Below are positions 1 to 64,000 of a stretch of DNA of 64,000 nucleotides, in pieces (position 1 is the first letter of the stretch; each line of letters starts with the position of its first letter). A model generated the notes under the pieces. It did not search any database. It worked only from the letters and a program-made list of their open reading frames with translations, and was not told the origin of the DNA. This DNA is from Oceaniferula flava (lineage in GTDB: Bacteria; Verrucomicrobiota; Verrucomicrobiia; Verrucomicrobiales; Akkermansiaceae), in the NCBI RefSeq assembly GCF_016811075.1, contig NZ_JAFBGL010000005.1, positions 186,001 to 250,000 of the forward strand, read 5' to 3'. The position numbers and the translations under genes were made by a program.

Positions 1-1
1 T

Positions 2-214
2 GAGTGGCGCGCCGCTGGTTGCTCGATGTGTCTCGCGATGAACCCGGATAAATTGAAGGGTGATCAACTCTGCGCCTCTTCATCGAACCGTAACTTCAAA
101 GGGCGGCAGGGAAGCTCGACTGGGCGGACCGTTTTGATGAGTCCCCTGATGGTGGCTGCCGCTGCCATTGAAGGCCGAGTGGCCGACGCCCGTGAGGTAT
201 TCACGGTGAACTAA
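2..214 (+). CDS. leuC: 3-isopropylmalate dehydratase large subunit, C-terminal end (5' truncated by window edge)
   Basis: Only the last 70 residues are present; the reading frame is open from base 2. They contain the sequence [11 protein letters not shown], which carries two of the three cysteines that bind the 4Fe-4S cluster in LeuC/aconitase-type enzymes, followed by [11 protein letters not shown] and a [16 protein letters not shown] segment typical of the LeuC C-terminus. The enzyme, with LeuD, isomerises 2-isopropylmalate to 3-isopropylmalate in leucine synthesis. leuD lies about 550 bases downstream on the same strand, which supports the call, but one unrelated gene lies between the two. 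The start lies outside the window, so domain completeness cannot be judged. Confidence 0.95.
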
Positions 215-246
215 TATTTTTAATCCACATACCCCCGCAATCCATT

Positions 247-732
247 ATGAAAACACTGCTACTCGTCCTCGCCAGCCTGCTGCCCCTGACCTCTGCCATG
301 GCGCAGGATAAGGCTGAAGCTCAATCGCCCGCCTTGCAGCTCATGGCGTTGATCAACATTGAAGAAACGATGTTAGACACCTCCAAGGTGGCGTTCACTC
401 CCTTCCTCAATCAGCTGAAAACGCAAGGGTTTCCTGAGGCTGGTGTCAAGGAGGTCGGTGAGGCTGCCGATGTGTATTTCCAACAAGTCGCTCGTGATCC
501 GGATTTGAAAGCCGAGATGGTGAAGCTCTATGAAAAAGAATTCACCCAGGAGGAACTCTCCCAACTGGTGGATTTCTACAACAGCGATCTGGGGAAAAAA
601 TCCCTCGAGGTCATGCCCGCTCTGATGTCGTCTGGGGCCAAGTTGGGCGAAAAGTATGCCCAGAAGTATGCAGAGAACTTCAAGGTTGAGCTGCAGCGCA
701 TCATGCAAAAATACCAGCCTGCCGGAGAGTAG
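247..732 (+). CDS. DUF2059-type exported protein between leuC and leuD
   Basis: This 161-residue protein starts with a clear Sec signal peptide (MKTLLLVLASLLPLTSAMA, cleavage about residue 20). The mature part is helical and contains ELSQLVDFYNSDLGKKSLE, the recognisable core of DUF2059, a small periplasmic domain of unknown biochemical role. It begins 32 bases after leuC and ends 36 bases before leuD, all on one strand, so it is probably co-transcribed with the leucine genes, although nothing in the sequence suggests a role in leucine synthesis. The start is the ATG that gives the signal peptide; no Shine-Dalgarno motif precedes it. Family assignment is by motif recognition only. Confidence 0.8.
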   Translation: MKTLLLVLASLLPLTSAMAQDKAEAQSPALQLMALINIEETMLDTSKVAFTPFLNQLKTQGFPEAGVKEVGEAADVYFQQVARDPDLKAEMVKLYEKEFTQEELSQLVDFYNSDLGKKSLEVMPALMSSGAKLGEKYAQKYAENFKVELQRIMQKYQPAGE

Positions 733-768
733 GCGGAGCAGTAAATCACTTTTTAATTTCCTAACATC

Positions 769-1365
769 ATGTCCATTCAAGCTATCAAACAAGTTGCCGG
801 AACTGCCGTTTTTGTTCCGGGTGCAGATATTGATACCGATCGCATCATCCCGGCACGCTTCTTGAAATGCGTGACCTTTGATGATCTTGCCGAAGGTCTG
901 TTTTATGATGTCAGGTTTGACTCCGAAGGAAACTCGGTGGGCCATCCACTGGACGATCCCAAGTTTGCAGGAGCATCGATCATGCTGGCCGGACCGAACT
1001 TCGGCTGTGGCTCCTCGCGCGAGCACGCACCACAGTCGATCTATCGATCCGGTTTCCGAGCCATGATTGCGGAGAGCTTTGCGGAAATTTTCTTTGGCAA
1101 CTCGACTGGTATCGGCATGCCCTGTGTCTGTTCCACGGCCGAACAAATCGCAGCGCTGACCAAGGCGGTGGAGGCCGATCCTTCGACTGAGGTGAAGCTT
1201 GATTTGGAAAAGATGGAGGTCAGTTATGCTGATGAAACTTTTGCCGTGACCATGCCCGAGTCGGCTCGTGAAGCCCTGCTTTCGGCCCGCTGGGATCCGA
1301 TTGGTGAGTTGCTGGGCAATGCCGAGGCCATCGAGGCTCGTGCCGAGGCCCTGCCTTACGTTTAA
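769..1365 (+). CDS. leuD: 3-isopropylmalate dehydratase small subunit
   Basis: The 198-residue product is full length for LeuD. It has the swivelling-domain motifs of the family: FVPGADIDTDRIIPARFL near residues 15-32, with the DTDxIIPA signature, and GPNFGCGSSREHAPQ near residues 71-85, where the GCGSSREHA loop contributes to substrate specificity. Together with the LeuC subunit at the left edge it forms the isopropylmalate isomerase of the leucine pathway in the cytoplasm. The C-terminus is in the expected place. It is followed 49 bases later by a transporter gene that is not obviously related. Confidence 0.96.
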   Translation: MSIQAIKQVAGTAVFVPGADIDTDRIIPARFLKCVTFDDLAEGLFYDVRFDSEGNSVGHPLDDPKFAGASIMLAGPNFGCGSSREHAPQSIYRSGFRAMIAESFAEIFFGNSTGIGMPCVCSTAEQIAALTKAVEADPSTEVKLDLEKMEVSYADETFAVTMPESAREALLSARWDPIGELLGNAEAIEARAEALPYV

Positions 1366-1414
1366 CTGGCGCTTTGCCGTGGCATCCTAACGCAATCTGG
1401 GTTATAGCTTGGCT

Positions 1415-2176
1415 ATGCCTAGTGATAAAGTGCGTGCCGATCACTCACCGGATGCAATCCGTCGGCGGATTAGCTCTGACCCTGATCATAGTTATCTGCG
1501 CGACTTTGTCTATGGAGCCATCGATGGTGCGGTTACTACCTTCGCCGTGGTGGCATCGGTGGCTGCTGCAGGTTTGTCGAATGGCATCGTTATTGTCATG
1601 GGCCTGGCGAACCTCTTGGCCGATGGCTTTTCCATGGCGGCTGGAAATTACCTCGGCACCCGCGCGGAAGTGGAAACCCGGGAGAAACGCCGCCGTGACG
1701 AGGAGGATCAAATCCAGTCCCACCCAGAGTGGGAACGCGACGAGATAAGGCAGATTTTTGCCCTCAAGGGTTTTGAGGGTAAGATGCTAGACGATATTGT
1801 GGAGGTGATCACTTCTGATGACAAACGCTGGGTCGATACGATGATCACCGAGGAGTTTGGCTTATCGCTGCACACGCCATCGCCGTGGAAGGCAGCCGGA
1901 GTGACTTACCTTGCGTTTATCTTGATCGGGATGATCCCTCTGCTTAGCTACGTGATGGGCTACATTCACCCTGGGCTGTTAGTTGAAGAGCCTTTTTATG
2001 CTGCCACGATATTAACGGGTGTGGCTTTCTTTAGTGTGGGTGCACTAAAAAGTCGATTTGTGGGCAAAAATTGGCTCACCGAAGGCCTGGGCACCCTGGG
2101 AGTGGGGACACTCGCCGCAGGGATTGCCTATGCGATCGGCTTGCTGTTGAGGCCTTTGTTAGACGGCGTGGCTTAG
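1415..2176 (+). CDS. VIT1/CCC1-family metal ion transporter
   Basis: This is a 253-residue membrane protein if the ATG at 1415 is used; a TTG at 1409 would add two residues. The N-terminal half contains [20 protein letters not shown] and [18 protein letters not shown], the paired helices of the VIT1/CCC1 family with the typical DG and ADGxSMAxGxYL motifs. A charged helix-rich middle segment (about residues 85-135, rich in Glu, Asp, Arg and His) corresponds to the metal-binding cytosolic domain. Three more hydrophobic segments follow. Family members move Fe2+ or Mn2+ out of the cytoplasm, into vacuoles in eukaryotes. Its stop codon overlaps that of metH by four bases on the opposite strand, so the two genes converge tail to tail with no terminator between them. 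Confidence 0.88.
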
Positions 2177-5100
2177 TAGCCAAGCCATGGCCCCAGCCAT
2201 TTTTCAGCGGTGTCCATGTCCCAGCCCTTGCGCTTGGCATAGTCTTCCACTTGGTCTTTTTGCAGATCGCTGATGGCGAAATACTTACTTTCAGGGTGTG
2301 AGAAGAGCAGTCCGGAAACGGCGGAGCCTGGATGCATGGCGCAGCTTTCGGTCAGTTCCACGCCGGTGGCAGGAGTGGCGTCGAGCAGCTCGAACAGAGC
2401 TTTTTTCTCGGTGTGATCCGGTTGCGCCGGGTAGCCGGGTGCCGGACGGATTCCTTGATAAACTTCCTTGATCAGCTCGTTGTGGTTGAACTCATTCGGG
2501 CGCTCGTATCCCCACGCCACCCGTGCGCGGTGGTGGAGGAGTTCGGCAAAGGCCTCGGCGAGGCGATCCGCAATCGCTTGAACCATGATAGCGGAGTCGA
2601 CTTCATGTTTCTCGCGCAGCTGGGCCGCCCACTCATCGGCACCGTGGATGCCAACGACAAAGCCGCCGATGTGGTCGTCCGATGGTGCGACGTAATCGCT
2701 GAGCGCGTAGTGCGGTTTCTCAGTCGATTTCTCAATCTGCTGACGCAGGGTGTGGAAGGTGAGCTTGTTTTCAGGCAGCACGATGTCGTCGCCGTCGGCA
2801 TGAGCGGGGAAAAATCCGTAGATGCCACGGGCGGTGAATTTTTTCTCGCTGATGATTTCCTCCAGAAGTTCCTGCGCGTCCTGATAGAGTTTTTGGGCGA
2901 CTTCGGCAGCTTCGGCATTGCGGGTCTTAAGCACCTTGTTTTCCCGATCCCAGACGCCGCGTAGCTCCCAGGCGTGGAAGAACGGGGTCCAGTCGATATA
3001 GTCCGCCAGCTCGCGTAGCGATTGGTTGTCGATCACCCGTGTGCCGGTAAACTCGGGTTTCGGTGGGTTGTAGTTTTCCCAACCTCCCTTGGGCACGAAG
3101 CGATTTGACACCGCCTTTTCGTGCGAGATGGTGGCCTTGTCCTTCTTGTTGAAATTCGCGCGCAGCTTTTCGTGTTTCGCATTGTTCTCGGCAATGAAGG
3201 CTTCGCGCTTGTCCTCGCTGAGCAGGGTGGTGGTCACAGGCACCGAGCGGGAGGCATCGAGCACGTGCACGATGGGGCCGCTGTAGTGCTCGGCAATTTT
3301 CACTGCGGTGTGCGCAGGGCTGGTGGTGGCACCGCCGATGAGTAGGGGCAGTGTCATCTCGCGGCGCTCCATTTCCTTGGCCACGGCGACCATTTCATCG
3401 AGCGATGGCGTGATCAAGCCGGAGAGGCCAATGACATCAGCTTTCTTCTCGATGGCGGTGTCGAGGATTTTGTCGCAGGGCACCATCACGCCCATATCGA
3501 TCACTTCAAAGCCGTTGCAGGCGAGCACCACGCCAACGATGTTCTTGCCAATGTCGTGCACGTCACCCTTCACCGTGGCCATGATGACACGACCGGCGGT
3601 CATGGATTTCTCCACGTGGATGCGGGCATCGGCATCGGAGATCGACGGGTCTTCGGCCTGGAGGACTTTCATGTCGGCGAGAATCTTGATCTCTTTTTCC
3701 TCAGCCATGAACGGCTCGAGGTGGGCGACCGATTTTTTCATCACACGGGCGGATTTCACCACCTGCGGCAGGAACATTTTACCTGCACCAAAGAGATCAC
3801 CGACCACCGACATGCCGTCCATCAGCGGGCCCTCGATGACGTGCAGCGGTTTGTCGTATTTCAGCCGTGCTTCCTCCGTGTCCTCGGTGATGAAGTTGTC
3901 GATGCCCTTGAGCAGCGCGTATTCGAGACGTTTTTCCACGCTCTCCTTGCGCCAGGCGAGGTCTTCCGTTTGCACCACTTTCTTGATGCCTTTGTATTCC
4001 TCAGCGAGATCGAGCAGGCGCTCGGTGGCTCCTGGATCGCGATTCAGCAGCACGTCTTCCACGGCGACTAACAGCTTGGGTTCGATGTCATCGTAGACTT
4101 CCAACATACCCGCATTGACGATCCCCATGTCCATGCCGGCCTTGCCTGCGTGGTAAAGGAAGGCAGAGTGCATGGCTTCACGCACTGGGTTGTTGCCGCG
4201 GAATGAGAAGGAGACGTTGGAAACTCCGCCGGAGACTTTGGCTCCCGGCAGGTTGTCCTTGATCCACTTGGTGGCATTGAAAAAGTCGACCGCGTAGTTG
4301 TTGTGTTCGTCGATGCCGGTGGCGACGGTCAGGATGTTGGGGTCGAAAATAATATCCTGCGGGTTGAAGCCGACTTCATCGACGAGGATGCGGTAGGCGC
4401 GTTCGCAGATGCGGATTTTTTCCTCATAGGTGGCGGCCTGGCCATTTTCATCGAAGGCCATGACCACGGCGGCGGCACCAAATTTCATGATGGTGCGGGC
4501 GTTTTTCCTGAAGGCCTCTTCACCTTCCTTCAGCGAGATCGAGTTGACGATGCCTTTTCCTTGCAGACATTTCAGCCCCGCCTCGATGATTTCCCACTTC
4601 GAGGAATCCACCGTGATCGGCACCTTGGTGATGTCCGGCTCGGACTGCACCAGCTGGAGGAAGCGAGTCATCATATCGACGCCGTCGATCAAGCCGTCGT
4701 CGAAACAAATATCGATCACCGGAGCGCCGTTGTCCACCTGTTGACGGGCGACTGCGAGGGCGTCTTCCAGTTTTCCCTGCTGCACTAATTTCCTGAATCG
4801 TGGTGAGCCGGCGACGTTGGTGCGCTCGCCGATCATCAGGAAATTTTTATCGTCGGTGTGATTGTAGGCCTCTGTGCCGGAGAGTCTGAGCAGCGGCTCC
4901 TGGGTGGGGATTTCGCGTGGCGCATGCTGCTTCACCGCCTCAGCGATGGCGGCAACGTGTTCCGGAGTATTACCACAGCAGCCGCCTGCAAAGTTGAGGA
5001 AGCCGGCGCTGGCGAAGTCGGCCAGCTGGTTGTTCATGTCCTTGGGACCGAGATCGAAACCCGTCGGTGCCAGTGGGTTGGGCATGCCGGCGTTCGGGTA

Positions 5101-5991
5101 GCAGGAAACAAAGGCCTCTGCGATTCCACTCAGCTCGGAGAGGAAGGGGCGCATTTTGTCCGGCCCCAACGAGCAGTTCAGACCGACCGAGAGAGGGTTC
5201 ACGTGTTTCACCGCGTTCCACATTGCCTCGACTTTTTGAGCCGAGATCATTGTCTCGCCTCCCATACCGACGGCGGCGGAGATCATGATTGGCAATTTCA
5301 GCCCGTCCTCTTCAAAAACGTTTTGGGTGGCGACCAGCGCTGCCTTGGCATTCAGTGCGTCGAAAATCGTCTCCACCATCAGAATGTCGGTGCCGCCTTC
5401 GATGAGGGCGCGGATCTGGTGGGAGTAGTCGGCAACCAACTGGTCGAAGGTGGCCACACGGAATCCGGCGTCCTCGGCATCGGGTGAAACCGAGAGCGAT
5501 ACCGTGAGCGGCCCGATGGCTCCGGCGACGTAACGTTTCCTGCCAGTTTCTGTGCCAATGCGGTCGCACCACTCGCGACACAGCTGGGCGGATTTGACGT
5601 TCATTTCCCACGAGAGGTCCTGCAAGAACGGGTTCTCGATGACTTTCTGATAGAACTCCGGATCCTTGCGACCTTTGCCTGTTTCGCGTGGATCTTCGAC
5701 AAAGAACTCCGATTGCGAAATCGCGGTGCCGGAAAAGGTATTGGTCTCGATGATGTCGGAGCCGGCCTCGAGGAAGCGCTTGTGAATGTCTCCGATGGTA
5801 TCAGGCTGGGTCAGCGTGAGGATATCGCCATTATTGAGCAGATCCTTGTCGTTGGTTTTGAAACGATCCCCGCGGGCATCGGATTCCTCCAGTCCGTATC
5901 CACGGATGGTGGTGCCCATCGCTCCATCGAGCACAAGGATACGGTCTTTCAGGGCTTGGGTCAGTTCTTGGGTGGCGTCGGGTCTAGGCAT
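2173..5991 (-). CDS. metH: Cobalamin-dependent methionine synthase
   Basis: The protein has 1,272 residues from the ATG at 5991; an in-frame TTG at 6027 would add 12 residues that do not look like MetH. All four modules are present. The homocysteine domain (about 15-345) has the zinc cysteines in LNCSLG (C273) and GGCCG (C338, C339). The pterin/methyl-tetrahydrofolate domain (about 385-640) starts with [11 protein letters not shown]. The cobalamin domain has GDVHDIGKN, with the cobalt-ligand His812. The C-terminal activation domain has an [17 protein letters not shown]-adenosylmethionine motif near residue 1205. It transfers the methyl group of 5-methyl-tetrahydrofolate to homocysteine. No cobalamin riboswitch fits in the 113 bases separating it from the divergent DUF2868 gene. 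It is slightly longer than E. coli MetH (1,227). Confidence 0.97.
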
Positions 5992-6104
5992 AGCGTGGCG
6001 GGAGGGAAAGTATGCATGAAATGACAAGAAACAAGAACAAATCTATGTATCCTGATATGTTGATTTGTTTGTCGTGCTGAAGGAAATAGAACAGTGTTTG
6101 CGCA

Positions 6105-7526
6105 GTGACCCGACAACAGAAAAAACGCAGCTGGACTCTGCGCGATTTAGTGGATTTTGAAGTGCAGCTGGAAAAGGCAGCGCGCTGGAAGTCGGCGTGG
6201 CGGAATGGTGTCGGCGAGGAGCTGGAAAATGAAGGCGTCAGTTCCGAGCTGAATCGTCGTAGGCTGGGGTTCCGCTGGATGCTGGAGGAGGTCCGCGAGG
6301 CGGAGCATGAGGAATCGGGGCACCGTCTGGATTCCGGCGCACGTTTGCTCGCCTTCTTGCTCTGGCTGGTGATGTTGCTCACCGGCATCGGGGTGCTGCG
6401 TGGGCTGCTGATGGAGTTCGAGTTTTCCTATTCCGGCGGAGAAGTCACGCGGATGCGGGGCTATAATATTTGGATTTTGTTAGGCGTGACGATTGGCTTT
6501 CAATGGTTGCTGATGTTGGGCTCGGTGCTGGCCTACTGGCTATGGCGTCGCTGGTCCGGCAGTCTCAGTATTTTCCAAGTCCTGCTGCAGAAGCTGATTA
6601 GAAAATGGGGCGGCGAGAAGATGGTGGGCGATGTCTGGAAACGATTGCAAACTCGTGTCAGCGGAGGACAGAGTGTGATCTCATGGCGATTGGCGCGTAT
6701 TCTTCAGGCTGGGGGTGTCGGGTATAATTGTGGGCTTTTGTTAGGCCTTTTCGGTTGTCTGTGGTTTTTCCAGATTGGGTTTTATTGGGAGTCGACCCTA
6801 CCGCAGTTCGGTCGTGACAGTTTGATTCAGGTCACCGAGGCCTTGGCCTTTTTCAGCGATAGCATTGCACCCGGCGCGGAGGTGGTCGATCAGGCAAAAC
6901 GCGGCAGTGTTCTGATTCCGCCCGCACAGAATTCCATGCCTGAGCGCATGGCGGTGGATCTCTCCTGGGGCTTCTTTTTTCTCTTTGCCATCGCTGTCTG
7001 GGGCTTGCTCCCTCGGGTGATTTTGTGGGTGCTGGCGTGGTCGATGGAGCGTCGTGCTCTGGCGGGAATGGATTTTCAAGAATCACGACACCGTTCGCTC
7101 TGGCGTGACCTCACCAAGGTGCAGCGGGGTGAAGTGCAGGTAGGCCCAGCCGATGGTGTGGTGCTGCTCGATATCGGTGGCTTGGAAATGGACACGGACA
7201 GCGTTCGTCCTTTCCTACTGCAAACTCTGCGCGTGAACCCGGAAGCAAGATTTTCACTCGGCACACTGGATACCGAGGAGGAGGCGGAAGCCATGGAAAA
7301 AGCCAAGTCGGTAGCGATGGGCGTTGTGTTCTTGGTCGAAGGCTGGAACCTGAGTCCGAAACAGATGGAGGTCTATCACGATCAGATTCGCAGCGCGATT
7401 GGGGCCGATCACATGATCCGCTACGTCGTGATCGGCAGCGAGGAGGAGCTCGCGCAGTGGGCACAGTTTGTTGATTCCTTGAGAGACAGTGAGACCTCCG
7501 TGGTTCGCTATGATGTGGTCGGTTGA
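6105..7526 (+). CDS. DUF2868 membrane protein, partner of the downstream DUF3482 GTPase
   Basis: A 473-residue protein starting with GTG at 6105. The N-terminal 75 residues are charged and helical (VDFEVQLEKAARWKSAWRN), followed by at least four hydrophobic segments near residues 83-106, 121-148, 208-230 and 283-312. The C-terminal 140 residues form a soluble alpha/beta region (VLLDIGGLEMD, VVFLVEGWNLSP). This layout, together with a GTPase gene 34 bases downstream, matches the DUF2868/DUF3482 pair described in Proteobacteria; the function of the pair is not established. The two genes very probably form an operon. No catalytic motif could be assigned here. Confidence 0.72.
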   Translation: MTRQQKKRSWTLRDLVDFEVQLEKAARWKSAWRNGVGEELENEGVSSELNRRRLGFRWMLEEVREAEHEESGHRLDSGARLLAFLLWLVMLLTGIGVLRGLLMEFEFSYSGGEVTRMRGYNIWILLGVTIGFQWLLMLGSVLAYWLWRRWSGSLSIFQVLLQKLIRKWGGEKMVGDVWKRLQTRVSGGQSVISWRLARILQAGGVGYNCGLLLGLFGCLWFFQIGFYWESTLPQFGRDSLIQVTEALAFFSDSIAPGAEVVDQAKRGSVLIPPAQNSMPERMAVDLSWGFFFLFAIAVWGLLPRVILWVLAWSMERRALAGMDFQESRHRSLWRDLTKVQRGEVQVGPADGVVLLDIGGLEMDTDSVRPFLLQTLRVNPEARFSLGTLDTEEEAEAMEKAKSVAMGVVFLVEGWNLSPKQMEVYHDQIRSAIGADHMIRYVVIGSEEELAQWAQFVDSLRDSETSVVRYDVVG

Positions 7527-7560
7527 CCTGCAGAGATTTGACCCGTAATTTAACTACCCG

Positions 7561-9048
7561 ATGAACGAGCCCACCACCGATGTTACCGATGCACCTGCTA
7601 ACGTGCCTGTTTTTGCCGTGGTGGGGAAAGTGAATGCCGGTAAGTCATCGGTGTTAGCGACATTGTTAGAGGTGGACGACGATCGCATTATCCGAATTCT
7701 TCCCACAGCGGGAGCAACCACCCAGTGCCAAGCTTTACCGCTCGTGTTGGATGATAGAGAATGCATCCGATTCATTGATACTCCCGGATTTCAAAAGGCC
7801 ATAGGAGCTATGAATGAAATCAAGCGGATTCATGGGCCAGGGACGCCAGACCTTGAAAGCGTTCGTGAATTTGTCGAGCAAAGTTCAGCCACGGGTGACT
7901 TCGAAGATGAGCGCCGCTTGTTGGATCCTTTGTTGAAAGGTGCAGGTCTACTATATGTGATCGATCCCAGCAAACCCTTACGTGACGAATTCATCGCGGA
8001 AATGGAGATCCTGCGCTGGACGGGCAGACGCCGGATGGCACTGCTCAATGCCAAGGACGCCAGCGAAGAACACTTGAAAACCTGGCGCGACCGACTGGGT
8101 AGCTATTTCAACCTAGTCCGCACCTTCAACGCCCACGAAGCACGGTTCGACGAACGCCGCCGCCTGCTCAAGTCGCTTCTCGAAATCGACGAAGAACACG
8201 CCAAGGTCATCGAATCCACGATCCGCAGTCTCGATGACGAGTGGCGTCAGCGCCGCGAAGAGACGGCCGAGGTATTGGTCGGCGCGCTGGAATCAGCGAT
8301 GATGCTGCGTGAGAGTCGCGTGCTCGAAGAGCGGGTGGTGGAGGTCGATCACCGGCGCGAGCGGGTGCAGGCGGAGATGGTGGAAGCGTATTACAAATCG
8401 GTGACCAAGCTGGTGAAAAAGTCGGTCGACGAGCTGTTGAAAATCTACCGTCACCATTTAATTAAAATCGATTGGGACGAATTCGGCTTTGAAGATATCG
8501 ATCTCGAAGCGGAGGAGACTTGGTCGAAATGGGGGCTCTCCAGAAGTCAGCTTGCCATGGCTGGCGGTGCGGCGGGAGCGGCAGCGGGCGTGGCGGTGGA
8601 CGTAGGCAGCGGAGGTCTCACCCATGGCGCTGGCACCCTCTTTGGCACATTATTCGGCGCGGCGGCGGCTTTTTTCAAGGGCGATGAATTGCCCGATCTC
8701 AAGGTGGACCTCTCTGGAGGCATGAAACTGAAAGGTGGCGAAGGACGAAAACTGGAACTCGGGCCGCCGAAGAATGAGAACTTTCCATGGATCTTGTTAG
8801 ATAGATTGCTGGTGACTTACCACGAGGTGATTAGCCGAGCCCACGGCAAGCGCGACGTTGATTCTCTCATCAGTGGCGACGAGAGCCAAGGCTTTGTCCG
8901 CCACATGAGCGGAGAGGATCGCCGAGTGCTGAACAAGTGGCTGGTCAGCTGTGGCAAGGGTGATCCTGATCGTGGCTTGGAACCCGATGTGTTTAGGCTG
9001 TTAGTCAGTCAACTGGAAGCGATCGAGACGGAAAACTTCTCCGGATAA
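7561..9048 (+). CDS. GTPase with DUF3482-type C-terminal region
   Basis: This is a 495-residue P-loop GTPase of the Era/TrmE-like group. The G1 motif is GKVNAGKSS (residues 22-30), G3 is DTPGF (D73-F77), and G4 appears as NAKD (N163-D166) in place of the classic NKxD. The G2 threonine probably lies in AGATTQ near residues 50-55. A long charged helical region (170-300) follows, then an Ala/Gly-rich hydrophobic stretch (about 333-373, with GGAAGAAAGVAVDVGSGG) that could contact the membrane, as expected for DUF3482 proteins. It sits directly behind the DUF2868 membrane protein, which supports a two-component membrane GTPase system of unknown role. No SD motif precedes the ATG. Confidence 0.82.
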   Translation: MNEPTTDVTDAPANVPVFAVVGKVNAGKSSVLATLLEVDDDRIIRILPTAGATTQCQALPLVLDDRECIRFIDTPGFQKAIGAMNEIKRIHGPGTPDLESVREFVEQSSATGDFEDERRLLDPLLKGAGLLYVIDPSKPLRDEFIAEMEILRWTGRRRMALLNAKDASEEHLKTWRDRLGSYFNLVRTFNAHEARFDERRRLLKSLLEIDEEHAKVIESTIRSLDDEWRQRREETAEVLVGALESAMMLRESRVLEERVVEVDHRRERVQAEMVEAYYKSVTKLVKKSVDELLKIYRHHLIKIDWDEFGFEDIDLEAEETWSKWGLSRSQLAMAGGAAGAAAGVAVDVGSGGLTHGAGTLFGTLFGAAAAFFKGDELPDLKVDLSGGMKLKGGEGRKLELGPPKNENFPWILLDRLLVTYHEVISRAHGKRDVDSLISGDESQGFVRHMSGEDRRVLNKWLVSCGKGDPDRGLEPDVFRLLVSQLEAIETENFSG

Positions 9049-9188
9049 GTGCCGATCGAGTGCTCTGCACTTCGACTATGTTAGGTTAGGTTGCGAGGAT
9101 GATTAGGAGGAGTTAAACGACTGTATGAATTTAGGTTGTGTCCCGTCTGCGTATGTGTATGATGCAGAGATGAATAACATCCAATCCG

Positions 9189-10028
9189 ATGAATTATCCA
9201 CCCCACAACGCAGCGGATCGCTTTGATCCAGCATCTAACATATTCCTTATTCGCAGCCTGGTGCTGACATCAACTCTTGCTCTACTTCCAATTCATTCCG
9301 CATCTGCTGTGTGGATCACGAATTACACCTCACTCAGTCCAGGTATGGGTGGCTCAGCGAGCGGTGTATGGCGCGAAGTGATGGTGGACAACACGGGCGC
9401 GGGCTTCGACACCGGTTTCGTGGTGTCATTGACCACCTCCGGCGAAGTGAAATCCGTAGCGGATGCCACTCACCCTTCGGAGATCAATGAAGGGTTTCCT
9501 TGGAGAGATCTGGATCCTGGGGACACGTATAACGGGCTCCCCGTTATAGCGCCTGTGAGCCTGCCATTTTATCCCCAGGTGAATGGTGACTTTGCCAATA
9601 TCGAAACCGATGGCATGGCTTCTTCGATTGTGACCTTCAATTTCGGTGCGCAAATCACGAATCCAGTGCTGAGTTTTTCGGACGTCGATATACAGAGCGA
9701 TTTGGTGTTTACTAATAGCTTTTCCATACTCACAGGCACAGGGAATCTCATGCAATCCGGTAACATCCTTAGCAATAGCGGCTCCGGCAGCAGTATCGCG
9801 GATGAGGCCATCTTTGGTGAGGAGGCAGCGGGCTCGATTCAGTTCACTGGCACTTTCACCCAGCTTCAGTTTACCGTGAACAATGCCGGCCCGGACCCAC
9901 AGGATGATGACGATCGCACCGGTTATGTGGTCACCACGGAATTTGCTCCCGTGGCTGTGCCGGAGCCGTCGGCTGCGTTGTCTTTGATTCTGGGAGCGCT
10001 GGCGTGTGGTCTTCGCCGAAGGAAGTAA
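9189..10028 (+). CDS. Exported PEP-CTERM protein, divergent tail
   Basis: 279 residues. A hydrophobic signal segment lies unusually far in (about residues 20-42, SLVLTSTLALLPIHSASA) after a polar leader. The body is beta-rich, with Gly/Thr/Ser/Asn residues and no recognised catalytic motif. The C-terminus has the three-part PEP-CTERM architecture: VPEPSAA, a hydrophobic helix (LSLILGALACG) and LRRRK. The helix differs from the LLGLGGLAL form shared by the other seven PEP-CTERM proteins of the window, so this gene belongs to another lineage. PEP-CTERM tails are recognised by exosortase-type membrane enzymes. The next gene starts 45 bases downstream but is functionally unrelated. An upstream in-frame start giving a shorter leader was not found. 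Confidence 0.8.
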   Translation: MNYPPHNAADRFDPASNIFLIRSLVLTSTLALLPIHSASAVWITNYTSLSPGMGGSASGVWREVMVDNTGAGFDTGFVVSLTTSGEVKSVADATHPSEINEGFPWRDLDPGDTYNGLPVIAPVSLPFYPQVNGDFANIETDGMASSIVTFNFGAQITNPVLSFSDVDIQSDLVFTNSFSILTGTGNLMQSGNILSNSGSGSSIADEAIFGEEAAGSIQFTGTFTQLQFTVNNAGPDPQDDDDRTGYVVTTEFAPVAVPEPSAALSLILGALACGLRRRK

Positions 10029-10073
10029 AAATGCCATCGATTTTCCCCGCTATCAGGTTAGATTGCTTCCAGC

Positions 10074-12881
10074 ATGTCTGGAACAAGCCAAGAGCACAAA
10101 GCCCCCGATTCTGCCACGGTGCATAAGCGGCGGAGTGGCTGGAGTCGTTTCAGGCGCGGCCTTCTGGTCGTGCTGGGTATTTTTGTGCTGCTTGTGGTTG
10201 TGCTTTGGTGCTTCTTGCCCCGCATCGCTGAGAAGGTCCTGATCTCGATGATCGAAGAGGCAGGGCTGGAAAAGAACACGTTTCAAGTGCGCGAGATCGG
10301 GTGGAAATCCGCGGTGATCGAGGAGGTGGATTTCGCGGACGGCGTCTGGAGCCTGAGCGCAGAGCGAGTGACCGTGGACTACGATGCACTCGATTTGCTC
10401 AAGGGGCGGGTGGATCAGATCTCCTTGGAGGGGGCTCGCTGTGTGATCGATTTCACGCCGGGGGAAAGCTCTGCCGAGGTGATTTCCGATGAGCCATCGT
10501 CCGAGCCACAACAGCAAGAAACAGCATCGACACCGATCATCCATCAGCTTCCGGCCATGGTGGAGCGCTTGGGGGAAATTCAGGCCAAGCAGGTGCATCT
10601 CACGATCCAGCAAGCTGAGCGCAGTGACCAGATGCAATGGGATCTCTCGGTGAAAGCTGTCAGCGACCGGGAAACAGCCGTAGCTCTGGCATCGGACGAT
10701 TTCCAACTCAAGGTCCACCTCGAGACCGATCAAGAAATTACAGATCTGGTATTGGAACTCACGGAAGTGGCTCCGCAGCGTTTTTTGCAGAGTTTGGAAA
10801 CCTTGCTGGATCTCGACGACGGCCTGTTACCGCAGGGGATGGCTGTCGGCGGGGCGGCATTGAGTGGGGGGCTGCGCTTTGATGGCGACCGTATGGAGCC
10901 TCTCCACTTGGCCGGAACACTGAGCCAAATCGATTATGACGGTGGCGATCAGCCTGTATTGCTGGAAATAGAAAAAGCTCAGATTCAGCTCACCCAGCAG
11001 TCGGACGGATCCGGTCACGTGCTGTTAGCAGGTGGTCTAGATGCCGTGGCCATGCCCCTCGACCCGTCAGCTGGCTTTGTTCTAGGTCAAGCGAAGCCAA
11101 CGGATGCGAAGTGGCAGGCGCGGATTGAGTGGGGTGTGGAGCAGCCAGTGCTCTCGTGCGAGATCGAGAACTTGCAACTCAGAGGCCGGTATAACGAGAG
11201 GCTGGTGGAGCTCGATGCAATCACCCTGCGTCTGGAGAAAAAAGGGGAGTCTCTGACCGTGGCGGGATCGATGGTCAACAATGGCACCAAGCTGCCTGTG
11301 CATTACCACCATCGGATGACCGACGAGGAACGCTGGGTGTTGGATGGAGAAATGGTGTTAGGTCCTGTGGCACATGCCAAGCCGATGCCTCTACTGAGCG
11401 CAATCACCGATCTTTTCGACGACTGCACACTGACCGGTAGCAGTCTCAGCACCTTCAAGTTCAAGATGGGTGCCTTTCTTCCCTTCGAAGGTGTGTTATG
11501 CACCACGCTCGAGGATGTTAGCGTGCTGGATCGTGACGACCTGATCAAGGTTGAAGGTCTGCGTGGGGTATGGGATCTTCATCTCGTCCCTTTGTCAGAT
11601 ACGGATCCAAGCCAATCCGACCCCAGCTATTACACCCTCGATTTCAGCGCAGATCATTTCCACCTCAACTCTGAAGAATCGCTGGGATTCAACCTCGATC
11701 ACATTGGCGATGAGCCGTGGAAGGTTCGTGGTAAGGGTAAGTTTAGCGGTGAGCCGGCGGTTCTCGATGCCGTGCTGAGCGGGCTCAACCTGCATGCGGA
11801 GAGCGACGGAGAGGAAATGGATCTGACCGATACCGATGTCCAACTGCGGATGGAGGGCGATACCCTCACAGCAACCGGAGCGACCATGCTGAAGGACAAC
11901 CGGGTGCCGTTTTCCTATCGACACGAGAAGTCCAATGAGGGCGATGCGTGGAAACTGGCAGGTGTGCTGCAAATCAAGGCGGCGGAGCTGAAAAACCCGA
12001 TCGATAACGCTGCGATCTTGATCGATGCGATGAAGGATAAATCGCTAACAGGACGCGTCGCGATGAAGTTGGATTTCACTAAAGGCAGCGATGAAGACTT
12101 TGATGGCGTGCTCACTGCGGACATCGAGGATGGCACCCTGAAATTCACCACGGAAGATGGACCAGTGATCGAGGGGATCAAGGGAGGCGTTCGTTTGACC
12201 TCGATGAAAACCAAGCAGACTGCAGGCTTTCACCGGGTGACTGCCACTAAGATGACCGCCTTTGACATGACCATGACCAATCTTCGGGCTGACTATCATT
12301 TGCTTCCTAACGGGGATATCCAGCTGCGCAATGTGGCGACCCAAGCACTGGGAGGAAACGTCTGGCTGGACCCCTTCGTGCTTCCTGACGGCGATGCTAA
12401 TTATCAGTTCAAAGTGCGGATGAAAAAAATCGACATCGCCCAGATGGTCAAGCTGTTCCCCGAGTTCAATGGCAAGATCAGCGGCCGGATCGATGGCTTG
12501 CTGCCGATGCAATGTATCGATGGAGAGTTCATGCCGCAGCGAGGTGGCATGTATCTCACCCCCGGAAGCAATGCGACTCTGCGCTACGATGCTGGAAACA
12601 AGTTTAGCGCTGGCCTCGATCCGAAGGGCAGGGAGTATCAGCAGATGAAAATGGTGGAAGACTCGCTGCAGAACTTGGAACTGCGGGTGCTGAGCATCCG
12701 CCTCTTTGATCCGCGTGATGTTGATAAGGCGGTGGTGCTACGGCTTGAGGGCCGCGCACCTACAGTGGAGGGGTCTCCTCCGATTATCCTGAACATCAAT
12801 GGATTTCAGCCCGATGACGACACGGTGGATTTCTTCGATTTGCTGCTGAAGCACCGGGATAAACTGAACTTTGGACTGTGA
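10074..12881 (+). CDS. YdbH-like intermembrane transport protein
   Basis: The 935-residue protein has one N-terminal membrane helix (about residues 27-47, LLVVLGIFVLLVVVLWCFL) followed by a long, repetitive beta-rich periplasmic region of AsmA/YdbH type (DFADGVWSLSAERVTVDYDAL and many similar strands). The C-terminal 120 residues (GKISGRIDGLLPMQ..., GMYLTPGSNATLRYDAG) resemble the conserved YdbH end domain. The identification rests mainly on context: two small genes directly downstream look like YnbE and YdbL. In E. coli, YdbH is an AsmA-like protein that works redundantly with TamB and YhdP to carry phospholipids to the outer membrane. Overall length is near that of E. coli YdbH (about 880). 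Confidence 0.8.
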   Translation: MSGTSQEHKAPDSATVHKRRSGWSRFRRGLLVVLGIFVLLVVVLWCFLPRIAEKVLISMIEEAGLEKNTFQVREIGWKSAVIEEVDFADGVWSLSAERVTVDYDALDLLKGRVDQISLEGARCVIDFTPGESSAEVISDEPSSEPQQQETASTPIIHQLPAMVERLGEIQAKQVHLTIQQAERSDQMQWDLSVKAVSDRETAVALASDDFQLKVHLETDQEITDLVLELTEVAPQRFLQSLETLLDLDDGLLPQGMAVGGAALSGGLRFDGDRMEPLHLAGTLSQIDYDGGDQPVLLEIEKAQIQLTQQSDGSGHVLLAGGLDAVAMPLDPSAGFVLGQAKPTDAKWQARIEWGVEQPVLSCEIENLQLRGRYNERLVELDAITLRLEKKGESLTVAGSMVNNGTKLPVHYHHRMTDEERWVLDGEMVLGPVAHAKPMPLLSAITDLFDDCTLTGSSLSTFKFKMGAFLPFEGVLCTTLEDVSVLDRDDLIKVEGLRGVWDLHLVPLSDTDPSQSDPSYYTLDFSADHFHLNSEESLGFNLDHIGDEPWKVRGKGKFSGEPAVLDAVLSGLNLHAESDGEEMDLTDTDVQLRMEGDTLTATGATMLKDNRVPFSYRHEKSNEGDAWKLAGVLQIKAAELKNPIDNAAILIDAMKDKSLTGRVAMKLDFTKGSDEDFDGVLTADIEDGTLKFTTEDGPVIEGIKGGVRLTSMKTKQTAGFHRVTATKMTAFDMTMTNLRADYHLLPNGDIQLRNVATQALGGNVWLDPFVLPDGDANYQFKVRMKKIDIAQMVKLFPEFNGKISGRIDGLLPMQCIDGEFMPQRGGMYLTPGSNATLRYDAGNKFSAGLDPKGREYQQMKMVEDSLQNLELRVLSIRLFDPRDVDKAVVLRLEGRAPTVEGSPPIILNINGFQPDDDTVDFFDLLLKHRDKLNFGL

Positions 12882-12924
12882 GAGTGAATTTTTCGCGGTA
12901 GCATGCGTCTATCTACATAGAACC

Positions 12925-13119
12925 ATGAAGCATTTCTTCCCATCCCTACTGGCTGCCGGAGTCGCCGTTGCCGGACTCAGCAGCTGCGCCAAAGTGAAGG
13001 TTGAGCCCATCGAGGTGAAGCCGATTGAGATCAACGTCAACGTGCGCGTGACGGTGGAGAAGGAACTGGATAACTTCTTCGGTGACCTCGATGCCAAGGA
13101 GCAACAAATAGCCAACTAA
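12925..13119 (+). CDS. YnbE-like outer-membrane lipoprotein
   Basis: A 64-residue lipoprotein. The signal peptide MKHFFPSLLAAGVAVAGLSSC ends in a lipobox, LSSC, with Cys21 as lipidation site. The mature part contains alternating beta residues (VEPIEVKPIEINVNVRVTV) and a short helix. In E. coli, YnbE joins YdbH by beta-strand augmentation and anchors the bridge in the outer membrane; the strand-like PIEINVNVRV stretch fits that. The ATG at 12925 is chosen because an in-frame start at 12871 would put 18 residues in front of the signal peptide and overlap the ydbH-like gene. Spacing to the ydbL-like gene is 23 bases. Confidence 0.8.
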   Translation: MKHFFPSLLAAGVAVAGLSSCAKVKVEPIEVKPIEINVNVRVTVEKELDNFFGDLDAKEQQIAN

Positions 13120-13142
13120 CACACCAACCTCAAAATACGATC

Positions 13143-13523
13143 ATGAAACGTTCTCTAGCAGCTCTCCTGTCATTATTCATTCTCGTGGTGGGCATGGCTC
13201 CCGTCAGCACACAGGCCGCCAGCTCTGCCGAGCTGAAAAGCCGCATGGCCCAGCGACTCGGAAAAATCGTCGCCCTGAAACAAAAAGGCACGGTGGGCGA
13301 AAATAATCTCGGTTACCTTTCGCCGCGTGGCTCACTCAGCGGTGGCGAGTCTGCCCTGGTTAAAGCCGAAAATGCTGACCGTCGCGCTGTCTATCAGCTC
13401 ATTGCGGCGAAGACAAAATCTACTGCTTCAGCGGTGGGAAAAGCCCGCGCTAAGAGGATCCGCAGCTCGGCTCCGTCTGGCACCTGGGTGCAGATGGCAG
13501 ACGGCTCGTGGAAGAAAGCTTAA
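13143..13523 (+). CDS. YdbL-like (DUF1318) periplasmic protein
   Basis: 126 residues with a Sec signal peptide (cleavage near STQAAS, residue 25). The mature domain LKSRMAQRLGKIVALKQKG, NNLGYL and a series of Lys/Arg-rich helices (ENADRRAVYQLIAAKT) match DUF1318, the YdbL family. E. coli YdbL is a periplasmic helper that keeps YnbE from self-associating. The C-terminal stretch GTWVQMADGSWKKA is an addition not typical of the E. coli protein. It is the last gene of a YdbH-YnbE-YdbL operon, and the opposite-strand sulfatase gene ends 30 bases further on; no obvious terminator lies between. Confidence 0.8.
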   Translation: MKRSLAALLSLFILVVGMAPVSTQAASSAELKSRMAQRLGKIVALKQKGTVGENNLGYLSPRGSLSGGESALVKAENADRRAVYQLIAAKTKSTASAVGKARAKRIRSSAPSGTWVQMADGSWKKA

Positions 13524-13553
13524 GACCGCTGGTCGCTGGAAATGAAGTCGGTC

Positions 13554-14984
13554 CTACTTGCCGGGAGCACCCTGGCCACCCTGAACGCGCACAGGCATCT
13601 GGGCGTTGGTTTTTTTCAACCACACTTGCAGCTTCTCAGCCAAGCGCTGAGCCAGCTCGGGTGATTGCTTCGCGAGGTTCTTCGTCTCGCTGATATCCAC
13701 GGCGAGGTTGTAGAGTTCCAGTTCTCCGTTGTCGTAACGTTGAATCAGCTTGTAGTCGCCTTCTCTGATGACACCTCCGAGGCGGTTCCGCTGGTGGAAT
13801 GCGTAGTTGGGGTAGTGCAGGTAGATGGCATCGCGTTTGATTTTCTTCTGTTGGAAAAGAGGGAGCAGGCTTTCTCCATCCACGGGCTGATTCGGTGTTA
13901 GGGGAAGTTGAGCGACGTCAAGGAGGGTGGGGTAGCAGTCCATGCTGATCACCGGGGTGTGGTTCACCGATCCGGCTGGAACCTTGCCTGGCCAGCGCAC
14001 GATCCACGGAATGCGAACGCCACCTTCGTAGAGCTGGCCCTTGAATCCGCGGAAAGGTCGGTTGTCTCCGTCGTAGCCGCCGTTGTCTGATTTGAAAATC
14101 ACGATGGTGTTCTTGCTCAGCCCGGTTTCGTCGAGGGCCTTTAAGAATCGACCAATCTCGGTGTCCATTCCCTCAATCATTGCGGCGTAAATCGGGTCTT
14201 TGATTCCTGGGCCTTTGCGCTGGCTGTATTTCTTGATCAGGTCCTTACGTGCTTGAATGGGGTAGTGCACGGAGTAAGGCCACCAGTTGAGGAAGAATGG
14301 CTCATCTTGATGATCTTTGATAAAGGCGATGGCTTCGTCGGCGAGACGTTTAGGCAGGTATTCGCCTTCTTCCTTATCGGGCAGGTTGGGGATCTTATAC
14401 GGCGCAAAGTAGCTCGGTGGGCCACCACGGAAGTGGCCTCCAATGTTAATATCAAAACCTTGATGCTCTGGGCGCAACTCTAACTCGGTAGGCCCCGTGG
14501 TATTGTTTCTACCGACATAGGACAGGTGCCATTTTCCAATGTGCGCCGTCTTGTAGCCAGCCTCCGAAAGCCGTTCAGCAATCGTCACATAAGAAAGTGG
14601 CAGGTTCCGCAGAGTTTTCGGCTCCTGAAGGTTGCTGCCCTTGAGTGCGAATCCGTCCTTGTGTCCGGGGGCGTGGTTAGTGAGGTGCAGTCGACTGGGT
14701 GCCTGCCCGGTCATCATCGCGGCCCGCGTTGGCGAACAAACGGGAGCGGCGGCATAAGCATCTGTGAAGCGCATGCCCTCGGCTGCCAGTTGATCCAGTG
14801 ATGGAGTGTCTACCAACTTGTTGCCGTAGCAGTGGAGGTCCTTGCCCCCGAGGTCATCGGCCATGATGATGACGATGTTCGGCTTCTTCGCTGTGCTCTC
14901 TGGCTCGGCAGCGATCGTTAGACTTGAGAGAGCCCCGAGTGAGGCGAGAGAGAGAGCTGAGAGGTGTCGACGAGTAAAAAACAT
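13554..14984 (-). CDS. Exported type I sulfatase (Cys-type), outside the main array
   Basis: 476 residues. The start has a twin-Arg (RR)-containing signal peptide, MFFTRRHLSALSLASLGALS, with cleavage near AIAAE. The sulfatase core follows: metal ligands in IIMADDLGGKD (about 39-50), active-site motif CSPTRAA with Cys83 as the formylglycine precursor, IGKWHLS (Lys/His ligands near 147-152), and FKSDNGGYDGDN with the second metal pair. CSPTR is the CxPxR consensus with Thr in place of Ser. Such enzymes hydrolyse sulfate esters after Cys is oxidised to formylglycine by a maturase not present here. It is divergent from a LuxR-type regulator 294 bases away, with a 20-base inverted repeat between, suggesting local control. 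Substrate unknown. Confidence 0.93.
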   Translation of the reverse strand: MFFTRRHLSALSLASLGALSSLTIAAEPESTAKKPNIVIIMADDLGGKDLHCYGNKLVDTPSLDQLAAEGMRFTDAYAAAPVCSPTRAAMMTGQAPSRLHLTNHAPGHKDGFALKGSNLQEPKTLRNLPLSYVTIAERLSEAGYKTAHIGKWHLSYVGRNNTTGPTELELRPEHQGFDINIGGHFRGGPPSYFAPYKIPNLPDKEEGEYLPKRLADEAIAFIKDHQDEPFFLNWWPYSVHYPIQARKDLIKKYSQRKGPGIKDPIYAAMIEGMDTEIGRFLKALDETGLSKNTIVIFKSDNGGYDGDNRPFRGFKGQLYEGGVRIPWIVRWPGKVPAGSVNHTPVISMDCYPTLLDVAQLPLTPNQPVDGESLLPLFQQKKIKRDAIYLHYPNYAFHQRNRLGGVIREGDYKLIQRYDNGELELYNLAVDISETKNLAKQSPELAQRLAEKLQVWLKKTNAQMPVRVQGGQGAPGK

Positions 14985-15149
14985 GACAGTTAGGATGAGT
15001 CCAACACTATGATTCGAAGACAGCTTGGCCAGTGTTTATGCCGATTGGGCTTGGGTTAAAGTTCATCTCATTAATTTTGTTAGGTAGAGGGGTGGCTTGG
15101 TGACTTTCTTTTTTCTTGTGAGGCTTAGCAGCGCTGCTATCTATGATGT

Positions 15150-15211
15150 AGCTTAGATTCAGCATCTGACATGCGCAGAAATATTCTGCTATCGGATGCT
15201 GAATCTAAGCT
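15150..15211. repeat. Long inverted repeat in the divergent sulfatase/LuxR intergenic region
   Basis: The left arm at 15150-15169 and the right arm at 15192-15211 are 20 bases each and are reverse complements except for one position, which would be a G-U pair in RNA. The loop is 22 bases. It is not followed by a T-run on either strand, so it is not a standard intrinsic terminator. It lies 166 bases upstream of the sulfatase start and 67 bases before the LuxR-type gene start, within either gene's potential 5' leader or operator zone. It could be a protein-binding dyad, a cis-acting RNA stem, or the remnant of a small mobile repeat; the sequence alone does not decide. Confidence 0.75.
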
Positions 15212-15278
15212 CGATGTCTTTCCCTTAGGCCCCCACCCAACGCACTAATTACCCTAAGCGACGATAATACATCACTCT

Positions 15279-16097
15279 ATGAGCGACCATACTCCTCCCC
15301 AAACCGGTTTCCTTAATCCAACCGAAATCGACCAACTACATAACCTATGGCGAATAGCAGCTGAGACGAAGCTGACTGATACGCTATCGAGTTTGAAAGA
15401 ATACATCGAAAAGATGATGACCCTGCTGAAGGCCAAGAACGTCACCTGGCTGGCGGCGACCTCAGGGCAGACTCCCAGTGATGTTTATTTTACCAAGATT
15501 TTCGATGGCTGGTGGTGTCCTGATCTCATTGATTTCAATCTTCCTGACAACATCAAAGAAGTTCAGGCCGTCTTCTTTGAACTCGCTAAGGTGCACGGCC
15601 CGGGCATCGATACCGTCACCATGACCCAAAACGCGGGCAAGACCCGGGTGCAGCTCCGTCAGGATGTGATCCCTGATGATGAGATCGATGATTTCTGGAA
15701 GACCAGGGAGTTCAACGTGCCCCTATTGGGTATCAAAGAGCGTATCCACTCGGCCTATACGGTGACGGACCGTGCGGAGTCGTATTTCCTCATTGATCGC
15801 GCGCCGGACCAAGGTCCTTTTGACGAGCATGATCGCTTGCTAACATACCTCGCTATTTCTGGCTCGTATGGCCTTCATCACAGGTTGTTGTTAGAGCGAG
15901 GCTTGGTGGCACCTGCGACCAGTGCCTTGTCTCCGCGTGAGAAGGAAACATTCACTCTCTTGTTCACGGAACTGAGTCAAAAAGAAATTGCGGTCGAGCT
16001 TGGGGTGAGCAACAGCACGGCGAGCCAATACATCAATTCAGTGTATCGGAAATTTAATGTTCGCGGGAGAAATGCTCTCATTTCATGTTGCGCATGA
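15279..16097 (+). CDS. LuxR-type helix-turn-helix transcriptional regulator
   Basis: 272 residues. The last 60 residues form a LuxR/GerE HTH: LSPREKETFTLLFTELSQKE, then IAVELGVSNSTASQYINSVY as the recognition region, and KFNVRGRNAL. The N-terminal 200 residues are not a receiver domain, because there is no Asp phosphorylation pocket. They look like a mixed alpha/beta sensing domain of GAF-like size (TWLAATSGQTP, DGWWCPDLIDFNLP), as in solitary regulators of Planctomycetes and Verrucomicrobia; the ligand is unknown. It is divergent from a sulfatase gene with an inverted repeat between, so that sulfatase is a plausible target. The protein ends abruptly after the HTH (ISCCA). Confidence 0.85.
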   Translation: MSDHTPPQTGFLNPTEIDQLHNLWRIAAETKLTDTLSSLKEYIEKMMTLLKAKNVTWLAATSGQTPSDVYFTKIFDGWWCPDLIDFNLPDNIKEVQAVFFELAKVHGPGIDTVTMTQNAGKTRVQLRQDVIPDDEIDDFWKTREFNVPLLGIKERIHSAYTVTDRAESYFLIDRAPDQGPFDEHDRLLTYLAISGSYGLHHRLLLERGLVAPATSALSPREKETFTLLFTELSQKEIAVELGVSNSTASQYINSVYRKFNVRGRNALISCCA

Positions 16098-16454
16098 TAA
16101 AACCGGATACGTGTTCAAGAGATTACGTATAATTGTTATGTTGCGATAAAAAATTAAGCATGTGAGATTATTTCTAACTGTCTGCTAGTCGTTAGTTTCC
16201 CATGTTAGAAAAGCTATCTATCCGCGTATTGATTATCATTTTGTTGATCATCTTTCTCGTTATCGTGCCTTTGGTGATCGCCAGAGCCGATGGAGCGATG
16301 GCATTGTGATGGATGCTTGAGATTTCTACACTCGTCGAGACTTTGCGGACTGATCTACTGGTGGAGTTGACCCGCTTATCGGACTCTCTTTCGAGAGTGA
16401 CGATAATTGATTACAGGACTTGTTGATTGGAAAATAGCGGTCAGAGTGGCGGCT
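16098..16454. other. Intergenic stretch with little recognisable content
   Basis: This 357-base gap follows the LuxR-type gene and precedes the methyltransferase gene. It holds one possible small membrane-protein ORF (16202-16309, listed separately) and a small perfect stem at 16383-16398 with 6-base arms, ACTCTC and GAGAGT, and a 4-base loop, without a T-run. The part before the small ORF is AT-rich. An in-frame TTG at 16407 would extend the next gene by 16 residues. No RNA gene or clear promoter was seen. Confidence 0.5.
16202..16309 (+). CDS. Possible 35-residue single-helix membrane protein
   Basis: An ATG ORF encodes a short basic/acidic N-terminus (MLEKLSIR), then about 22 consecutive hydrophobic residues rich in Ile, Leu and Val (VLIIILLIIFLVIVPLVI), then ARADGAMAL. 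This is the profile of a small membrane protein. Against it, there is no SD motif, no homologue is recognised, and such a stretch can arise by chance in AT-rich DNA. It lies alone between the LuxR-type and methyltransferase genes. No function is proposed. Confidence 0.25.
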   Translation: MLEKLSIRVLIIILLIIFLVIVPLVIARADGAMAL

Positions 16455-17147
16455 ATGAAGCCCTACGTGAAGCTTGGTGAATCAAAAATGTCAGACGGGA
16501 CTGTGTTTTCCCTACATAAACATGACGGTAAATTTTACCTGAAATACAATGGGTTCGACTTGATGAGCACCGCTTTGACCTGTTCGGAGGAAATGCTGGC
16601 AGAGATTGGGTGTCAGGATATTTTGGAAGGCAAACCTTCAAGACCACGCCATCCAAAGGTTTTGATTGGTGGGTTGGGGCTCGGGTTTACCCTCAAGCGC
16701 ACCTTGGAGCTCGTGGGCAGGCCGGCGACCGTGGAGGTGGCGGAGTTAATGCCTCCTTTGATCGAGTGGAACCGCACGTTTCTCGTTGAACACAATGGCC
16801 CTCTTTTGGACGACACCCGAACCAAGATCACCCAAGGTGATTTGTTCGACATTATCTCGAGTAAGGCGAAGGCGAGTTACGATGTGCTGTTATTGGATAT
16901 CGACAACACACCGGACGATCTGATCACGGCGGGCAATGCCCGACTCTACTCGGCCGGCTTTTTAGACAAACTACGCGAGGTGATCACGCCGCAGGGCTGC
17001 ATCGCTTACTGGCTATCCGAGCCGGCGCCGAAGTTTAAGAAATGCCTGACCAAAGCGGGCTTTCAGGTGGAGGCCTTTGCCGCGAAGCCGCATGAGAAAT
17101 CGAAGCGTGCTAGGCACTGCATTTACATCGCGCGGCGGAGCCGATAG
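16455..17147 (+). CDS. Spermidine-synthase-like Rossmann methyltransferase-fold protein
   Basis: 230 residues from the ATG at 16455 (MKPYVKLGESK); a TTG at 16407 would add 16 residues without family character. The fold markers are VLIGGLGLGFTLKRTL (glycine-rich nucleotide/SAM loop, near residues 65-80), VEVAELMPPLIEWNR (acidic residue at the end of strand 2) and YDVLLLDIDNTPDDLI (motif equivalent to the spermidine-synthase DxD region). There is no complete polyamine-binding signature and no SAM decarboxylase or other polyamine gene nearby. It is therefore safer to call it a spermidine-synthase-like protein than SpeE; related orphan proteins are common in environmental bacteria. Cytoplasmic; no signal peptide. 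Confidence 0.72.
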   Translation: MKPYVKLGESKMSDGTVFSLHKHDGKFYLKYNGFDLMSTALTCSEEMLAEIGCQDILEGKPSRPRHPKVLIGGLGLGFTLKRTLELVGRPATVEVAELMPPLIEWNRTFLVEHNGPLLDDTRTKITQGDLFDIISSKAKASYDVLLLDIDNTPDDLITAGNARLYSAGFLDKLREVITPQGCIAYWLSEPAPKFKKCLTKAGFQVEAFAAKPHEKSKRARHCIYIARRSR

Positions 17148-17292
17148 CGGCCGCCGAGGTCACTTCGGCCGGCGACTCGGTCGTGGTCGTCAATTTCTGA
17201 CCCAGACGGTCGCAGCGATTAGATTGGCTAGGCGAGGGATGAGGGTGCAAGTTATCGATCATCGATCGCGGTAAACTTCACCATCATCAACC

Positions 17293-18429
17293 ATGACTTC
17301 CATCACACGCAGCTGTCTCGCTTTTTTATTCTGTCTCACGGGCACCCTGATCGCATCGCCTGAGCCCGCTGATCTGAAGGCCAAGTTGCAAATCATCAAT
17401 GCCAGCGAGGAAAAGGCGGCGATCTTTTGGCTCAGTCAGGATGGCAAGGAAGAGCCCAATGGCACGCTTGATCCCGGTGAAGACCGCATGATCACCACCA
17501 CCTTGGGGCATCGCTTTGCCGTGGTCGGGGAGAAAACGGAAATTCGCCTGGAGGTGGAAAGCATCGTTCCGGTGCAAGGTTTCCGCTTCGCTCCGCAAGA
17601 AAAGAACGGCATTCCGGCCTTTTACAGTCAGGTGGTTAAGGTCGGCGGTTTTCCCATTGTCGCATCGGCCACAGTCAATCCCTACGCGCTCAAGGAGGCC
17701 GCTTATCTGGTGGATCTCATGTTGAAAAAGAGAGCCGACGTCCGCACGGCGATGGTGAAGAGTGGAGCCCGGTTGTGCATCATTGCGTATAACGAATACA
17801 CCACCGATTTACCGGAGTTTACCCACTTCGCCGAGTTCAAGAGCCCCTATCCTGAGGTCACCTCCAAGAACTTCTGGGACGCCCGCGCACGCGGCACGGG
17901 TGGTAGTGACTCGGACCCCTACTGCACCTGTGGCGAGGAAAATCTGCTAGGTTACCCGGGTGACCCCTACAAGGATGAGAACATTCTGATTCACGAGTTC
18001 GCCCATAACATCCACCTGCGTGGTATGCTCAATATCGATCCCACCTTCGACGTGCGTCTGGAGGCCGCCTATCAGAAAGCCATGGCGGCCGGGCTTTGGG
18101 AAAATAAGTATGCCGCGACCAATCGCTTCGAATACTTCGCCGAGGGTGTGCAGTCGTGGTTTGGGAACAACCGCGAGAACGATCACGATCACAACCACGT
18201 CAATACCCGCAAGGAACTGGTAGAATACGATCCGGTGTTGGCTAAATTCTGCGAAGAGGTCTTTGGTGACACGGAGATCACTTACACCAAGCCTGCCACC
18301 CGACTGACCGGGCACATGAAAGGTTACGATCCCAGCAAGGCTCCCACTTTTGCGTGGCCGGAGCGCTTGCAGAAGGCAAAGGCCGCTATCCGCAAGGCGA
18401 ATGAAGAAGCGGATAAGCCGAAAGAATAG
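17293..18429 (+). CDS. Secreted HExxH metallopeptidase-like protein with N-terminal VHL-beta-like domain
   Basis: 378 residues with a Sec signal peptide (cleavage near residue 21). Residues about 30-80 read LQIINASEEKAAIFWL...NGTLDPGE...TTTLGHRFAVV, which follows the strand pattern of the von Hippel-Lindau beta domain (N-S-...-IFWL, LxPGE, GHxFAV). Further on is IHEFAHNIH, an HExxH zinc motif (H234, E235, H238), followed by FEYFAEGVQ, with E280 and E284 as candidate third ligand (gluzincin-like). A Cys pair, YCTCGEE, precedes the zinc motif. The probable role is an exported zinc peptidase; the substrate is unknown. It stands 76 bases upstream of a CBM-like lipoprotein and a PL7 lyase on the same strand, possibly one unit. 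The VHL resemblance is by eye and moderately certain. Confidence 0.68.
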   Translation: MTSITRSCLAFLFCLTGTLIASPEPADLKAKLQIINASEEKAAIFWLSQDGKEEPNGTLDPGEDRMITTTLGHRFAVVGEKTEIRLEVESIVPVQGFRFAPQEKNGIPAFYSQVVKVGGFPIVASATVNPYALKEAAYLVDLMLKKRADVRTAMVKSGARLCIIAYNEYTTDLPEFTHFAEFKSPYPEVTSKNFWDARARGTGGSDSDPYCTCGEENLLGYPGDPYKDENILIHEFAHNIHLRGMLNIDPTFDVRLEAAYQKAMAAGLWENKYAATNRFEYFAEGVQSWFGNNRENDHDHNHVNTRKELVEYDPVLAKFCEEVFGDTEITYTKPATRLTGHMKGYDPSKAPTFAWPERLQKAKAAIRKANEEADKPKE

Positions 18430-18505
18430 CCGCGCGGATGCCGTGATTTCAGCTGGTCAGAGAAGGGCGATGCAGTATTCTGATCGTCCATCTCATTGAA
18501 AAACC

Positions 18506-19123
18506 ATGCGTATTACTCTGTTAGCGATCACCTTGTTAAGCGGCTGCCTGCACGCCGCACCGACTGTATTTCTCGAGAAAAAAGGCCTCGTTGTCATCGA
18601 GGCCGAGTCAACCACGTCGCGTCTCGGCAAGTGGGTGAAAAAGTCCAGCGTCAAGGGGTTCACTGGCGACGCGCATCTTGAGTTCACCGGCAACAAACCG
18701 GAGACCGGCCCGCCTAAGTCGCCATTGAAATACACCTTCAAGGTTAGCAAGGGCGGCAAGTATTCCTTTTCCATCCGTGCCCATAAACGCCTGATCAGTG
18801 ATCGGCAGGATATTTGCAACGATTGTTATGTCCGCCTCGAGGGCGACTTTGAATCGGGCAACAAGACACCTCTCAAACTGCTAAAAAAGGACACCAAAAT
18901 GTTCGGCGGCAAGTCAGAGGGCTGGGGCTATACCGCGAAGCTGGATGACAAGCATCAGAAACACACACCCGTCTATCAGCTCAAGGCAGGTGAGACCTAC
19001 ACCTTGGTCGTTTCCGGTCGGTCACAGAATTTTAATATCGATCGCTTTGTCTTCGCTCACGAAGACAGCAGCATGAAGGCGGCCCAGAAGAAGTTGCCTA
19101 AGGAAAGCCGCACCGGATCATGA
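18506..19123 (+). CDS. Exported carbohydrate-binding-module-like protein
   Basis: 205 residues starting MRITLLAITLLSGCLHAAP. The LSGC could act as a lipobox (Cys14) or HAA as an ordinary cleavage site. The mature part begins LVVIEAEST and continues LEFTGNKPETGPP, FKVSKGGKYSFSIRAHK and YTLVVSGRSQNFNIDRFVF. The opening EAE motif and closing FNIDR-type strand are the usual frame of CBM6/CBM35-like beta-sandwich domains. There is no catalytic domain. It overlaps the PL7 lyase by four bases (ATGA), so the two are translationally coupled; a role in presenting polysaccharide to the lyase is an inference. Two cysteines in ICNDCYV may form a disulfide or bind metal. Confidence 0.65.
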   Translation: MRITLLAITLLSGCLHAAPTVFLEKKGLVVIEAESTTSRLGKWVKKSSVKGFTGDAHLEFTGNKPETGPPKSPLKYTFKVSKGGKYSFSIRAHKRLISDRQDICNDCYVRLEGDFESGNKTPLKLLKKDTKMFGGKSEGWGYTAKLDDKHQKHTPVYQLKAGETYTLVVSGRSQNFNIDRFVFAHEDSSMKAAQKKLPKESRTGS

Positions 19124-19866
19124 AGAGGACTATCGTCAAGGTCCTGCCATGGATGATGGCGGTATTTCCACTGAGTGCCTGCGCCGCGGCTCCCCCCGGC
19201 CAGCTGCTTGACCTGTCGTCGTGGAAGCTCACTCTGCCAGTGGACGTGGCGAAGCCGCTTGGCTCTCCGGACGAGATCAAGTCACCGGAGCTCAAGAATT
19301 TTGCGCACCAACGGTATTTTTTCGTCGAGAACGGCGCGGTGATATTCCGAGCCCCCTGTGGTGGAGCCACTACCAAAAACTCAAAATACCCACGCTGCGA
19401 GCTGCGCGAAATGTCTGCCGATGGAACGTCGCGCGCCGCCTGGGACACCAGAGCCAGTCTAGTGCGCTCGATGACGCTACAGGCGAGTATCACGAAGACG
19501 CCGAAGGTGAAACGTCACGTCGTCTGTGCCCAGATTCACGATGCCGATGACGACCTGATGATGGTTCGGCTGGAGGGCGACAAGTTGTTTATTGAGCGCA
19601 ACAAAATCGGTGATGTTCTACTCCAAGATGGCTACCGTTTGGGAGATTCATTTTCCGTCAAAATCGAGGCCGGAAAGGGGCGGGTCAAAGTCTGGTATAA
19701 TGGCGAACTGAAGATGGACTGGGAGGTTGCGAAGCGGGGCTGTTATTTCAAGGCTGGCTGTTACACCCAATCCAATCCTGAAAAAGGAGACCGTGCAGAC
19801 GATTACGGCGAGGTGATCATTTCCAAGCTCAAGCTCGAGACGCAAAAAAACCACCCTAACGAGTAG
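19120..19866 (+). CDS. Polysaccharide lyase family 7 (alginate lyase type), probable lipoprotein
   Basis: 248 residues. The signal peptide ends in FPLSAC, a lipobox with Cys21. The mature domain is a complete PL7 jelly roll beginning LDLSSWKLTLPVD. All three catalytic strands are visible: RCELR (92-96, the family RxELR), QIH (Q138-H140) and YFKAGCY (209-215, with catalytic Tyr). PL7 enzymes cleave alginate, a brown-algal or bacterial uronate polymer, by beta-elimination. The isoleucine in QIH is associated in the literature with guluronate-containing substrates. As a lipoprotein it would sit on the outer membrane. It is coupled to the CBM-like gene upstream. The terminator of the convergent PEP-CTERM gene lies inside its last codons. 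Confidence 0.9.
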   Translation: MKRTIVKVLPWMMAVFPLSACAAAPPGQLLDLSSWKLTLPVDVAKPLGSPDEIKSPELKNFAHQRYFFVENGAVIFRAPCGGATTKNSKYPRCELREMSADGTSRAAWDTRASLVRSMTLQASITKTPKVKRHVVCAQIHDADDDLMMVRLEGDKLFIERNKIGDVLLQDGYRLGDSFSVKIEAGKGRVKVWYNGELKMDWEVAKRGCYFKAGCYTQSNPEKGDRADDYGEVIISKLKLETQKNHPNE

Positions 19867-19871
19867 GGTGG
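19844..19871 (-). terminator. Intrinsic terminator of the minus-strand PEP-CTERM gene, embedded in the PL7 3' end
   Basis: A perfect 7-base stem, CCACCCT/AGGGTGG (19851-19857 and 19865-19871), with a 7-base loop is followed on the minus strand by a run of seven T (19844-19850 read as A on plus). It lies 26 bases beyond the stop of the gene at 19897. The stem is in the terminal codons and stop of the convergent PL7 gene. On the plus strand there is no T-run, so it should act mainly on minus-strand transcripts. Confidence 0.85.
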
Positions 19872-19896
19872 CTGAAAGAGAGTTTCCGGAAGTTAC

Positions 19897-20910
19897 CTAT
19901 TTCCGACGGCGCATCAGCAGTGCCAGTCCTCCGAGTCCCAGTAAGGCCGTGGATGATGGCTCAGGCACGTAAGTGACGGTGAGCAGTCCGTTGGGGCCGC
20001 TGTTATCAACGGTGAAGCTCCAGCCCGCTGCTTCATCACCGGCAGCCAGTTCCAAGCCTTCATCCGTAATGGCTGCTCCTTCCAGCTCCATGAGCGTCCA
20101 GGTGCCAGGGGTGGCGACGGTATCGTAGAAGCTCATGTCCAAGATAGAGCCATCGGCGAAGGTGGCAAATTGGCCGCCATCATCGTCGACGTTATCGACA
20201 AAGATCTGCTCCACGCCATCGGCACCTATTCCCATGCTTAGGGTGCCTCCGGCGGTCTGCCACCAGAAGCCGTCGAGGCTGCCATTGGAGCCGATGTTGA
20301 TATCGATCCCTTGTTGGGAGTCGCCGGTTCCCATAATCTGGAACGTTCCGCCTGCGCCAATTTCTACGCCGGCCCGGGTATTCAGGGTGCCGCGGCTGAT
20401 GTCGAGTATGCCGGTGCCGCCATTGGTTCCAATCGCCAGTGAGCTTTTTACTGGAGAGCCAGCCATCGCATTGCCGTCACGGAAGACGGTCAAGGTTCCG
20501 GACAATAAACTGTATGAGCCATTGCCTCCTGTGCCGTTACCGATGGAAAGCATGTGACCGATGTCCCATTGGGCATTCCCCTGGTGCTTGACGGTTCCTG
20601 CACTGCCATTGCCGATATAATTTCGGACATTGGAACCTGATAGGCTGTCCGAGTGGCTATTGCCATTCAATTCGAGCGTCGACCCGCCGTTGACATCGGT
20701 TTTATTCACCGTAACACCAGAGAATCGAATGGTGGTATCGCCATTGTCGATCACCGCTGTGCCATTGGCTGCTGCGTCGTCGTCCCAGTTGGTATCGGTG
20801 CTCCAAAAAGGAGTCCCGCCGCCGCCATCCCAGATGGCTCCTTGGGCATGCGTGATGGCAAAGATACAGCCGATGGCTGCTATTTTAAAGTTTGGGGATT
20901 TCTTAATCAT
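19897..20910 (-). CDS. Exported PEP-CTERM protein with autotransporter-like repeats
   Basis: 337 residues from the ATG at 20910, which places a signal peptide (MIKKSPNFKIAAIGCIFAI, cleavage near HAQGA) at the start; an ATG 57 bases upstream would add 19 polar residues. The body is rich in Gly, Asn, Ser and Thr and contains repeats of the type LSIGNGTGGNGSYSLLSGTL and LDISRGTLNTRAGVEIGAGG, which suggest a right-handed beta-helix as in passenger-type repeat proteins. The C-terminus is the VPEPSSTALLGLGGLALLMR-type tail. It is similar in plan, signal region and upstream DNA to the next gene (21150-22253). Probably surface or matrix associated; no enzymatic motif. Confidence 0.85.
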   Translation of the reverse strand: MIKKSPNFKIAAIGCIFAITHAQGAIWDGGGGTPFWSTDTNWDDDAAANGTAVIDNGDTTIRFSGVTVNKTDVNGGSTLELNGNSHSDSLSGSNVRNYIGNGSAGTVKHQGNAQWDIGHMLSIGNGTGGNGSYSLLSGTLTVFRDGNAMAGSPVKSSLAIGTNGGTGILDISRGTLNTRAGVEIGAGGTFQIMGTGDSQQGIDINIGSNGSLDGFWWQTAGGTLSMGIGADGVEQIFVDNVDDDGGQFATFADGSILDMSFYDTVATPGTWTLMELEGAAITDEGLELAAGDEAAGWSFTVDNSGPNGLLTVTYVPEPSSTALLGLGGLALLMRRRK

Positions 20911-20954
20911 ATGTGTGTGGTAGTTGCGTGCTGTTAGGATGCTTGAATCAGAGC

Positions 20955-20990
20955 TGCTAGCACTCACTGAGTCAGTGATGATAGGCTGAG
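20955..20990 (-). promoter_or_regulatory. Upstream element shared with the neighbouring PEP-CTERM gene, including a 13-base palindrome
   Basis: A perfect palindrome, CACTGA-G-TCAGTG, lies at 20965-20977, about 55 bases upstream of the PEP-CTERM start at 20910. The surrounding bases (GCTAGCA, TGAG, ATGATGATAG in order) reappear with a shorter spacing upstream of the gene starting at 22253 (about 22295-22320). Both genes also have a CACACA run directly before the start codon. Shared upstream DNA suggests common regulation or recent duplication. No bound factor is known. Confidence 0.4.
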
Positions 20991-21093
20991 ATCAAGGTTG
21001 ATTAAATTCAGCAATGACTATGCCAAGGGAAGTTAGCTAACAAATTATGACACAGATAGTCAGGTGGTGTTGGCTGTTCAAAACCAGAGCATC

Positions 21094-21125
21094 AAAAAAA
21101 AGCCGCACTGCAGAGCAGAGCGGCT
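21094..21125 (-). terminator. Intrinsic terminator of the second minus-strand PEP-CTERM gene
   Basis: Arms AGCCGC (21101-21106) and GCGGCT (21120-21125) continue, after a one-base mismatch, into an inner CTGC/GCAG stem. On the minus strand the hairpin is followed by eight T (plus-strand A-run 21094-21101). It lies 24 bases beyond the stop of the gene at 21150, so this gene is transcribed separately from the PEP-CTERM gene at 19897-20910. Confidence 0.85.
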
Positions 21126-21149
21126 TGAATGTGAGGATGAACTGAGGGC

Positions 21150-22253
21150 CTACTTTCTGCGGCGCAAGATCAGAGCAAGTCCACCAAGACCGAGAAGGGC
21201 GGCGGAGGAGGGTTCTGGGACGTAAGTCACCACCAGTGAATCTGCCTGCGTTGTGCCGCCGGTATCAACGAACTCGAAGCTCCAGTTGCTATCGACACCA
21301 GGATCCAAAGCCAGCCCACCATCTTCAAACAGGAAGTCTTCACCCCAGCTCATCAGCGTCCATGAGCCTGCCTGAGCAGCACCGCTAAAGCCAAGGTTGA
21401 GCAAGGCTCCAGCTTCGAAGGATACCCGGCCATCCGTTGGTGTGCCATGATCGTAAATTTCAATCGTGCTCAGGGAGAAGCCATCGGAGCTGTCAATGGT
21501 CGCTCCGAGTGTGCTGCCATCACCACTTTGGAGCCACTTGCCATCGGAACCAGAGTTTAGGAAGCCCAACTGAACAGTGGCGTTGCCTCCGATGATGTTG
21601 AAGTTGCCGGTGCCGGTATTCGTAGAGTTGAAACCACCAAGCATGAGGCCAAAGCGATCCTGGTAGGTTCCTGATCCGGAAACATTGATATTACCTGTCG
21701 CATTGCCTTGCCCCGCGATGGTGCTGACACTGATCGAGTTGGCTGTTAGGCCTCGTGAACCTTTGTAGGTGCCGCTGTCAGAGATATTGAGTGTTCCTAC
21801 GGAGTTACTATCGATGCCAACGCGTGTGCCACCACCCACGTCGATTGTTCCGGTGCCAGAGATATTGACCGTTCCGGTCTGGCCTTTGCCTCCATAGGTG
21901 TATCGGGTATTCTGTCCTGTTCCTTGGAGTGTTCCGGCGGAAACATTCAGCACCCCGCCAGTGCCTGAGCCGGTGCCGGTTTGGGAAGAAACGTAAATAG
22001 CGTTGACCTGCTGTGTTCCTGCAGCGTTGTAGTTGGCAACATTGGTGGCTCCGCCGTTGAACTCAGTAGGGATGGTGTTATCGGGGGACATTGTGGGGAC
22101 GAGTCCGGTGTCTTTATCGAGCCAGTTGTTGACATTGGTGAAGTCGTTCGCATCAAATGCTCCGGTCCAGATGTAGTTGGCTGCGTGAGCGTTGGTGGCT
22201 GCGAAGATACAGCCAAGAGCTGTAGTCTTAATAATCGTTCTAGTTATACTCAT
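21150..22253 (-). CDS. Exported PEP-CTERM protein, beta-helix-like
   Basis: 367 residues. The signal peptide MSITRTIIKTTALGCIFAAT is cleaved near NAHAAN. Its middle part shows about eight short repeats around G-T-x-N-I-S-G/D-S-G-T (for example GTVNISGTGTIDVGGGTR, GTLNISDSGTYKGSRG), the hallmark of autotransporter-associated or parallel beta-helix repeats. A Trp-containing YIWTGAFDANDFTNVNNW opening is typical of this protein class ('W.....NW'). It ends in VPEPSSAALLGLGGLALILR plus RRK. It is a paralogue of the gene at 19897, with the same signal-region pattern (ALGCIFA / AIGCIFA) and a related upstream region. Likely extracellular and matrix bound; function unknown. Confidence 0.87.
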   Translation of the reverse strand: MSITRTIIKTTALGCIFAATNAHAANYIWTGAFDANDFTNVNNWLDKDTGLVPTMSPDNTIPTEFNGGATNVANYNAAGTQQVNAIYVSSQTGTGSGTGGVLNVSAGTLQGTGQNTRYTYGGKGQTGTVNISGTGTIDVGGGTRVGIDSNSVGTLNISDSGTYKGSRGLTANSISVSTIAGQGNATGNINVSGSGTYQDRFGLMLGGFNSTNTGTGNFNIIGGNATVQLGFLNSGSDGKWLQSGDGSTLGATIDSSDGFSLSTIEIYDHGTPTDGRVSFEAGALLNLGFSGAAQAGSWTLMSWGEDFLFEDGGLALDPGVDSNWSFEFVDTGGTTQADSLVVTYVPEPSSAALLGLGGLALILRRRK

Positions 22254-22384
22254 TGTGTGTGTATTTGGGTTTTAATCTAGCCTTTATGAATTGAGCTAGC
22301 ATTGAGTATGATGATAGCTCATGAAGGTGGTGTATATAAAAAAAGAAGTCATCTTTTTGATAATCAAAGGACAACGACTGAAAC

Positions 22385-25300
22385 CTATTCCACCTTGATA
22401 CGGAAAAAGGCTTTCTCACTCGGCACGATTACCGATGGGGCGGGGCTCAGAGTGATCATTAATTGTCCCTCGACGATCTCGCTGCTTTCCGTGAACTCAA
22501 CGTCCACAAAAGAGGTTTGGAGGTCGCCCATTTGCAGGAAGTAGCTGTGGCCAGCTGCCGAGTTCCAAGGGAATGTGAGAGAGGGGTGAATCGTGTCTCC
22601 CGTGAAATGAACCGGATTTGACCCCGGCTCCTGCGGGGAACTACCAAAGGCGTGTTCTAACAAGTTGACGATGCCATCGCCGTCCGGGTCGGCTGTTTTT
22701 TCATACACCAAAGGATCGGCGCGCTCGATATCGCTGAAGTAATCATACATGAACTGCTCGTAGCTTGAGCGAATGCGGACGGCGTAGGGTTTGCCGTAGC
22801 CGATGGATTCGCTGAAGCCGCTACCCGCATGCAGTCCTGAAACGGAGATTAAAAAGCGATCGTCGACGTCATCGCCCAAAGTCACTTCAGGTTCCACCAT
22901 GGCAGTGATGTCGTCCAAGGTGAAGCTTGAGCTGCTGAAGTTGGCTTCGGTGACTGTGGCGACGGTCTCTAATCCGCTGGTCACAATGTCATCAATGAAC
23001 CAGCCTTGGCTGGATGAATTTCCGGACACGATACTGCTGTTCCGCAGGGGTTCGTGCTGGTAGCGGAAACGCAGTTCGAAGCAGCGTCCAGCCAAGCCTG
23101 AGATATCGACCACGCGAGTGGTAAAATCAGCTTCCGCGCTGCCACCTCGTTGCACCCAAAGCGACTGCCAGGTGACGCCGTCAAAGGAAACCTGCAGCTC
23201 GGCAAACTGACCGGTGGTGCTACTGCGGAGTCGACTGGAAAAGTGCAGCGTCGCCCCTTGTGTTGCGTAATATTTGTTAGGAAGTGTTAGGGTGACGCTC
23301 TGCTGCGTTGCACTGTGTGCCAGTTGGTAGGACTGGTTGCCCTGACTCACGGTGGCAGACTGTAGTGGAGCATAACCATTGCCATCGTGGATCAGGTAGG
23401 AACTCGCTTCTTCGGCATCGAAGCCGACGGCCGTGGTGCTCGTCTTGGAAATTTTCAACCACTCCGGGGCGACGTCCACATCCGTGGCCACGGTGAATGT
23501 GTGGGCGGCACCGGTGGTGACTTCGGTGGGGCCTCCCAGCACGGGCAGACTGACCAGCTGGGCCACGCCGATGGCTTTTTCACCACTACCTGAGTAGAAT
23601 AAGTAAGTCCGGCCATCATTATCCTCCAGGACGCTGGGGTCTCGAAGTTCGTGCATGGGGTCATCAGCCCCGCCAGCCCCTGAGATGCTCAATGGAAGAT
23701 TGGCACCTTCCCAATTTTCCTCAGGTCGCAATAACTCTTGGCTTGGGAATACGCCGTGCCAGTCTTCGAAAGACAGCTCGCTTCCTGATGGTAGATTGGC
23801 AAAATCGAAGGTGGAAATCTTCACACGTTCGCCGATCTCACCCTTGTTGGTGTAGAATGCGTAAAGCAGTCCATCGCGCTTGAGCACGCCGAAGTGTCGA
23901 GGACGCAGGGCCCCTAAGTCATTGCCCCAATCTAGCCAGCCACGGCTCTCGGTTTCATCGGTAAAGGGTTTTGGGCCCTGATCCCAGTATCGGCTGGTGT
24001 GATTGTAGCTGGCATTGGGCACAAGTGGATCCAGAGGGACATTGGAGCTATCGACGGGTGCTCCGTAGAGGTCACCGGTATTAGTCAGGGCATACTGGCG
24101 GCCTCCTTCTTCGAAAATGCGGAAGTAGCTTTCGCCGTAATTCACGGAGAGCACGCCGTGTCCGGATTGCCCGGCACGGCTGTCACCACCGCTAGGCATG
24201 TTAAAATTGAGGCCGTCAGACGATGTGGCGGAGATAGTTCGTTGAGACCTGCTGTTACTACGGCCCTCAGACGTGAACCAGACCTGACCATGGAAATACA
24301 TGATGATTCGCTGGTTGGTGTCGTCGATGAGAACGTCAGGTGAAGCAATATGGCCATCGATCATCAATCCATCGCCGGCATCGATCTCATCATCATCGCC
24401 GAGGCTAAGCACGCCTCGATCTCCAATGTCTGGGTAGGTGTTTTCATTCATTCTGAAACCTGTCCATGGTCCCTCAATGTTGGCCGCCCAAGCCATGCGG
24501 ATGTAGTTTCCAGAGTGATCGGCAAAGTAGAGATAATAGACAGCAGTGGGGTCAGCACGTTCGTTGGCAGGGATCCAGTTAGGGATGCGGATGCAGGAGG
24601 CTCCGTTGAGGTTTTCGATGTTATCTCCCGTGGCTCCTTGGGAGATACTCCAGGACTCGTCGAGAATAGGCAGCTTGTTGTTCATCCTCCGGGTATGAAA
24701 CAGCAGGCCCGGACTAACAGCTCCGAGCATTTCTGCCACGCTGTCATCGTTGAAAATTGTGGACGAGAGGCTTTCGCTGCCTACGGATTGCCATTTGGAC
24801 GGGTTTACCACGTCGAGGGAGTAGTCGCTGATTGCCTTGCCGTTGCGGTTGATATCGGGGAATTCCGCGTCGTCGATTTCTCCCATATTGATGTTTCCCA
24901 ACACCACATTGAGCACGCTGGGTAAGGCCGACTCTCCACTCTCGCCCCAGCCGCCGGAACCTTCGTAATCGAGGCCGAAAATGAGCTGACCGTTCAGGTA
25001 ATCGTTGCCACCGCTGTCCACGATGGTCCCTTGGGCGAGAAAAATTTGCTCTCCCTGATTGGTCAGTGCAAAATTACCGGATCGCGTGCAGCTGCCGATA
25101 TTCGGACTGGGAGTCGAGGCGGTGACGTCCGGAATGGTGATCACTGTGCCGGGGGGCAGCGCGCTGGAGCCATTGGTCCAGGTGATCGAACGTAAACTTT
25201 CGTAGGAACCGCCAGCAAGACCTTGGCCCGTTCCATCTCCTCCTCCGCTGTAGTCGGCATCAATAAGGATCAACGATTCTCCCGCGGCGAGCTCGACCCA

Positions 25301-25456
25301 GGTGACAAAGCTAATCGAATCGCTCGGCGATTGTGAGGATTTATAACCGACAATCATCAGGTCGCCCGGCGAGTGAGCCACCGCCTGGCCGACGGTGAGT
25401 AAGACACAGAGGGCGGCTAGAGCCGGTTTGAGAGGAAATAAGAAGGGGCAGCGCAT
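22385..25456 (-). CDS. Large exported protein with a five-bladed-propeller (GH43-like) central region
   Basis: 1,023 residues from the ATG at 25456, which begins a signal peptide (cleavage near QAVAHS); a TTG at 25480 would add eight residues. Residues about 30-240 form a beta domain with WVELAAGESLILIDADYSGG and ITWTNGSSALPPGTVI, a module seen in exported bacterial proteins. Residues about 260-640 contain repeats of propeller blades (YYLYFADHSGNYIRMAWA, SPDVLIDDTNQRIIMYFHG, LRDPSVLEDNDGRTYLFYSG), a pattern of GH43/GH117-like glycosidase folds. A jelly-roll region follows (about 700-850), then TADPDGDGIVNLLEHAFGS, a C-terminal module common in Verrucomicrobia. There is no PEP-CTERM tail. A glycosidase role is possible but the catalytic acids were not identified with confidence. 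Confidence 0.68.
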   Translation of the reverse strand: MRCPFLFPLKPALAALCVLLTVGQAVAHSPGDLMIVGYKSSQSPSDSISFVTWVELAAGESLILIDADYSGGGDGTGQGLAGGSYESLRSITWTNGSSALPPGTVITIPDVTASTPSPNIGSCTRSGNFALTNQGEQIFLAQGTIVDSGGNDYLNGQLIFGLDYEGSGGWGESGESALPSVLNVVLGNINMGEIDDAEFPDINRNGKAISDYSLDVVNPSKWQSVGSESLSSTIFNDDSVAEMLGAVSPGLLFHTRRMNNKLPILDESWSISQGATGDNIENLNGASCIRIPNWIPANERADPTAVYYLYFADHSGNYIRMAWAANIEGPWTGFRMNENTYPDIGDRGVLSLGDDDEIDAGDGLMIDGHIASPDVLIDDTNQRIIMYFHGQVWFTSEGRSNSRSQRTISATSSDGLNFNMPSGGDSRAGQSGHGVLSVNYGESYFRIFEEGGRQYALTNTGDLYGAPVDSSNVPLDPLVPNASYNHTSRYWDQGPKPFTDETESRGWLDWGNDLGALRPRHFGVLKRDGLLYAFYTNKGEIGERVKISTFDFANLPSGSELSFEDWHGVFPSQELLRPEENWEGANLPLSISGAGGADDPMHELRDPSVLEDNDGRTYLFYSGSGEKAIGVAQLVSLPVLGGPTEVTTGAAHTFTVATDVDVAPEWLKISKTSTTAVGFDAEEASSYLIHDGNGYAPLQSATVSQGNQSYQLAHSATQQSVTLTLPNKYYATQGATLHFSSRLRSSTTGQFAELQVSFDGVTWQSLWVQRGGSAEADFTTRVVDISGLAGRCFELRFRYQHEPLRNSSIVSGNSSSQGWFIDDIVTSGLETVATVTEANFSSSSFTLDDITAMVEPEVTLGDDVDDRFLISVSGLHAGSGFSESIGYGKPYAVRIRSSYEQFMYDYFSDIERADPLVYEKTADPDGDGIVNLLEHAFGSSPQEPGSNPVHFTGDTIHPSLTFPWNSAAGHSYFLQMGDLQTSFVDVEFTESSEIVEGQLMITLSPAPSVIVPSEKAFFRIKVE

Positions 25457-25480
25457 AGGGGATTCAGAGTGAGCAATCAA

Positions 25481-25875
25481 AAAGCTGAGCTAATTGAACA
25501 TGAATCGACAGGAAAAAGTCGGCTTATACTGTCACCCCATCACGCAAGCTCTTACATGGGAATTTGTGGGGCTTTGATGGAAGCTTGGTATCCTGTGCTC
25601 GATAGAGGGGGCGCCGGCATCTACAAATCTTCTAGTCAGGAAATGTGAGGCAACTCAGGAAGCAAAGAGTAAAGGTCCGGCCGTAGTATCTGCAGTCAGT
25701 CCATTGACATGGAACCAAATAAAAAAAGGAGACTATATATTTAGGAAGAGGCGTTTATTTCATTGACGTAAAGACGATATTTGCAGCATGTTAAGCTATC
25801 TTAATGGCCGTTAACTGAGAGATTATTTTTCATTCAAGTGAAATTATGGCATTAAGTTGAATACCCCCCAATACA
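25481..25875. other. AT-rich intergenic region between divergent exported-protein genes
   Basis: These 395 bases separate the minus-strand propeller gene from the plus-strand PEP-CTERM gene at 25876. The right half is markedly AT-rich and should hold promoters for both directions, but no confident -35/-10 pair was found. A 30-codon ORF beginning near 25556 shows no protein-like character. No RNA gene, hairpin with T-run or repeat was recognised. Confidence 0.5.
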
Positions 25876-26496
25876 ATGAAATTAATAGGAACTAGTGTGA
25901 TTACAGCAATGATTGCTGCGTCGTCTACAATTGGTGCCGCAGTTGTCACGTTTGATTTGACTAACAATGAAGGTGATAATTTCGATTTTAACGCCCCCAC
26001 AGGATCGTACACGCATGTGACCTCCGGATTCACGGGGGACTTTACAGCCATCGTGGCAGGAAGCACAGGGAATCTTAATGCACAAAGCACTTCATTTGGG
26101 GTCAATGCGGAGAATGGCTTTATACCAGATAACCCTAGTGATAATACGGGGCAATTAGATGCTGATCAAGGAGCTGAGAGTTTTACCATCCAGTTTTCTG
26201 GACCTGTAATAGCGACATTGACGCAAATAGATATCAGCAGTTTTGGTGGATCTGATGCTGGAACTTTAGATATTGGCGGAAACACTACAGCGATAGCTTC
26301 AGGATCGAGTACATTGATACCAGCACACACCAATCTGGTAGGTGAGACGCTTACGATCGCCTTTACTGCGGGAACAGCGGGGAACGGTTTCTCTGTCGAT
26401 ACTCTGACGTTCGATGTGCAGCCTATTCCAGAACCTAGCACTACAGCTCTTCTGGGGCTCGGAGGTTTGGCTCTTCTGATGCGTCGTCGCAAGTAG
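25876..26496 (+). CDS. Exported PEP-CTERM protein
   Basis: 206 residues. Signal peptide MKLIGTSVITAMIAASSTIG, cleavage near GAA. The single beta-rich domain (VVTFDLTNNEGDNFDFNAPT, FTIQFSGPVIATLTQIDISS, GFSVDTLTFDV) resembles small lectin/CBM-like sandwiches often found in PEP-CTERM proteins; no catalytic motif. The tail is IPEPSTTALLGLGGLALLMR plus RRK. The last 70 bases of the gene and the terminator that follows closely match those of the next PEP-CTERM gene (26719-27423), although the bodies differ. No SD motif precedes the ATG; the leader is C-rich (CCCCCC). Confidence 0.86.
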   Translation: MKLIGTSVITAMIAASSTIGAAVVTFDLTNNEGDNFDFNAPTGSYTHVTSGFTGDFTAIVAGSTGNLNAQSTSFGVNAENGFIPDNPSDNTGQLDADQGAESFTIQFSGPVIATLTQIDISSFGGSDAGTLDIGGNTTAIASGSSTLIPAHTNLVGETLTIAFTAGTAGNGFSVDTLTFDVQPIPEPSTTALLGLGGLALLMRRRK

Positions 26497-26522
26497 GTGG
26501 ACGCTTCGATTCAAAACTTTCA

Positions 26523-26548
26523 GGACGGGGCTTAGGCTCCGTCTTTTT
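26523..26548 (+). terminator. Intrinsic terminator after PEP-CTERM gene (copy 1)
   Basis: Stem GACGGGGC (26523-26530) and GCTCCGTC (26535-26542) with loop TTAG and a six-T run (26543-26548). One position inside the stem is a G-U pair. The same stem with loop TTCG occurs after the next PEP-CTERM gene, indicating shared ancestry of the 3' regions. Confidence 0.88.
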
Positions 26549-26718
26549 TGTTTAGTTTTTTAGTGAAATTATCCTGAAAGCATGGTGATGGATGACGGGA
26601 TAAAGCCGATTTTTCGTTGACGGGAATGTGCGAGATTTTGTTCTATATTCTAACTATTATTTATACTTTTTAGATTCAAGCAGTGCTGCCTATTTGCTCG
26701 TTCCAACCTCTACATGCT

Positions 26719-27423
26719 ATGATCCCATCCTTTAAAAATACCTTATTTATTGCCACCGTATCAGCGGGGCTTTTTGCCTTTGCCTCGGCGGTCCAAGCTA
26801 CCGTCATCGTCTCGGACACGACTGTTGAAGGTAATTTTGGAGATGACGCTCTGTTTGCCACAGATGCTGATAATTCCATTTTTTCTTATGCTCAAAAAAC
26901 CACAGGGTCTCTTGCTCAGACGATTACGACTGGTGCACAGGGGATTGATGTCTCTGTGATTGAATTAATGTTTGAGAGCACATTGGATGCTGGGGGCGTG
27001 GATATGGATCTCACACTGCATGTGTTTGAGGTGGTGGATCCTGCAGCGGCGACACTTGTGGTGCCTGGTTCGACACTTTTGACGGAGTCCTTTACTTGGG
27101 AACTCGTGGGAGGAGACAACCATCTGATGCGTATCGCACCCTCTGGAGGAACCAGTCTGATTTTGGAAGCCAATACCAGCTATGCATTTTACATGGACGT
27201 TTCTGCGGATACCGCAGCCGACATTTTTGAATGGCACCGAAGCACAGGAGAACCAGGGCCGTATGATGGCGGGATCATGTATCAAGATGGCACACCGAAA
27301 TCAAGCGGCACCAAAGACTTGGCTCTCGCTTTGGACGGCACCTTTATTCCCGTTCCGGAGCCCAGCACCACCGGTCTTCTGGGGCTCGGAGGTTTGGCTC
27401 TATTACTGCGTCGCCGCAAGTAG
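26719..27423 (+). CDS. Exported PEP-CTERM protein
   Basis: 234 residues from the ATG at 26719; a GTG at 26683 would add 12 residues in front of the signal peptide. The signal is MIPSFKNTLFIATVSAGLFA, cleavage near VQAT. The body contains choice-of-anchor-type beta strands (VIVSDTTVEGNFGDDALF, VIELMFESTLDAGGVDMDL, NTSYAFYMDVSADTAADIFE), typical of extracellular proteins that carry PEP-CTERM tails. The end is VPEPSTTGLLGLGGLALLLR plus RRK. Function unknown. The upstream region is AT-rich and the downstream terminator repeats that of the preceding gene. Confidence 0.86.
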   Translation: MIPSFKNTLFIATVSAGLFAFASAVQATVIVSDTTVEGNFGDDALFATDADNSIFSYAQKTTGSLAQTITTGAQGIDVSVIELMFESTLDAGGVDMDLTLHVFEVVDPAAATLVVPGSTLLTESFTWELVGGDNHLMRIAPSGGTSLILEANTSYAFYMDVSADTAADIFEWHRSTGEPGPYDGGIMYQDGTPKSSGTKDLALALDGTFIPVPEPSTTGLLGLGGLALLLRRRK

Positions 27424-27450
27424 GTGGACGAGGTGATTCAACACGTTGAG

Positions 27451-27476
27451 GACGGGGCTTCGGCTCCGTCTTTTTT
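27451..27476 (+). terminator. Intrinsic terminator after PEP-CTERM gene (copy 2)
   Basis: Stem GACGGGGC/GCTCCGTC with loop TTCG (27451-27470) and a six-T run (27471-27476). It differs from the copy at 26523 by one loop base. Confidence 0.88.
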
Positions 27477-27609
27477 GTGTCACTCGGAATCAGTTAGGAG
27501 GCATGGAAACGGCCGAAGAGGATGGTTTAGTCATACTCTTTGCGAAGCATACTGGATATTCCTTGTTTAAGTCGAGTTATACGCTTAAGTAGAATCATCT
27601 TCATACGCA

Positions 27610-28689
27610 ATGGGCTTACTGATATTTTACGTTCTTCTGGCACTGGGTGTGTCGTTTTTGTGCTCCATCTTGGAAGCGGTTCTGCTCTCGATTACACCGG
27701 GATTCGTGCAGCACGAGCTATCCTCGAATAAAAAATATGCCGGGTATCTGGCGAAGATGAAGCAGGAGGTGGATGAGCCATTGTCTGCGATTCTAACGCT
27801 GAACACGATCGCCCACACGATGGGTGCCGCGGGTGCGGGTGCTCAGTGGAAAGCCCACTATGGTGATACCGGGGAGGCGATTTTTGCCGGGGGGCTTACC
27901 TTGTTGGTGCTGATTTTGTCCGAGATTATCCCCAAGACATTGGGGGCGAAGTTCTGGCGTGCGCTGGCAGGGCCTACGACCTATGTTTTGAGGGTGATGG
28001 TTTGGATCCTCACCTATCTACCGCCTTGGCCACTACCCGTCTTGAGAATGCTCACCAGACTTCTGGGTGGGCATCATGAAGGCCACGCTGTGAGTCGTGC
28101 CGAACTGGTGGCGATGGCTGAGATTGGTTCTCAGACAGGAGAGCTGGAAGATGAAGAAAGCCGCATTTTACAGAACTTGCTGATGTTCAAATCCACTCAA
28201 GTTAGGGATATCATGACCCCTCGAACGGTGGTGTATGCCCTGCGTGAGAATACCACGGTGGATGATTTCCTTGCCGAAGCCATGCCCAAGCCGTTTTCAC
28301 GGGTGCCCGTTTTTGGAAAAGACCGTGATCACATTTCGGGCTTCGTCCTGAAGAGCGATGTGATGTCGGCAAAGTTACGTGGTGAAGGTAAGGGCGAGAC
28401 ACTGGTGAACTTCATCCGCGAAATTAAAGCAGTGTCAGGAAACCATTCCATTTATCATACATTTAAGATGATGACTCAGGAGAAACAGCACCTCATGCTG
28501 GTGGTGGATGAGTTTGGTGGCATGGATGGTCTGGTCACCATGGAGGATGTCGTGGAGACCTTGCTGGGAATGGAAATCATGGACGAAGCCGATCGTAATG
28601 AAGACATGCAGGTGCTGGCCAGAGCCCTGTGGGCGAAACGAGCCAAGGCAATGGGGCTGAATGTCGAGCCCCAGGACGTGGCTGAGTAA
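27610..28689 (+). CDS. CNNM-domain transporter with tandem CBS domains (CorB/HlyC-related)
   Basis: 359 residues. The CNNM (DUF21) transmembrane domain covers about residues 1-175, with helices at 1-25 (LLIFYVLLALGVSFLCSIL), 60-80, 92-115 and 120-145. It contains the conserved ILTLNTIAHTMGAAGAGAQ and ILSEIIPKTLGAKFW motifs. Two CBS repeats follow (about 195-320; DIMTPRTVVYAL, LVVDEFGGMDGLVTMEDVVE). It stops shortly after the second CBS domain and lacks the C-terminal CorC_HlyC domain found in many homologues. Family members transport or regulate Mg2+ at the membrane. It is flanked by a PEP-CTERM gene and a convergent exported protein and appears to stand alone. Confidence 0.9.
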   Translation: MGLLIFYVLLALGVSFLCSILEAVLLSITPGFVQHELSSNKKYAGYLAKMKQEVDEPLSAILTLNTIAHTMGAAGAGAQWKAHYGDTGEAIFAGGLTLLVLILSEIIPKTLGAKFWRALAGPTTYVLRVMVWILTYLPPWPLPVLRMLTRLLGGHHEGHAVSRAELVAMAEIGSQTGELEDEESRILQNLLMFKSTQVRDIMTPRTVVYALRENTTVDDFLAEAMPKPFSRVPVFGKDRDHISGFVLKSDVMSAKLRGEGKGETLVNFIREIKAVSGNHSIYHTFKMMTQEKQHLMLVVDEFGGMDGLVTMEDVVETLLGMEIMDEADRNEDMQVLARALWAKRAKAMGLNVEPQDVAE

Positions 28690-28738
28690 AAAGCGCCAGG
28701 TCGAGACAGAGAACCTGCTTGCAGTCAGGTGGATTGCT

Positions 28739-28773
28739 TCTCTAGCAGATGTTTTTATAGGTGCTGCTAGAGA
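28739..28773. repeat. Inverted repeat between convergent genes
   Basis: Ten-base perfect arms, TCTCTAGCAG (28739-28748) and CTGCTAGAGA (28764-28773), enclose a T-rich 15-base loop. It lies between the ends of the CNNM gene and the convergent exported protein. It could act as a transcript 3' stem for either strand, but no T-run follows on either side, so it is not called a canonical terminator. Confidence 0.6.
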
Positions 28774-28814
28774 CCGGAGTTAGTTGCGTGCCCATCGCCG
28801 ATGGCATGGCTGAT

Positions 28815-29591
28815 TTACGGAGTGTCTCCAGCGTCGTCATCGGAAACGGGGTCGAGAAAGGTGGATGATGTGATCGTCTCTCGGTTCTCCAATAAGGTGC
28901 CGCTGATGAAGACAAAAGTCCTCATCTTGGGATGGGCGGCGCACTCGGCCTTCTGAATGATCTCCCAGGTATTTTTTTTTTTCCCTTCCATGGCGACTTG
29001 ATAGGCCACGGAGTTGAAGGCCATGGCTTTCCATTTGATGGTGCCGGTTTCACCGACCGGCAACTTGAGCGCCTCCTTGCCGGCCCGGATGGCAACGACT
29101 TTAGACGACATGTTGAATACCCGAGCGGTTTCCCTGGGGTGGATCGACTTGGAATCTTTGAATGAGCGACCGCGGATTTTTTTCTTTTCCAAATCATCGG
29201 GGATGACGAGAAGGACGATCGCCTTGGCCCCTTTTACCAAGGAAATGGAACCGACGTGGCGGTAGGAGGTTTTCTTCTGATCGGAGCCGCTGACAGGAGT
29301 TTCGATCTGCTGATAGAGTGCGAGGGCCTCGCCTTTGGGCATGGGCATGCTGGAGGAGAGTGATCCGATACCGATGTCGAGCTGAGCTTTCTTGCCCTTG
29401 TGTTCGTAAAAAATCGAACCTAACTCATCGGCAACCTCTCCCTCGCGGAAGGCGATCACACGCATGGTGTTGCGAGAACTGCCGGTGTAGGCCTCATCGT
29501 TGGGTTGGGTATTAACGTCTTGAGCGGTTGCCAAGTTTACGGCGGCGATCGTGCAGCTGACGAACAGCAGGTGGAAGAGTGGTTTTTTCAT
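28815..29591 (-). CDS. Exported protein of unknown function
   Basis: 258 residues from the ATG at 29591, giving a signal peptide MKKPLFHLLFVSCTIAAVNL (cleavage near ATAQ); an upstream in-frame start would overlap the preceding gene. The mature protein is beta-rich with segments MRVIAFREGEVADELGSIFY, VGSISLVKGAKAIVLLVIPD and VFISGTLLENRETI, and a Lys-rich EKKKIRGRSFKDSK in the middle. No family was recognised. It follows the Verru_Chthon-type gene on the same strand with a 19-base gap, so the two are probably co-transcribed and may work together at the envelope. Confidence 0.7.
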   Translation of the reverse strand: MKKPLFHLLFVSCTIAAVNLATAQDVNTQPNDEAYTGSSRNTMRVIAFREGEVADELGSIFYEHKGKKAQLDIGIGSLSSSMPMPKGEALALYQQIETPVSGSDQKKTSYRHVGSISLVKGAKAIVLLVIPDDLEKKKIRGRSFKDSKSIHPRETARVFNMSSKVVAIRAGKEALKLPVGETGTIKWKAMAFNSVAYQVAMEGKKKNTWEIIQKAECAAHPKMRTFVFISGTLLENRETITSSTFLDPVSDDDAGDTP

Positions 29592-29610
29592 AGAGGTCTG
29601 AGACGGGGTG

Positions 29611-32600
29611 TTAGAGTTCTTCTTTGGATAGCCAACGGAATGAGACGATTTCAAAACGGCGACCGAATTCTTTGTTAGCGTCCGAGGTTAGGTCTTGGGG
29701 CGCAGTGGAGGCATCCTCGGCAGAGTCAACGTATTCAGGTGTGCGTTGCACCACCGCTTCACACCAGGCGCGAGCGGTGACTTTGAGGGTGGATGGGTTC
29801 ACCGACTCTCCGTAGCTACGGATGACGAAGGTGTCAGCGCGAGCGGTTAGGGCAGGCCCGATGGTGGACAAAATATCTGCCTGGGTCAGGTGCTTGGGCG
29901 CCATCGCGGTGCGGGCGTTGGAGGAGTTGGGATACTCGGATGTAGGAGTGCCCATATAATGCTCGGGATCCCAGACGTTGATGAAAGCGCAGTTGTTGTT
30001 CTGCTGATTCACAAAGGCCCCGATTTGGTTCATGCTGTTGTAGGGATTGACCTGATTGCTTTCCATCTTGTCGATCGCCGCTTGCAGGGTGCCGCGGATG
30101 CCTTCATCGCTGTTATCGAGGTTCCTGTTGATGAAATCCCCCAGTGACAGGAAGGGTCCACGGAGGCGAACTTCATCGACAATTTTCGTCGCCAGTTCCG
30201 TGGCTACCGAGACCAAGCGTTCTTGGGCATCGGAAACCGATTCACTGGCTTCACCATTCTCACGAAACAGCAGCAACTCACGGTTGCCGCGATACATGTT
30301 AAAACGCTGGTTGTTAGCATTGTTACTCCACATGTTGGTTAGGCCATTGTAGTCATTGCTATTGGATGAACGAATATCGCGGGAGAAACGTGGCATCATA
30401 GCACTCAGTGGCTCGCTGCCATACATGGGGTTAGCCAGTTCACTGGGAACGTTGAGCTGATTAGTTCCTGTGAGCACGGTGCGCCAAGCCTCGATGGAAG
30501 TTGAGTTCACATTGAAGCCACCCGAGAGGAGGAGATTCGCAGCAGCTTCATCGTAGGCATCGGCATTGGACGGACTGATGGTTGAGACTTCCGGAGCGAC
30601 GCCGTCTTGTTTGTAATAAACCATGCGGGAGTTGGGCAGGGGCAGGTTGTTATCGATATCGCTCTGACTCAATGAGGTTTCGGCGGAGGAAACAAAGTAG
30701 CGATCCCAGAGGGCGCGGTTGGCATGCCAAGAGATGTCGTAAAGCGGATCCTGGTAATCGGTGGGGCTGTCGCCCGGACGGGCAACGTAGGAAGGGACGT
30801 AGTGTTGGTCGCGCGGAATGCTTACATTGGCTCCAGCATTGCCAAAGGGGTAAGTGGTGCCGAAGACGTAGGGGTTGATCTGCGCGTGCTGCAGTTGGCC
30901 GAGAGAGAGGAACATCGATGAGGAAGGAAGGATGTCCAAGAGTGGGGCATCCGCTCCACCGCTCTGGTCGCCACCTACACCGGCGAGATAATTACTCAAG
31001 CCATTCACCCCCATCATCATATTGTCTTGATTGTTCAAATCTCCGTCGGCGATGCTGCCGTGGGAAAAGGCACCACCGCGCCAGGCATCACGCTCAAGGC
31101 GGGTGCGTTTGACATAAGGAGCCGTGGGGTTTTGGTTGGCGATCCAGCGGTTCCTTTCCTGCCCCCGGGCACCACCACTATGGAACATGGCGCCCACCTT
31201 TCGCCAATCGGCGCTGAAGCCGCCACGAGCTTCCATCATCAGTTGTGTGCGCAACACGAGGTGCGCTTGGAGGCCGATCACCGAGAGCTGTCGGGCTGTG
31301 CCGTAGTAGGCTGGGAAATAGCGGTTGTAGAGGTTCATGTCCGTCAATACCTGATAGACTGGGGTATCGCTGGAAAGTCCGCTGCTTAGTCCGCCAGGGG
31401 TGGTTAGCATGACTTCCTGGCGGTCACCATTGGTCATGTTGCCGGTGTTGGGGTATGCCCCTGAAAAGGTGATGTAAGGATCGGCGCCAGTGAAGGTGAA
31501 GGTTTTGTTCGTGGCGAAGTAGCGAGTGTTGTAGCCGATCGGGGAGGAGTCCGGCGCACGAATCAAAGTGGAGGCGCCGGGTGAATAGACCGAGCCAACA
31601 TTGTCCGCCAGATAGACATGACTTTCTCCTGCAGGAATCTCGCTCCCTTTGACAGTGAAGCGAAAGTGAGAGCTGCCGCTGCTCATGGTGGCATCACCTC
31701 CAGTTAGATTAAATGACCCGACGTTGGCCCATGGGCCACTGGAGGAGGCGGAGGTATTGACGTTGATCGTATCGCCGTTGTTAGAAGAGGGGGTGTATTT
31801 GTAACCAATCTCATAATCGGCAGCGGGAATACCCACGGTGTAGGGGTTCCACAAAATGACCACTGGATAGAGCTGCACGCGCATGGTGTTCGGGCTGCCG
31901 GGGACCTCTTGCAGGCCAAGACCCATTGCGGCCATGGAAATGACCGGGCCAAAGCGGGTTTCAGTGGCTGTTTGGGGGCGGACCGAGGAGGCAATGGGTG
32001 GGGGTGTGGCATGGCCTTCGGTGAAGTTTGCCCAGCTGCGCAAGTGGCCCCAAGTCGGTAAGCCAAATTCGGAGTTGGACTCAGGGGTGAATATCGGATC
32101 GCTATCAGACGGGCCGTGGCCGCCGTAGAGAGCGGCTTTCATCTCCTTTTTCAGTCCCCCAGCGTAGCTGTCTGCCAGCACGCTCTGCGAGTATGCCGAG
32201 ACATTGTGGTAGTGCTGTTTCAAGATGTCGTTGCTTTTCATCGCCGAGGAAAGAAGCGGCAGCTGCCCAGTGGTCAGCATTTTCTGGATGTTGGCATCGT
32301 TCGGATCAAATTCGGCCCCGAGGGTTTCGCTGCCTGTGGCGTCCTTGCTGAGCATCTCGATGCCATTGCGCTGGGCGGTGATGAAGCTGTACTGTTGGCC
32401 TTCGTCGATCAGGCTGGCGGAGCTTTGCTGGCGGAAGTTTTCCCGCAGATCCACACGCGCCTTGAGGCTTTCATCGCCAGCCCAGTATGCGTAGCCACCA
32501 CGGGTCGTTCCGCTGTCGTCGGCGACGGGCACGATCGGTGCGGTGACGTAGTCGTCGGTATCGAGGGTTGAGCCACTGGACACGAGCAAGGCGGCCTTTT

Positions 32601-33129
32601 GCGAGCCGATGCTTGGGCTATCGCTTAGGGAGACTGAATCGGTTGGTTGGAAAGGTATCGCGAAAGGCGGCATGGTGATCTGTCCGAAGCTGCCGGCGGA
32701 TGTCGAGGCGGTGAAGCTGACGCCCTCATTGCCGCTGACCAACCAGTTCAGCAGCACCGGCTCGTAGGGGGAGGCTGGGATCTGCGATGGTTTCTGGGAG
32801 TAGTTGGCCACTTGGGAATTGCCATAGACACCTACCCATTTGCGGTTGGCTGCCGAGGGAAACTGCAAGTCTGCGGGAGCGGTGGCACGCTGGTCAGGAC
32901 CGAGGGTGCTCTGCAGCTGGCGGATTGCCATCATCAGGCCCAGTCGGGCGTTGGCCTTGGCCTCTTCCATATCGGATTCCGCATTGTCCGAGCGCAGTGT
33001 GATGCTGGACAGGGAAACAATGGCGAGAGCGACCAGTGCCAGCAGCACCATCACGGAAATGGTGGCAATGAGCGCAAAGCCATGGGCTGAATAAGAGGTC
33101 GAAAATGTCTTTTTCCTGAGGGTTTTCAT
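29611..33129 (-). CDS. Verru_Chthon cassette protein A-like, prepilin-type large exported protein
   Basis: 1,172 residues from the ATG at 33129; an in-frame start at 33234 would add 35 residues not fitting a prepilin leader. The N-terminus is MKTLRKKTFSTSYSAHGFAL followed by a hydrophobic helix (IATISVMVLLALVALAIVSL), that is a short basic leader, a G|F prepilin cleavage site at 17/18 and a type IV pilin-like helix. A helix rich in Ala and acidic residues follows (SDMEEAKANARLGLMMAIRQ), then a very long Ser/Asn-rich beta domain with many Tyr and Pro. This matches the large 'A' protein of the Verru_Chthon cassettes known in Verrucomicrobium and Chthoniobacter, thought to form secretion or pseudopilus-like structures. 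The partner B, C and D genes are not adjacent. Confidence 0.7.
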   Translation of the reverse strand: MKTLRKKTFSTSYSAHGFALIATISVMVLLALVALAIVSLSSITLRSDNAESDMEEAKANARLGLMMAIRQLQSTLGPDQRATAPADLQFPSAANRKWVGVYGNSQVANYSQKPSQIPASPYEPVLLNWLVSGNEGVSFTASTSAGSFGQITMPPFAIPFQPTDSVSLSDSPSIGSQKAALLVSSGSTLDTDDYVTAPIVPVADDSGTTRGGYAYWAGDESLKARVDLRENFRQQSSASLIDEGQQYSFITAQRNGIEMLSKDATGSETLGAEFDPNDANIQKMLTTGQLPLLSSAMKSNDILKQHYHNVSAYSQSVLADSYAGGLKKEMKAALYGGHGPSDSDPIFTPESNSEFGLPTWGHLRSWANFTEGHATPPPIASSVRPQTATETRFGPVISMAAMGLGLQEVPGSPNTMRVQLYPVVILWNPYTVGIPAADYEIGYKYTPSSNNGDTINVNTSASSSGPWANVGSFNLTGGDATMSSGSSHFRFTVKGSEIPAGESHVYLADNVGSVYSPGASTLIRAPDSSPIGYNTRYFATNKTFTFTGADPYITFSGAYPNTGNMTNGDRQEVMLTTPGGLSSGLSSDTPVYQVLTDMNLYNRYFPAYYGTARQLSVIGLQAHLVLRTQLMMEARGGFSADWRKVGAMFHSGGARGQERNRWIANQNPTAPYVKRTRLERDAWRGGAFSHGSIADGDLNNQDNMMMGVNGLSNYLAGVGGDQSGGADAPLLDILPSSSMFLSLGQLQHAQINPYVFGTTYPFGNAGANVSIPRDQHYVPSYVARPGDSPTDYQDPLYDISWHANRALWDRYFVSSAETSLSQSDIDNNLPLPNSRMVYYKQDGVAPEVSTISPSNADAYDEAAANLLLSGGFNVNSTSIEAWRTVLTGTNQLNVPSELANPMYGSEPLSAMMPRFSRDIRSSNSNDYNGLTNMWSNNANNQRFNMYRGNRELLLFRENGEASESVSDAQERLVSVATELATKIVDEVRLRGPFLSLGDFINRNLDNSDEGIRGTLQAAIDKMESNQVNPYNSMNQIGAFVNQQNNNCAFINVWDPEHYMGTPTSEYPNSSNARTAMAPKHLTQADILSTIGPALTARADTFVIRSYGESVNPSTLKVTARAWCEAVVQRTPEYVDSAEDASTAPQDLTSDANKEFGRRFEIVSFRWLSKEEL

Positions 33130-33462
33130 CAGTTTATAACAAATTTTAGAGATTGAAGTCGTGTGTGGAATATCTCGGACAGTGAAAAAAACGAATGATC
33201 GAGGTTCATATAAAGTATGACAATGCATATACATTGTCCATCTAATAGACCTGTCCTAATGCGTCAAAAAAATTTTCATTTACCCCCTGTTGAGCCATTT
33301 CTGGCTGTCGTGGCATGCGAAAATCATCGCGTGATTTAATCAAAACTTAACAATTTCCAGAGCTTTCCTCATCAGAGATTAACAACAGATTGCTTGATTC
33401 GAGGCACCGAGGAGCGATGCTTTTATGCGTATCTCTCGAAAACCTCATCACTCAACGTCATC
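33130..33462. promoter_or_regulatory. Divergent intergenic region with a perfect 20-base dyad
   Basis: These 333 bases separate the Verru_Chthon-type gene (minus) from the YHYH gene (plus). At 33219-33238 is a perfect dyad: arms GACAATG and CATTGTC separated by six bases (CATATA). It lies about 90-110 bases upstream of the minus-strand start. Dyads of this size are typical operator sites, so it is a candidate regulator-binding site. The rest is AT-rich without a clear -35/-10 pair or RNA structure. Confidence 0.5.
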
Positions 33463-34506
33463 ATGAAAATCAAACCATTCCATCTTATCACCGGCGCTTC
33501 TTTGGCGCTTACTGGAGGAACCCTCGCTCACGAACACCATGTGCTGGAAGGGAAGGCGAAAGACGGCATCCGTGCTGTCGACCCGTCGCTTTTCATCAAG
33601 GAGAACCTCGTCGAAGAAATCAAAACGGAAGAACGAGAGCTCTCTGACGGCAGCAAAGCGCTGTGCTACGTCATCAAAACCAAAACCCAGCCGAGTGAGC
33701 ACAGCATGGGACCTTGGAGCCCGAAAACCATCACCGACGGAAAAGAGAAGGGCGGCATCTGGTTCAAGGATGGCAAAGTCTACGATGTCACCGGCCCGTT
33801 TCTCGCCAACCTGGCGAAGTTTTACGAGGATCCGGAATGGAAAGTTTACAACGATGACGGAACGATCAAAACGACCGATACCAAGGAGGCCTTCGAGGCT
33901 GCAGCCCGGCCGTATGTGGACCCCAAATATAAGAACCACGTGGTCGAGGGAAAACCGGAATGGTATCCTGATGTGAAAACCACCTACGTCATTCCTGTCA
34001 AACCGGTATATAACAAAAACGCATCCTCATTTGGTCGTGGTCCGCTCGGCTTGGCATTCAATGGCGTCCGCTACGATCCTCCGGCACCGGTCGAGGCGAT
34101 TATCGGGTCTTACACCATCGCACCTCTGGACGATGGCGGCGGGCATTTGAACCCGCACGAGGGATACCACTATCACGAGGCAACAGGGAAAACCAAGGAG
34201 GTCCAACAGAGCGATCAGCACGCACCGATGATTGGCTACGCTCTCGATGGTTTTGCCATCTATGCCCATTTCGATGGCGAGGGGAAAGCTCCCGAGGGAT
34301 TGGACGAGTGCGGTGGTCACAGCGATGAGCTACGCGGTTATCATTATCATGTGGGTGCCCCGGGCAGTAATCAGATCATCAAGGCCTTTCGTGGCACTGC
34401 AGGCACCGTGAGTGTGGAAGGTGTCATGGCCGATCAGCATCCGCCGCGTGGTGGTCAGGGGCACCCCAGAGGACCTCGACCCGATGGACCTCCTCCGGGT
34501 CGTTAG
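33463..34506 (+). CDS. Exported YHYH-domain protein
   Basis: 347 residues from the ATG at 33463; an upstream in-frame start at 33394 would put 23 residues before the signal peptide. The signal is MKIKPFHLITGASLALTGGT, cleavage near LAHEHH. Two YHYH motifs occur, in GYHYHEA (235-238) and GYHYHVG (293-296), with MIGYALDGFAIYAHFDGEG between. This is the PF14240 YHYH pattern, a domain presumed to bind metal through the His residues but without an established activity. The end is Pro/Gly/Arg-rich and unstructured (HPPRGGQGHPRGPRPDGPP). It is followed 92 bases later by a PhoX-type phosphatase, possibly in one unit. Confidence 0.85.
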   Translation: MKIKPFHLITGASLALTGGTLAHEHHVLEGKAKDGIRAVDPSLFIKENLVEEIKTEERELSDGSKALCYVIKTKTQPSEHSMGPWSPKTITDGKEKGGIWFKDGKVYDVTGPFLANLAKFYEDPEWKVYNDDGTIKTTDTKEAFEAAARPYVDPKYKNHVVEGKPEWYPDVKTTYVIPVKPVYNKNASSFGRGPLGLAFNGVRYDPPAPVEAIIGSYTIAPLDDGGGHLNPHEGYHYHEATGKTKEVQQSDQHAPMIGYALDGFAIYAHFDGEGKAPEGLDECGGHSDELRGYHYHVGAPGSNQIIKAFRGTAGTVSVEGVMADQHPPRGGQGHPRGPRPDGPPPGR

Positions 34507-34598
34507 GCACAAGCTTCTTTGCAGAAATTGTCACGGTGACGGTATCGTGAAGCGTGATCTCGATGGTCACTCTGGGCGCTCACCGCACCGTGATCGCT

Positions 34599-35969
34599 AT
34601 GCACCGACGCAACTTCCTCAAAACGACCTCTCTCACCGGCCTTTCCTTTCTCGGACTGAAAACCTACCTCGCTGCCGCAGAGGAGGCTCCAGTTTCCCAG
34701 CCCTTGGGCAAGCTGCTCCCGGACCCTGCAGGCATTCTTGATCTGCCTGCCGGCTTTTCCTACACTGTGCTTTCGCAAACGGGGGATCGCATGTCGGATG
34801 GCTTGCGGGTGCCGGGGATGCCCGATGGCATGGCCGCATTTGCCGGGAAAAATGGCAGGGTCGTGCTGGTGCGGAACCATGAACTGTCGATTAAGATGAA
34901 ACCGCTCGCTGCTTATGACGGTGGCCGGTTTCCTGCAGACATCGACCAGGGGCTTGCATACATGCCCGGCACGGAAACGACCGACGGTCAGCTGGGAGGA
35001 ACCACTAACGTCGTCTATAACCCGCAGACCAAGCAGGTGGAAAAACAATTCCTGTCGTTGGCCGGGACCGATCGGAATTGTGCCGGCGGGGCGATGCCTT
35101 GGGGCAGCTGGATCACCTGCGAAGAGCCGGAGGATATGACCAGTGAGATCGGGCGCAAGCATGGGTATTGCTTTGAGGTCAAGGCGACCGAGAACGTGGG
35201 CTTGCAGAAAGCCACACCGCTGAAGGCACTGGGCCGATTCTGTCACGAAGCCGTGGCGCTCGACCCTCGAAGCGGTATCCTCTATCTCACCGAGGATATC
35301 AGCGATGGCTTGCTGTATCGGTTTATCCCGGAGAAATCCAAGGACTTCAGTCGAGGGAAACTTCAGGCGATGGCAGTGGTCGGGAAACCCTCGGCGGACT
35401 TGCGGAATTATGAGGAGGCGAAGCGTCAGCTGCGTGCCGGCGAGGAACTGGCGGTGGAGTGGATCGATCTCCGTGATGTGGACACGCCCGACGACGACCT
35501 CCGGCATCGTGGTCACCGCGCTGGTGCGGCACGGATGGCGCGGGGCGAGGGGATTATTTTCACCGATGGCCAGCTGGCGATCTGCTGCACGGATGGCGGG
35601 CCGAACAAGCAGGGCCAAATTTTCAAACTCACCCCCAGCGCGCCGAGCTCGGAGAGCGGGCAGGACAGGCTGGAGTTGTTTCTCGAGCCGACAGAAAGCG
35701 ACCTGCTCACAAACGGCGACAACCTCTGTGTGGCGCCGTGGGGTGACTTGGTGATCTGCGAGGATCTGGTCGCGGAGCATGCTGAAAAAGTCCCGCATTT
35801 ACGGATCATTAGCCCGAGTGGTCAGATCAGCACCTTGGCTCGCAATGCGAAAGACCGGAGCGAGTTCGCAGGGTGTTGCTTTTCCCCTGACGGCTCCGTG
35901 TTGTTTGTCAATATGCAGGGGCTGGGGCTGACTCTTGCGATCACCGGCTTTCCACAGCGGCTGCGATGA
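34599..35969 (+). CDS. PhoX-family (DUF839) phosphatase, Tat-exported
   Basis: 456 residues from the ATG at 34599. The Tat-type signal has the twin-Arg motif HRRNFLKTTSLTGLSFLGL, with cleavage near LAAAEE. The beta-propeller sequence matches PhoX: LPAGFSYTVLSQTGDRMSDG, VRNHELS, GTDRNCAGGAMPWGSWITCE (metal-site cysteine/glutamate region), LGRFCHEAVALDP, YLTEDISDGLLYRFIP and LCVAPWGDLVICED. PhoX proteins are Ca/Fe-dependent periplasmic phosphatases that release phosphate from organic esters in marine bacteria. The start is chosen to give the twin-Arg signal; an in-frame start at 34554 would add 15 residues. The response-regulator gene converges 17 bases after its stop. Confidence 0.85.
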   Translation: MHRRNFLKTTSLTGLSFLGLKTYLAAAEEAPVSQPLGKLLPDPAGILDLPAGFSYTVLSQTGDRMSDGLRVPGMPDGMAAFAGKNGRVVLVRNHELSIKMKPLAAYDGGRFPADIDQGLAYMPGTETTDGQLGGTTNVVYNPQTKQVEKQFLSLAGTDRNCAGGAMPWGSWITCEEPEDMTSEIGRKHGYCFEVKATENVGLQKATPLKALGRFCHEAVALDPRSGILYLTEDISDGLLYRFIPEKSKDFSRGKLQAMAVVGKPSADLRNYEEAKRQLRAGEELAVEWIDLRDVDTPDDDLRHRGHRAGAARMARGEGIIFTDGQLAICCTDGGPNKQGQIFKLTPSAPSSESGQDRLELFLEPTESDLLTNGDNLCVAPWGDLVICEDLVAEHAEKVPHLRIISPSGQISTLARNAKDRSEFAGCCFSPDGSVLFVNMQGLGLTLAITGFPQRLR

Positions 35970-35986
35970 TCGCTTGGGGGCGCTGA

Positions 35987-36646
35987 TTATGGTTCGCGGC
36001 GTAAAATACCACTTTGATAGGCTTTGGCGACCGCTGACGGTGCGTTGGGCGCGTTGAGTTTTTTGTAAATGTGGCCGATATGAAAGTCCACGGTCTTGGG
36101 GCTGATGTTGAGCTCGGCGGCGATTTTTTTCTGCACCTGGCCTTCGGCGATGAGGTGTAGGATTTCCAGTTCACGTGGGGATAATGCGGACGAGCCATCG
36201 GCTGCCAAATGGCTCTGCTGATTTCCTAACAGGTATCGGGCCATGCCGGGGTCGAGCGAGGCCCCACCTGACATCACGGTGCGAATACCCTGCGTAATTT
36301 GTTCCAGAGAGGACTCTTTCAAAAGGTAGCCCACAGCTCCGGATGATATGGCGGTGAGCACATCGGCCTCGCGTTCAGACTCTGTGAGAATGATGATTTC
36401 AGTGGCGGGCGCGAGTTTCTTGATTTGGGCGATGGCTTCAAGACCGGAGATGCCCGGCAAATTGAGGTCTAACAAGATGAGGTCGGGCATGTCTGCCTCG
36501 GTAGATTTTTTCAACGCACGCAGGGCGGCATCGGCGGTGTTGAAGGTGCCAATGACTTCGATGTCGCTTTCATCTTCCAGCCCAAAGGCGATGACCTGTT
36601 GGTAGTCTGGACTGTCTTCGACCAATGTGATTCGAATCTTTTTCAT
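35987..36646 (-). CDS. NarL/FixJ-type response regulator
   Basis: 219 residues. The receiver domain (1-120) has the acidic pair E10/D11, phospho-acceptor Asp60 in LILLDLNLPGISG, the switch Thr in IIILTESE, and the conserved Lys in GYLLKES. The C-terminal LuxR-type HTH (about 155-215) reads LSPRELEILHLIAEGQVQKK and IAAELNISPKTVDFHIGHIY. Its start overlaps the end of the histidine-kinase gene by four bases (ATGA), so the pair is translationally coupled. The kinase has extracellular discoidin-like domains, so carbohydrate-linked gene control is plausible but inferred. Targets unknown. Confidence 0.94.
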   Translation of the reverse strand: MKKIRITLVEDSPDYQQVIAFGLEDESDIEVIGTFNTADAALRALKKSTEADMPDLILLDLNLPGISGLEAIAQIKKLAPATEIIILTESEREADVLTAISSGAVGYLLKESSLEQITQGIRTVMSGGASLDPGMARYLLGNQQSHLAADGSSALSPRELEILHLIAEGQVQKKIAAELNISPKTVDFHIGHIYKKLNAPNAPSAVAKAYQSGILRREP

Positions 36647-38685
36647 GGCTTAGTGTTAGGTTCAGGGGCAAGTGATGGATCGCTGTTTGAGGCTTCCGTG
36701 CGCGTGGCGGTGAGACCGTTCCGGGGATGGTATTTGAGGGTGATGCGGCTGCCCCCGTGATCTGGAGTTTCTATCACGACCCGGGCTTTCAGCAAGCGAG
36801 CACGTTTCACCAGCGAGGGCGGGGTGGCGCTCATACCATTGCCGTTATCGGTGACCACCAGCTCCACGCCCGTGGCAGAGCCGCGGAGCTCCACCGTGCA
36901 GGCGGTGGCTTCGGCGTGGCGTGCAATATTGGTCAGGCACTCTTGGTAGAAAAGAAAGAGGTCGTTGCGTTGACGCCTGGGAAGCTGGTGAAGAAAGGCT
37001 TCTCCTTCGATGCTTACTTCGTGGGGGATGTCGGCCAGCAGTCGGTCTGCCGAGAATTTCACCTCCTTCACCAGATCCTGGCAGAGCGTGTCAGACTGCA
37101 GCATGTTCGCACAGTGGCGGGCGGCAATGCGGCTGCGGCGCGACACTTTTTGCATCCGCTCGACGACTTCGTGCAGCTTGTCAGGTGACTGGATATGCTT
37201 CTTCGCCATATCGCCCAAGAGCACCATGGCGTGCAGGCTGGCTGAGAGCTCGTCGTGGAGGTTGGCGGCGATGCGTTCACGGACCTTGAGCACGGCACGC
37301 ATCTGCAGGATTCGGGCAATGAGGAAGCCGATAATGATGCTCGCGATGAGGATGGCGACCAGCCAATACATCCTTCTCAGGTTCGTTCTCTGCTGGCTGT
37401 ATTTCCGATCCAATGCCTCGGCAATCTTGGGCTGGAGGATTTCCAGATCGTGACGTCGGGCCAATTGCTCTGTCCACTCGCGCATGGTGAGCAGGTTTCC
37501 AAAGTGGTTTTTGCCGTCGGTCAACCTGTCCTTGGTGAAGAGCACGTGAAAGACGCGGTCCTTGTTGCCATGGACTGCTGTTAGTCGCTTGGGAAACTTC
37601 ACCGGTGCCCCTTGTGCCACGTTCACTCCAGCCGCGAGCACTTCGATCTCGTCCAGGCTGATGATGCTGCGGATCTGTTTGGTATCGATCGACCAGCCGT
37701 CCTGGGGCACGGTGAGTCTGACATATCGGCAGGCTGTTTTTGCAAACCTGATTTCCTGGATGTTGCCCGCCTGATAGACCGATTGGAGTCGGTAATGGGC
37801 CAGCATCGTGGAGTCGGAAAAATCCGGCTGATTGGCTCCGACAAGGGTGAATTGTTTGGGCAGACCAAAGTCGGTGGCATTCATCTGGGGCACGTATTCA
37901 TCGATGAGCGCGCTGTGCAGCCGGATGCCATCGATGCGATGGCTGGTGCCCAGGTCAATGGTCATGACGAAGGGCGTGGTGCGAATGGTGGTCGCGAGGA
38001 AAGGGTCTCCTTTTTCTTCCGTGGCGGCATCGATCAGGAAGGGGGTTAGGCCATCGACGAGGGTTTTCTTATAGATGGCCGCTTGTCGCCAGCCTGCCAC
38101 TGTCGATGAGACACGGACTGGCTGGTGCAGGGCGATGTTGTGTTCACCGGAAAAAATCATGATCTCGGAGAGCTTGAAAACCCGGTTCTCGTTCCGACTG
38201 TGGGGCGGCAGCTCGGTGGCGACGATGCGAAGCCATGAGGCTCGGGTCGGGGGCACATCGATCACTAAGGGGGCGATGCGTGGCAGATACTGGTCGGCCG
38301 GACCCATCTCGGCGATCACCTGTCCCTCGGTGTCGCCATCTTGGCCAGCGATGATTTGGAAGGCGGTGGGGAGGCCATCTGCCTGGGGGCCTTTCTGGGC
38401 ATCGAGCCAAAGCACTGGAGCCAGCACGATGCGATCAAAGCGGCTCTCCTTGGGGATTCGAACTTCTGCCCACTCCGGCTGCTCGGGATTTTTTTGTGCT
38501 GATGAGATCCACCCGACATTGCCCACACCGCTGCGCAGGGTGAGTCGCGCGAGGCTATCCAGTTCGGCTTCCATTTCCTGCTGCCGGTCCTCAAGCTCAT
38601 CTGTACTGAGCTTGGAGAGATCTGTCTCTGCCATAGCAAGACCTGAGACAAGGCTCAGTAGAAAGAGGAGGGGGAACAGGGGCAT
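36643..38685 (-). CDS. Sensor histidine kinase with discoidin-like extracellular domains
   Basis: 680 residues from the ATG at 38685; a GTG at 38706 would add seven. A signal peptide comes first (MPLFPLLFLLSLVSGLAMA), then a short coiled coil (LSTDELEDRQQEMEAELDSL) and an outer region with at least two F5/8-type-C (discoidin)-like modules (about 55-180 and 183-352). The second opens with HNIALHQPVRVSSTVAGW and LVDG. A third opening, VNVAQGAPVKF with DRLTDGK, lies just before the membrane helix (about 440-463). Inside are a HisKA_3 dimerisation helix with phospho-acceptor His477 in AANLHDELSASLH and a HATPase domain (QECLTNIARHA, VVTDNGNGMS). It is coupled to the response regulator. The outer domains suggest sensing of carbohydrate. 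Confidence 0.88.
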   Translation of the reverse strand: MPLFPLLFLLSLVSGLAMAETDLSKLSTDELEDRQQEMEAELDSLARLTLRSGVGNVGWISSAQKNPEQPEWAEVRIPKESRFDRIVLAPVLWLDAQKGPQADGLPTAFQIIAGQDGDTEGQVIAEMGPADQYLPRIAPLVIDVPPTRASWLRIVATELPPHSRNENRVFKLSEIMIFSGEHNIALHQPVRVSSTVAGWRQAAIYKKTLVDGLTPFLIDAATEEKGDPFLATTIRTTPFVMTIDLGTSHRIDGIRLHSALIDEYVPQMNATDFGLPKQFTLVGANQPDFSDSTMLAHYRLQSVYQAGNIQEIRFAKTACRYVRLTVPQDGWSIDTKQIRSIISLDEIEVLAAGVNVAQGAPVKFPKRLTAVHGNKDRVFHVLFTKDRLTDGKNHFGNLLTMREWTEQLARRHDLEILQPKIAEALDRKYSQQRTNLRRMYWLVAILIASIIIGFLIARILQMRAVLKVRERIAANLHDELSASLHAMVLLGDMAKKHIQSPDKLHEVVERMQKVSRRSRIAARHCANMLQSDTLCQDLVKEVKFSADRLLADIPHEVSIEGEAFLHQLPRRQRNDLFLFYQECLTNIARHAEATACTVELRGSATGVELVVTDNGNGMSATPPSLVKRARLLKARVVIETPDHGGSRITLKYHPRNGLTATRTEASNSDPSLAPEPNTKP

Positions 38686-38766
38686 CGGTAAGTGGAAAAT
38701 TATCACGCAGTCCGACAGATGTCCATGGGCTAGCCAAAAAGCTTGTATGTCATAACTGGCGAAGAA

Positions 38767-38782
38767 CTAGGGAAATACCTAG
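38767..38782. promoter_or_regulatory. Small dyad between the two-component genes and a PEP-CTERM gene
   Basis: CTAGG (38767-38771) and CCTAG (38778-38782) form a dyad with a six-base spacer, in the 181-base gap between the divergent kinase gene and the PEP-CTERM gene at 38867. NarL-type regulators often bind short dyads of this kind. The arms are only five bases, so chance is a serious alternative. Confidence 0.25.
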
Positions 38783-38866
38783 CTTACCAGACGGGGGAGA
38801 TGGTGCATGCTCATGGTGCACATCAAACGATTGCGAACAGCGCAATCAGTACAAAAAAAACTCACC

Positions 38867-39601
38867 ATGAAAAAACAGACAATACTCACTGGACTAGCCC
38901 TTGCTGTGGGCATGACAGGAGCAGCTAATGCTGCCATCACTGCGGGTACGACCATCGGCATCGACTTTGGGTCAACGCCCTATGCCGGATCAGGAAACTT
39001 TAATGACTTTGGTCACCCAAATATTGCCGATGGTGCAATATCAACATTTGCAGGAACTCTCATCAACCTTGATGGTGGTAATGTTACTGGTGTGGGTTTC
39101 TCGGTTGAGAACCAGAGTGGAGATAACACTGCCGACGCACTTATTTCCAATGGCAGTGCAGGCCCCACTCCTTTTGATGAGTCCTCAATCTACGTTGACG
39201 GTCTGATCTCAAATCAATCTGGTAGCACAGGTGGTCTGGATGCTGGTGGATACCTTCTACTTACTTTCACAGGTCTCGATGATAGCTTAACTTACAATCT
39301 GACCGGTGGCTTTGAAGGCCCTAACGCTAACTTCAATGCAACTTGGTCTTTTGATAGTGGTAGCACAGGTATTTCAACGAATCAGAATGATAGTATCTCG
39401 TCTTTCGTGGCTACCAGCACCGATGGCTATAAATCTGCCGATGGACTACAAACAGACGGAAGTGGAAACCTTGTCATTCAAGTGACTCGAACCAACCACG
39501 TTACTGTAGGTGGTCTCACACTAGAAGCGGTCCCAGAGCCATCGACCACAGCCCTTCTCGGCCTCGGTGGACTCGCTCTTATCCTGCGTCGCCGGAAATA
39601 A
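38867..39601 (+). CDS. Exported PEP-CTERM protein
   Basis: 244 residues from the ATG at 38867; an in-frame start at 38807 would add 20 residues before the signal. The signal MKKQTILTGLALAVGMTGAA is cleaved near ANAA. The body is a beta-rich domain opening with GTTIGIDFG and containing STFAGTLINLDGGNVTGVGF, GYLLLTFTGLDDSLTYNLTG and VTRTNHVTVGGLTLEAV, an anchor-type sandwich fold without catalytic motif. It ends VPEPSTTALLGLGGLALILR plus RRK. It is divergent from the discoidin-type two-component system, which makes it a candidate target. A hairpin follows 20 bases after the stop. Confidence 0.86.
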   Translation: MKKQTILTGLALAVGMTGAANAAITAGTTIGIDFGSTPYAGSGNFNDFGHPNIADGAISTFAGTLINLDGGNVTGVGFSVENQSGDNTADALISNGSAGPTPFDESSIYVDGLISNQSGSTGGLDAGGYLLLTFTGLDDSLTYNLTGGFEGPNANFNATWSFDSGSTGISTNQNDSISSFVATSTDGYKSADGLQTDGSGNLVIQVTRTNHVTVGGLTLEAVPEPSTTALLGLGGLALILRRRK

Positions 39602-39621
39602 GCATTCTTTTTGATCCCTCG

Positions 39622-39655
39622 AACGCCTTCAACCCCTCATGGTTGGAGGCGTTTC
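39622..39655 (+). terminator. Probable terminator after PEP-CTERM gene
   Basis: Thirteen-base arms AACGCCTTCAACC (39622-39634) and GGTTGGAGGCGTT (39641-39653), with a single G-U pair and a six-base loop. The following T-run is short (GTTTCTGG), so termination may be less efficient. It separates the PEP-CTERM gene from the sulfatase array. Confidence 0.65.
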
Positions 39656-39743
39656 TGGTCTAAGGAAATCGACAATTTGCAGCCGTTCAGATAGGTGCTT
39701 TTTCTTTCTCATACGAAGAAATACTCATCGTTCTGTTAATCCA

Positions 39744-41189
39744 ATGAAAATGAAATTTAAGTTATCGATTACACTGCTGCTGTCAGTGCTGAGCATGGGA
39801 CCGGTTCATGCGAAAACCAGTGGCCAACCCAACATCCTGCTGATCTATGTCGATGACATGGGCTACGGCGATCTTGCTTGTTATGGTTCGAAAACTGAGA
39901 CGCCACAGATCGACAAGCTTGCTGCCGAGGGCATTTGCTTCACTAACTACCTCTCGGCCAGCAACGTCTGTTCTCCGAGCCGGGCGGCGGTGTTGACCGG
40001 TCACTACCCGCAGCGTGTCGGATTGCCGGTTTGTCCCAACGGCAAAGACCCGCTGTGGAATGAACACGTCGGCCTGCCACTGAGTGAGGTGACCTTGGCC
40101 GAAGTGCTGAAGCCGCAGGGATACGCCACAGCCGCATTTGGCAAATGGCACCTGGGCGAGCCGGAACTTTACGGTCCTCTCAAGCAGGGATTCGATCGAT
40201 ACGTGGGCAGCCTGTATAACTTCCCAGTCGGAAAACCGAACGTGTGGCTGCACAACGATGAGCCACAGGGGAAGATCATGTTCTCGCAGGCGCATCAGAA
40301 GCTCACCGATGCGACGATTTCCTTTATGAACGAACAACAGCAGGCCAAGAAACCGTTTTTCATCTACCTCGCGCACTACCTGGTGCACGGTCCTTGGTCG
40401 CCTAACAAGCAATTCTGCACCGATGCCGAGTGGGCGTCGTATCAGAAAAAGAAAGGCCGCATGAACCCCAAGGTGCTTCCTGCCATGGTGCGTGAACTGG
40501 ATCATCACGTCGGTCAGGTGATGGCTGCACTCAAGTCCTTGGGCATCGAGGACGATACCATCGTGATCTTTGCTTCGGACAACGGACCGTGGCTTCCCGC
40601 CGGTTCGGCGGAGCCATTTTCAGAGGGAAAATACAGCACCATGGAAGGTGGCCACCGCGTGCCTGCGATGATCCGCTGGCCCGGCCATTTCCCCGCCGGG
40701 CAGGTGAGCGATGAGATGGTGTCGGCACTGGATCTCATGCCGACAATTGCAGCCGCAACAGGTTCCTCTCTCCCTGAGGATCGCCGCTACGACGGTTATG
40801 ATTTGTTGCCCTTGCTCAGTCAGAACAAAAAGCAGAGCCCTCGTCAGGAATTTTTCTACTACAACGGACTGAGTCTGGAGGCGGTGCGCCGCGGGCCATG
40901 GAAACTTCACCTGCCGCGCAAGAATGACAACGCGGTTTACTGGGCTCTGGGCAAGGGTGGCTACAAGAACCTGACCCACCCGGTGTTGAACCATCTGCCC
41001 GATGACTTGGCGGAAAAGAAGGACGTAACGCAAGAGCATCCCGAGCAGACCGATGCCCTGCAAAAAATGGCGGCACAGGCGCGTAAGGAATTGGGCGATT
41101 GGGATCAGGACGGCAGCGACCGACCCGCCAATGCTTACCCAGGAAATCTCAACCAACCGCATTTCATCAAGAAGCGCCGCAAAAAGTAA
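39744..41189 (+). CDS. Exported type I sulfatase, array member 1 (type A)
   Basis: 481 residues from the ATG at 39744; an in-frame start at 39639 would add 35 residues lying in the terminator zone. Signal MKMKFKLSITLLLSVLSMGP, cleavage near HAK. The active site is NVCSPSRAA with Cys76 as formylglycine precursor; metal ligands in YVDDMGYGD and FASDNGPW; FGKWHLGEPE supplies the Lys/His pair; FSEGKYSTMEGGHRVPAMI holds the second Lys. Together with array members 6 and 7 it shares an FFYYNGL...AVR...WKLH block near the C-terminus (type A here). The tail ends KKRRKK. It begins a run of genes spaced by 12-23 bases (members 1-4). Substrate unknown. Confidence 0.94.
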   Translation: MKMKFKLSITLLLSVLSMGPVHAKTSGQPNILLIYVDDMGYGDLACYGSKTETPQIDKLAAEGICFTNYLSASNVCSPSRAAVLTGHYPQRVGLPVCPNGKDPLWNEHVGLPLSEVTLAEVLKPQGYATAAFGKWHLGEPELYGPLKQGFDRYVGSLYNFPVGKPNVWLHNDEPQGKIMFSQAHQKLTDATISFMNEQQQAKKPFFIYLAHYLVHGPWSPNKQFCTDAEWASYQKKKGRMNPKVLPAMVRELDHHVGQVMAALKSLGIEDDTIVIFASDNGPWLPAGSAEPFSEGKYSTMEGGHRVPAMIRWPGHFPAGQVSDEMVSALDLMPTIAAATGSSLPEDRRYDGYDLLPLLSQNKKQSPRQEFFYYNGLSLEAVRRGPWKLHLPRKNDNAVYWALGKGGYKNLTHPVLNHLPDDLAEKKDVTQEHPEQTDALQKMAAQARKELGDWDQDGSDRPANAYPGNLNQPHFIKKRRKK

Positions 41190-41207
41190 GTCCCCAACCA
41201 TAAACCT

Positions 41208-42620
41208 ATGAAACCACCGATGGCCATCATGCAACGCCTGCTTCTCGCTCTCCTCTGTCTCCCGATGTGGCTTTCCGCCGAGAGCTCAAAACCGAACTTC
41301 ATCCTGATCCTAACGGATGACCAGGGTTATGCCGACCTCAGTTGTTTCGGTGGCAAACACGTCTACACGCCGAACATTGACCAGATGGCCAAGGAGGGCG
41401 CGCGGTTGACCAGCTTTTATGTCGCTGCCCCACTGTGCACCCCCTCGCGCGCCGCCCTGATGACCGGTTGTTATCCGGCACGGGTGGACATGGATGTGCC
41501 GTCGTCCATTGAGGTGAACATGAAACACACAAAGGGGAGAAAGTTTCCTGTCTGTCTGGCCAGTGATGGTCGTGGACTGAATCCAAAAGAACTCACCATC
41601 GCGGAGGTGGCCCAATCCGCAGGCTACAAGACCGGCATGTTCGGCAAGTGGCACCTGGGCGATCAGCCCGAGTTCTTGCCGACCCGACAAGGCTTTGAAG
41701 AATACTTCGGCATTCCCTACAGCCACGACATCCACCCGAAGCACAAAAACCAGAAGTTCTTCAAGTTTCCTCCGCTACCATTGTTAGAAGGAGAGAAGGT
41801 GCTCGAAATGGAGCCGAATGCCGACCTGCTGACTCGCCGCATCACCGAGCGCGCTGTCGACTTTATCAAACGCAACAAGGACGAGAACTTCTTCCTCTAC
41901 GTCGCGCACCCGCTGCCGCACGGACCGCTGGCCGCATCGCCCCAAGCCAAGAAGGAGTTCGCCAAGCACCGGAATAAAGTGCGTGGATCGAAAAAAGGCA
42001 TCTTCGGCAGTGTGATTTGCGAAATCGATTGGTCCGTGGGTGAGATTCTCAAGACCCTGAAAGAGCAGGGGATCGATGACAATACCATCGTGCTGTTCAC
42101 CACCGATAACGGCCCGGCCAGTGGTTCCGCCAAGCCACTGAGTGGTCGGAAAGGCAGCACCCTGGAAGGAGGTCAGCGTGTGCCCACCGTCATCCGGTGG
42201 CCGAAGGGGATTCCTGCCGGCATCGAAAATAACAAGATCCTCACCGCCATGGACGTGTTGCCCACCTTCGCCAAACTCAGTGGTGCAAAGCTGCCGGAGG
42301 ACCTTGTGATCGATGGCAAAGACATCATGCCCGCGATCGTGAATGGTGCCGCAAGTCCGCACGAATATTTCTTCTACGCGCACTGGGGTGTGCTCGAGGC
42401 GGTGCGCTGGAAAGATTGGAAACTCCGGATCATCAATGGCAAGGAGGCGCTGTACAATCTGGAAGAAGATATCAGCGAGAAGAAAAACGTGGCCGCGAGC
42501 CACCCGGAAATCGTGCAGCAGCTCAAGGCCGCGATGCAAGGCTTCGTCAAAGATATGGATGCCAACGAGCGCCCCGCCGGCACAGTCGAAAACCCGGTGC
42601 CTTTGACCATGAACAAATAG
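41208..42620 (+). CDS. Exported type I sulfatase, array member 2 (type B)
   Basis: 470 residues. Signal peptide up to about residue 25 (LLLALLCLPMWLSAES). Active site PLCTPSRAA with Cys77. The segment GKWHLGDQPEFLPTRQGF is identical over 18 residues to array member 5, and YSHDIHP follows in both, so the two are close paralogues (type B). Remaining metal ligands: LTDDQGYAD and FTTDNGPASG; second Lys in LSGRKGSTLEGGQRVPTVI. It ends NPVPLTMNK without a strongly basic tail. The gap to member 1 is 18 bases and to member 3 is 12 bases. An earlier or later start is possible (Met5, Met8), but the first ATG gives a good leader. Confidence 0.94.
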   Translation: MKPPMAIMQRLLLALLCLPMWLSAESSKPNFILILTDDQGYADLSCFGGKHVYTPNIDQMAKEGARLTSFYVAAPLCTPSRAALMTGCYPARVDMDVPSSIEVNMKHTKGRKFPVCLASDGRGLNPKELTIAEVAQSAGYKTGMFGKWHLGDQPEFLPTRQGFEEYFGIPYSHDIHPKHKNQKFFKFPPLPLLEGEKVLEMEPNADLLTRRITERAVDFIKRNKDENFFLYVAHPLPHGPLAASPQAKKEFAKHRNKVRGSKKGIFGSVICEIDWSVGEILKTLKEQGIDDNTIVLFTTDNGPASGSAKPLSGRKGSTLEGGQRVPTVIRWPKGIPAGIENNKILTAMDVLPTFAKLSGAKLPEDLVIDGKDIMPAIVNGAASPHEYFFYAHWGVLEAVRWKDWKLRIINGKEALYNLEEDISEKKNVAASHPEIVQQLKAAMQGFVKDMDANERPAGTVENPVPLTMNK

Positions 42621-42632
42621 TTGGAGCATATT

Positions 42633-44006
42633 ATGAAACGCACTTGGCACTCACTTTACTCTCTCACGCTGGCATTTTTGTTCGTGCCGCTCTGGGCATC
42701 GGCCGCGAAACCCAATTTCATCATCATCCTCACCGATGACCAGGGCTACCAGGACCTTGGCTGTTATGGTTCGCCGGATATCAAGACCCCGCGCATCGAT
42801 CAGATGGCGAAGGAGGGGATGAGGTTCACCAGCTTCTACGCTCAAACAGTTTGCGGCCCGGCCCGCACCTCGCTGCTCACTGGGTCATACCCGATGCGCA
42901 CCGCCAGGGCAGAGCATGACGACGGCTTGATTCCACACCCAGCCATGGCGCTCAGTGAAGTGACTATTCCCGAGCTGCTTCATCCGCTGGGATACAAGAC
43001 GGGCATGGCCGGCAAGTGGGACCTTTCCGGCAGGAGAACCCGAGGTCGTCCTACGTTCAAGATCGAGCTCGGTCCGGCCAATCAGGGCTTCGATTCCACC
43101 TTCTGGGCCGAGACCAGTGCCTGCAAGCTGATCCGCGAAGGGGAAAAAACGGTGCTTAAAAAACCTGCCAAGTCTTCTCTCACCAAACTGTTCACCGACA
43201 AGGCGATTGAGTTCATCGAGGCGAACAAAGACGATCCCTTTTTCTTCTATCTCGCTCATCCCATGCCGCACACTCCGATTGGTGCTTCCAAAGCATTCAA
43301 GGGGAAGTCCAAGGCTGGCCTCTATGGCGATGTGATCGAGGAACTCGATTTCCATACTGGACGATTGTTAGATAAGGTCAAAGAGCTGGGTTTGGACGAC
43401 AACACCTACATCATTTTCGCCAGCGATAACGGCCCGTGGTGGCGGGAGGGGAAACATGCCGGCCACTGCGAACCTCTGCGCAGCGCCAAAACCAGCACCT
43501 ACGACGGCGGCCTGCGCGTGCCATTCATCATCCGCGCGCCCGGGAAAGTTCCGGCGGACACGACTTCGGACCTAGTGACCTCCACCATCGATCTTCTACC
43601 CAGTATTGTCAACATAGCCGGAGCCAAAGTCCCGGACGATCGGGTGATCGATGGCATCGATATCTCGGACGTTTTCCACGGCAAACAAACGAAGCTCGAT
43701 CGGCCGTTCTTTTTCTACCAGCACCAGTCGCTGCGTGCCGTGCGCCAGGGCGACTGGAAACTGCACCTGCCACACACGAAACTGGATCGGACGAAAGAAG
43801 GCGAGCTTTGGCAATCGCATGTGCCGCCCGAAGATCGAGGCTACATCGAAGAGCTCACGCTGTATAACCTATCGAAAGACATCGGCGAAACGACCAATGT
43901 CGCCAAGCGCCATCCGGAAATCGTTGCGCGACTGCTCAAGCAGCTGGACTTCGCCAAAAAAGACATCGGCTACCACGACGTGATCGGTGAGAACTCCCGC
44001 CGCTAG
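42633..44006 (+). CDS. Exported type I sulfatase, array member 3 (type C, His-to-Asp variant)
   Basis: 457 residues from the ATG at 42633. A TTG at 42621 would add four residues; this is one of the few genes with a GGAG motif (42622-42625) at SD spacing. Signal MKRTWHSLYSLTLAFLFVPL, cleavage near ASA. Active site QTVCGPARTS with Cys74; Ala stands where Ser is usual in CxPSR. The motif normally read GKWHLG is GKWDLSG here, so Asp130 replaces the His that contacts substrate sulfate in studied sulfatases. Array member 8 has the same change. Other ligands are intact (LTDDQGYQD, FASDNGPWW, HPMPHTP, SAKTSTYDGGLRVPFI). The change may mean altered substrate class or weakened activity. It ends NSRR. 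Confidence 0.92.
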   Translation: MKRTWHSLYSLTLAFLFVPLWASAAKPNFIIILTDDQGYQDLGCYGSPDIKTPRIDQMAKEGMRFTSFYAQTVCGPARTSLLTGSYPMRTARAEHDDGLIPHPAMALSEVTIPELLHPLGYKTGMAGKWDLSGRRTRGRPTFKIELGPANQGFDSTFWAETSACKLIREGEKTVLKKPAKSSLTKLFTDKAIEFIEANKDDPFFFYLAHPMPHTPIGASKAFKGKSKAGLYGDVIEELDFHTGRLLDKVKELGLDDNTYIIFASDNGPWWREGKHAGHCEPLRSAKTSTYDGGLRVPFIIRAPGKVPADTTSDLVTSTIDLLPSIVNIAGAKVPDDRVIDGIDISDVFHGKQTKLDRPFFFYQHQSLRAVRQGDWKLHLPHTKLDRTKEGELWQSHVPPEDRGYIEELTLYNLSKDIGETTNVAKRHPEIVARLLKQLDFAKKDIGYHDVIGENSRR

Positions 44007-44029
44007 ATTGCCCCTGCTAATAGTTCATC

Positions 44030-45595
44030 ATGAAAAAACTTACCGTTCACTTGCTCGCTTGCTTCTGCACGGCGGCCAGCTCTCTCGTCGCCGCTGCAGA
44101 ACGCCCTAACATCGTGCTCATTCTCGCCGACGACCTGGGTTACGGCGACCTCGGCTGTTATGGCGCGAAGATGATCCAGACACCGAACATCGATCAACTT
44201 GCCGCCGACGGCAGGCGTTTCACCGATGCCCATTCGGCTTCGGCGGTTTGCTCGCCCTCGCGATACGGCCTGATGACCGGCCGCTATCCGCATCGGAAGA
44301 ATTTCTGGGGCCCATGTTTGAACAACACGGAGTTGACCATCGAGACCGACAGGGAAACGATCTCGTCGCTGCTCAAGAAAGCCGGCTATCAGACTGCCTT
44401 TTTCGGCAAGTGGCACCTAGGCTTCGGGGAGAAAGCTCCCAATTGGAATGGCGACCTGAAACCTGGTCCGCTGGAGGTTGGTTTCGATTACTTCTATGGC
44501 ATCCCCTGCGCCAACAGCGTGCCACCCTTTGTCTATGTTGAGAACCATCGGGTCGTCGGACTGGATGCCAAAGACCCCATCAAAGCCGGTGGTAAAAATT
44601 ACGTCAAAACGATGGAGGGCAAAGGTGCCGGTAGGATTGGCGGAGGGAAAGTCGCTCACGACCTCTACGTGGATGACCAGATCGGCACCAACCTGACTCA
44701 GCGGTCGGTCAAGTGGCTGCAGCAGACCGATCAGAAAAAGCCGTTCTTTCTGATGCTTTCCACCACCAACATCCATCACCCGTTCACTCCCGACCAACAA
44801 TTCGTCGGAACCAGCAAGGCGGGAGCCTATGGGGATTTCACCCATGAACTCGATTGGATGACCGGACAGATCATGAAGGCGCTCGAGAAGCAGGGCGTCG
44901 CTGACAACACCCTCGTGATTTTCACCAGTGACAACGGCGGCATGCTCAACCAGGAAGGCCAGCGCGCGGTTCAAAAAGGACACCCGATCAATGGAGATCT
45001 GCTAGGTTCCAAGTTCGGTGCCTGGGAGGGAGGGCATCGTATCCCCATGATCGTTCGCTGGCCTGGCAAGGTGCCGGCGGGAACGACATCGGACGCGCTG
45101 ATCAGCCACATCGACTGGCTCGCAACATTGGCTGACATCGTGGATCGACCACTGGAGAACCCGGAAGACAGCCTTAACCAGCTGACCACATTGATCAGCT
45201 CGCCGGAATCACCGGTGCGGGAAACCTTGGTCATTTGCCCTAACAGTCCGTATCACCTGTCCATCCGCAAAGGCGACTGGGTGTATATTCCTCAGCGCGG
45301 TGAGGGAGGGTTTCAAACTCAGAAAATGGGTGCCCACAACGTCGGTGGTCCGATCTCGGTGAAGCTGATGCAGAAGCAAAACAGCGACATCGTGAATGGT
45401 AAGATCCGTCGTGATGCTCCCTACGAACAGCTCTATCACCTTGCCAAAGATCCCTCGCAGCGTCACAATGTCATCAAGTCCCATCCGGAAGTAGCCAGCG
45501 AACTCGCGGCCATGTTGCAACAAGAACAAGCGAAGATACCGAAGACCAAACGCATTGGCTGGATCAACATCCGCAAGGCACCGAAAAAGAAATAA
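44030..45595 (+). CDS. Exported type I sulfatase, array member 4 (type D)
   Basis: 521 residues with signal MKKLTVHLLACFCTAASSLV (cleavage near AAA). Active site SAVCSPSRYGL with Cys74; the Tyr-Gly after CSPSR marks this type, shared only with array member 9. Other motifs: LADDLGYGD, FGKWHLGFGE, FTSDNGGM and LLGSKFGAWEGGHRIPMIV. An insertion with VPPFVYVENHRVVGLD (about 164-180) is again shared with member 9 and lengthens this type to over 520 residues. The tail is RKAPKKK. It closes the first tight group (members 1-4); the next gene starts 91 bases later. Substrate unknown. Confidence 0.94.
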   Translation: MKKLTVHLLACFCTAASSLVAAAERPNIVLILADDLGYGDLGCYGAKMIQTPNIDQLAADGRRFTDAHSASAVCSPSRYGLMTGRYPHRKNFWGPCLNNTELTIETDRETISSLLKKAGYQTAFFGKWHLGFGEKAPNWNGDLKPGPLEVGFDYFYGIPCANSVPPFVYVENHRVVGLDAKDPIKAGGKNYVKTMEGKGAGRIGGGKVAHDLYVDDQIGTNLTQRSVKWLQQTDQKKPFFLMLSTTNIHHPFTPDQQFVGTSKAGAYGDFTHELDWMTGQIMKALEKQGVADNTLVIFTSDNGGMLNQEGQRAVQKGHPINGDLLGSKFGAWEGGHRIPMIVRWPGKVPAGTTSDALISHIDWLATLADIVDRPLENPEDSLNQLTTLISSPESPVRETLVICPNSPYHLSIRKGDWVYIPQRGEGGFQTQKMGAHNVGGPISVKLMQKQNSDIVNGKIRRDAPYEQLYHLAKDPSQRHNVIKSHPEVASELAAMLQQEQAKIPKTKRIGWINIRKAPKKK

Positions 45596-45686
45596 CCGGT
45601 GACCAGTGCGAGCTGCAACTTCGCTCGAGATCAGATGGATTTCCTAACATTTCTTTCGATGCAAACGGGTCGATTCTAACAAAACA

Positions 45687-47168
45687 ATGAAGCTCACCCC
45701 CCTACAGCAGATCATGACGATCGCCCCAGCTCCCCTACGCGTGGCGCTGGGTTTGGTCACCGCAGTGTCGCTGCCTTCCATGGTCGCGGCCAATCCGTCT
45801 GCGGAAGACCAGCTGGAGAAACCGAACGTTGTTGTGATTTTCACCGATGACCAAGGCTACGGCGACCTTGGCTGCTTCGGTGGCGAGCATGTGAGAACTC
45901 CACGGATTGACCAGATGGCGGCGGAGGGGGCGAAGCTGACGAGTTTTTACGTCGCTGGAAATGTTTGCACTCCCTCGCGCGCGGCCTTGATGACCGGCTG
46001 CTATCCCAAGCGTGTTGGACTGGCTAACGGAGTCTTTCTGGCTGGCGATCAACATGGACTGCATCCTGATGAGGTTACCATTGCCGAGGTTTTGAAAAAG
46101 GCGGGTTACAGGACCGGAATCTTCGGCAAGTGGCACCTGGGCGATCAGCCGGAGTTCTTGCCGACCCGGCAAGGTTTCGATGAATTTTTCGGTCTGCCCT
46201 ACAGCCACGACATCCATCCCTATCACACCAACAAAAAGCACAGGTTTCCACCGCTGCCATTGATGGAAATGGAAAAGGTGGTCGAGCAGGATCCTGACGC
46301 GGACTACCTCACCCAACGCATCACCGAGCGTGCCGTGGACTTTATTTCCCGGCATAAGGACGATCCCTTTTTCCTCTACATCCCACACCCCATCCCTCAT
46401 CGGCCGATCCATATGTCGCCTCCTTTTATGAAGCAGCTTCCTGACAGCATCAGAGCCAAGCTGAAGGATGAGAAGGGGGTGGACTACAAGACCCGGGATC
46501 AAATGTATCGGCACGCCATCAGTGAGATCGATTGGTCGGTGGGGCAGGTTCTCGATGCTCTGAAACAGCACGGGATCGATGACAAGACCCTGGTGATCTT
46601 TACCTCGGACAACGGCCCGTCGGTGGGAAACACGGGGCCCTTCACAGGAGCCAAAGGTAGCACCTACGAAGGCGGGCAGCGCGTTCCGGCGGTGATGCGA
46701 TGGCCTGGTCACATTCCTGCCGGACAGGAAATCGATGAGCTCGTCACCGCCATGGACCTCTTGCCCACCTTGGCCCGCATCGCCGACGGCGAGCTTCCAT
46801 CTGATCGCACAATCGACGGCAAAGATGTCCTAACCGTTCTGACCGATCAAACACCTTCACCTCACCAGGCATTTTTCTATTTCAAGGGTAACCGTCTGAA
46901 AGCGGTGCGTTCCGGTCCGTGGAAACTGCATTTCGGTAAGCTTGGTGGAAAGGCCAGCGTGCGCCGTGGTAAGGGGGCGAGTTCGTCGGTCATGGCACTC
47001 TATCATCTTGAGGAGGATCCGGCTGAGAACCACAATGTGCTCGCTGCGCATCCGGACTTGGTCGCAAAACTCAGTGGCTACGCGGATCGTTTTCAAGCCG
47101 AATTGAACAAGAACCTTCGACCTTCCGGTCTTGTCCCCGATCCCAAGACGCTCACCAAACGAAAGTAA
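45687..47168 (+). CDS. Exported type I sulfatase, array member 5 (type B)
   Basis: 493 residues. A long leader (about 36 residues, PLRVALGLVTAVSLPSMVAA) precedes the core. Active site NVCTPSRAA with Cys94; GKWHLGDQPEFLPTRQGF is identical to array member 2, with DEFFGLPYSHDIHP following. Further motifs: FTDDQGYGD, FTSDNGPSVG and FTGAKGSTYEGGQRVPAVM. The C-terminus is basic (KTLTKRK). The next sulfatase starts one base after its stop codon, so the two are translated from one message. The copy of type B is probably a tandem paralogue of member 2. No maturase or glycosidase gene is nearby. Confidence 0.94.
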   Translation: MKLTPLQQIMTIAPAPLRVALGLVTAVSLPSMVAANPSAEDQLEKPNVVVIFTDDQGYGDLGCFGGEHVRTPRIDQMAAEGAKLTSFYVAGNVCTPSRAALMTGCYPKRVGLANGVFLAGDQHGLHPDEVTIAEVLKKAGYRTGIFGKWHLGDQPEFLPTRQGFDEFFGLPYSHDIHPYHTNKKHRFPPLPLMEMEKVVEQDPDADYLTQRITERAVDFISRHKDDPFFLYIPHPIPHRPIHMSPPFMKQLPDSIRAKLKDEKGVDYKTRDQMYRHAISEIDWSVGQVLDALKQHGIDDKTLVIFTSDNGPSVGNTGPFTGAKGSTYEGGQRVPAVMRWPGHIPAGQEIDELVTAMDLLPTLARIADGELPSDRTIDGKDVLTVLTDQTPSPHQAFFYFKGNRLKAVRSGPWKLHFGKLGGKASVRRGKGASSSVMALYHLEEDPAENHNVLAAHPDLVAKLSGYADRFQAELNKNLRPSGLVPDPKTLTKRK

Positions 47169-47169
47169 C

Positions 47170-48573
47170 ATGCCTTCAAGTCTCCTTCGAATCGTTCTTA
47201 CCTCCGCGCCAGTCTTCCTCGCTGGCTGGGTCTCGGCTGCCGACCCGCGACCTAACATTATCCTCATCCTTGCCGACGACCTCGGCTATGGCGATATCGG
47301 CTGTTACGATGCGCAGGTGAAGACTCCGCAAATCGATACGCTGGCTGCGGGTGGTTTTCGTTCCACCGATTGCCTGGTGGCGGCCAATGTCTGCGGTCCA
47401 TCGCGGGCGGCTCTGATGACCGGCCGCTATCCCATGCGTGCTGGGCATCCGATTTCCAGACACCCGACGAAAAAGTATGCCAAATACGGCATCGCCTCTG
47501 AGGAAATCACCATGGCGGAGCAGCTGAAATCGGTCGGCTACCATACCAAGATGGTGGGCAAGTGGCACCTTGGATTTCACGTCGATGGATCGCATCCCCT
47601 GGATGCAGGCTTCGATGAGTATTTGGGTCTGCACGGGAATTTTATTGGCACCAAGGGCAGGGAGGACGAGCGCACGATTTATCGCAACCGAGAGCCGGAG
47701 GTCGTCGATATCGATTTTGAAAAAGTCACCCAGCTCTACACCGATGAGGTGACCCAGTTCATCCAACAGAAGCACTCGCAGCCTTTTTTCATTTACCTCG
47801 CCCATCACATTGCCCACACGCCGATCGCGCCGAGCGCCGCGTTCAAGGGGGCGTCGGGGAAAAAAGGAGGCAAGTATGGCGACTTCGTGCTGGAGCTGGA
47901 CCACAGCGTGGGGCGGATCATGGATGCCGTGAGGAAGGCGGGGATAGAGCAGAACACACTGGTCGTTTTTCTCTCCGACAACGGTCCGGCGAAAAATGGC
48001 ACGGCAAAACCATTTCGTGGCGGTAAATACGTCACCATGGAAGGTGGGCATCGAGTGCCGGCGATCTTTTCTTGGCCTGGAAAAATCCCAGCCGGTCGGG
48101 TCTCCGATGCCATGATCACCAGCATGGATTTGCTGCCTTTGTTCAGTCATGTGGCGGGCGCTGCCCTGCCGGAGAAGGTGACACTCGATGGCAAGAACAT
48201 CCTTGGAGTGCTCAACGGTGAATCTCCACAGAGTCCACACGATTACTTTTTCTACTACAATGGTCTGAACCTGCAGGCGGTGCGCAATGAGAAGTGGAAG
48301 CTGCATTTCCCACGCAGCTCTGCCGACCAACCGTATTGGGCGAAGAAAGCCGGTGGCAATCCCAAGAAAATCCTGACTACGCTCAAAAAGACTCTACTGA
48401 TCAATCTCCGAACCGATGTGGCAGAAAAATTGAACATTTTCGACGCGCGTCCGGAGGTCGCCGATGAATTAAGTAAAGCTGCGGATGCGATGCGTCAGGA
48501 AATCGGAGGCCTGCAGGTTGTTGGTTCTGACCAACGCCCCCACGGTCTTCCTCGAGCTCAAGACAAGGACTGA
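47170..48573 (+). CDS. Exported type I sulfatase, array member 6 (type A)
   Basis: 467 residues from the ATG at 47170, directly after the preceding stop; an in-frame ATG-like start at 47131 would overlap that gene. Signal SSLLRIVLTSAPVFLAGWVS, cleavage near AAD. Active site NVCGPSRAA with Cys75. Metal and substrate motifs: LADDLGYGD, VGKWHLGFH, FLSDNGPAKNG and FRGGKYVTMEGGHRVPAIF. C-terminal FFYYNGLNLQAVRNEKWKLH ties it to members 1 and 7 (type A). The end, PRAQDKD, is not basic, unlike most array members. The following 228 bases are non-coding before a PEP-CTERM gene. Confidence 0.94.
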   Translation: MPSSLLRIVLTSAPVFLAGWVSAADPRPNIILILADDLGYGDIGCYDAQVKTPQIDTLAAGGFRSTDCLVAANVCGPSRAALMTGRYPMRAGHPISRHPTKKYAKYGIASEEITMAEQLKSVGYHTKMVGKWHLGFHVDGSHPLDAGFDEYLGLHGNFIGTKGREDERTIYRNREPEVVDIDFEKVTQLYTDEVTQFIQQKHSQPFFIYLAHHIAHTPIAPSAAFKGASGKKGGKYGDFVLELDHSVGRIMDAVRKAGIEQNTLVVFLSDNGPAKNGTAKPFRGGKYVTMEGGHRVPAIFSWPGKIPAGRVSDAMITSMDLLPLFSHVAGAALPEKVTLDGKNILGVLNGESPQSPHDYFFYYNGLNLQAVRNEKWKLHFPRSSADQPYWAKKAGGNPKKILTTLKKTLLINLRTDVAEKLNIFDARPEVADELSKAADAMRQEIGGLQVVGSDQRPHGLPRAQDKD

Positions 48574-48801
48574 GAAATACTATGTTGAAGCGATGACTTG
48601 GCCGGTGACGTCTGCACAGAGCTCGCGGCAGTGATCGGAACTGGGATCAAAGATCAAGGGGCTAGCCTATTGAGTAGGTGTATTTCACGCATGTGTTGGT
48701 GGAGCCCGTCTATTGCGCTGAGTCGGTTTGCGTTTTATCCTATTCATCCATTTCATGAAAATGCATTCGTCTTTCAGTGGTGGAACAACCCCAGTAAGCA
48801 T

Positions 48802-49584
48802 ATGAAACTCACACTATCATTCATCGGCAGCATCCTTTGCTCCGCGGCTCTCTCTTCTCAAGCAGCAGTTTTGGTAGAATACAACTTTGATCGACTGGAC
48901 GGAGTCGGAGGCACTCCCGACGGAGATTTTTTCGATACCGTCAACGATGGGTTAGACACTGGGGGGGAGGATGGCATCGACTATGCGGCTACTACCTTGG
49001 CTGGAGTATCGGCAACGAATTTTGGCGGTGCGTCTTATAACGGCTTCCTTGATACTCAAACTGACACGGGCTCATCACTGGTCGAATTTTTCCAACTGCC
49101 CAATGAGAACAATGCGGACTTCATCGGCGCTGCCGTGTTGTATGAAACTGGGGGCTTGGACACAGGGACCGAAGACAACATGGCTGGGGCAATTGCTGCT
49201 AACCAATTTATCTCATTTACCGTATCCACCGATGCCGGAACGTTGAACTTGGAAAACTTAAGCTTCAATGTCATGGGCACCAATCGGAGAGCATTGGATT
49301 ATGAAGTGAGATCGTCACTGGATAGCTTTGCCTCTACCCTAGCCTCTGGTGGTATCACCGTTACGGACGCTGCGCAAAACGTGGATCTTTCGGCAGCCGC
49401 GTTTGACAGCGTGTCCAACATTGAGTTCCGAATCTATGTCGACGACCGCCTTTCGAATGGGAATGGTGGATCTGGCACTGCGTTTGATGATGTTGTTTTG
49501 AATGGAACGTTAGTTCCCGAACCCTCGTCCACCGCGCTTCTCGGTCTCGGTGGTCTTGCTCTCATTCTACGTCGGCGCAGGTAG
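48802..49584 (+). CDS. Exported PEP-CTERM protein inside the sulfatase array
   Basis: 260 residues from the ATG at 48802; an in-frame start at 48598 would add 68 residues lacking signal character. Signal MKLTLSFIGSILCSAALSSQ, cleavage near AAV. The body is a choice-of-anchor/LamG-like sandwich (VLVEYNFDRLDGVGGTPDGD, FISFTVSTDAGTLNLENLSF, VDLSAAAFDSVSNIEFRIYV) that could bind glycan or matrix; no catalytic motif. The tail is VPEPSSTALLGLGGLALILR plus RRR. It sits between sulfatase members 6 and 7 and has its own terminator, so it is likely transcribed separately yet within the same functional region. Confidence 0.87.
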   Translation: MKLTLSFIGSILCSAALSSQAAVLVEYNFDRLDGVGGTPDGDFFDTVNDGLDTGGEDGIDYAATTLAGVSATNFGGASYNGFLDTQTDTGSSLVEFFQLPNENNADFIGAAVLYETGGLDTGTEDNMAGAIAANQFISFTVSTDAGTLNLENLSFNVMGTNRRALDYEVRSSLDSFASTLASGGITVTDAAQNVDLSAAAFDSVSNIEFRIYVDDRLSNGNGGSGTAFDDVVLNGTLVPEPSSTALLGLGGLALILRRRR

Positions 49585-49618
49585 TCCGAAATGCCATTTC
49601 CTTCCGCCAATTTTACCC

Positions 49619-49649
49619 AAAGACCTACCTCGACCTGGTAGGTCTTTTT
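49619..49649 (+). terminator. Intrinsic terminator after the array PEP-CTERM gene
   Basis: Perfect 11-base arms, AAAGACCTACC (49619-49629) and GGTAGGTCTTT (49637-49647), with a seven-base loop; the T-run continues to 49649. It splits the sulfatase array into two transcription groups. Confidence 0.9.
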
Positions 49650-49738
49650 GTGACTCTGACCTTTTTTAAAATGATATAAATCGATTCAAGCAACGGTATC
49701 TAGTTCGGACTCGCTGCGATTCCCCAACGATCATCAAG

Positions 49739-51211
49739 ATGAAAATATTCCTAACAATAAGTATCACCTGCATGCTGGCTGGCTTTGCTTCGGCTGTGCA
49801 GGCGGAAGCTGACAAGGCTGCGAACCAACCGAACGTTATCTTCATTCTGATGGACGACATGGGCTACAGCGATGTCAGCTGTTACGGGGCGAAGAAGGTC
49901 AAGACACCGAACATTGACCGCATGGCTGCCGAGGGGCTCAAGTTCACCGATTTCCACACCGGGGCCTCGATTTGTTCGCCATCGCGTGCCGCCTTTCTCA
50001 CAGGTGCCTACCCTCAGCGGAGTGGTCTCTACATGGGGATTAATCAGAAGAGGGAGGCCCATTGGTTTCTCGGATTGAATCCTGACGAAATCACCCTTGC
50101 CGAGCAGTTTAAAAAACAAGGATACGTCACGGCCATGGTGGGCAAGTGGCACCTCGGTAAAGAGGAAAAGTTTTCCTATTACCATCAGGGATTCGATCAC
50201 TACTACGGCGCGCCTGACAACATGGGGCACAACACCGAGTTCCTCGATGAGAAAAAGGTGATCTACAAAAACACCCCCTTGGACAAGATCACGGAGCTCT
50301 ACACCCGGCGCATGGTGAAGCATATTGAGGATTTCAAGGACAAGCCGTTCTTCATCTACTTCGCCCACAACTACCCGCACACGCCCTACAAAGCAGGTCC
50401 GAAATTCCGAGGCAGCTCCAAGGACGGCATGCGTGGTGACATCATTCAGGAGGCGGACTGGGGGATCGGTGAAATCCTCAAAGCTCTGGAGAAAAATGGC
50501 ATCCTCGAGAACACCATGGTCATCTTCACCTCCGACAACGGACCGACCTCACCCAAGTATTCCAAACCCTACCGCGGCACCAAGTATGTTTCGCTGGAGG
50601 GCGGCCACCGGGTGCCATTTATCCTTTACTGGAAAGGGCAGATTCAGCCTGCGGAGTCCACCGTGCCGGTCGTGGCCATGGATCTGTTTCCTACTCTTAG
50701 CGAAATGATCAAAGCCCCGATGCCGAGCGATCGGAAATACGATGGTGTCAGTCTAACACCACTGTTCGATGGAGGGTCTATTACCCGCAAGCATGAAGCA
50801 CCATTTTTCTACTACAACTGCGAGAACCTGCAGGCGGTCCGCGTGGGTGATTGGAAAATTCACCTGCCGCGTGAGACTCGTCAGATCCCATGGTGGGCTC
50901 AGCGAAAGCAGAAACCGATCCAGACCCCCAAGCTCTACAACCTGAAGCAAGATGCCGCCGAATCCCAAGACGTGGCGGCGCAACATCCGGAACGTGTGGC
51001 AGCGATGATTAAGCTGGCCGAGAAAACACGCGAAAAGCTCGGTGAGTTTGGCGAGCGCGGATCCGAACAGCGCCCAACCGGAACCCTCTTTCCTGAGGTG
51101 CCGATCTTGAGCAATCAGGCACAGGATTGGGAGAAGCTGTCGGATGACGAAAAAGGCCGGGGCAAAAGTGAGTTCAAGGGCGCACCTGCCCGTAAGAGAA
51201 AAGCGAAATAA
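49739..51211 (+). CDS. Exported type I sulfatase, array member 7 (type A)
   Basis: 490 residues. Signal MKIFLTISITCMLAGFASAV, cleavage near QAE. Active site SICSPSRAA with Cys79. Motifs: LMDDMGYSD, VGKWHLGKEE, FTSDNGPTSP and YRGTKYVSLEGGHRVPFIL. The C-terminal FFYYNCENLQAVRVGDWKIH places it with members 1 and 6 (type A). It carries a longer C-terminal extension than the others (about 40 residues), ending RKRKAK, with a Lys/Arg-rich, probably disordered tail. It heads the second tight group; member 8 follows within 30 bases. Confidence 0.94.
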   Translation: MKIFLTISITCMLAGFASAVQAEADKAANQPNVIFILMDDMGYSDVSCYGAKKVKTPNIDRMAAEGLKFTDFHTGASICSPSRAAFLTGAYPQRSGLYMGINQKREAHWFLGLNPDEITLAEQFKKQGYVTAMVGKWHLGKEEKFSYYHQGFDHYYGAPDNMGHNTEFLDEKKVIYKNTPLDKITELYTRRMVKHIEDFKDKPFFIYFAHNYPHTPYKAGPKFRGSSKDGMRGDIIQEADWGIGEILKALEKNGILENTMVIFTSDNGPTSPKYSKPYRGTKYVSLEGGHRVPFILYWKGQIQPAESTVPVVAMDLFPTLSEMIKAPMPSDRKYDGVSLTPLFDGGSITRKHEAPFFYYNCENLQAVRVGDWKIHLPRETRQIPWWAQRKQKPIQTPKLYNLKQDAAESQDVAAQHPERVAAMIKLAEKTREKLGEFGERGSEQRPTGTLFPEVPILSNQAQDWEKLSDDEKGRGKSEFKGAPARKRKAK

Positions 51212-51241
51212 GAAAGTCCTATGTGTGGTAATCATTCAACG

Positions 51242-52693
51242 ATGATAACAATGAACAAGCGTCTCAGGTTATGGATGTTTGGCCTGACTTTGCTGACATG
51301 CAGCGCTGCAGCCCAAGCGAAGTCGCCCAACTTCATCCTCATCTTCACCGATGACCAAGGCTACCAGGATCTTGGCTGTTATGGATCGCCGGATATCAAA
51401 ACTCCGAGGATCGATCAGATGGCCAAGGAGGGAATGCGGTTCACCAGTTTCTACGCCCAGACGGTGTGCGGTCCGTCGCGTGGAGCATTGATGACGGGAA
51501 GCTATCCAATCCGTTTTGCCCGGCAGGCCGACCCTGATTCGGAGCACCCGGAGTTACACAGCAAGGAAATCACCATCGCCGAGGTGCTTAAGAAACAGGG
51601 GTATCGCACGGCAGCCTTTGGCAAGTGGGATCTCGCCGGGCATCGGCAAGTGGGCTACAAGGAGTCATTGCTGCCGAAGTATCAAGGTTTCGATACCTTC
51701 TTCGGAACCCCCTCCAGCAATGATCGCAGCGTCAACCTGCTGCGCGGCACTCGGGTGGTTGAAAAAAAGGCGGACATGTCGACACTGACCGCGCGTTACA
51801 CGGACGAGGCCTTGGCATTCATCGAGGAACATCACGCCGCCCCATTTTTTGTCTATCTCGCGCACAGCATGCCGCACACGAAGCTGGCCGCTTCTGAGAA
51901 ATTCAAAGGCAAGTCCCAGGGCGGACTGTATGGCGATGTCATCGAAGAGTTGGATTACCATGTTGGCCGATTGTTAGATAAGGTGAAACAGCTCGGTCTC
52001 GATGAAAATACTTACGTCATCTTCACCAGCGACAACGGCCCGTGGTTGGTCCGCAAAGCTCACGGGGGACATGCCCAGCCACTGCGCAGCGGCAAGACCA
52101 CTTGTTGGGAAGGGGGGATGCGCGTGCCATGCATCATCCGCGCCCCCGGAAAAGTCCCGGCCGAAACGATCACCGATGCCATCACCGCCACCATCGATCT
52201 GTTTCCCACCTTCGCCCGATTAGCTGGCGCGGAAGTGCCGGCGGATCGCGTGATCGATGGCGTAGATATCAGCGCCATCATGCACGGCCAACAAGACAGC
52301 CTGAAGCGCCCCTACTATTACTACCAGCACGATTGCCTACGCGGCGTCCGCTCCGGAAAGTGGAAACTCATGCTGCCACACACCGAGCCCGTCCTAGGCA
52401 GCATCGCGACGAAATGGCGGGGACACGTGAACCCGGCAGATTCAAAACGTCTCACCTCGGCCCAGCTCTATAACCTGGAGACGGACCTCTCCGAAACCAC
52501 GGATCTCGCGGCGCAGCACCCGGAAGTCGTGGCGGAGTTGATGACTCTGGCCAAGTGGGCCCAGACCGACATCGGCGATCACAATCACTTTGGCACCAAC
52601 GCTCGAACCTTCGGAGCGAAGCGTCGCACGCTGTCACAGGATTGGAAATTCAAAGCGCCGGCTCCCAAAAAACGAAAGCAAAAAGCAAACTAA
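51242..52693 (+). CDS. Exported type I sulfatase, array member 8 (type C, His-to-Asp variant)
   Basis: 483 residues from the ATG at 51242; ATGs at 51221 and 51251 are also possible and give 490 or 480 residues. Signal cleavage near AAAQAK. It is the closest relative of array member 3: the stretch around QDLGCYGSPDIKTPRIDQMA and MRFTSFYAQTVCGP agrees almost entirely, including DNA. Active site CGPSRGA with Cys76. GKWDLAG again replaces the common GKWHLG (Asp130). Other motifs: FTDDQGYQD, FTSDNGPW, AHSMPHTKL and SGKTTCWEGGMRVPCII. The tail is basic (KKRKQKAN). Member 9 begins five bases after the stop. Confidence 0.92.
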   Translation: MITMNKRLRLWMFGLTLLTCSAAAQAKSPNFILIFTDDQGYQDLGCYGSPDIKTPRIDQMAKEGMRFTSFYAQTVCGPSRGALMTGSYPIRFARQADPDSEHPELHSKEITIAEVLKKQGYRTAAFGKWDLAGHRQVGYKESLLPKYQGFDTFFGTPSSNDRSVNLLRGTRVVEKKADMSTLTARYTDEALAFIEEHHAAPFFVYLAHSMPHTKLAASEKFKGKSQGGLYGDVIEELDYHVGRLLDKVKQLGLDENTYVIFTSDNGPWLVRKAHGGHAQPLRSGKTTCWEGGMRVPCIIRAPGKVPAETITDAITATIDLFPTFARLAGAEVPADRVIDGVDISAIMHGQQDSLKRPYYYYQHDCLRGVRSGKWKLMLPHTEPVLGSIATKWRGHVNPADSKRLTSAQLYNLETDLSETTDLAAQHPEVVAELMTLAKWAQTDIGDHNHFGTNARTFGAKRRTLSQDWKFKAPAPKKRKQKAN

Positions 52694-52698
52694 GCATC

Positions 52699-54276
52699 AT
52701 GAAAAAAACGACCCGTTACCTCACCTCGCTTCTGACGCTTTTAGCGGCAGGAAGCCTAACCGCCAAGCAGCCGAATGTGGTCCTGATCTTCGCCGATGAC
52801 TTGGGTTATGGCGACCTCGGTTGCTACGGTGCCACCAAGTTGAAGACGCCGCACATTGACAAACTGGCGGCTGAGGGAAAACGCTTCACCGATGCCCACT
52901 CGGCCTCCGCCGTCTGCACGCCGTCACGTTACGGACTTCTAACGGGTCAGTATCCATCACGCGCTCACGGAGGTAAGGGGATCTGGGGACCGGCACCCAT
53001 CGAGTCGCCCTTGCTCATCGATACCGAGCAGCAAACCATCGCGGATGTGTTTAAACAGAAAGGCTATGACACGGCGGCCTTTGGCAAGTGGCATCTGGGG
53101 TTTGGCAAAGGTAAAAACAATTGGCAAGTGCCGCTGCGTCCGGGGCCCCAGGACCTTGGATTTGATTACTACTTCGGCATGCCGGTGGTGAACAGCGCAC
53201 CTCCGTATGTGTTTGTGGAGAACGATCAAGTGGTCGGCGGAGACCCTAACGACCCTCTGGTCTATGTCGGTCGGAAAGCCAAGAACGTCACTCCCATCAC
53301 CCCGATCCCCGAGGAGGCGGCACAACGCACGCCAAATATGTTCAGCGGCGCTGTCGAGGCCCACAAGCAGTTCAACGACTTCGAGGTCGGCACCAAACTC
53401 ACCGAGAAAGCGACCGAGTGGATCAAGTCACGCGGCGAGAACCCCTTCTTCATGTACTTCGCCACCACCAATGTGCATCACCCCTTCACTCCGGCGAAAC
53501 GATTCCAGAACAGCAGTGAGGCCGGCGTATACGGAGACTTCGTGCATGAGCTGGACTGGATTGTCAGCGAGATCATGAAAAGTCTCGAAGCTGCTGGTGT
53601 CGCCGAGAACACCCTAGTGATCTTCACCAGTGACAACGGCGGCATGTTCAACCTCGGTGGACGCGTTGCGGCGGACAAGGGGCATAAGATCAATGGCGAT
53701 TTGTTAGGATCCAAGTTCGGCATCTGGGAAGGTGGACACCGTGTGCCATTCATTGCTTGGTGGCCCGGGAAAATCGAAGCCGGTAGCGTGTCGGGTCAGC
53801 TGATGAACAGCGTCGATCTGAAAGCCACCTTTGCCGCGCTCACCGGGCAAACCCTCAGCGCCGAAGAGCAAAACGACAGCATCAACATGCTGCCCGCCTT
53901 CGTAGGAGACCCGGAACAGACATTGCGTGGCGACATGATCGTCACTTGCCGCAAGCCCAGCCACACCGCCCTGCGCAAAGGCAAGTGGATGTATATTCCC
54001 GCCAAGGGTGATGGCGGCTTCACCGGCTCGAAACCCGGTCAGCATGCCTGGGGCGGCCCTGCGGTCACCAAGCTGGTGAATACCCCGAATAGCGACATCG
54101 AAAACGGAAGGTTTAAAAAAGGCACACCCGCCGCCCAGCTCTATGATCTCGAGGCCGACCCGAATCAGACCCAGAACATCATCCGCCAGCATCCGGAAGT
54201 GGTGCAGCAGATGAAGCAGCAGCTCGCCGAGTATCAATCAGGCTTGGTCCAGAAGAGACGCGGCAAGAAGAAGTAA
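52699..54276 (+). CDS. Exported type I sulfatase, array member 9 (type D)
   Basis: 525 residues from the ATG at 52699; an in-frame start at 52555 would lie inside the preceding gene. Signal MKKTTRYLTSLLTLLAAGSL, cleavage near TAK. Active site SAVCTPSRYGL with Cys73. It shares with array member 4 the CxPSRYG motif, the VENDQVVGG insertion, FTSDNGGM and LLGSKFGIWEGGHRVPFIA. This identifies type D and supports a C-D gene pair repeated in the array (members 3-4 and 8-9). The C-terminus is strongly basic (QKRRGKKK). A good intrinsic terminator follows, ending the second transcription group. Confidence 0.94.
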   Translation: MKKTTRYLTSLLTLLAAGSLTAKQPNVVLIFADDLGYGDLGCYGATKLKTPHIDKLAAEGKRFTDAHSASAVCTPSRYGLLTGQYPSRAHGGKGIWGPAPIESPLLIDTEQQTIADVFKQKGYDTAAFGKWHLGFGKGKNNWQVPLRPGPQDLGFDYYFGMPVVNSAPPYVFVENDQVVGGDPNDPLVYVGRKAKNVTPITPIPEEAAQRTPNMFSGAVEAHKQFNDFEVGTKLTEKATEWIKSRGENPFFMYFATTNVHHPFTPAKRFQNSSEAGVYGDFVHELDWIVSEIMKSLEAAGVAENTLVIFTSDNGGMFNLGGRVAADKGHKINGDLLGSKFGIWEGGHRVPFIAWWPGKIEAGSVSGQLMNSVDLKATFAALTGQTLSAEEQNDSINMLPAFVGDPEQTLRGDMIVTCRKPSHTALRKGKWMYIPAKGDGGFTGSKPGQHAWGGPAVTKLVNTPNSDIENGRFKKGTPAAQLYDLEADPNQTQNIIRQHPEVVQQMKQQLAEYQSGLVQKRRGKKK

Positions 54277-54303
54277 GCGCAACTGGCTGGAATACTCTCC
54301 ATC

Positions 54304-54340
54304 ACCCTCGCCGAGATCTCCGGCGGGGGTCATTTTTTTT
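54304..54340 (+). terminator. Intrinsic terminator of the second sulfatase group
   Basis: Ten-base arms ACCCTCGCCG (54304-54313) and CGGCGGGGGT (54321-54330) with one G-U pair and a seven-base loop, followed by an eight-T run (54333-54340). It lies 28 bases after the stop of array member 9. Confidence 0.88.
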
Positions 54341-54589
54341 CATCCTGGCGAGGTCTATGTGTGCGACCTCTGGCAGGACGTGGTTACCGACGATTAGCGG
54401 TTAAAAACCCAGGCTTTCCGAGACTGACTCATGAGGTGGCACGAGCTGCTGCTTTTTCCGTCAGCGATGTGGAAATTTGCCATCAAGATGTGGATTATGC
54501 CATCTTGTTCAGATGCGGAGAAGTCGGTATCATGATTTGCATGAATGCCGTTGAGGGTGTTCGTCTCAACACCCCAATCAATCATCTCT
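54341..54589. promoter_or_regulatory. Upstream region of the next PEP-CTERM gene, with a small dyad
   Basis: This part of the 313-base gap after array member 9 holds no protein-coding gene. At 54484-54490 and 54501-54507 are perfect seven-base arms, CAAGATG and CATCTTG, ten bases apart and about 85 bases before the next start. This is compatible with an operator but could arise by chance. No reliable promoter hexamers were found. Confidence 0.3.
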
Positions 54590-55384
54590 ATGAAACCTCT
54601 CATCTGCACCCTCCTCCCTCTCGCTATTGTCGGAGCAAGTTCCACCCATGCTGCGATCACTTTTTACAGTGATTTCACCGAAGACAGTATCGGAGATATC
54701 ACAGGTTTGACTGTGGATACGCCGAGCACGACTGGAGCTAACAGCGGAACAATTACCCTGGATACCGCCAACGACCAACTTGACCTCACCGCCAATGGCG
54801 CCAATCTGTGGGACAACCGTGAAAATGCTCCCATCGCTTGGGTATCAGCCCCTTCGGTCGTGGCTGGCGAGACTTGGTATGTGGAGACTCAGATCAACAT
54901 GAATAACCACACGGGTGGTGCTGCCGGCTACGACCAGGCGGGGATCACCTTTGGGAATGACACCGACGGATACAACCCAGGTGGCCCTAACGACACTTTT
55001 GCGTTGCTTCTCAATGATTGGAATAACTGGACGGTCCAGCATGCCGCTTTCTCGGTGGGTGGTGGCGTCAATGGCGCGATCGACACCTCCGATACCAATA
55101 TCTTCCTGCGCGTCGAGATTACCGAAGGTGGAGCGACCGATACCTATAATTTCTTTTTCAAGGAGGATGGGGGTGATGAATGGACGCAGTTGACTGATCT
55201 GGCAGAAGACCGAGAAGGCAGTTTTGCCAATTCTCGGGTCGGTTTGGTGCTAAAGTCACACAACTCGAACCCCAACGGGAATGCGCAGTTTGACTATCTC
55301 GAAGTGGGGGTGGTTCCTGAACCGTCCACCACAGCACTTCTTGGCCTCGGTGGGCTTGCTTTGATCCTGCGTCGTCGCAAGTAA
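54590..55384 (+). CDS. Exported PEP-CTERM protein closing the plus-strand sulfatase array
   Basis: 264 residues from the ATG at 54590; an in-frame start at 54545 would add 15 residues. Signal MKPLICTLLPLAIVGASSTH, cleavage near AAI. The body is a LamG/concanavalin-like sandwich (ITFYSDFTEDSIGDITGLTV, ETWYVETQINMNNHTGG, YNFFFKEDGGDEWTQL, SRVGLVLKSHN), a fold often used for glycan binding. The tail is VPEPSTTALLGLGGLALILR plus RRK. It follows array member 9 but is separated by that gene's terminator. Probable surface or matrix protein with possible carbohydrate affinity. Confidence 0.87.
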   Translation: MKPLICTLLPLAIVGASSTHAAITFYSDFTEDSIGDITGLTVDTPSTTGANSGTITLDTANDQLDLTANGANLWDNRENAPIAWVSAPSVVAGETWYVETQINMNNHTGGAAGYDQAGITFGNDTDGYNPGGPNDTFALLLNDWNNWTVQHAAFSVGGGVNGAIDTSDTNIFLRVEITEGGATDTYNFFFKEDGGDEWTQLTDLAEDREGSFANSRVGLVLKSHNSNPNGNAQFDYLEVGVVPEPSTTALLGLGGLALILRRRK

Positions 55385-55407
55385 TCCGACAGCCGGTTTT
55401 CCCCATG

Positions 55408-55437
55408 CCCGATCACGTAGGTGGTCGGGGATTTTTT
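55408..55437 (+). terminator. Intrinsic terminator after PEP-CTERM gene
   Basis: Nine-base arms CCCGATCAC (55408-55416) and GTGGTCGGG (55421-55429), with one G-U pair, a four-base loop and a six-T run (55432-55437). It faces the convergent sulfatase gene ending at 55523. Confidence 0.88.
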
Positions 55438-55522
55438 ATAGGGATGCCTTCCTAGCGCCCGACTCGGGACTTGAGGGCATCGCGCTCAATGAAGCAAGAT
55501 GTCCCAAGGATGTTTGCGAGAC

Positions 55523-57031
55523 TTACTTTTTCTTCTTCACCTTGTTAGGGCGCGGGTCTTTGTTCGGCACTTGCAGTTCCTTGCGGCGTTTGGCGAGTTC
55601 TTGTTCGAGCTCTTTGCGCACTGGAGCATACTCCGGATCGTTGTAGACGCTGTTCATTTCCTTGGGATCCTTTTTGAGATCATACATTTCCCAGTAGTCC
55701 TTGGGTTTGTAGCTGTGGAAGAGTTTGTAGCGATCGGTGATGATGCCGTAGTGGCGGGGGACTTTGTGCAGCGACGGCTGGTCGTAGTAATGGAAATAGA
55801 AGCTTTTGCGCCAGTGCTCGGGCGTGCTGCCATCGAACAAAGGGAGCAGGCTGCGCCCCTGCATACGACTTACGTGGGGCAGGCTGGCCGCGGAGAGAAT
55901 AGTCTGCGCGAAGTCCAAGTTGGAGACCAGTGCCTTGCTCACCGTGCCGGGTTTTATTTTCGCCGGCCAGCGCATGAGGAAGGGGGTGCGTGCCGATTCT
56001 TCGTAGATCCAGCGTTTGTCAAACCAGCCGTGTTCGCCGAGGAAGAAACCTTGATCGGAGGCGTAGATGACGATGGTGTTCTCTTCGAGTCCGGCCTCTT
56101 TCAGGTAGTCTAGCAGTCTTCCTACTCCGTCGTCCACAGAGGAGACGCAAGCGAGGTAGTCGTGCATATAACGTTGGTATTTCCAGCGGACCAAGTCCTT
56201 GCCGCTGAGATTTGCTTTGGCGAAGGCTTCGTTGCGCGGTTGGTAATAGGCATCCCATGCCGCGCGTTGTTTTTGGTTGAGTCGCGCCGGAGTGGTTAGT
56301 TTGACGTCGTTGCGGTGCATGGTTTCCTCGATGGTCATGTTCTGCTCGGCCGCGCCGGGCCCACGGTTGGCGTAATCGTCAAAGAGGTTCGAGGGTTCCG
56401 GGTATTCTTTGCCCTTGTCAAAATTCAGCTTGCTGGTGTTCGGTTGCCAATTGCGGTGAGGTGCCTTTTGGTGGCACATCAGCAGGAAGGGTTTGGAGGG
56501 ATCCCGCTGCTTCAGCCAGGCCAGCGAGCGATCGGTGATGATATCGGTGACGTATCCCTCGAGTCGGGTTTCCTGACCGTTGAGGATCATGGTGGGATTG
56601 TAGTAGTCGCCTTGACCGGGGAGGATTTCCCAGGTGTCAAAGCCGGTGGGTTCACTGCCCAGATGCCACTTGCCGATGATCGCAGTCTCATAGCCGGACT
56701 GGTGCAGCATCTTGGGGAAAGTGGGTTGGCTACCATCGAAGGTGCAGCGGGTGTTGCTCCAGAAGCCATTGATGTGACTGTGGGTGCCGGTGAGGACGGT
56801 GGCACGGCTGGGTCCGCAAAGTGGGTTGGCGACCAAGCAGCGATCAAAGCGGATACCCTCTTCGCCGATGCGGTCGATGTTCGGTGTTTCAATCAGGCCT
56901 TTGTTATAGGCACTGACGGCCTGCCAGGCGTGGTCGTCAGAGAAGATAAACAGAATGTTGGGTCGTGCCGCCGAGTGGGCAGGCAAGATGCCCAGCACCA
57001 GGGCGCAGAGAGTGAGGCGGAGTTTTTTCAT
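55523..57031 (-). CDS. Exported type I sulfatase, G6S-like (array member 10)
   Basis: 502 residues. Signal MKKLRLTLCALVLGILPAHS, cleavage near AA. Active site PLCGPSRAT with Cys72; FIFSDDHAWQAVSAYNKG replaces the usual DDxGxxD opening, and IIGKWHLGSEPTGFD and YASDQGFFLGEHGWFDKR follow. These features fit the N-acetylglucosamine-6-sulfatase/choline-sulfatase-like branch rather than the types in the plus-strand array. Residues EYPEPSNLFDDYANRGPGAA form a family-typical loop. The tail ends NKVKKKK. It lies 23 bases downstream of array member 11 on the same strand, so the two form an operon, convergent with the PEP-CTERM gene. Confidence 0.93.
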   Translation of the reverse strand: MKKLRLTLCALVLGILPAHSAARPNILFIFSDDHAWQAVSAYNKGLIETPNIDRIGEEGIRFDRCLVANPLCGPSRATVLTGTHSHINGFWSNTRCTFDGSQPTFPKMLHQSGYETAIIGKWHLGSEPTGFDTWEILPGQGDYYNPTMILNGQETRLEGYVTDIITDRSLAWLKQRDPSKPFLLMCHQKAPHRNWQPNTSKLNFDKGKEYPEPSNLFDDYANRGPGAAEQNMTIEETMHRNDVKLTTPARLNQKQRAAWDAYYQPRNEAFAKANLSGKDLVRWKYQRYMHDYLACVSSVDDGVGRLLDYLKEAGLEENTIVIYASDQGFFLGEHGWFDKRWIYEESARTPFLMRWPAKIKPGTVSKALVSNLDFAQTILSAASLPHVSRMQGRSLLPLFDGSTPEHWRKSFYFHYYDQPSLHKVPRHYGIITDRYKLFHSYKPKDYWEMYDLKKDPKEMNSVYNDPEYAPVRKELEQELAKRRKELQVPNKDPRPNKVKKKK

Positions 57032-57054
57032 CGGTTGGGGGTAGGGGGAGGAGG

Positions 57055-58443
57055 TTATTTCACTTGGTATTTCATGAGCTTCTGACGCATGGATTTCATT
57101 ACCGCGGAGTATTCAGGGTTCTCGGCGAGGTTTTTCCATTCGTTCGGGTCGTTTTTATGATCGTAAAGTTCGGTGGAGCCATCGCTGTATTCAATGTATC
57201 GGTAACGTTCGTCGCGGACGCCGACGCTGCCGTCTTTCCGATAGGTGAGTGCCGGGTGACCCCATTCGGCCTCTCGATTGATTAGCAGGGGTTTTAGGCT
57301 CCGACCTACGACCTTGTCGTTGGCGGGTAGACCGCAGAGGTCGACTAGGGTCGGGTAGATATCGAGCAGGCTGACCACGCGGTCGGTGCGGCCTCGGTAT
57401 TTCTCGCCCTGCATGCTTTTGGGGAGGCTGATGATCAGGGGCGCGGAGGCGGAGCGCTCCCAGAGGGTGTGTTTCTGGAAAGTGTTCTTCTCGCCCATGT
57501 GATAGCCGTGGTCGGACCAGAGAATCACGATGGTGTTGTCGGCGTAGGGGCTGGCTTCCAAGGCGTCTAACACCTCGCCGACTTTCGAGTCCGCGAAGGT
57601 GATGCTGGCGTAATAGCTTTGGATGATCTTGCGCCACTGGTTTTCCTCCTTCGCCCACTCGGTGCGCGGGTAGCCATCGTTGATGGTGGCGCGGCCGGCG
57701 GCTGGCACGTCATCGAGGTCGTCTTTGCGGTAGGCGGGCAGGGAGATCTTCTCCGGGTAATACATGTCGAAATACTTTTGGGGCACGTGCCATGGGGTGT
57801 GCGGGCGCAGGAAGCCGACCATGAGCATGAACGGCTTGCTGTGTTTCTTGCTCAAGCGTTCCACGGCCCAGGCGGCGGCTTTGCTATCGCTCATGTCGCT
57901 TTCCTTGCCATTGTAGGCGGCCCAATCGGTGAGGGTCTTTTTGCTGTTCCAATTCGATTCGATGTCCTTGCCGTTCTCGTCCTTGTTATGGTCCCAGCTG
58001 CCGCGGCCGCCAGACATGTTGAGGCCTTGGAGCGGCAGGTGACGGTGGAGGATTTTTCCCACGGCCATAGTTTTGTAGCCGCCGTGTTCTTTAAGATAAT
58101 CGTGCAGCATGGCGGAACCCATCGACTCCACCTTCTCCTTCACGTAGTTGTCTTTGACTTGGAGCTTGGGCGACTCCAGTTGGTGGAAATACAAACTCGT
58201 CATCACACTGGCACGCGATGGTCCGCAGACCGGGTATTGGCAGTAGGCCCGGGAAAACCAGGTGCCGCGCTTGGCCAGGCGATCCATGTTAGGTGTCAGC
58301 ACCTCGCTGTGCCCGCGGTAGCCAGCCCAGTCGTTGAGGTCGTCCACCGCAATGAACAGGACGTTTGGTTTCTTGGTTTCGGACTGGAGGGGGCCGGCGA
58401 GGCAGGCCAGTGCTGCGAGGGCGATGATGGCAGGGCGTTTCAT
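57055..58443 (-). CDS. Exported type I sulfatase, iduronate-2-sulfatase-like (array member 11)
   Basis: 462 residues. Signal MKRPAIIALAALACLAGPLQ, cleavage near SET. The opening VLFIAVDDLNDWAGYRGHSE, the active site PVCGPSRAS (Cys73), AVGKILHRHLP in place of GKWHLG, and WSDHGYHMGEKNTFQKHTLW all follow the pattern of iduronate-2-sulfatases (family S1_7-like). Bacterial members act on sulfated uronates or on algal glycans; the real substrate is unknown. Its product would complement the G6S-like enzyme downstream. The C-terminus is short (MKYQVK). The potassium-channel gene upstream on the same strand ends 40 bases away, but the two are functionally distinct. Confidence 0.92.
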   Translation of the reverse strand: MKRPAIIALAALACLAGPLQSETKKPNVLFIAVDDLNDWAGYRGHSEVLTPNMDRLAKRGTWFSRAYCQYPVCGPSRASVMTSLYFHQLESPKLQVKDNYVKEKVESMGSAMLHDYLKEHGGYKTMAVGKILHRHLPLQGLNMSGGRGSWDHNKDENGKDIESNWNSKKTLTDWAAYNGKESDMSDSKAAAWAVERLSKKHSKPFMLMVGFLRPHTPWHVPQKYFDMYYPEKISLPAYRKDDLDDVPAAGRATINDGYPRTEWAKEENQWRKIIQSYYASITFADSKVGEVLDALEASPYADNTIVILWSDHGYHMGEKNTFQKHTLWERSASAPLIISLPKSMQGEKYRGRTDRVVSLLDIYPTLVDLCGLPANDKVVGRSLKPLLINREAEWGHPALTYRKDGSVGVRDERYRYIEYSDGSTELYDHKNDPNEWKNLAENPEYSAVMKSMRQKLMKYQVK

Positions 58444-58483
58444 GGGTGGATATTGAGGGGGTGGTTTTGGTAATGAGCGTTGG

Positions 58484-60178
58484 TTATTTTTTATGCGCGT
58501 AGATTTCGAAGAATTTATCCTCGGCCTCTAACGAGCCAATCATGATCAGAGGCAGGCCCGCGCTGAGCACTGTGTCTGGATCAGGGTTGACTCTGCGCTT
58601 GCCGTCCAGCTCGCAGGCGATGATCGAGCAGCCGGTGCGCGAGCGCACTTGAGATTCGGCCAAGGTCACACCGTCCAGACATTGGGGTGTCTTGGTGGTA
58701 AAGATGCTAACACCCTCGGCGAGAAGCAGATTTTCACTTCCTCGCAGGTGATTCAAGATGGTATTTGCACTCATCGTGGCATACGAGAGAACCACATCTG
58801 CTCCGGCGCGATGCAAGCGCGGCACGTTCTCTTCCTGAGTGCAGCGACTGATGATCTGTAGGTTCTTACGCAGACGACGGTAGAAAATGGTAAGAAACAG
58901 ATTGGTGTCGTCGTCATGGGTGGTGATGATCACTGAGGATGCTTCGTGTAGACCTGCTAGGACTAACAGATCGAACTCCGAGCCGTCACCGATCACTGTG
59001 CGGTCAGGGAACTGCACGCGGTCGGCGATTTTTTCGATCATCTTCCACTCTACTTCCTGTTCATTCAGGGCACGGGCGGTGGCGCGGCCTACTCGGCCTC
59101 CGCCGATGATGACCACGTTGCTTTTCTTACTGCTCTGTTGGCCAATGTGGTGGTTGTATTGTTCGATCTGCTCGCGAGTGCCTCCGAGGATGAAAATAGA
59201 CGATTCACGGATCGGTGTGTCCGGGGCCACCGGCTCTAGCTTGCCATGGTCCCAAAGCCCCACCAGAGTCACACCGGTGAGTGGTTTGAGTTCGCTTTCG
59301 GCAATGGTTTTGCCCACCAGGTCGGTGCCGGAGGCGGCGGACTCGGCGATCACCAGCTCGTCCATCATCCCGATCACGTGAGCTTTGGAATCGCCCCCGA
59401 TCACTCGGCGTGACAGAGCCTGGCCCATCATTTTTTCAAGATTCAAGATGTGTGTGACGCCAGATAGCTCAAGGGCATCTCGGGCGGCATTCGAGCGAGC
59501 CGATGCGATGACGGGCACGTTTTCCGAAATCTCACGGACGGAGAAGGTGACGTTGGTGTTGATGATGTCCGAGCGCGTGGTGACCACCATGGCCGCTTGA
59601 TCGACCCGTAGTTTCCGGTAGGTATCAGGATCGCTGTAATCTCCGAGCACTACCGGCACATTTTTGGCATGTAAATCCAGAGCCTCGGCCAAGGTGGGGA
59701 CTAGAATGGCGTAGGGGTGTTGTTGTTTTTTCAACATCTTCACCAGCAGTTTGGTGATTGGGCCATGCAGGGTGAGGATCACATGCCGTTTCATGGAAGC
59801 AGGTAACTCGCGGGGCGCATGGGTCGCCTCCTGAGCCTTCATCCATGGGGCGTAAAAGAACTCGATGAAGGTGAAGGGGAGCAGCACCAGTAGGTAGACC
59901 ACACCGGTGACCAGCACCACGATAGAAAACCCGCGACCAAGGTCGGACTGGAATGTGATATCTCCAAAGCCGAGTGTCGACATCACGGTGAGTGTCCAAT
60001 AAAAACCGGTGACCCAGCTGTGGTGCTGGCCTTCCAGTTCCATGATCTCGTGGAAGAGCACGCTGAAAATGGTCACGATGACCAAGAGGACAAACAGCAA
60101 TCGGAACAGAGCCATTAAGTTCCTGCGGCTGGTTTGGTTTTCTAAAAAGGCCGTAAGAACGGTGGTGAGGGCTTTCAT
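58484..60178 (-). CDS. Potassium channel with two RCK (TrkA-N/C) units
   Basis: 564 residues. Two membrane helices (about 23-45 and 79-105) flank a pore loop with selectivity filter STLGFGD, the two-helix K+ channel type. Two cytosolic RCK halves follow. The first (about 130-350; MKRHVILTLHGPITKLL) has lost the classic GxGxxG loop. The second (about 350-564; NVVIIGGGRVGRATARAL) keeps it, and each is followed by a TrkA-C-like segment (VGKTIAESELKPLTGVTLVG, LDGVTLAESQVRSRTGCSII). Such channels control K+ flux in response to nucleotide or redox state. It is divergent from a small lipoprotein gene; the 284-base gap shows no clear element. Confidence 0.9.
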   Translation of the reverse strand: MKALTTVLTAFLENQTSRRNLMALFRLLFVLLVIVTIFSVLFHEIMELEGQHHSWVTGFYWTLTVMSTLGFGDITFQSDLGRGFSIVVLVTGVVYLLVLLPFTFIEFFYAPWMKAQEATHAPRELPASMKRHVILTLHGPITKLLVKMLKKQQHPYAILVPTLAEALDLHAKNVPVVLGDYSDPDTYRKLRVDQAAMVVTTRSDIINTNVTFSVREISENVPVIASARSNAARDALELSGVTHILNLEKMMGQALSRRVIGGDSKAHVIGMMDELVIAESAASGTDLVGKTIAESELKPLTGVTLVGLWDHGKLEPVAPDTPIRESSIFILGGTREQIEQYNHHIGQQSSKKSNVVIIGGGRVGRATARALNEQEVEWKMIEKIADRVQFPDRTVIGDGSEFDLLVLAGLHEASSVIITTHDDDTNLFLTIFYRRLRKNLQIISRCTQEENVPRLHRAGADVVLSYATMSANTILNHLRGSENLLLAEGVSIFTTKTPQCLDGVTLAESQVRSRTGCSIIACELDGKRRVNPDPDTVLSAGLPLIMIGSLEAEDKFFEIYAHKK

Positions 60179-60462
60179 AGGGAAAGCTTAGTCTAAGGTC
60201 CATCGTGCATGATGCCAAATGAATACGTCTTTCGTTGCGTTGGCAAACATGTGGCGAACTGCACTTCGTTGATCAACGGCACATTGCACGGATGCCACGG
60301 GAGGAATTGCATTTTGCACGGTTTTTTGCGCTATGGAAGGTGTTCGATGATGCTGGAATGATTAAGTTGTTAGTCTGCAACTTCAGTTAAATGAAGGGGT
60401 AAGGGTGTAACTTATGATGCAAAGCACCGCCATGGCACGCAGTCTGCAACTGATAGATTGTT

Positions 60463-60711
60463 ATGAAAAATACACTCACATTACTGCCCGCCATCATCGC
60501 CTCCGGTGCTTTTCTCTGCAGCTGCAAGGTTGAAAAGACAGAGGAAGGTAAACTGCCCGACGTCGAGGTGGATGTGGATACTGAAAAAGGTAACCTTCCT
60601 AAATACGACGTGGATGCTCCTGAAGTCGATGTGAACAAGAAGAAAGTCGAAGTCACCGTCCCGGACGTGGATGTGACCATGCCCGACGAGAAGCCGGACG
60701 AAAATGAATAA
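60463..60711 (+). CDS. Small acidic lipoprotein with PDVDV repeats
   Basis: 82 residues. Signal MKNTLTLLPAIIASGAFLCS with lipobox LCSC (Cys21). The mature part is a chain of short alternating acidic and hydrophobic strands: LPDVEVDVDTEKG, LPKYDVDAPEVDV, KKKVEVTVPDVDV, MPDEKPDENE. No structured domain is known for this pattern; it may be extended or bind metal. It is followed 18 bases later by a Pmp3/YqaE gene, likely co-transcribed, suggesting an envelope-stress role (inference). Confidence 0.75.
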   Translation: MKNTLTLLPAIIASGAFLCSCKVEKTEEGKLPDVEVDVDTEKGNLPKYDVDAPEVDVNKKKVEVTVPDVDVTMPDEKPDENE

Positions 60712-60729
60712 CCAGGAGCCAGCAAGAAT

Positions 60730-60897
60730 ATGCAGATTATCAAAATCATTCTCGCCATCTTCCTGCCGCCCGTAGCGGCATTCCTCCAAGTGGGACTGGG
60801 GCCACATTTCTGGCTCAATATCCTTCTAACCATGCTCGGTGGTGTTCCTGGTATGATCCACGCCCTGTGGTTGATTCTGAAAAACAAAACCGCCTAA
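60730..60897 (+). CDS. Pmp3/YqaE-family small membrane protein
   Basis: 55 residues: IIKIILAIFLPPVAAFLQVG followed by HFWLNILLTMLGGVPGMIHA and LWLILKNKTA. This is a full-length Pmp3/UPF0057 protein with two hydrophobic segments, the LAIFLPPxAxFLxxG motif and the NILLTxLGxxPGxIHA motif. Family members sit in the membrane and are linked to salt and membrane-potential stress in yeast, plants and bacteria. The gene is too short for a usual length cut-off. It lies between a small lipoprotein and cardiolipin synthase and probably shares a transcript with the lipoprotein. Confidence 0.9.
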   Translation: MQIIKIILAIFLPPVAAFLQVGLGPHFWLNILLTMLGGVPGMIHALWLILKNKTA

Positions 60898-60935
60898 CAC
60901 CCAGCTCAGAGCATTGCAAACAGCACTCTAACCCC

Positions 60936-60976
60936 ATGGGGAAGGTTGACTGAGATCAGTCGCCTTCCCCATTTTT
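60936..60976 (+). terminator. Strong hairpin with T-run directly before the cardiolipin synthase start
   Basis: Ten-base perfect arms ATGGGGAAGG (60936-60945) and CCTTCCCCAT (60963-60972), with an inner GACTGA/TCAGTC stem, then TTTT. It has the form of an intrinsic terminator for the lipoprotein/Pmp3 transcript. It ends only one base before the cls ATG at 60978, so the cls message must either start within it, read through it, or use a start further in (for example Met18). An attenuator or translational block is an alternative. Confidence 0.8.
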
Positions 60977-60977
60977 C

Positions 60978-62507
60978 ATGATGCAACTCTCAGACCGATA
61001 CGAAAAGCTGAAGAATGGACTCAAGGGCATGCTTGAGTTCAGAAAGCGGCATCGTGTAAAACTCAAACGCTACTTACTGATCACCATGCACATCCTCGGT
61101 GTGGTGAGCTCGTTTGATGCGGTGATGAACACCCGCACCTCCCAAGGCGCCATTGCCTGGGTGGTTTCATTGAACACCCTACCGGTGGTGGCCGTGCCTG
61201 CTTATTGGGTGTTCGGATCCAATGATTTTGATAATTACATCGAGGAACGTCGCAGTCATCGTGAGAAATTGAGGCCTCTGGCGCAGCGATTGATGCGTGA
61301 AGAAGGCGTCTCGGCCGTGGAGTTGCAGGACCAGAGCCCGCTGGCGAACTCACTGCGGAGCTTGTCGCTTTTACCCATCACTCATTCTAACAAGGTCGAG
61401 CTGCTGGTGGATGGCCGCAATACTTACGATAGTATTTTCGAATCGATCCTCGAAGCAGAGAGCTATGCGCTGGTGCAATTTTACATCATTCGTGATGACG
61501 ATACCGGTCAGCGTTTCAGGGATCTCCTGATTGAAAAAGCCCGCCAAGGCGTCGCCGTCTATCTGCTTTATGATGATTACGGCTGCATCGATATCGGCGA
61601 AGATTATCTCGCCCCCCTCCGGTCGGCCGGCGTTCGGGTGTCGTCCTTTCTTGATCTGGTCGGCCCGGCAAATGGCCTGCAGCTGAACTTCCGCAATCAT
61701 CGGAAAATTGTCATTGTCGATGGCGCCGTGGGATTTGTGGGAGGTTTGAATGTTGGCGATGAATATCTCGGATTACACCCAGAGCTGACGCCTTGGCGTG
61801 ATAGTCATGTCAAAGTGAGTGGCCCGGTGGTCACCTACCTTCAGATTCCTTTCGTCGAAGACTGGCACTGGGCGACGGGGGAATGGCTGGAAACCTTGGA
61901 CTGGAATCCGGTCGACAAGGCCATCGTCAATGAGACATCCCCGAAGATTGATCCCCAGGGAGTAAGTGCCATCTGCGTGCCCTCGGGGCCATCGGATGAT
62001 GTGCAAACTTGCAATCTGTTCTATCAAGCGGCCATCAATGCCGCCGAGAAGCGGATTTGGTTATCGACGCCCTACTTTGTGCCTGATGAATCCTTCATTC
62101 ACGCCCTGCAGTTGGCTGCGCTCCGCGGAGTCGAGGTGAAGCTGATCATTCCGGAGAACAGCGACAGCACCCTGGTCAATTTATCCATGCAGTCATACTT
62201 CGCCGAGCTGCATCAACTTGGCATTGAAATCTACCGCTATCAGGAGGGCTTCTTGCACCAGAAGGTGATGCTGGTGGACGATCACTTCTGCGCCTACGGC
62301 AGTGCCAATCTGGACAACCGATCGTTCCGACTGAACTTCGAAGTCATGGTCGGATTTTTCTCCAAAGACTTCGCCCGCAAGACCGAAGCCATGCTCACCG
62401 AAGACATGGCGAACAGCCAGCTCGCTCCCGAGGGACAACTGCTAGATAGAAACCTTTTTTACCGATTCTCCGTGCGTGTCTCGAGACTGCTCGCGCCTAT
62501 CCAATAA
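60978..62507 (+). CDS. cls: Cardiolipin synthase (phospholipase D superfamily)
   Basis: 509 residues. Two N-terminal membrane helices (about 36-55, 60-80; AIAWVVSLNTLPVVAVPAYW) precede two HKD motifs: NHRKIVIVDG (H241, K243, D248) and LHQKVMLVDD (H427, K429, D434), each followed by the usual Gly-Ser/Gly-Asn residues (GFVGGLN; CAYGSANLDNRSF). This is the full layout of bacterial ClsA-type enzymes, which join two phosphatidylglycerols into cardiolipin at the inner membrane. The first ATG (60978) is used; Met18 is an alternative given the hairpin just upstream. It is followed 25 bases later by a UbiB-type kinase gene. Confidence 0.93.
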   Translation: MMQLSDRYEKLKNGLKGMLEFRKRHRVKLKRYLLITMHILGVVSSFDAVMNTRTSQGAIAWVVSLNTLPVVAVPAYWVFGSNDFDNYIEERRSHREKLRPLAQRLMREEGVSAVELQDQSPLANSLRSLSLLPITHSNKVELLVDGRNTYDSIFESILEAESYALVQFYIIRDDDTGQRFRDLLIEKARQGVAVYLLYDDYGCIDIGEDYLAPLRSAGVRVSSFLDLVGPANGLQLNFRNHRKIVIVDGAVGFVGGLNVGDEYLGLHPELTPWRDSHVKVSGPVVTYLQIPFVEDWHWATGEWLETLDWNPVDKAIVNETSPKIDPQGVSAICVPSGPSDDVQTCNLFYQAAINAAEKRIWLSTPYFVPDESFIHALQLAALRGVEVKLIIPENSDSTLVNLSMQSYFAELHQLGIEIYRYQEGFLHQKVMLVDDHFCAYGSANLDNRSFRLNFEVMVGFFSKDFARKTEAMLTEDMANSQLAPEGQLLDRNLFYRFSVRVSRLLAPIQ

Positions 62508-62532
62508 TGCTGACCCACAACCCTACAAAACT

Positions 62533-64000
62533 ATGACACTAGAAATGAAAAAACTCGCTACTTACAAAGATGTCGCTCGGCTCGTTTTAAAATACGGTCG
62601 TAGTGACGAACTCGATCACCAACATTTTGCCTCCGAGTTCCAGCTGGACGAGCAGGTGGAGCCGAGTGAGGATGCCGTCGAGTTTGCCAAGGACCTCGAG
62701 TCGCTCGGGCCCACCTTCATCAAGCTTGGACAGATTCTCTCCAACCGTGGGGACCTGCTGCCGCCAAGCTGGTTGTCGGCCTTGGAGAAATTGCAGGACG
62801 ATGTCGAGCCGTTTGCCTTCGAGACGGTAAAGGAGACTATCGAGACAGAAGTCGGCGTTCGCATCTCCAAGTTGTTCGATGAATTTGATGAAACGCCGGT
62901 GGCCACCGCCTCGCTCGGTCAGGTACACCTCGCCACGCTCCGGAGCTCGGACACCCGCGTGGCCGTGAAGGTGCAGCGACCGAACATTCGGGAGCAAATC
63001 ATGCGCGAAACCGAGGTCATCGCCAGCATCGCCGAGTTTCTGGAAAAACACACTGAGGTCGGCAAGCAAACCGAACCGACCCGGATGGTGGAGCAATTCC
63101 GTAAATCGATTCTCGCCGAGCTGAATTATCAGCAGGAAGCGGCGAATCTCGAGCGACTGCGCAACAATCTGAAGAAATTCGAGCAGCTGACGGTGCCGAA
63201 ACCTCATCCGGATTTTTGCACCGGCAAGGTGTTGGTGATGGACTACATCGATGGCACCAAGATCACGGACATACCAAAAATTGCCCTTATCGACCTGGAT
63301 GGAAAAGCTCTAGCAGAGGAGTTGTTTTCCGCATATCTTCAGCAAATTTTGTTAGATGGCTTCTTCCACGCCGACCCGCACCCGGGGAACCTTCTGCTGA
63401 CCAAGGAGGGCAAGATCGCGCTCATCGATCTCGGCATGACTGGTGCGGTTCCAGATAGGATCAAAGATCAGCTGCTACAGCTCTTGGCCGCTATTTCCGA
63501 AGGCCGAAGCTCGGATGCCGCCAGCATCACGATGAAAATTGGCACCCCGCGTGAGCACTTTGATCTGCAAGGCTGCCGCGAGGCGATCACTGAGATCGTG
63601 GAAAACTACCAGGGGCTGGACGTGGGTGATATCTACGTCGGCCAGCTGGTCATGGAGATCACCCAAGCCTGTGGCAAAAACGGTCTGCGTATTCCCGACG
63701 TGATGTTCATGTTAGGGAAAATGTTGCTCAACTTGGATGGCGTGGGGAATATTCTGGATCGGCATTTTACACCCAACGATACCATCCGTGACTACACCAC
63801 CACCATTGCCCGCAAGCGCATGCGTGAAGAACTGACGGCGGGTAGCTTGGTGCCTTTCATAATCGAAATCAAGGAGCTGGTGAGTAAGACGCCGGAACGA
63901 CTTAACACTCTGATCGAGCGCATTTCCACTAATCAGATGGAGCTTAAGATCGATGCCATTGATGAGCCCTTACTGCTCAAAGGCCTCTATCAGGTGGCCA
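62533..64000 (+). CDS. UbiB/ABC1/ADCK-family atypical kinase (3' end beyond window)
   Basis: At least 489 residues are encoded to the window edge with no stop. The family signatures are present: GPTFIKLGQILSNRGDLLP (KxGQ motif, K64 and Q67), TASLGQVHLA in place of a P-loop, AVKVQRP (K146), FFHADPHPGNLLL (catalytic-loop Asp/Asn) and IDLGM (metal Asp, in place of DFG). UbiB proteins support ubiquinone or other quinone synthesis by an ATPase activity; no ubi or men genes are seen here. A membrane anchor is expected at the missing C-terminus. It starts 25 bases after cls and could be co-transcribed. Confidence 0.9.
   Translation, partial: MTLEMKKLATYKDVARLVLKYGRSDELDHQHFASEFQLDEQVEPSEDAVEFAKDLESLGPTFIKLGQILSNRGDLLPPSWLSALEKLQDDVEPFAFETVKETIETEVGVRISKLFDEFDETPVATASLGQVHLATLRSSDTRVAVKVQRPNIREQIMRETEVIASIAEFLEKHTEVGKQTEPTRMVEQFRKSILAELNYQQEAANLERLRNNLKKFEQLTVPKPHPDFCTGKVLVMDYIDGTKITDIPKIALIDLDGKALAEELFSAYLQQILLDGFFHADPHPGNLLLTKEGKIALIDLGMTGAVPDRIKDQLLQLLAAISEGRSSDAASITMKIGTPREHFDLQGCREAITEIVENYQGLDVGDIYVGQLVMEITQACGKNGLRIPDVMFMLGKMLLNLDGVGNILDRHFTPNDTIRDYTTTIARKRMREELTAGSLVPFIIEIKELVSKTPERLNTLIERISTNQMELKIDAIDEPLLLKGLYQVA

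Follow-up and report, generated by a model that had tools for sequence, protein, structure and literature searches.

What would a von Hippel–Lindau (VHL) beta domain be doing in a bacterial protein, joined to a zinc-peptidase-like domain behind what looks like an export signal? In animals, VHL reads hydroxyproline within the oxygen-sensing pathway, whereas for its bacterial domains we know of no convincing function given so far. In the available part of a survey (PMC9618697), the HIF/PHD/VHL pathway is placed in animals. The gene in question lies in a 64,000-nucleotide stretch of the Oceaniferula flava genome (the window, in whose coordinates the features below are given), for which the original prediction had proposed a VHL-like domain fused to an HExxH peptidase-like domain in an exported protein, next to a PL7 lyase, and possibly recognising a peptide or collagen-like substrate.

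17293–18429, plus strand: VHL and HExxH peptidase gene (P0001), 378 aa, exact ORF bounds
17293–17358, plus strand: signal-peptide-like start, residues 1–22, judged by eye; pLDDT low over residues 1–21
17371–17604, plus strand: VHL beta-sandwich domain, residues 27–104 (Foldseek E 6.6e-6; VIA-align Z 11.3)
17428–17430, plus strand: W46, equivalent to human Trp88 (W in 56/59 rows)
17497–17517, plus strand: T69–F75 stretch, with T69 equivalent to Ser111 (T 58/59), H73 to His115 (H 56/59) and F75 to Trp117 (F 58/59)
17605–18270, plus strand: PPEP/M34-like zinc peptidase domain, residues 105–326 (VIA-align, PPEP-3 Z 14.0)
17992–18006, plus strand: HEFAH zinc/catalytic motif, residues 234–238 (H234, E235 and H238 invariant, 59/59)
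18109–18144, plus strand: Y273–E284, with the proposed catalytic Tyr273, third zinc ligand Glu280 and second-shell Glu284 (each 59/59)
18506–19123, plus strand: exported-looking 205-aa protein, no Pfam match at E≤0.001
19120–19866, plus strand: PL7-type alginate lyase (PF08787 E 4.1e-46), overlapping the 205-aa ORF by 4 bases

The AlphaFold model of the window protein, built from 59 aligned sequences, has a mean pLDDT of 89.4 and a pTM of 0.86, with block pLDDT values of 95–97 across residues 31–100; the protein is apparently exported, judging by its signal-peptide-like start. An NCBIfam scan of it returned no match, the Pfam families found in it all stay under their cut-offs (M90, PF06167, 15.1 bits vs. 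26.2; ATLF, PF07737, 13.4 vs. 27.4; VHL, PF01847, 13.1 vs. a gathering cut-off of 21), and a PDB sequence search with the profile of alignment A1 gave VapC20 only (E 0.4–0.5), so that the kinship of the window family to both PPEPs and VHL rests on fold. Membership in M90/MtfA, as well as a toxin reading taken from the ATLF name, were dropped, as the respective scores are under the cut-off.

It is the predicted fold that bears out the VHL-type beta domain: pVHL ranks first in Foldseek, and VIA-align lays residues 27–104 of the model onto pVHL 69–156 with an rmsd of 2.2 Å over 78 residues, meaning that a VHL-like sandwich is indeed present in the structure prediction. A phmmer search of the PDB gave 24 VHL sequences among the 26 matches listed (best E 0.026, residues 35–77), while the Pfam profile suggested for checking the domain does find it, but below the cut-off, and gives matches at E≤1 in only 6 of the 59 aligned window-family sequences; a PF01847 scan of the window genome found nothing. 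The elongin-BC-binding alpha domain is missing, as the listed pVHL alignments end at pVHL 153–156 and the model enters the peptidase past residue 104. In human VHL, hydroxyproline is bound by Trp88, Tyr98, His110, Ser111, His115 and Trp117, of which Ser111 and His115 bond its hydroxyl (PMC9528729, available portion). The equivalent residues of the window protein, numbered from the phmmer alignment (adding 42 gives the human number), are W46, N56, T68, T69, H73 and F75. Asn occupies the Tyr98 position in 48/59 rows of the window subfamily and Phe the Trp117 position in 58/59; when Trp/Phe/Tyr are treated as one class and Ser/Thr as another, the five contact positions of the window set are conserved above random positions (P 0.017). 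The Asn and Phe may reflect a different sequence context, or a glycosylated or non-hydroxylated proline as the ligand.

The other half of the predicted fusion, the HExxH zinc-peptidase-like domain, holds up too, with PPEP-3 being the best VIA-align fold match (Z 14.0, 194 aligned, rmsd 4.1), followed by PPEP-1 (Z 13.1), lethal factor (12.1) and PPEP-2 (11.2), and with the catalytic residues invariant; the zinc ligands, whose loss in homologues had been named as a point to check, are kept in 59/59 aligned sequences. PPEP-3 uses His153, Glu154, His157, the oxyanion Tyr190 and the third zinc ligand Glu197 (PMC12828418, available portion), and since Y273 + 7 reproduces the Tyr190/Glu197 spacing, E280 is the proposed third zinc ligand, so that of the AEGVQ motif highlighted previously the invariance of its E (E284, 59/59) stands, but the role of third ligand rather goes to E280. 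According to the same source, the published PPEPs cut Pro-Pro bonds and the PPEP-3 cleft holds an extended proline-rich peptide along its edge strand. The window peptidase thus resembles PPEP-1, -2 and -3 (M34-type) in fold (Z 11.2–14.0), HExxH motif and a Tyr/Glu ligand pair spaced by 7, and differs from them in carrying a VHL domain, in its sub-cut-off ATLF score and in an identity of about 14–16%; judged from the model, a PPEP-like fold at 15% identity leaves cleavage specificity unfixed, with lethal factor being within 1 Z of PPEP-1. The word hydroxyproline has 0 occurrences in the available text of PMC12828418, and the PPEP papers searched mention neither VHL nor hydroxyproline. A chance pairing of an HExxH motif with a VHL domain is excluded by fold, invariant residues and recurrence.

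As for the immediate surroundings of the gene, the 205-aa neighbour is probably in one transcript with it and is possibly a carbohydrate-binding partner. The PL7 lyase pointed out by the original prediction is real, but does not qualify as a conserved partner: its blastp against the ORFs of loci L001–L081, many of which have short flanks, finds only the window genome’s own locus, and a functional unit with the lyase was accordingly rejected; neither is the 205-aa neighbour kept beside the window-family relatives in these same loci. Also near the window gene, all on the minus strand, are a sulfatase (13554–14984), two PEP-CTERM proteins (19897–20967 and 21150–22253) and a large protein weakly matching GH43 (22385–25480).

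The fusion is not a one-off: 137 relatives of the window protein (55–78% identity) were confirmed in genome contigs of Verrucomicrobiota and Planctomycetota, the best 80 of which were retained, and many lake and sediment records are found among them. With A denoting the window peptidase, B a second, HELAH-bearing domain and DPP a DPP-IV-type S9 peptidase, the architectures seen by blastp in the best 80 loci plus the window’s own are VHL-A alone, VHL-A-B (17 ORFs), VHL-A-DPP (5) and VHL-A-B-DPP (1), as well as the VHL-less A-DPP (4), A-DPP-B (1) and A-B (1). The window peptidase is therefore fused to DPP-IV in 11 of these best 80 of 137 loci (Pfam confirming DPPIV_N + Peptidase_S9 in 4/4 scanned fusions, L008, L042, L077 and L079) and adjoins a DPP-IV gene in a further 5/80 (L020, L037, L048, L056 and L070). 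This DPP-IV/prolyl tripeptidyl aminopeptidase (S9), which is fused to or found beside members of the window family and itself carries VHL in relatives, is a separate serine peptidase, whose S9 domain the window protein lacks. The B domain (HELAH...EYFAE, M90/ATLF-like) accompanies the window family as a stand-alone protein, in fusions, following DPP-IV or immediately behind VHL (L006:4211-6058 and L070:3741-6707, C-terminal parts; L036:254-1093; L153:4831-5811), reaching the Pfam M90 cut-off in L042 (31.5 bits), L036 (26.9) and L006 (26.5). In a tree of 46 peptidase domains, a branch with support 93/87 sets the 24 rows with an N-terminal VHL apart from all others, and those with a C-terminal VHL fall within a different set of 15 rows (support 98/100), which indicates that VHL and peptidase have been joined in both orders; two rows (L173 and L176) are labelled “none” by the strict pattern used, yet their VHL part matches in another search. 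On this phylogeny, the pairing appears to have arisen more than once or to have been reshuffled.

What else carries a VHL domain? Forty VHL regions were opened, the first 20 of which had been picked for closeness to PF05544 (the epimerase family), so that the 27/40 containing an S9 peptidase with VHL do not represent a random rate. DPPIV_N, Peptidase_S9 and VHL were matched in 26/26 sequences of alignment A2 (25 of those 27 plus L020), and a model of the S9 + VHL protein of L127 matches DPP-IV with Z 31.3, all 50 matches listed being S9-type. Sulfatases (L048, L134, L137, L150 and L155) and esterases (acetyl-xylan-esterase-like and SASA esterase proteins, L144 and L149) carry VHL as well, as does a sister of the window peptidase, whose VHL is C-terminal (L135, L145 and L148, to which the search in Planctomycetota adds L164 and L165) and in which PF01847 exceeds its cut-off in L135 (28.0 bits), L164 (38.4) and L165 (37.9). 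The VHL-like domain of the sulfatases at L048:1932-3761, L134:3883-5625, L137:2682-4595 and 4100-6280, and L155:3592-5307 is C-terminal. A 1663-aa protein (L156:91-5079, minus strand) combines an N-terminal VHL with a MACPF (perforin-type) domain, and near-bare VHL proteins of 127–129 aa are encoded at L138:5427-5813 (46.9 bits) and L096:1435-1815, both on the minus strand.

The pocket can be followed across these groups. In the S9 set (26), Trp88 is kept in 26, Tyr98 in 25 (Phe in 1) and Thr/Ser111, His115 and Trp117 in 26 each; the C-terminal-VHL peptidases (9, one of the ten tried having been dropped by a filter) keep Trp88 in 9, Tyr98 in 8 (Phe in 1) and the remaining three in 9 each. All five contact residues are, hence, kept by class in 35/35 of these domains, accounting, in the same reduced alphabet, for all but one of the six positions out of 43 that are fully conserved, a result that 100,000 random five-position draws never matched. 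The eight sulfatase VHL domains keep Trp88, Thr/Ser111 and Trp117 in 8, Tyr98 in 6 and His115 in only 2 (Ala in 5, Ser in 1); this loss of His115 in several of them hints, at the sequence level, at varied ligands, and the sulfatase ligand may differ, e.g., be a glycosylated hydroxyproline.

The window genome itself (3.95 Mb) has, in a row at locus L115, a D-amino-acid dehydrogenase, an AraC-type regulator, a 4-hydroxyproline epimerase, an aldehyde dehydrogenase and a DapA-family gene, which we take to be the make-up of the known 4-hydroxyproline pathway. The epimerase (L115:8833-9828) is over the PF05544 cut-off, and its best NCBIfam model is 4-hydroxyproline epimerase (NF010577; 403.1 bits vs. 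an equivalog cut-off of 442), as compared with 233 bits for proline racemase and 205 bits for trans-3-hydroxyproline dehydratase. The window gene is situated away from this cluster (contig C5 vs. C2), and the one DPP-IV-type peptidase of the genome is without a VHL match.

Physical linkage is found in the window’s order, in 141 genomes of which PF01847 is over its cut-off in 85 (0/14 in controls), PF05544 is present in 77 and the two occur together in 60 (odds ratio 5.5, p 3e-6; Fisher, ignoring kinship). In 39 of those 60, VHL is within 3.3 kb of PF05544, with a median gap of <400 bases, where ~0.3 would be expected in 6-Mb genomes; in the remaining 21, the two are on different contigs in 20 and 17 kb apart in one. 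The 39 linked genomes span 8 genus and 4 family labels and, with 21 sharing a single genus label (g7), are not independent. As for the peptidase domain of the window type, 52/141 genomes have it at E≤2.5e-65, 39 of which have PF05544 (odds ratio 4.0; Fisher, ignoring kinship), and it lies within 10 kb of PF05544 in 7 (~0.18 expected): in five, which share a single genus label (g138), it abuts or overlaps the epimerase, while the distance is 2 kb in one (g154) and 9.5 kb in another (g7). Gene rows of this kind are a D-amino-acid dehydrogenase, epimerase, trypsin-like protein, DapA-type protein and sister peptidase with C-terminal VHL on one strand (L135); a dehydrogenase, epimerase, DapA-type protein, aldehyde dehydrogenase and DPP-IV-VHL in a genome of the window’s family label (L126); and a window-family VHL-peptidase, sulfatase-VHL, epimerase, another sulfatase-VHL (its VHL being detected only with our own model) and DPP-IV-VHL (L048). 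A hydroxyproline-pathway homologue adjoins a window-family gene in 5/80 loci, namely, the epimerase in L048, a D-amino-acid dehydrogenase in L051, L055 and L062 (48–49% identity to that of the window genome) and a DapA-type gene in L065 (65% identity), with DapA-type matches at 24–28% identity having been left out of this count.

Full-strength PF05544 is present in 56 of the 80 window-family genomes (best 80 of 137). For the second phylum, 246 genomes of Planctomycetota, the phylum of the genome containing L008, were sampled, with VHL being found in 32, full-strength PF05544 in 43 and both in 10; the association is weak (10/32 VHL genomes vs. 33/214 others; odds ratio 2.5, p 0.043; Fisher, ignoring kinship), and in 0/10 of the genomes having both do the two share a contig, which makes the VHL–epimerase adjacency so far a feature of the window’s order. 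The weak PF05544 matches covering only ~50–173 of the profile were dropped as probable DapF-type relatives, which concerned 25 of 68 matching Planctomycetota genomes and 1/37 and 6/26 in two window-family genome searches. PF05544 accompanies 18/28 Planctomycetota loci of the window family vs. 43/246 of the sampled genomes (odds ratio 8.5, ignoring kinship) and 38/52 of the other window-family loci vs. 77/141 (odds ratio 2.3, p 0.02, ignoring kinship). Within those 28 Planctomycetota loci, it is found in 17/23 with VHL vs. 1/5 without (p 0.04), three of those five being close kin.

What was computed here comprises both folds, catalytic residues without any variation, a partly retained hydroxyproline pocket, a catabolic gene cluster in the same genome and, in related genomes, the physical linkage of VHL domains and of this type of peptidase to epimerase genes. 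From this we favor, with a probability of roughly 0.6, the reading that the window protein is an exported PPEP/M34-fold zinc endopeptidase cutting proline/hydroxyproline-rich polypeptides, held on them by a VHL hydroxyproline-binding module. The enzyme would be exported and the face of its VHL domain would grip hydroxyproline in an extended chain, keeping the enzyme on hydroxyproline-bearing chains much like a carbohydrate-binding module does for a glycosidase; the PPEP-like cleft, with its putative zinc, would cut near the gripped hydroxyproline, DPP-IV-type enzymes would trim X-Pro/X-Hyp dipeptides from the freed peptides, and 4-hydroxyproline would be consumed via the epimerase, D-hydroxyproline dehydrogenase, deaminase and aldehyde dehydrogenase. 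Candidate natural substrates are the hydroxyproline-rich glycoproteins of algal or plant walls, and collagen. Sulfatases and esterases carrying VHL suggest a decorated, sulfated glycoprotein, of which the hydroxyproline-rich proteins of algal cell walls are an example, and the lake and sediment records of the relatives fit an algal-wall substrate without showing it. The earlier suggestion of peptide or collagen-like recognition was right in its direction (hydroxyproline), but collagen is not singled out, because the sulfatases and carbohydrate esterases carrying VHL speak no less for glycoproteins rich in hydroxyproline. That bacterial VHL beta domains at large are true hydroxyproline-binding modules, a targeting device common to exported peptidases of the DPP-IV type and of the PPEP type with VHL at either end, sulfatases and carbohydrate esterases stripping hydroxyproline-rich glycoproteins for food, with genes often clustered with hydroxyproline catabolism, is a broader proposition to which we would give even odds.

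The same domains could also be read otherwise. VHL might bind proline-rich/polyproline-II chains generally, with the enzyme acting like PPEP-1, i.e., cleaving Pro-Pro so as to release or remodel proteins of the surface, in favor of which one could cite the Asn and Phe standing in place of Tyr98 and Trp117 in the window subfamily and the PPEPs, cutters of Pro-Pro (PMC12828418, available portion), being the best fold matches; we nevertheless find this unlikely, as the hydroxyl-bonding residues are kept (Ser111 as Thr in 58/59, His115 in 56/59) and the linkage runs to hydroxyproline catabolism. The divergent pocket of the window subfamily, together with the 205-aa and PL7 genes downstream on the same strand, could likewise be taken to mean that the sandwich is merely a structural or protein–protein module and that the peptidase has another target, e.g., in polysaccharide uptake beside the PL7 lyase, yet that pocket is still conserved above random positions (P 0.017) and the PL7 neighbour is not conserved, which leaves this explanation improbable.

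Least probable of all, in our opinion, is a bacterial counterpart of the HIF pathway, in which a PHD-type hydroxylase would make hydroxyproline in the bacterium’s own proteins for VHL to recognise. The window genome does encode a PHD-type prolyl-hydroxylase-like 2OG oxygenase (L158:1474-2163, minus strand) close to a solved bacterial structure (PDB 4iw3, E 8.9e-40) and to EGLN1/PHD2 (E 6.8e-8), but the VHL carriers are degradative enzymes with export-signal-like starts, and the linked genes serve the breakdown of hydroxyproline.

Relative to human pVHL, the window domain shares the sandwich (Z 11.3 over 78 residues) and keeps Trp88, Ser/Thr111 and His115, and the 35 S9 and sister-peptidase VHL domains keep all five contact residues by class; unlike pVHL, the window protein lacks, within the range aligned, the alpha domain that binds elongin, is predicted to be exported, is joined to a peptidase and has Asn/Phe for Tyr98/Trp117. 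A VHL protein of Litorilituus sediminis (PMC9002001) is likewise bacterial, predicted to be exported and in possession of a VHL beta domain; the available part of that paper proposes a tumour-suppressor-like role and connects the protein neither with peptidases (0 occurrences) nor with the catabolism of hydroxyproline. Neither VHL nor prolyl oligopeptidase is mentioned in a genome-neighbourhood paper on the epimerase family (PMC4113996), and a literature search, with subscription journals mostly outside its reach, gave no link of bacterial VHL to peptidases or hydroxyproline catabolism among the matches listed. The domains themselves were already known; their combination in one protein, and a connection between bacterial VHL and the use of hydroxyproline, were not encountered in this search.

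If the broader proposition is true, VHL-type hydroxyproline reading exists outside of oxygen sensing and is possibly older than it, and the animal VHL domain would gain a bacterial counterpart or source, and with it a lead on the origin of VHL. Bacterial VHL domains would then be hydroxyproline handles on degradative enzymes, a proposition that is directly testable, and would open up a route to enzymes for collagen and hydroxyproline-rich wall proteins, as well as to new hydroxyproline-binding reagents.
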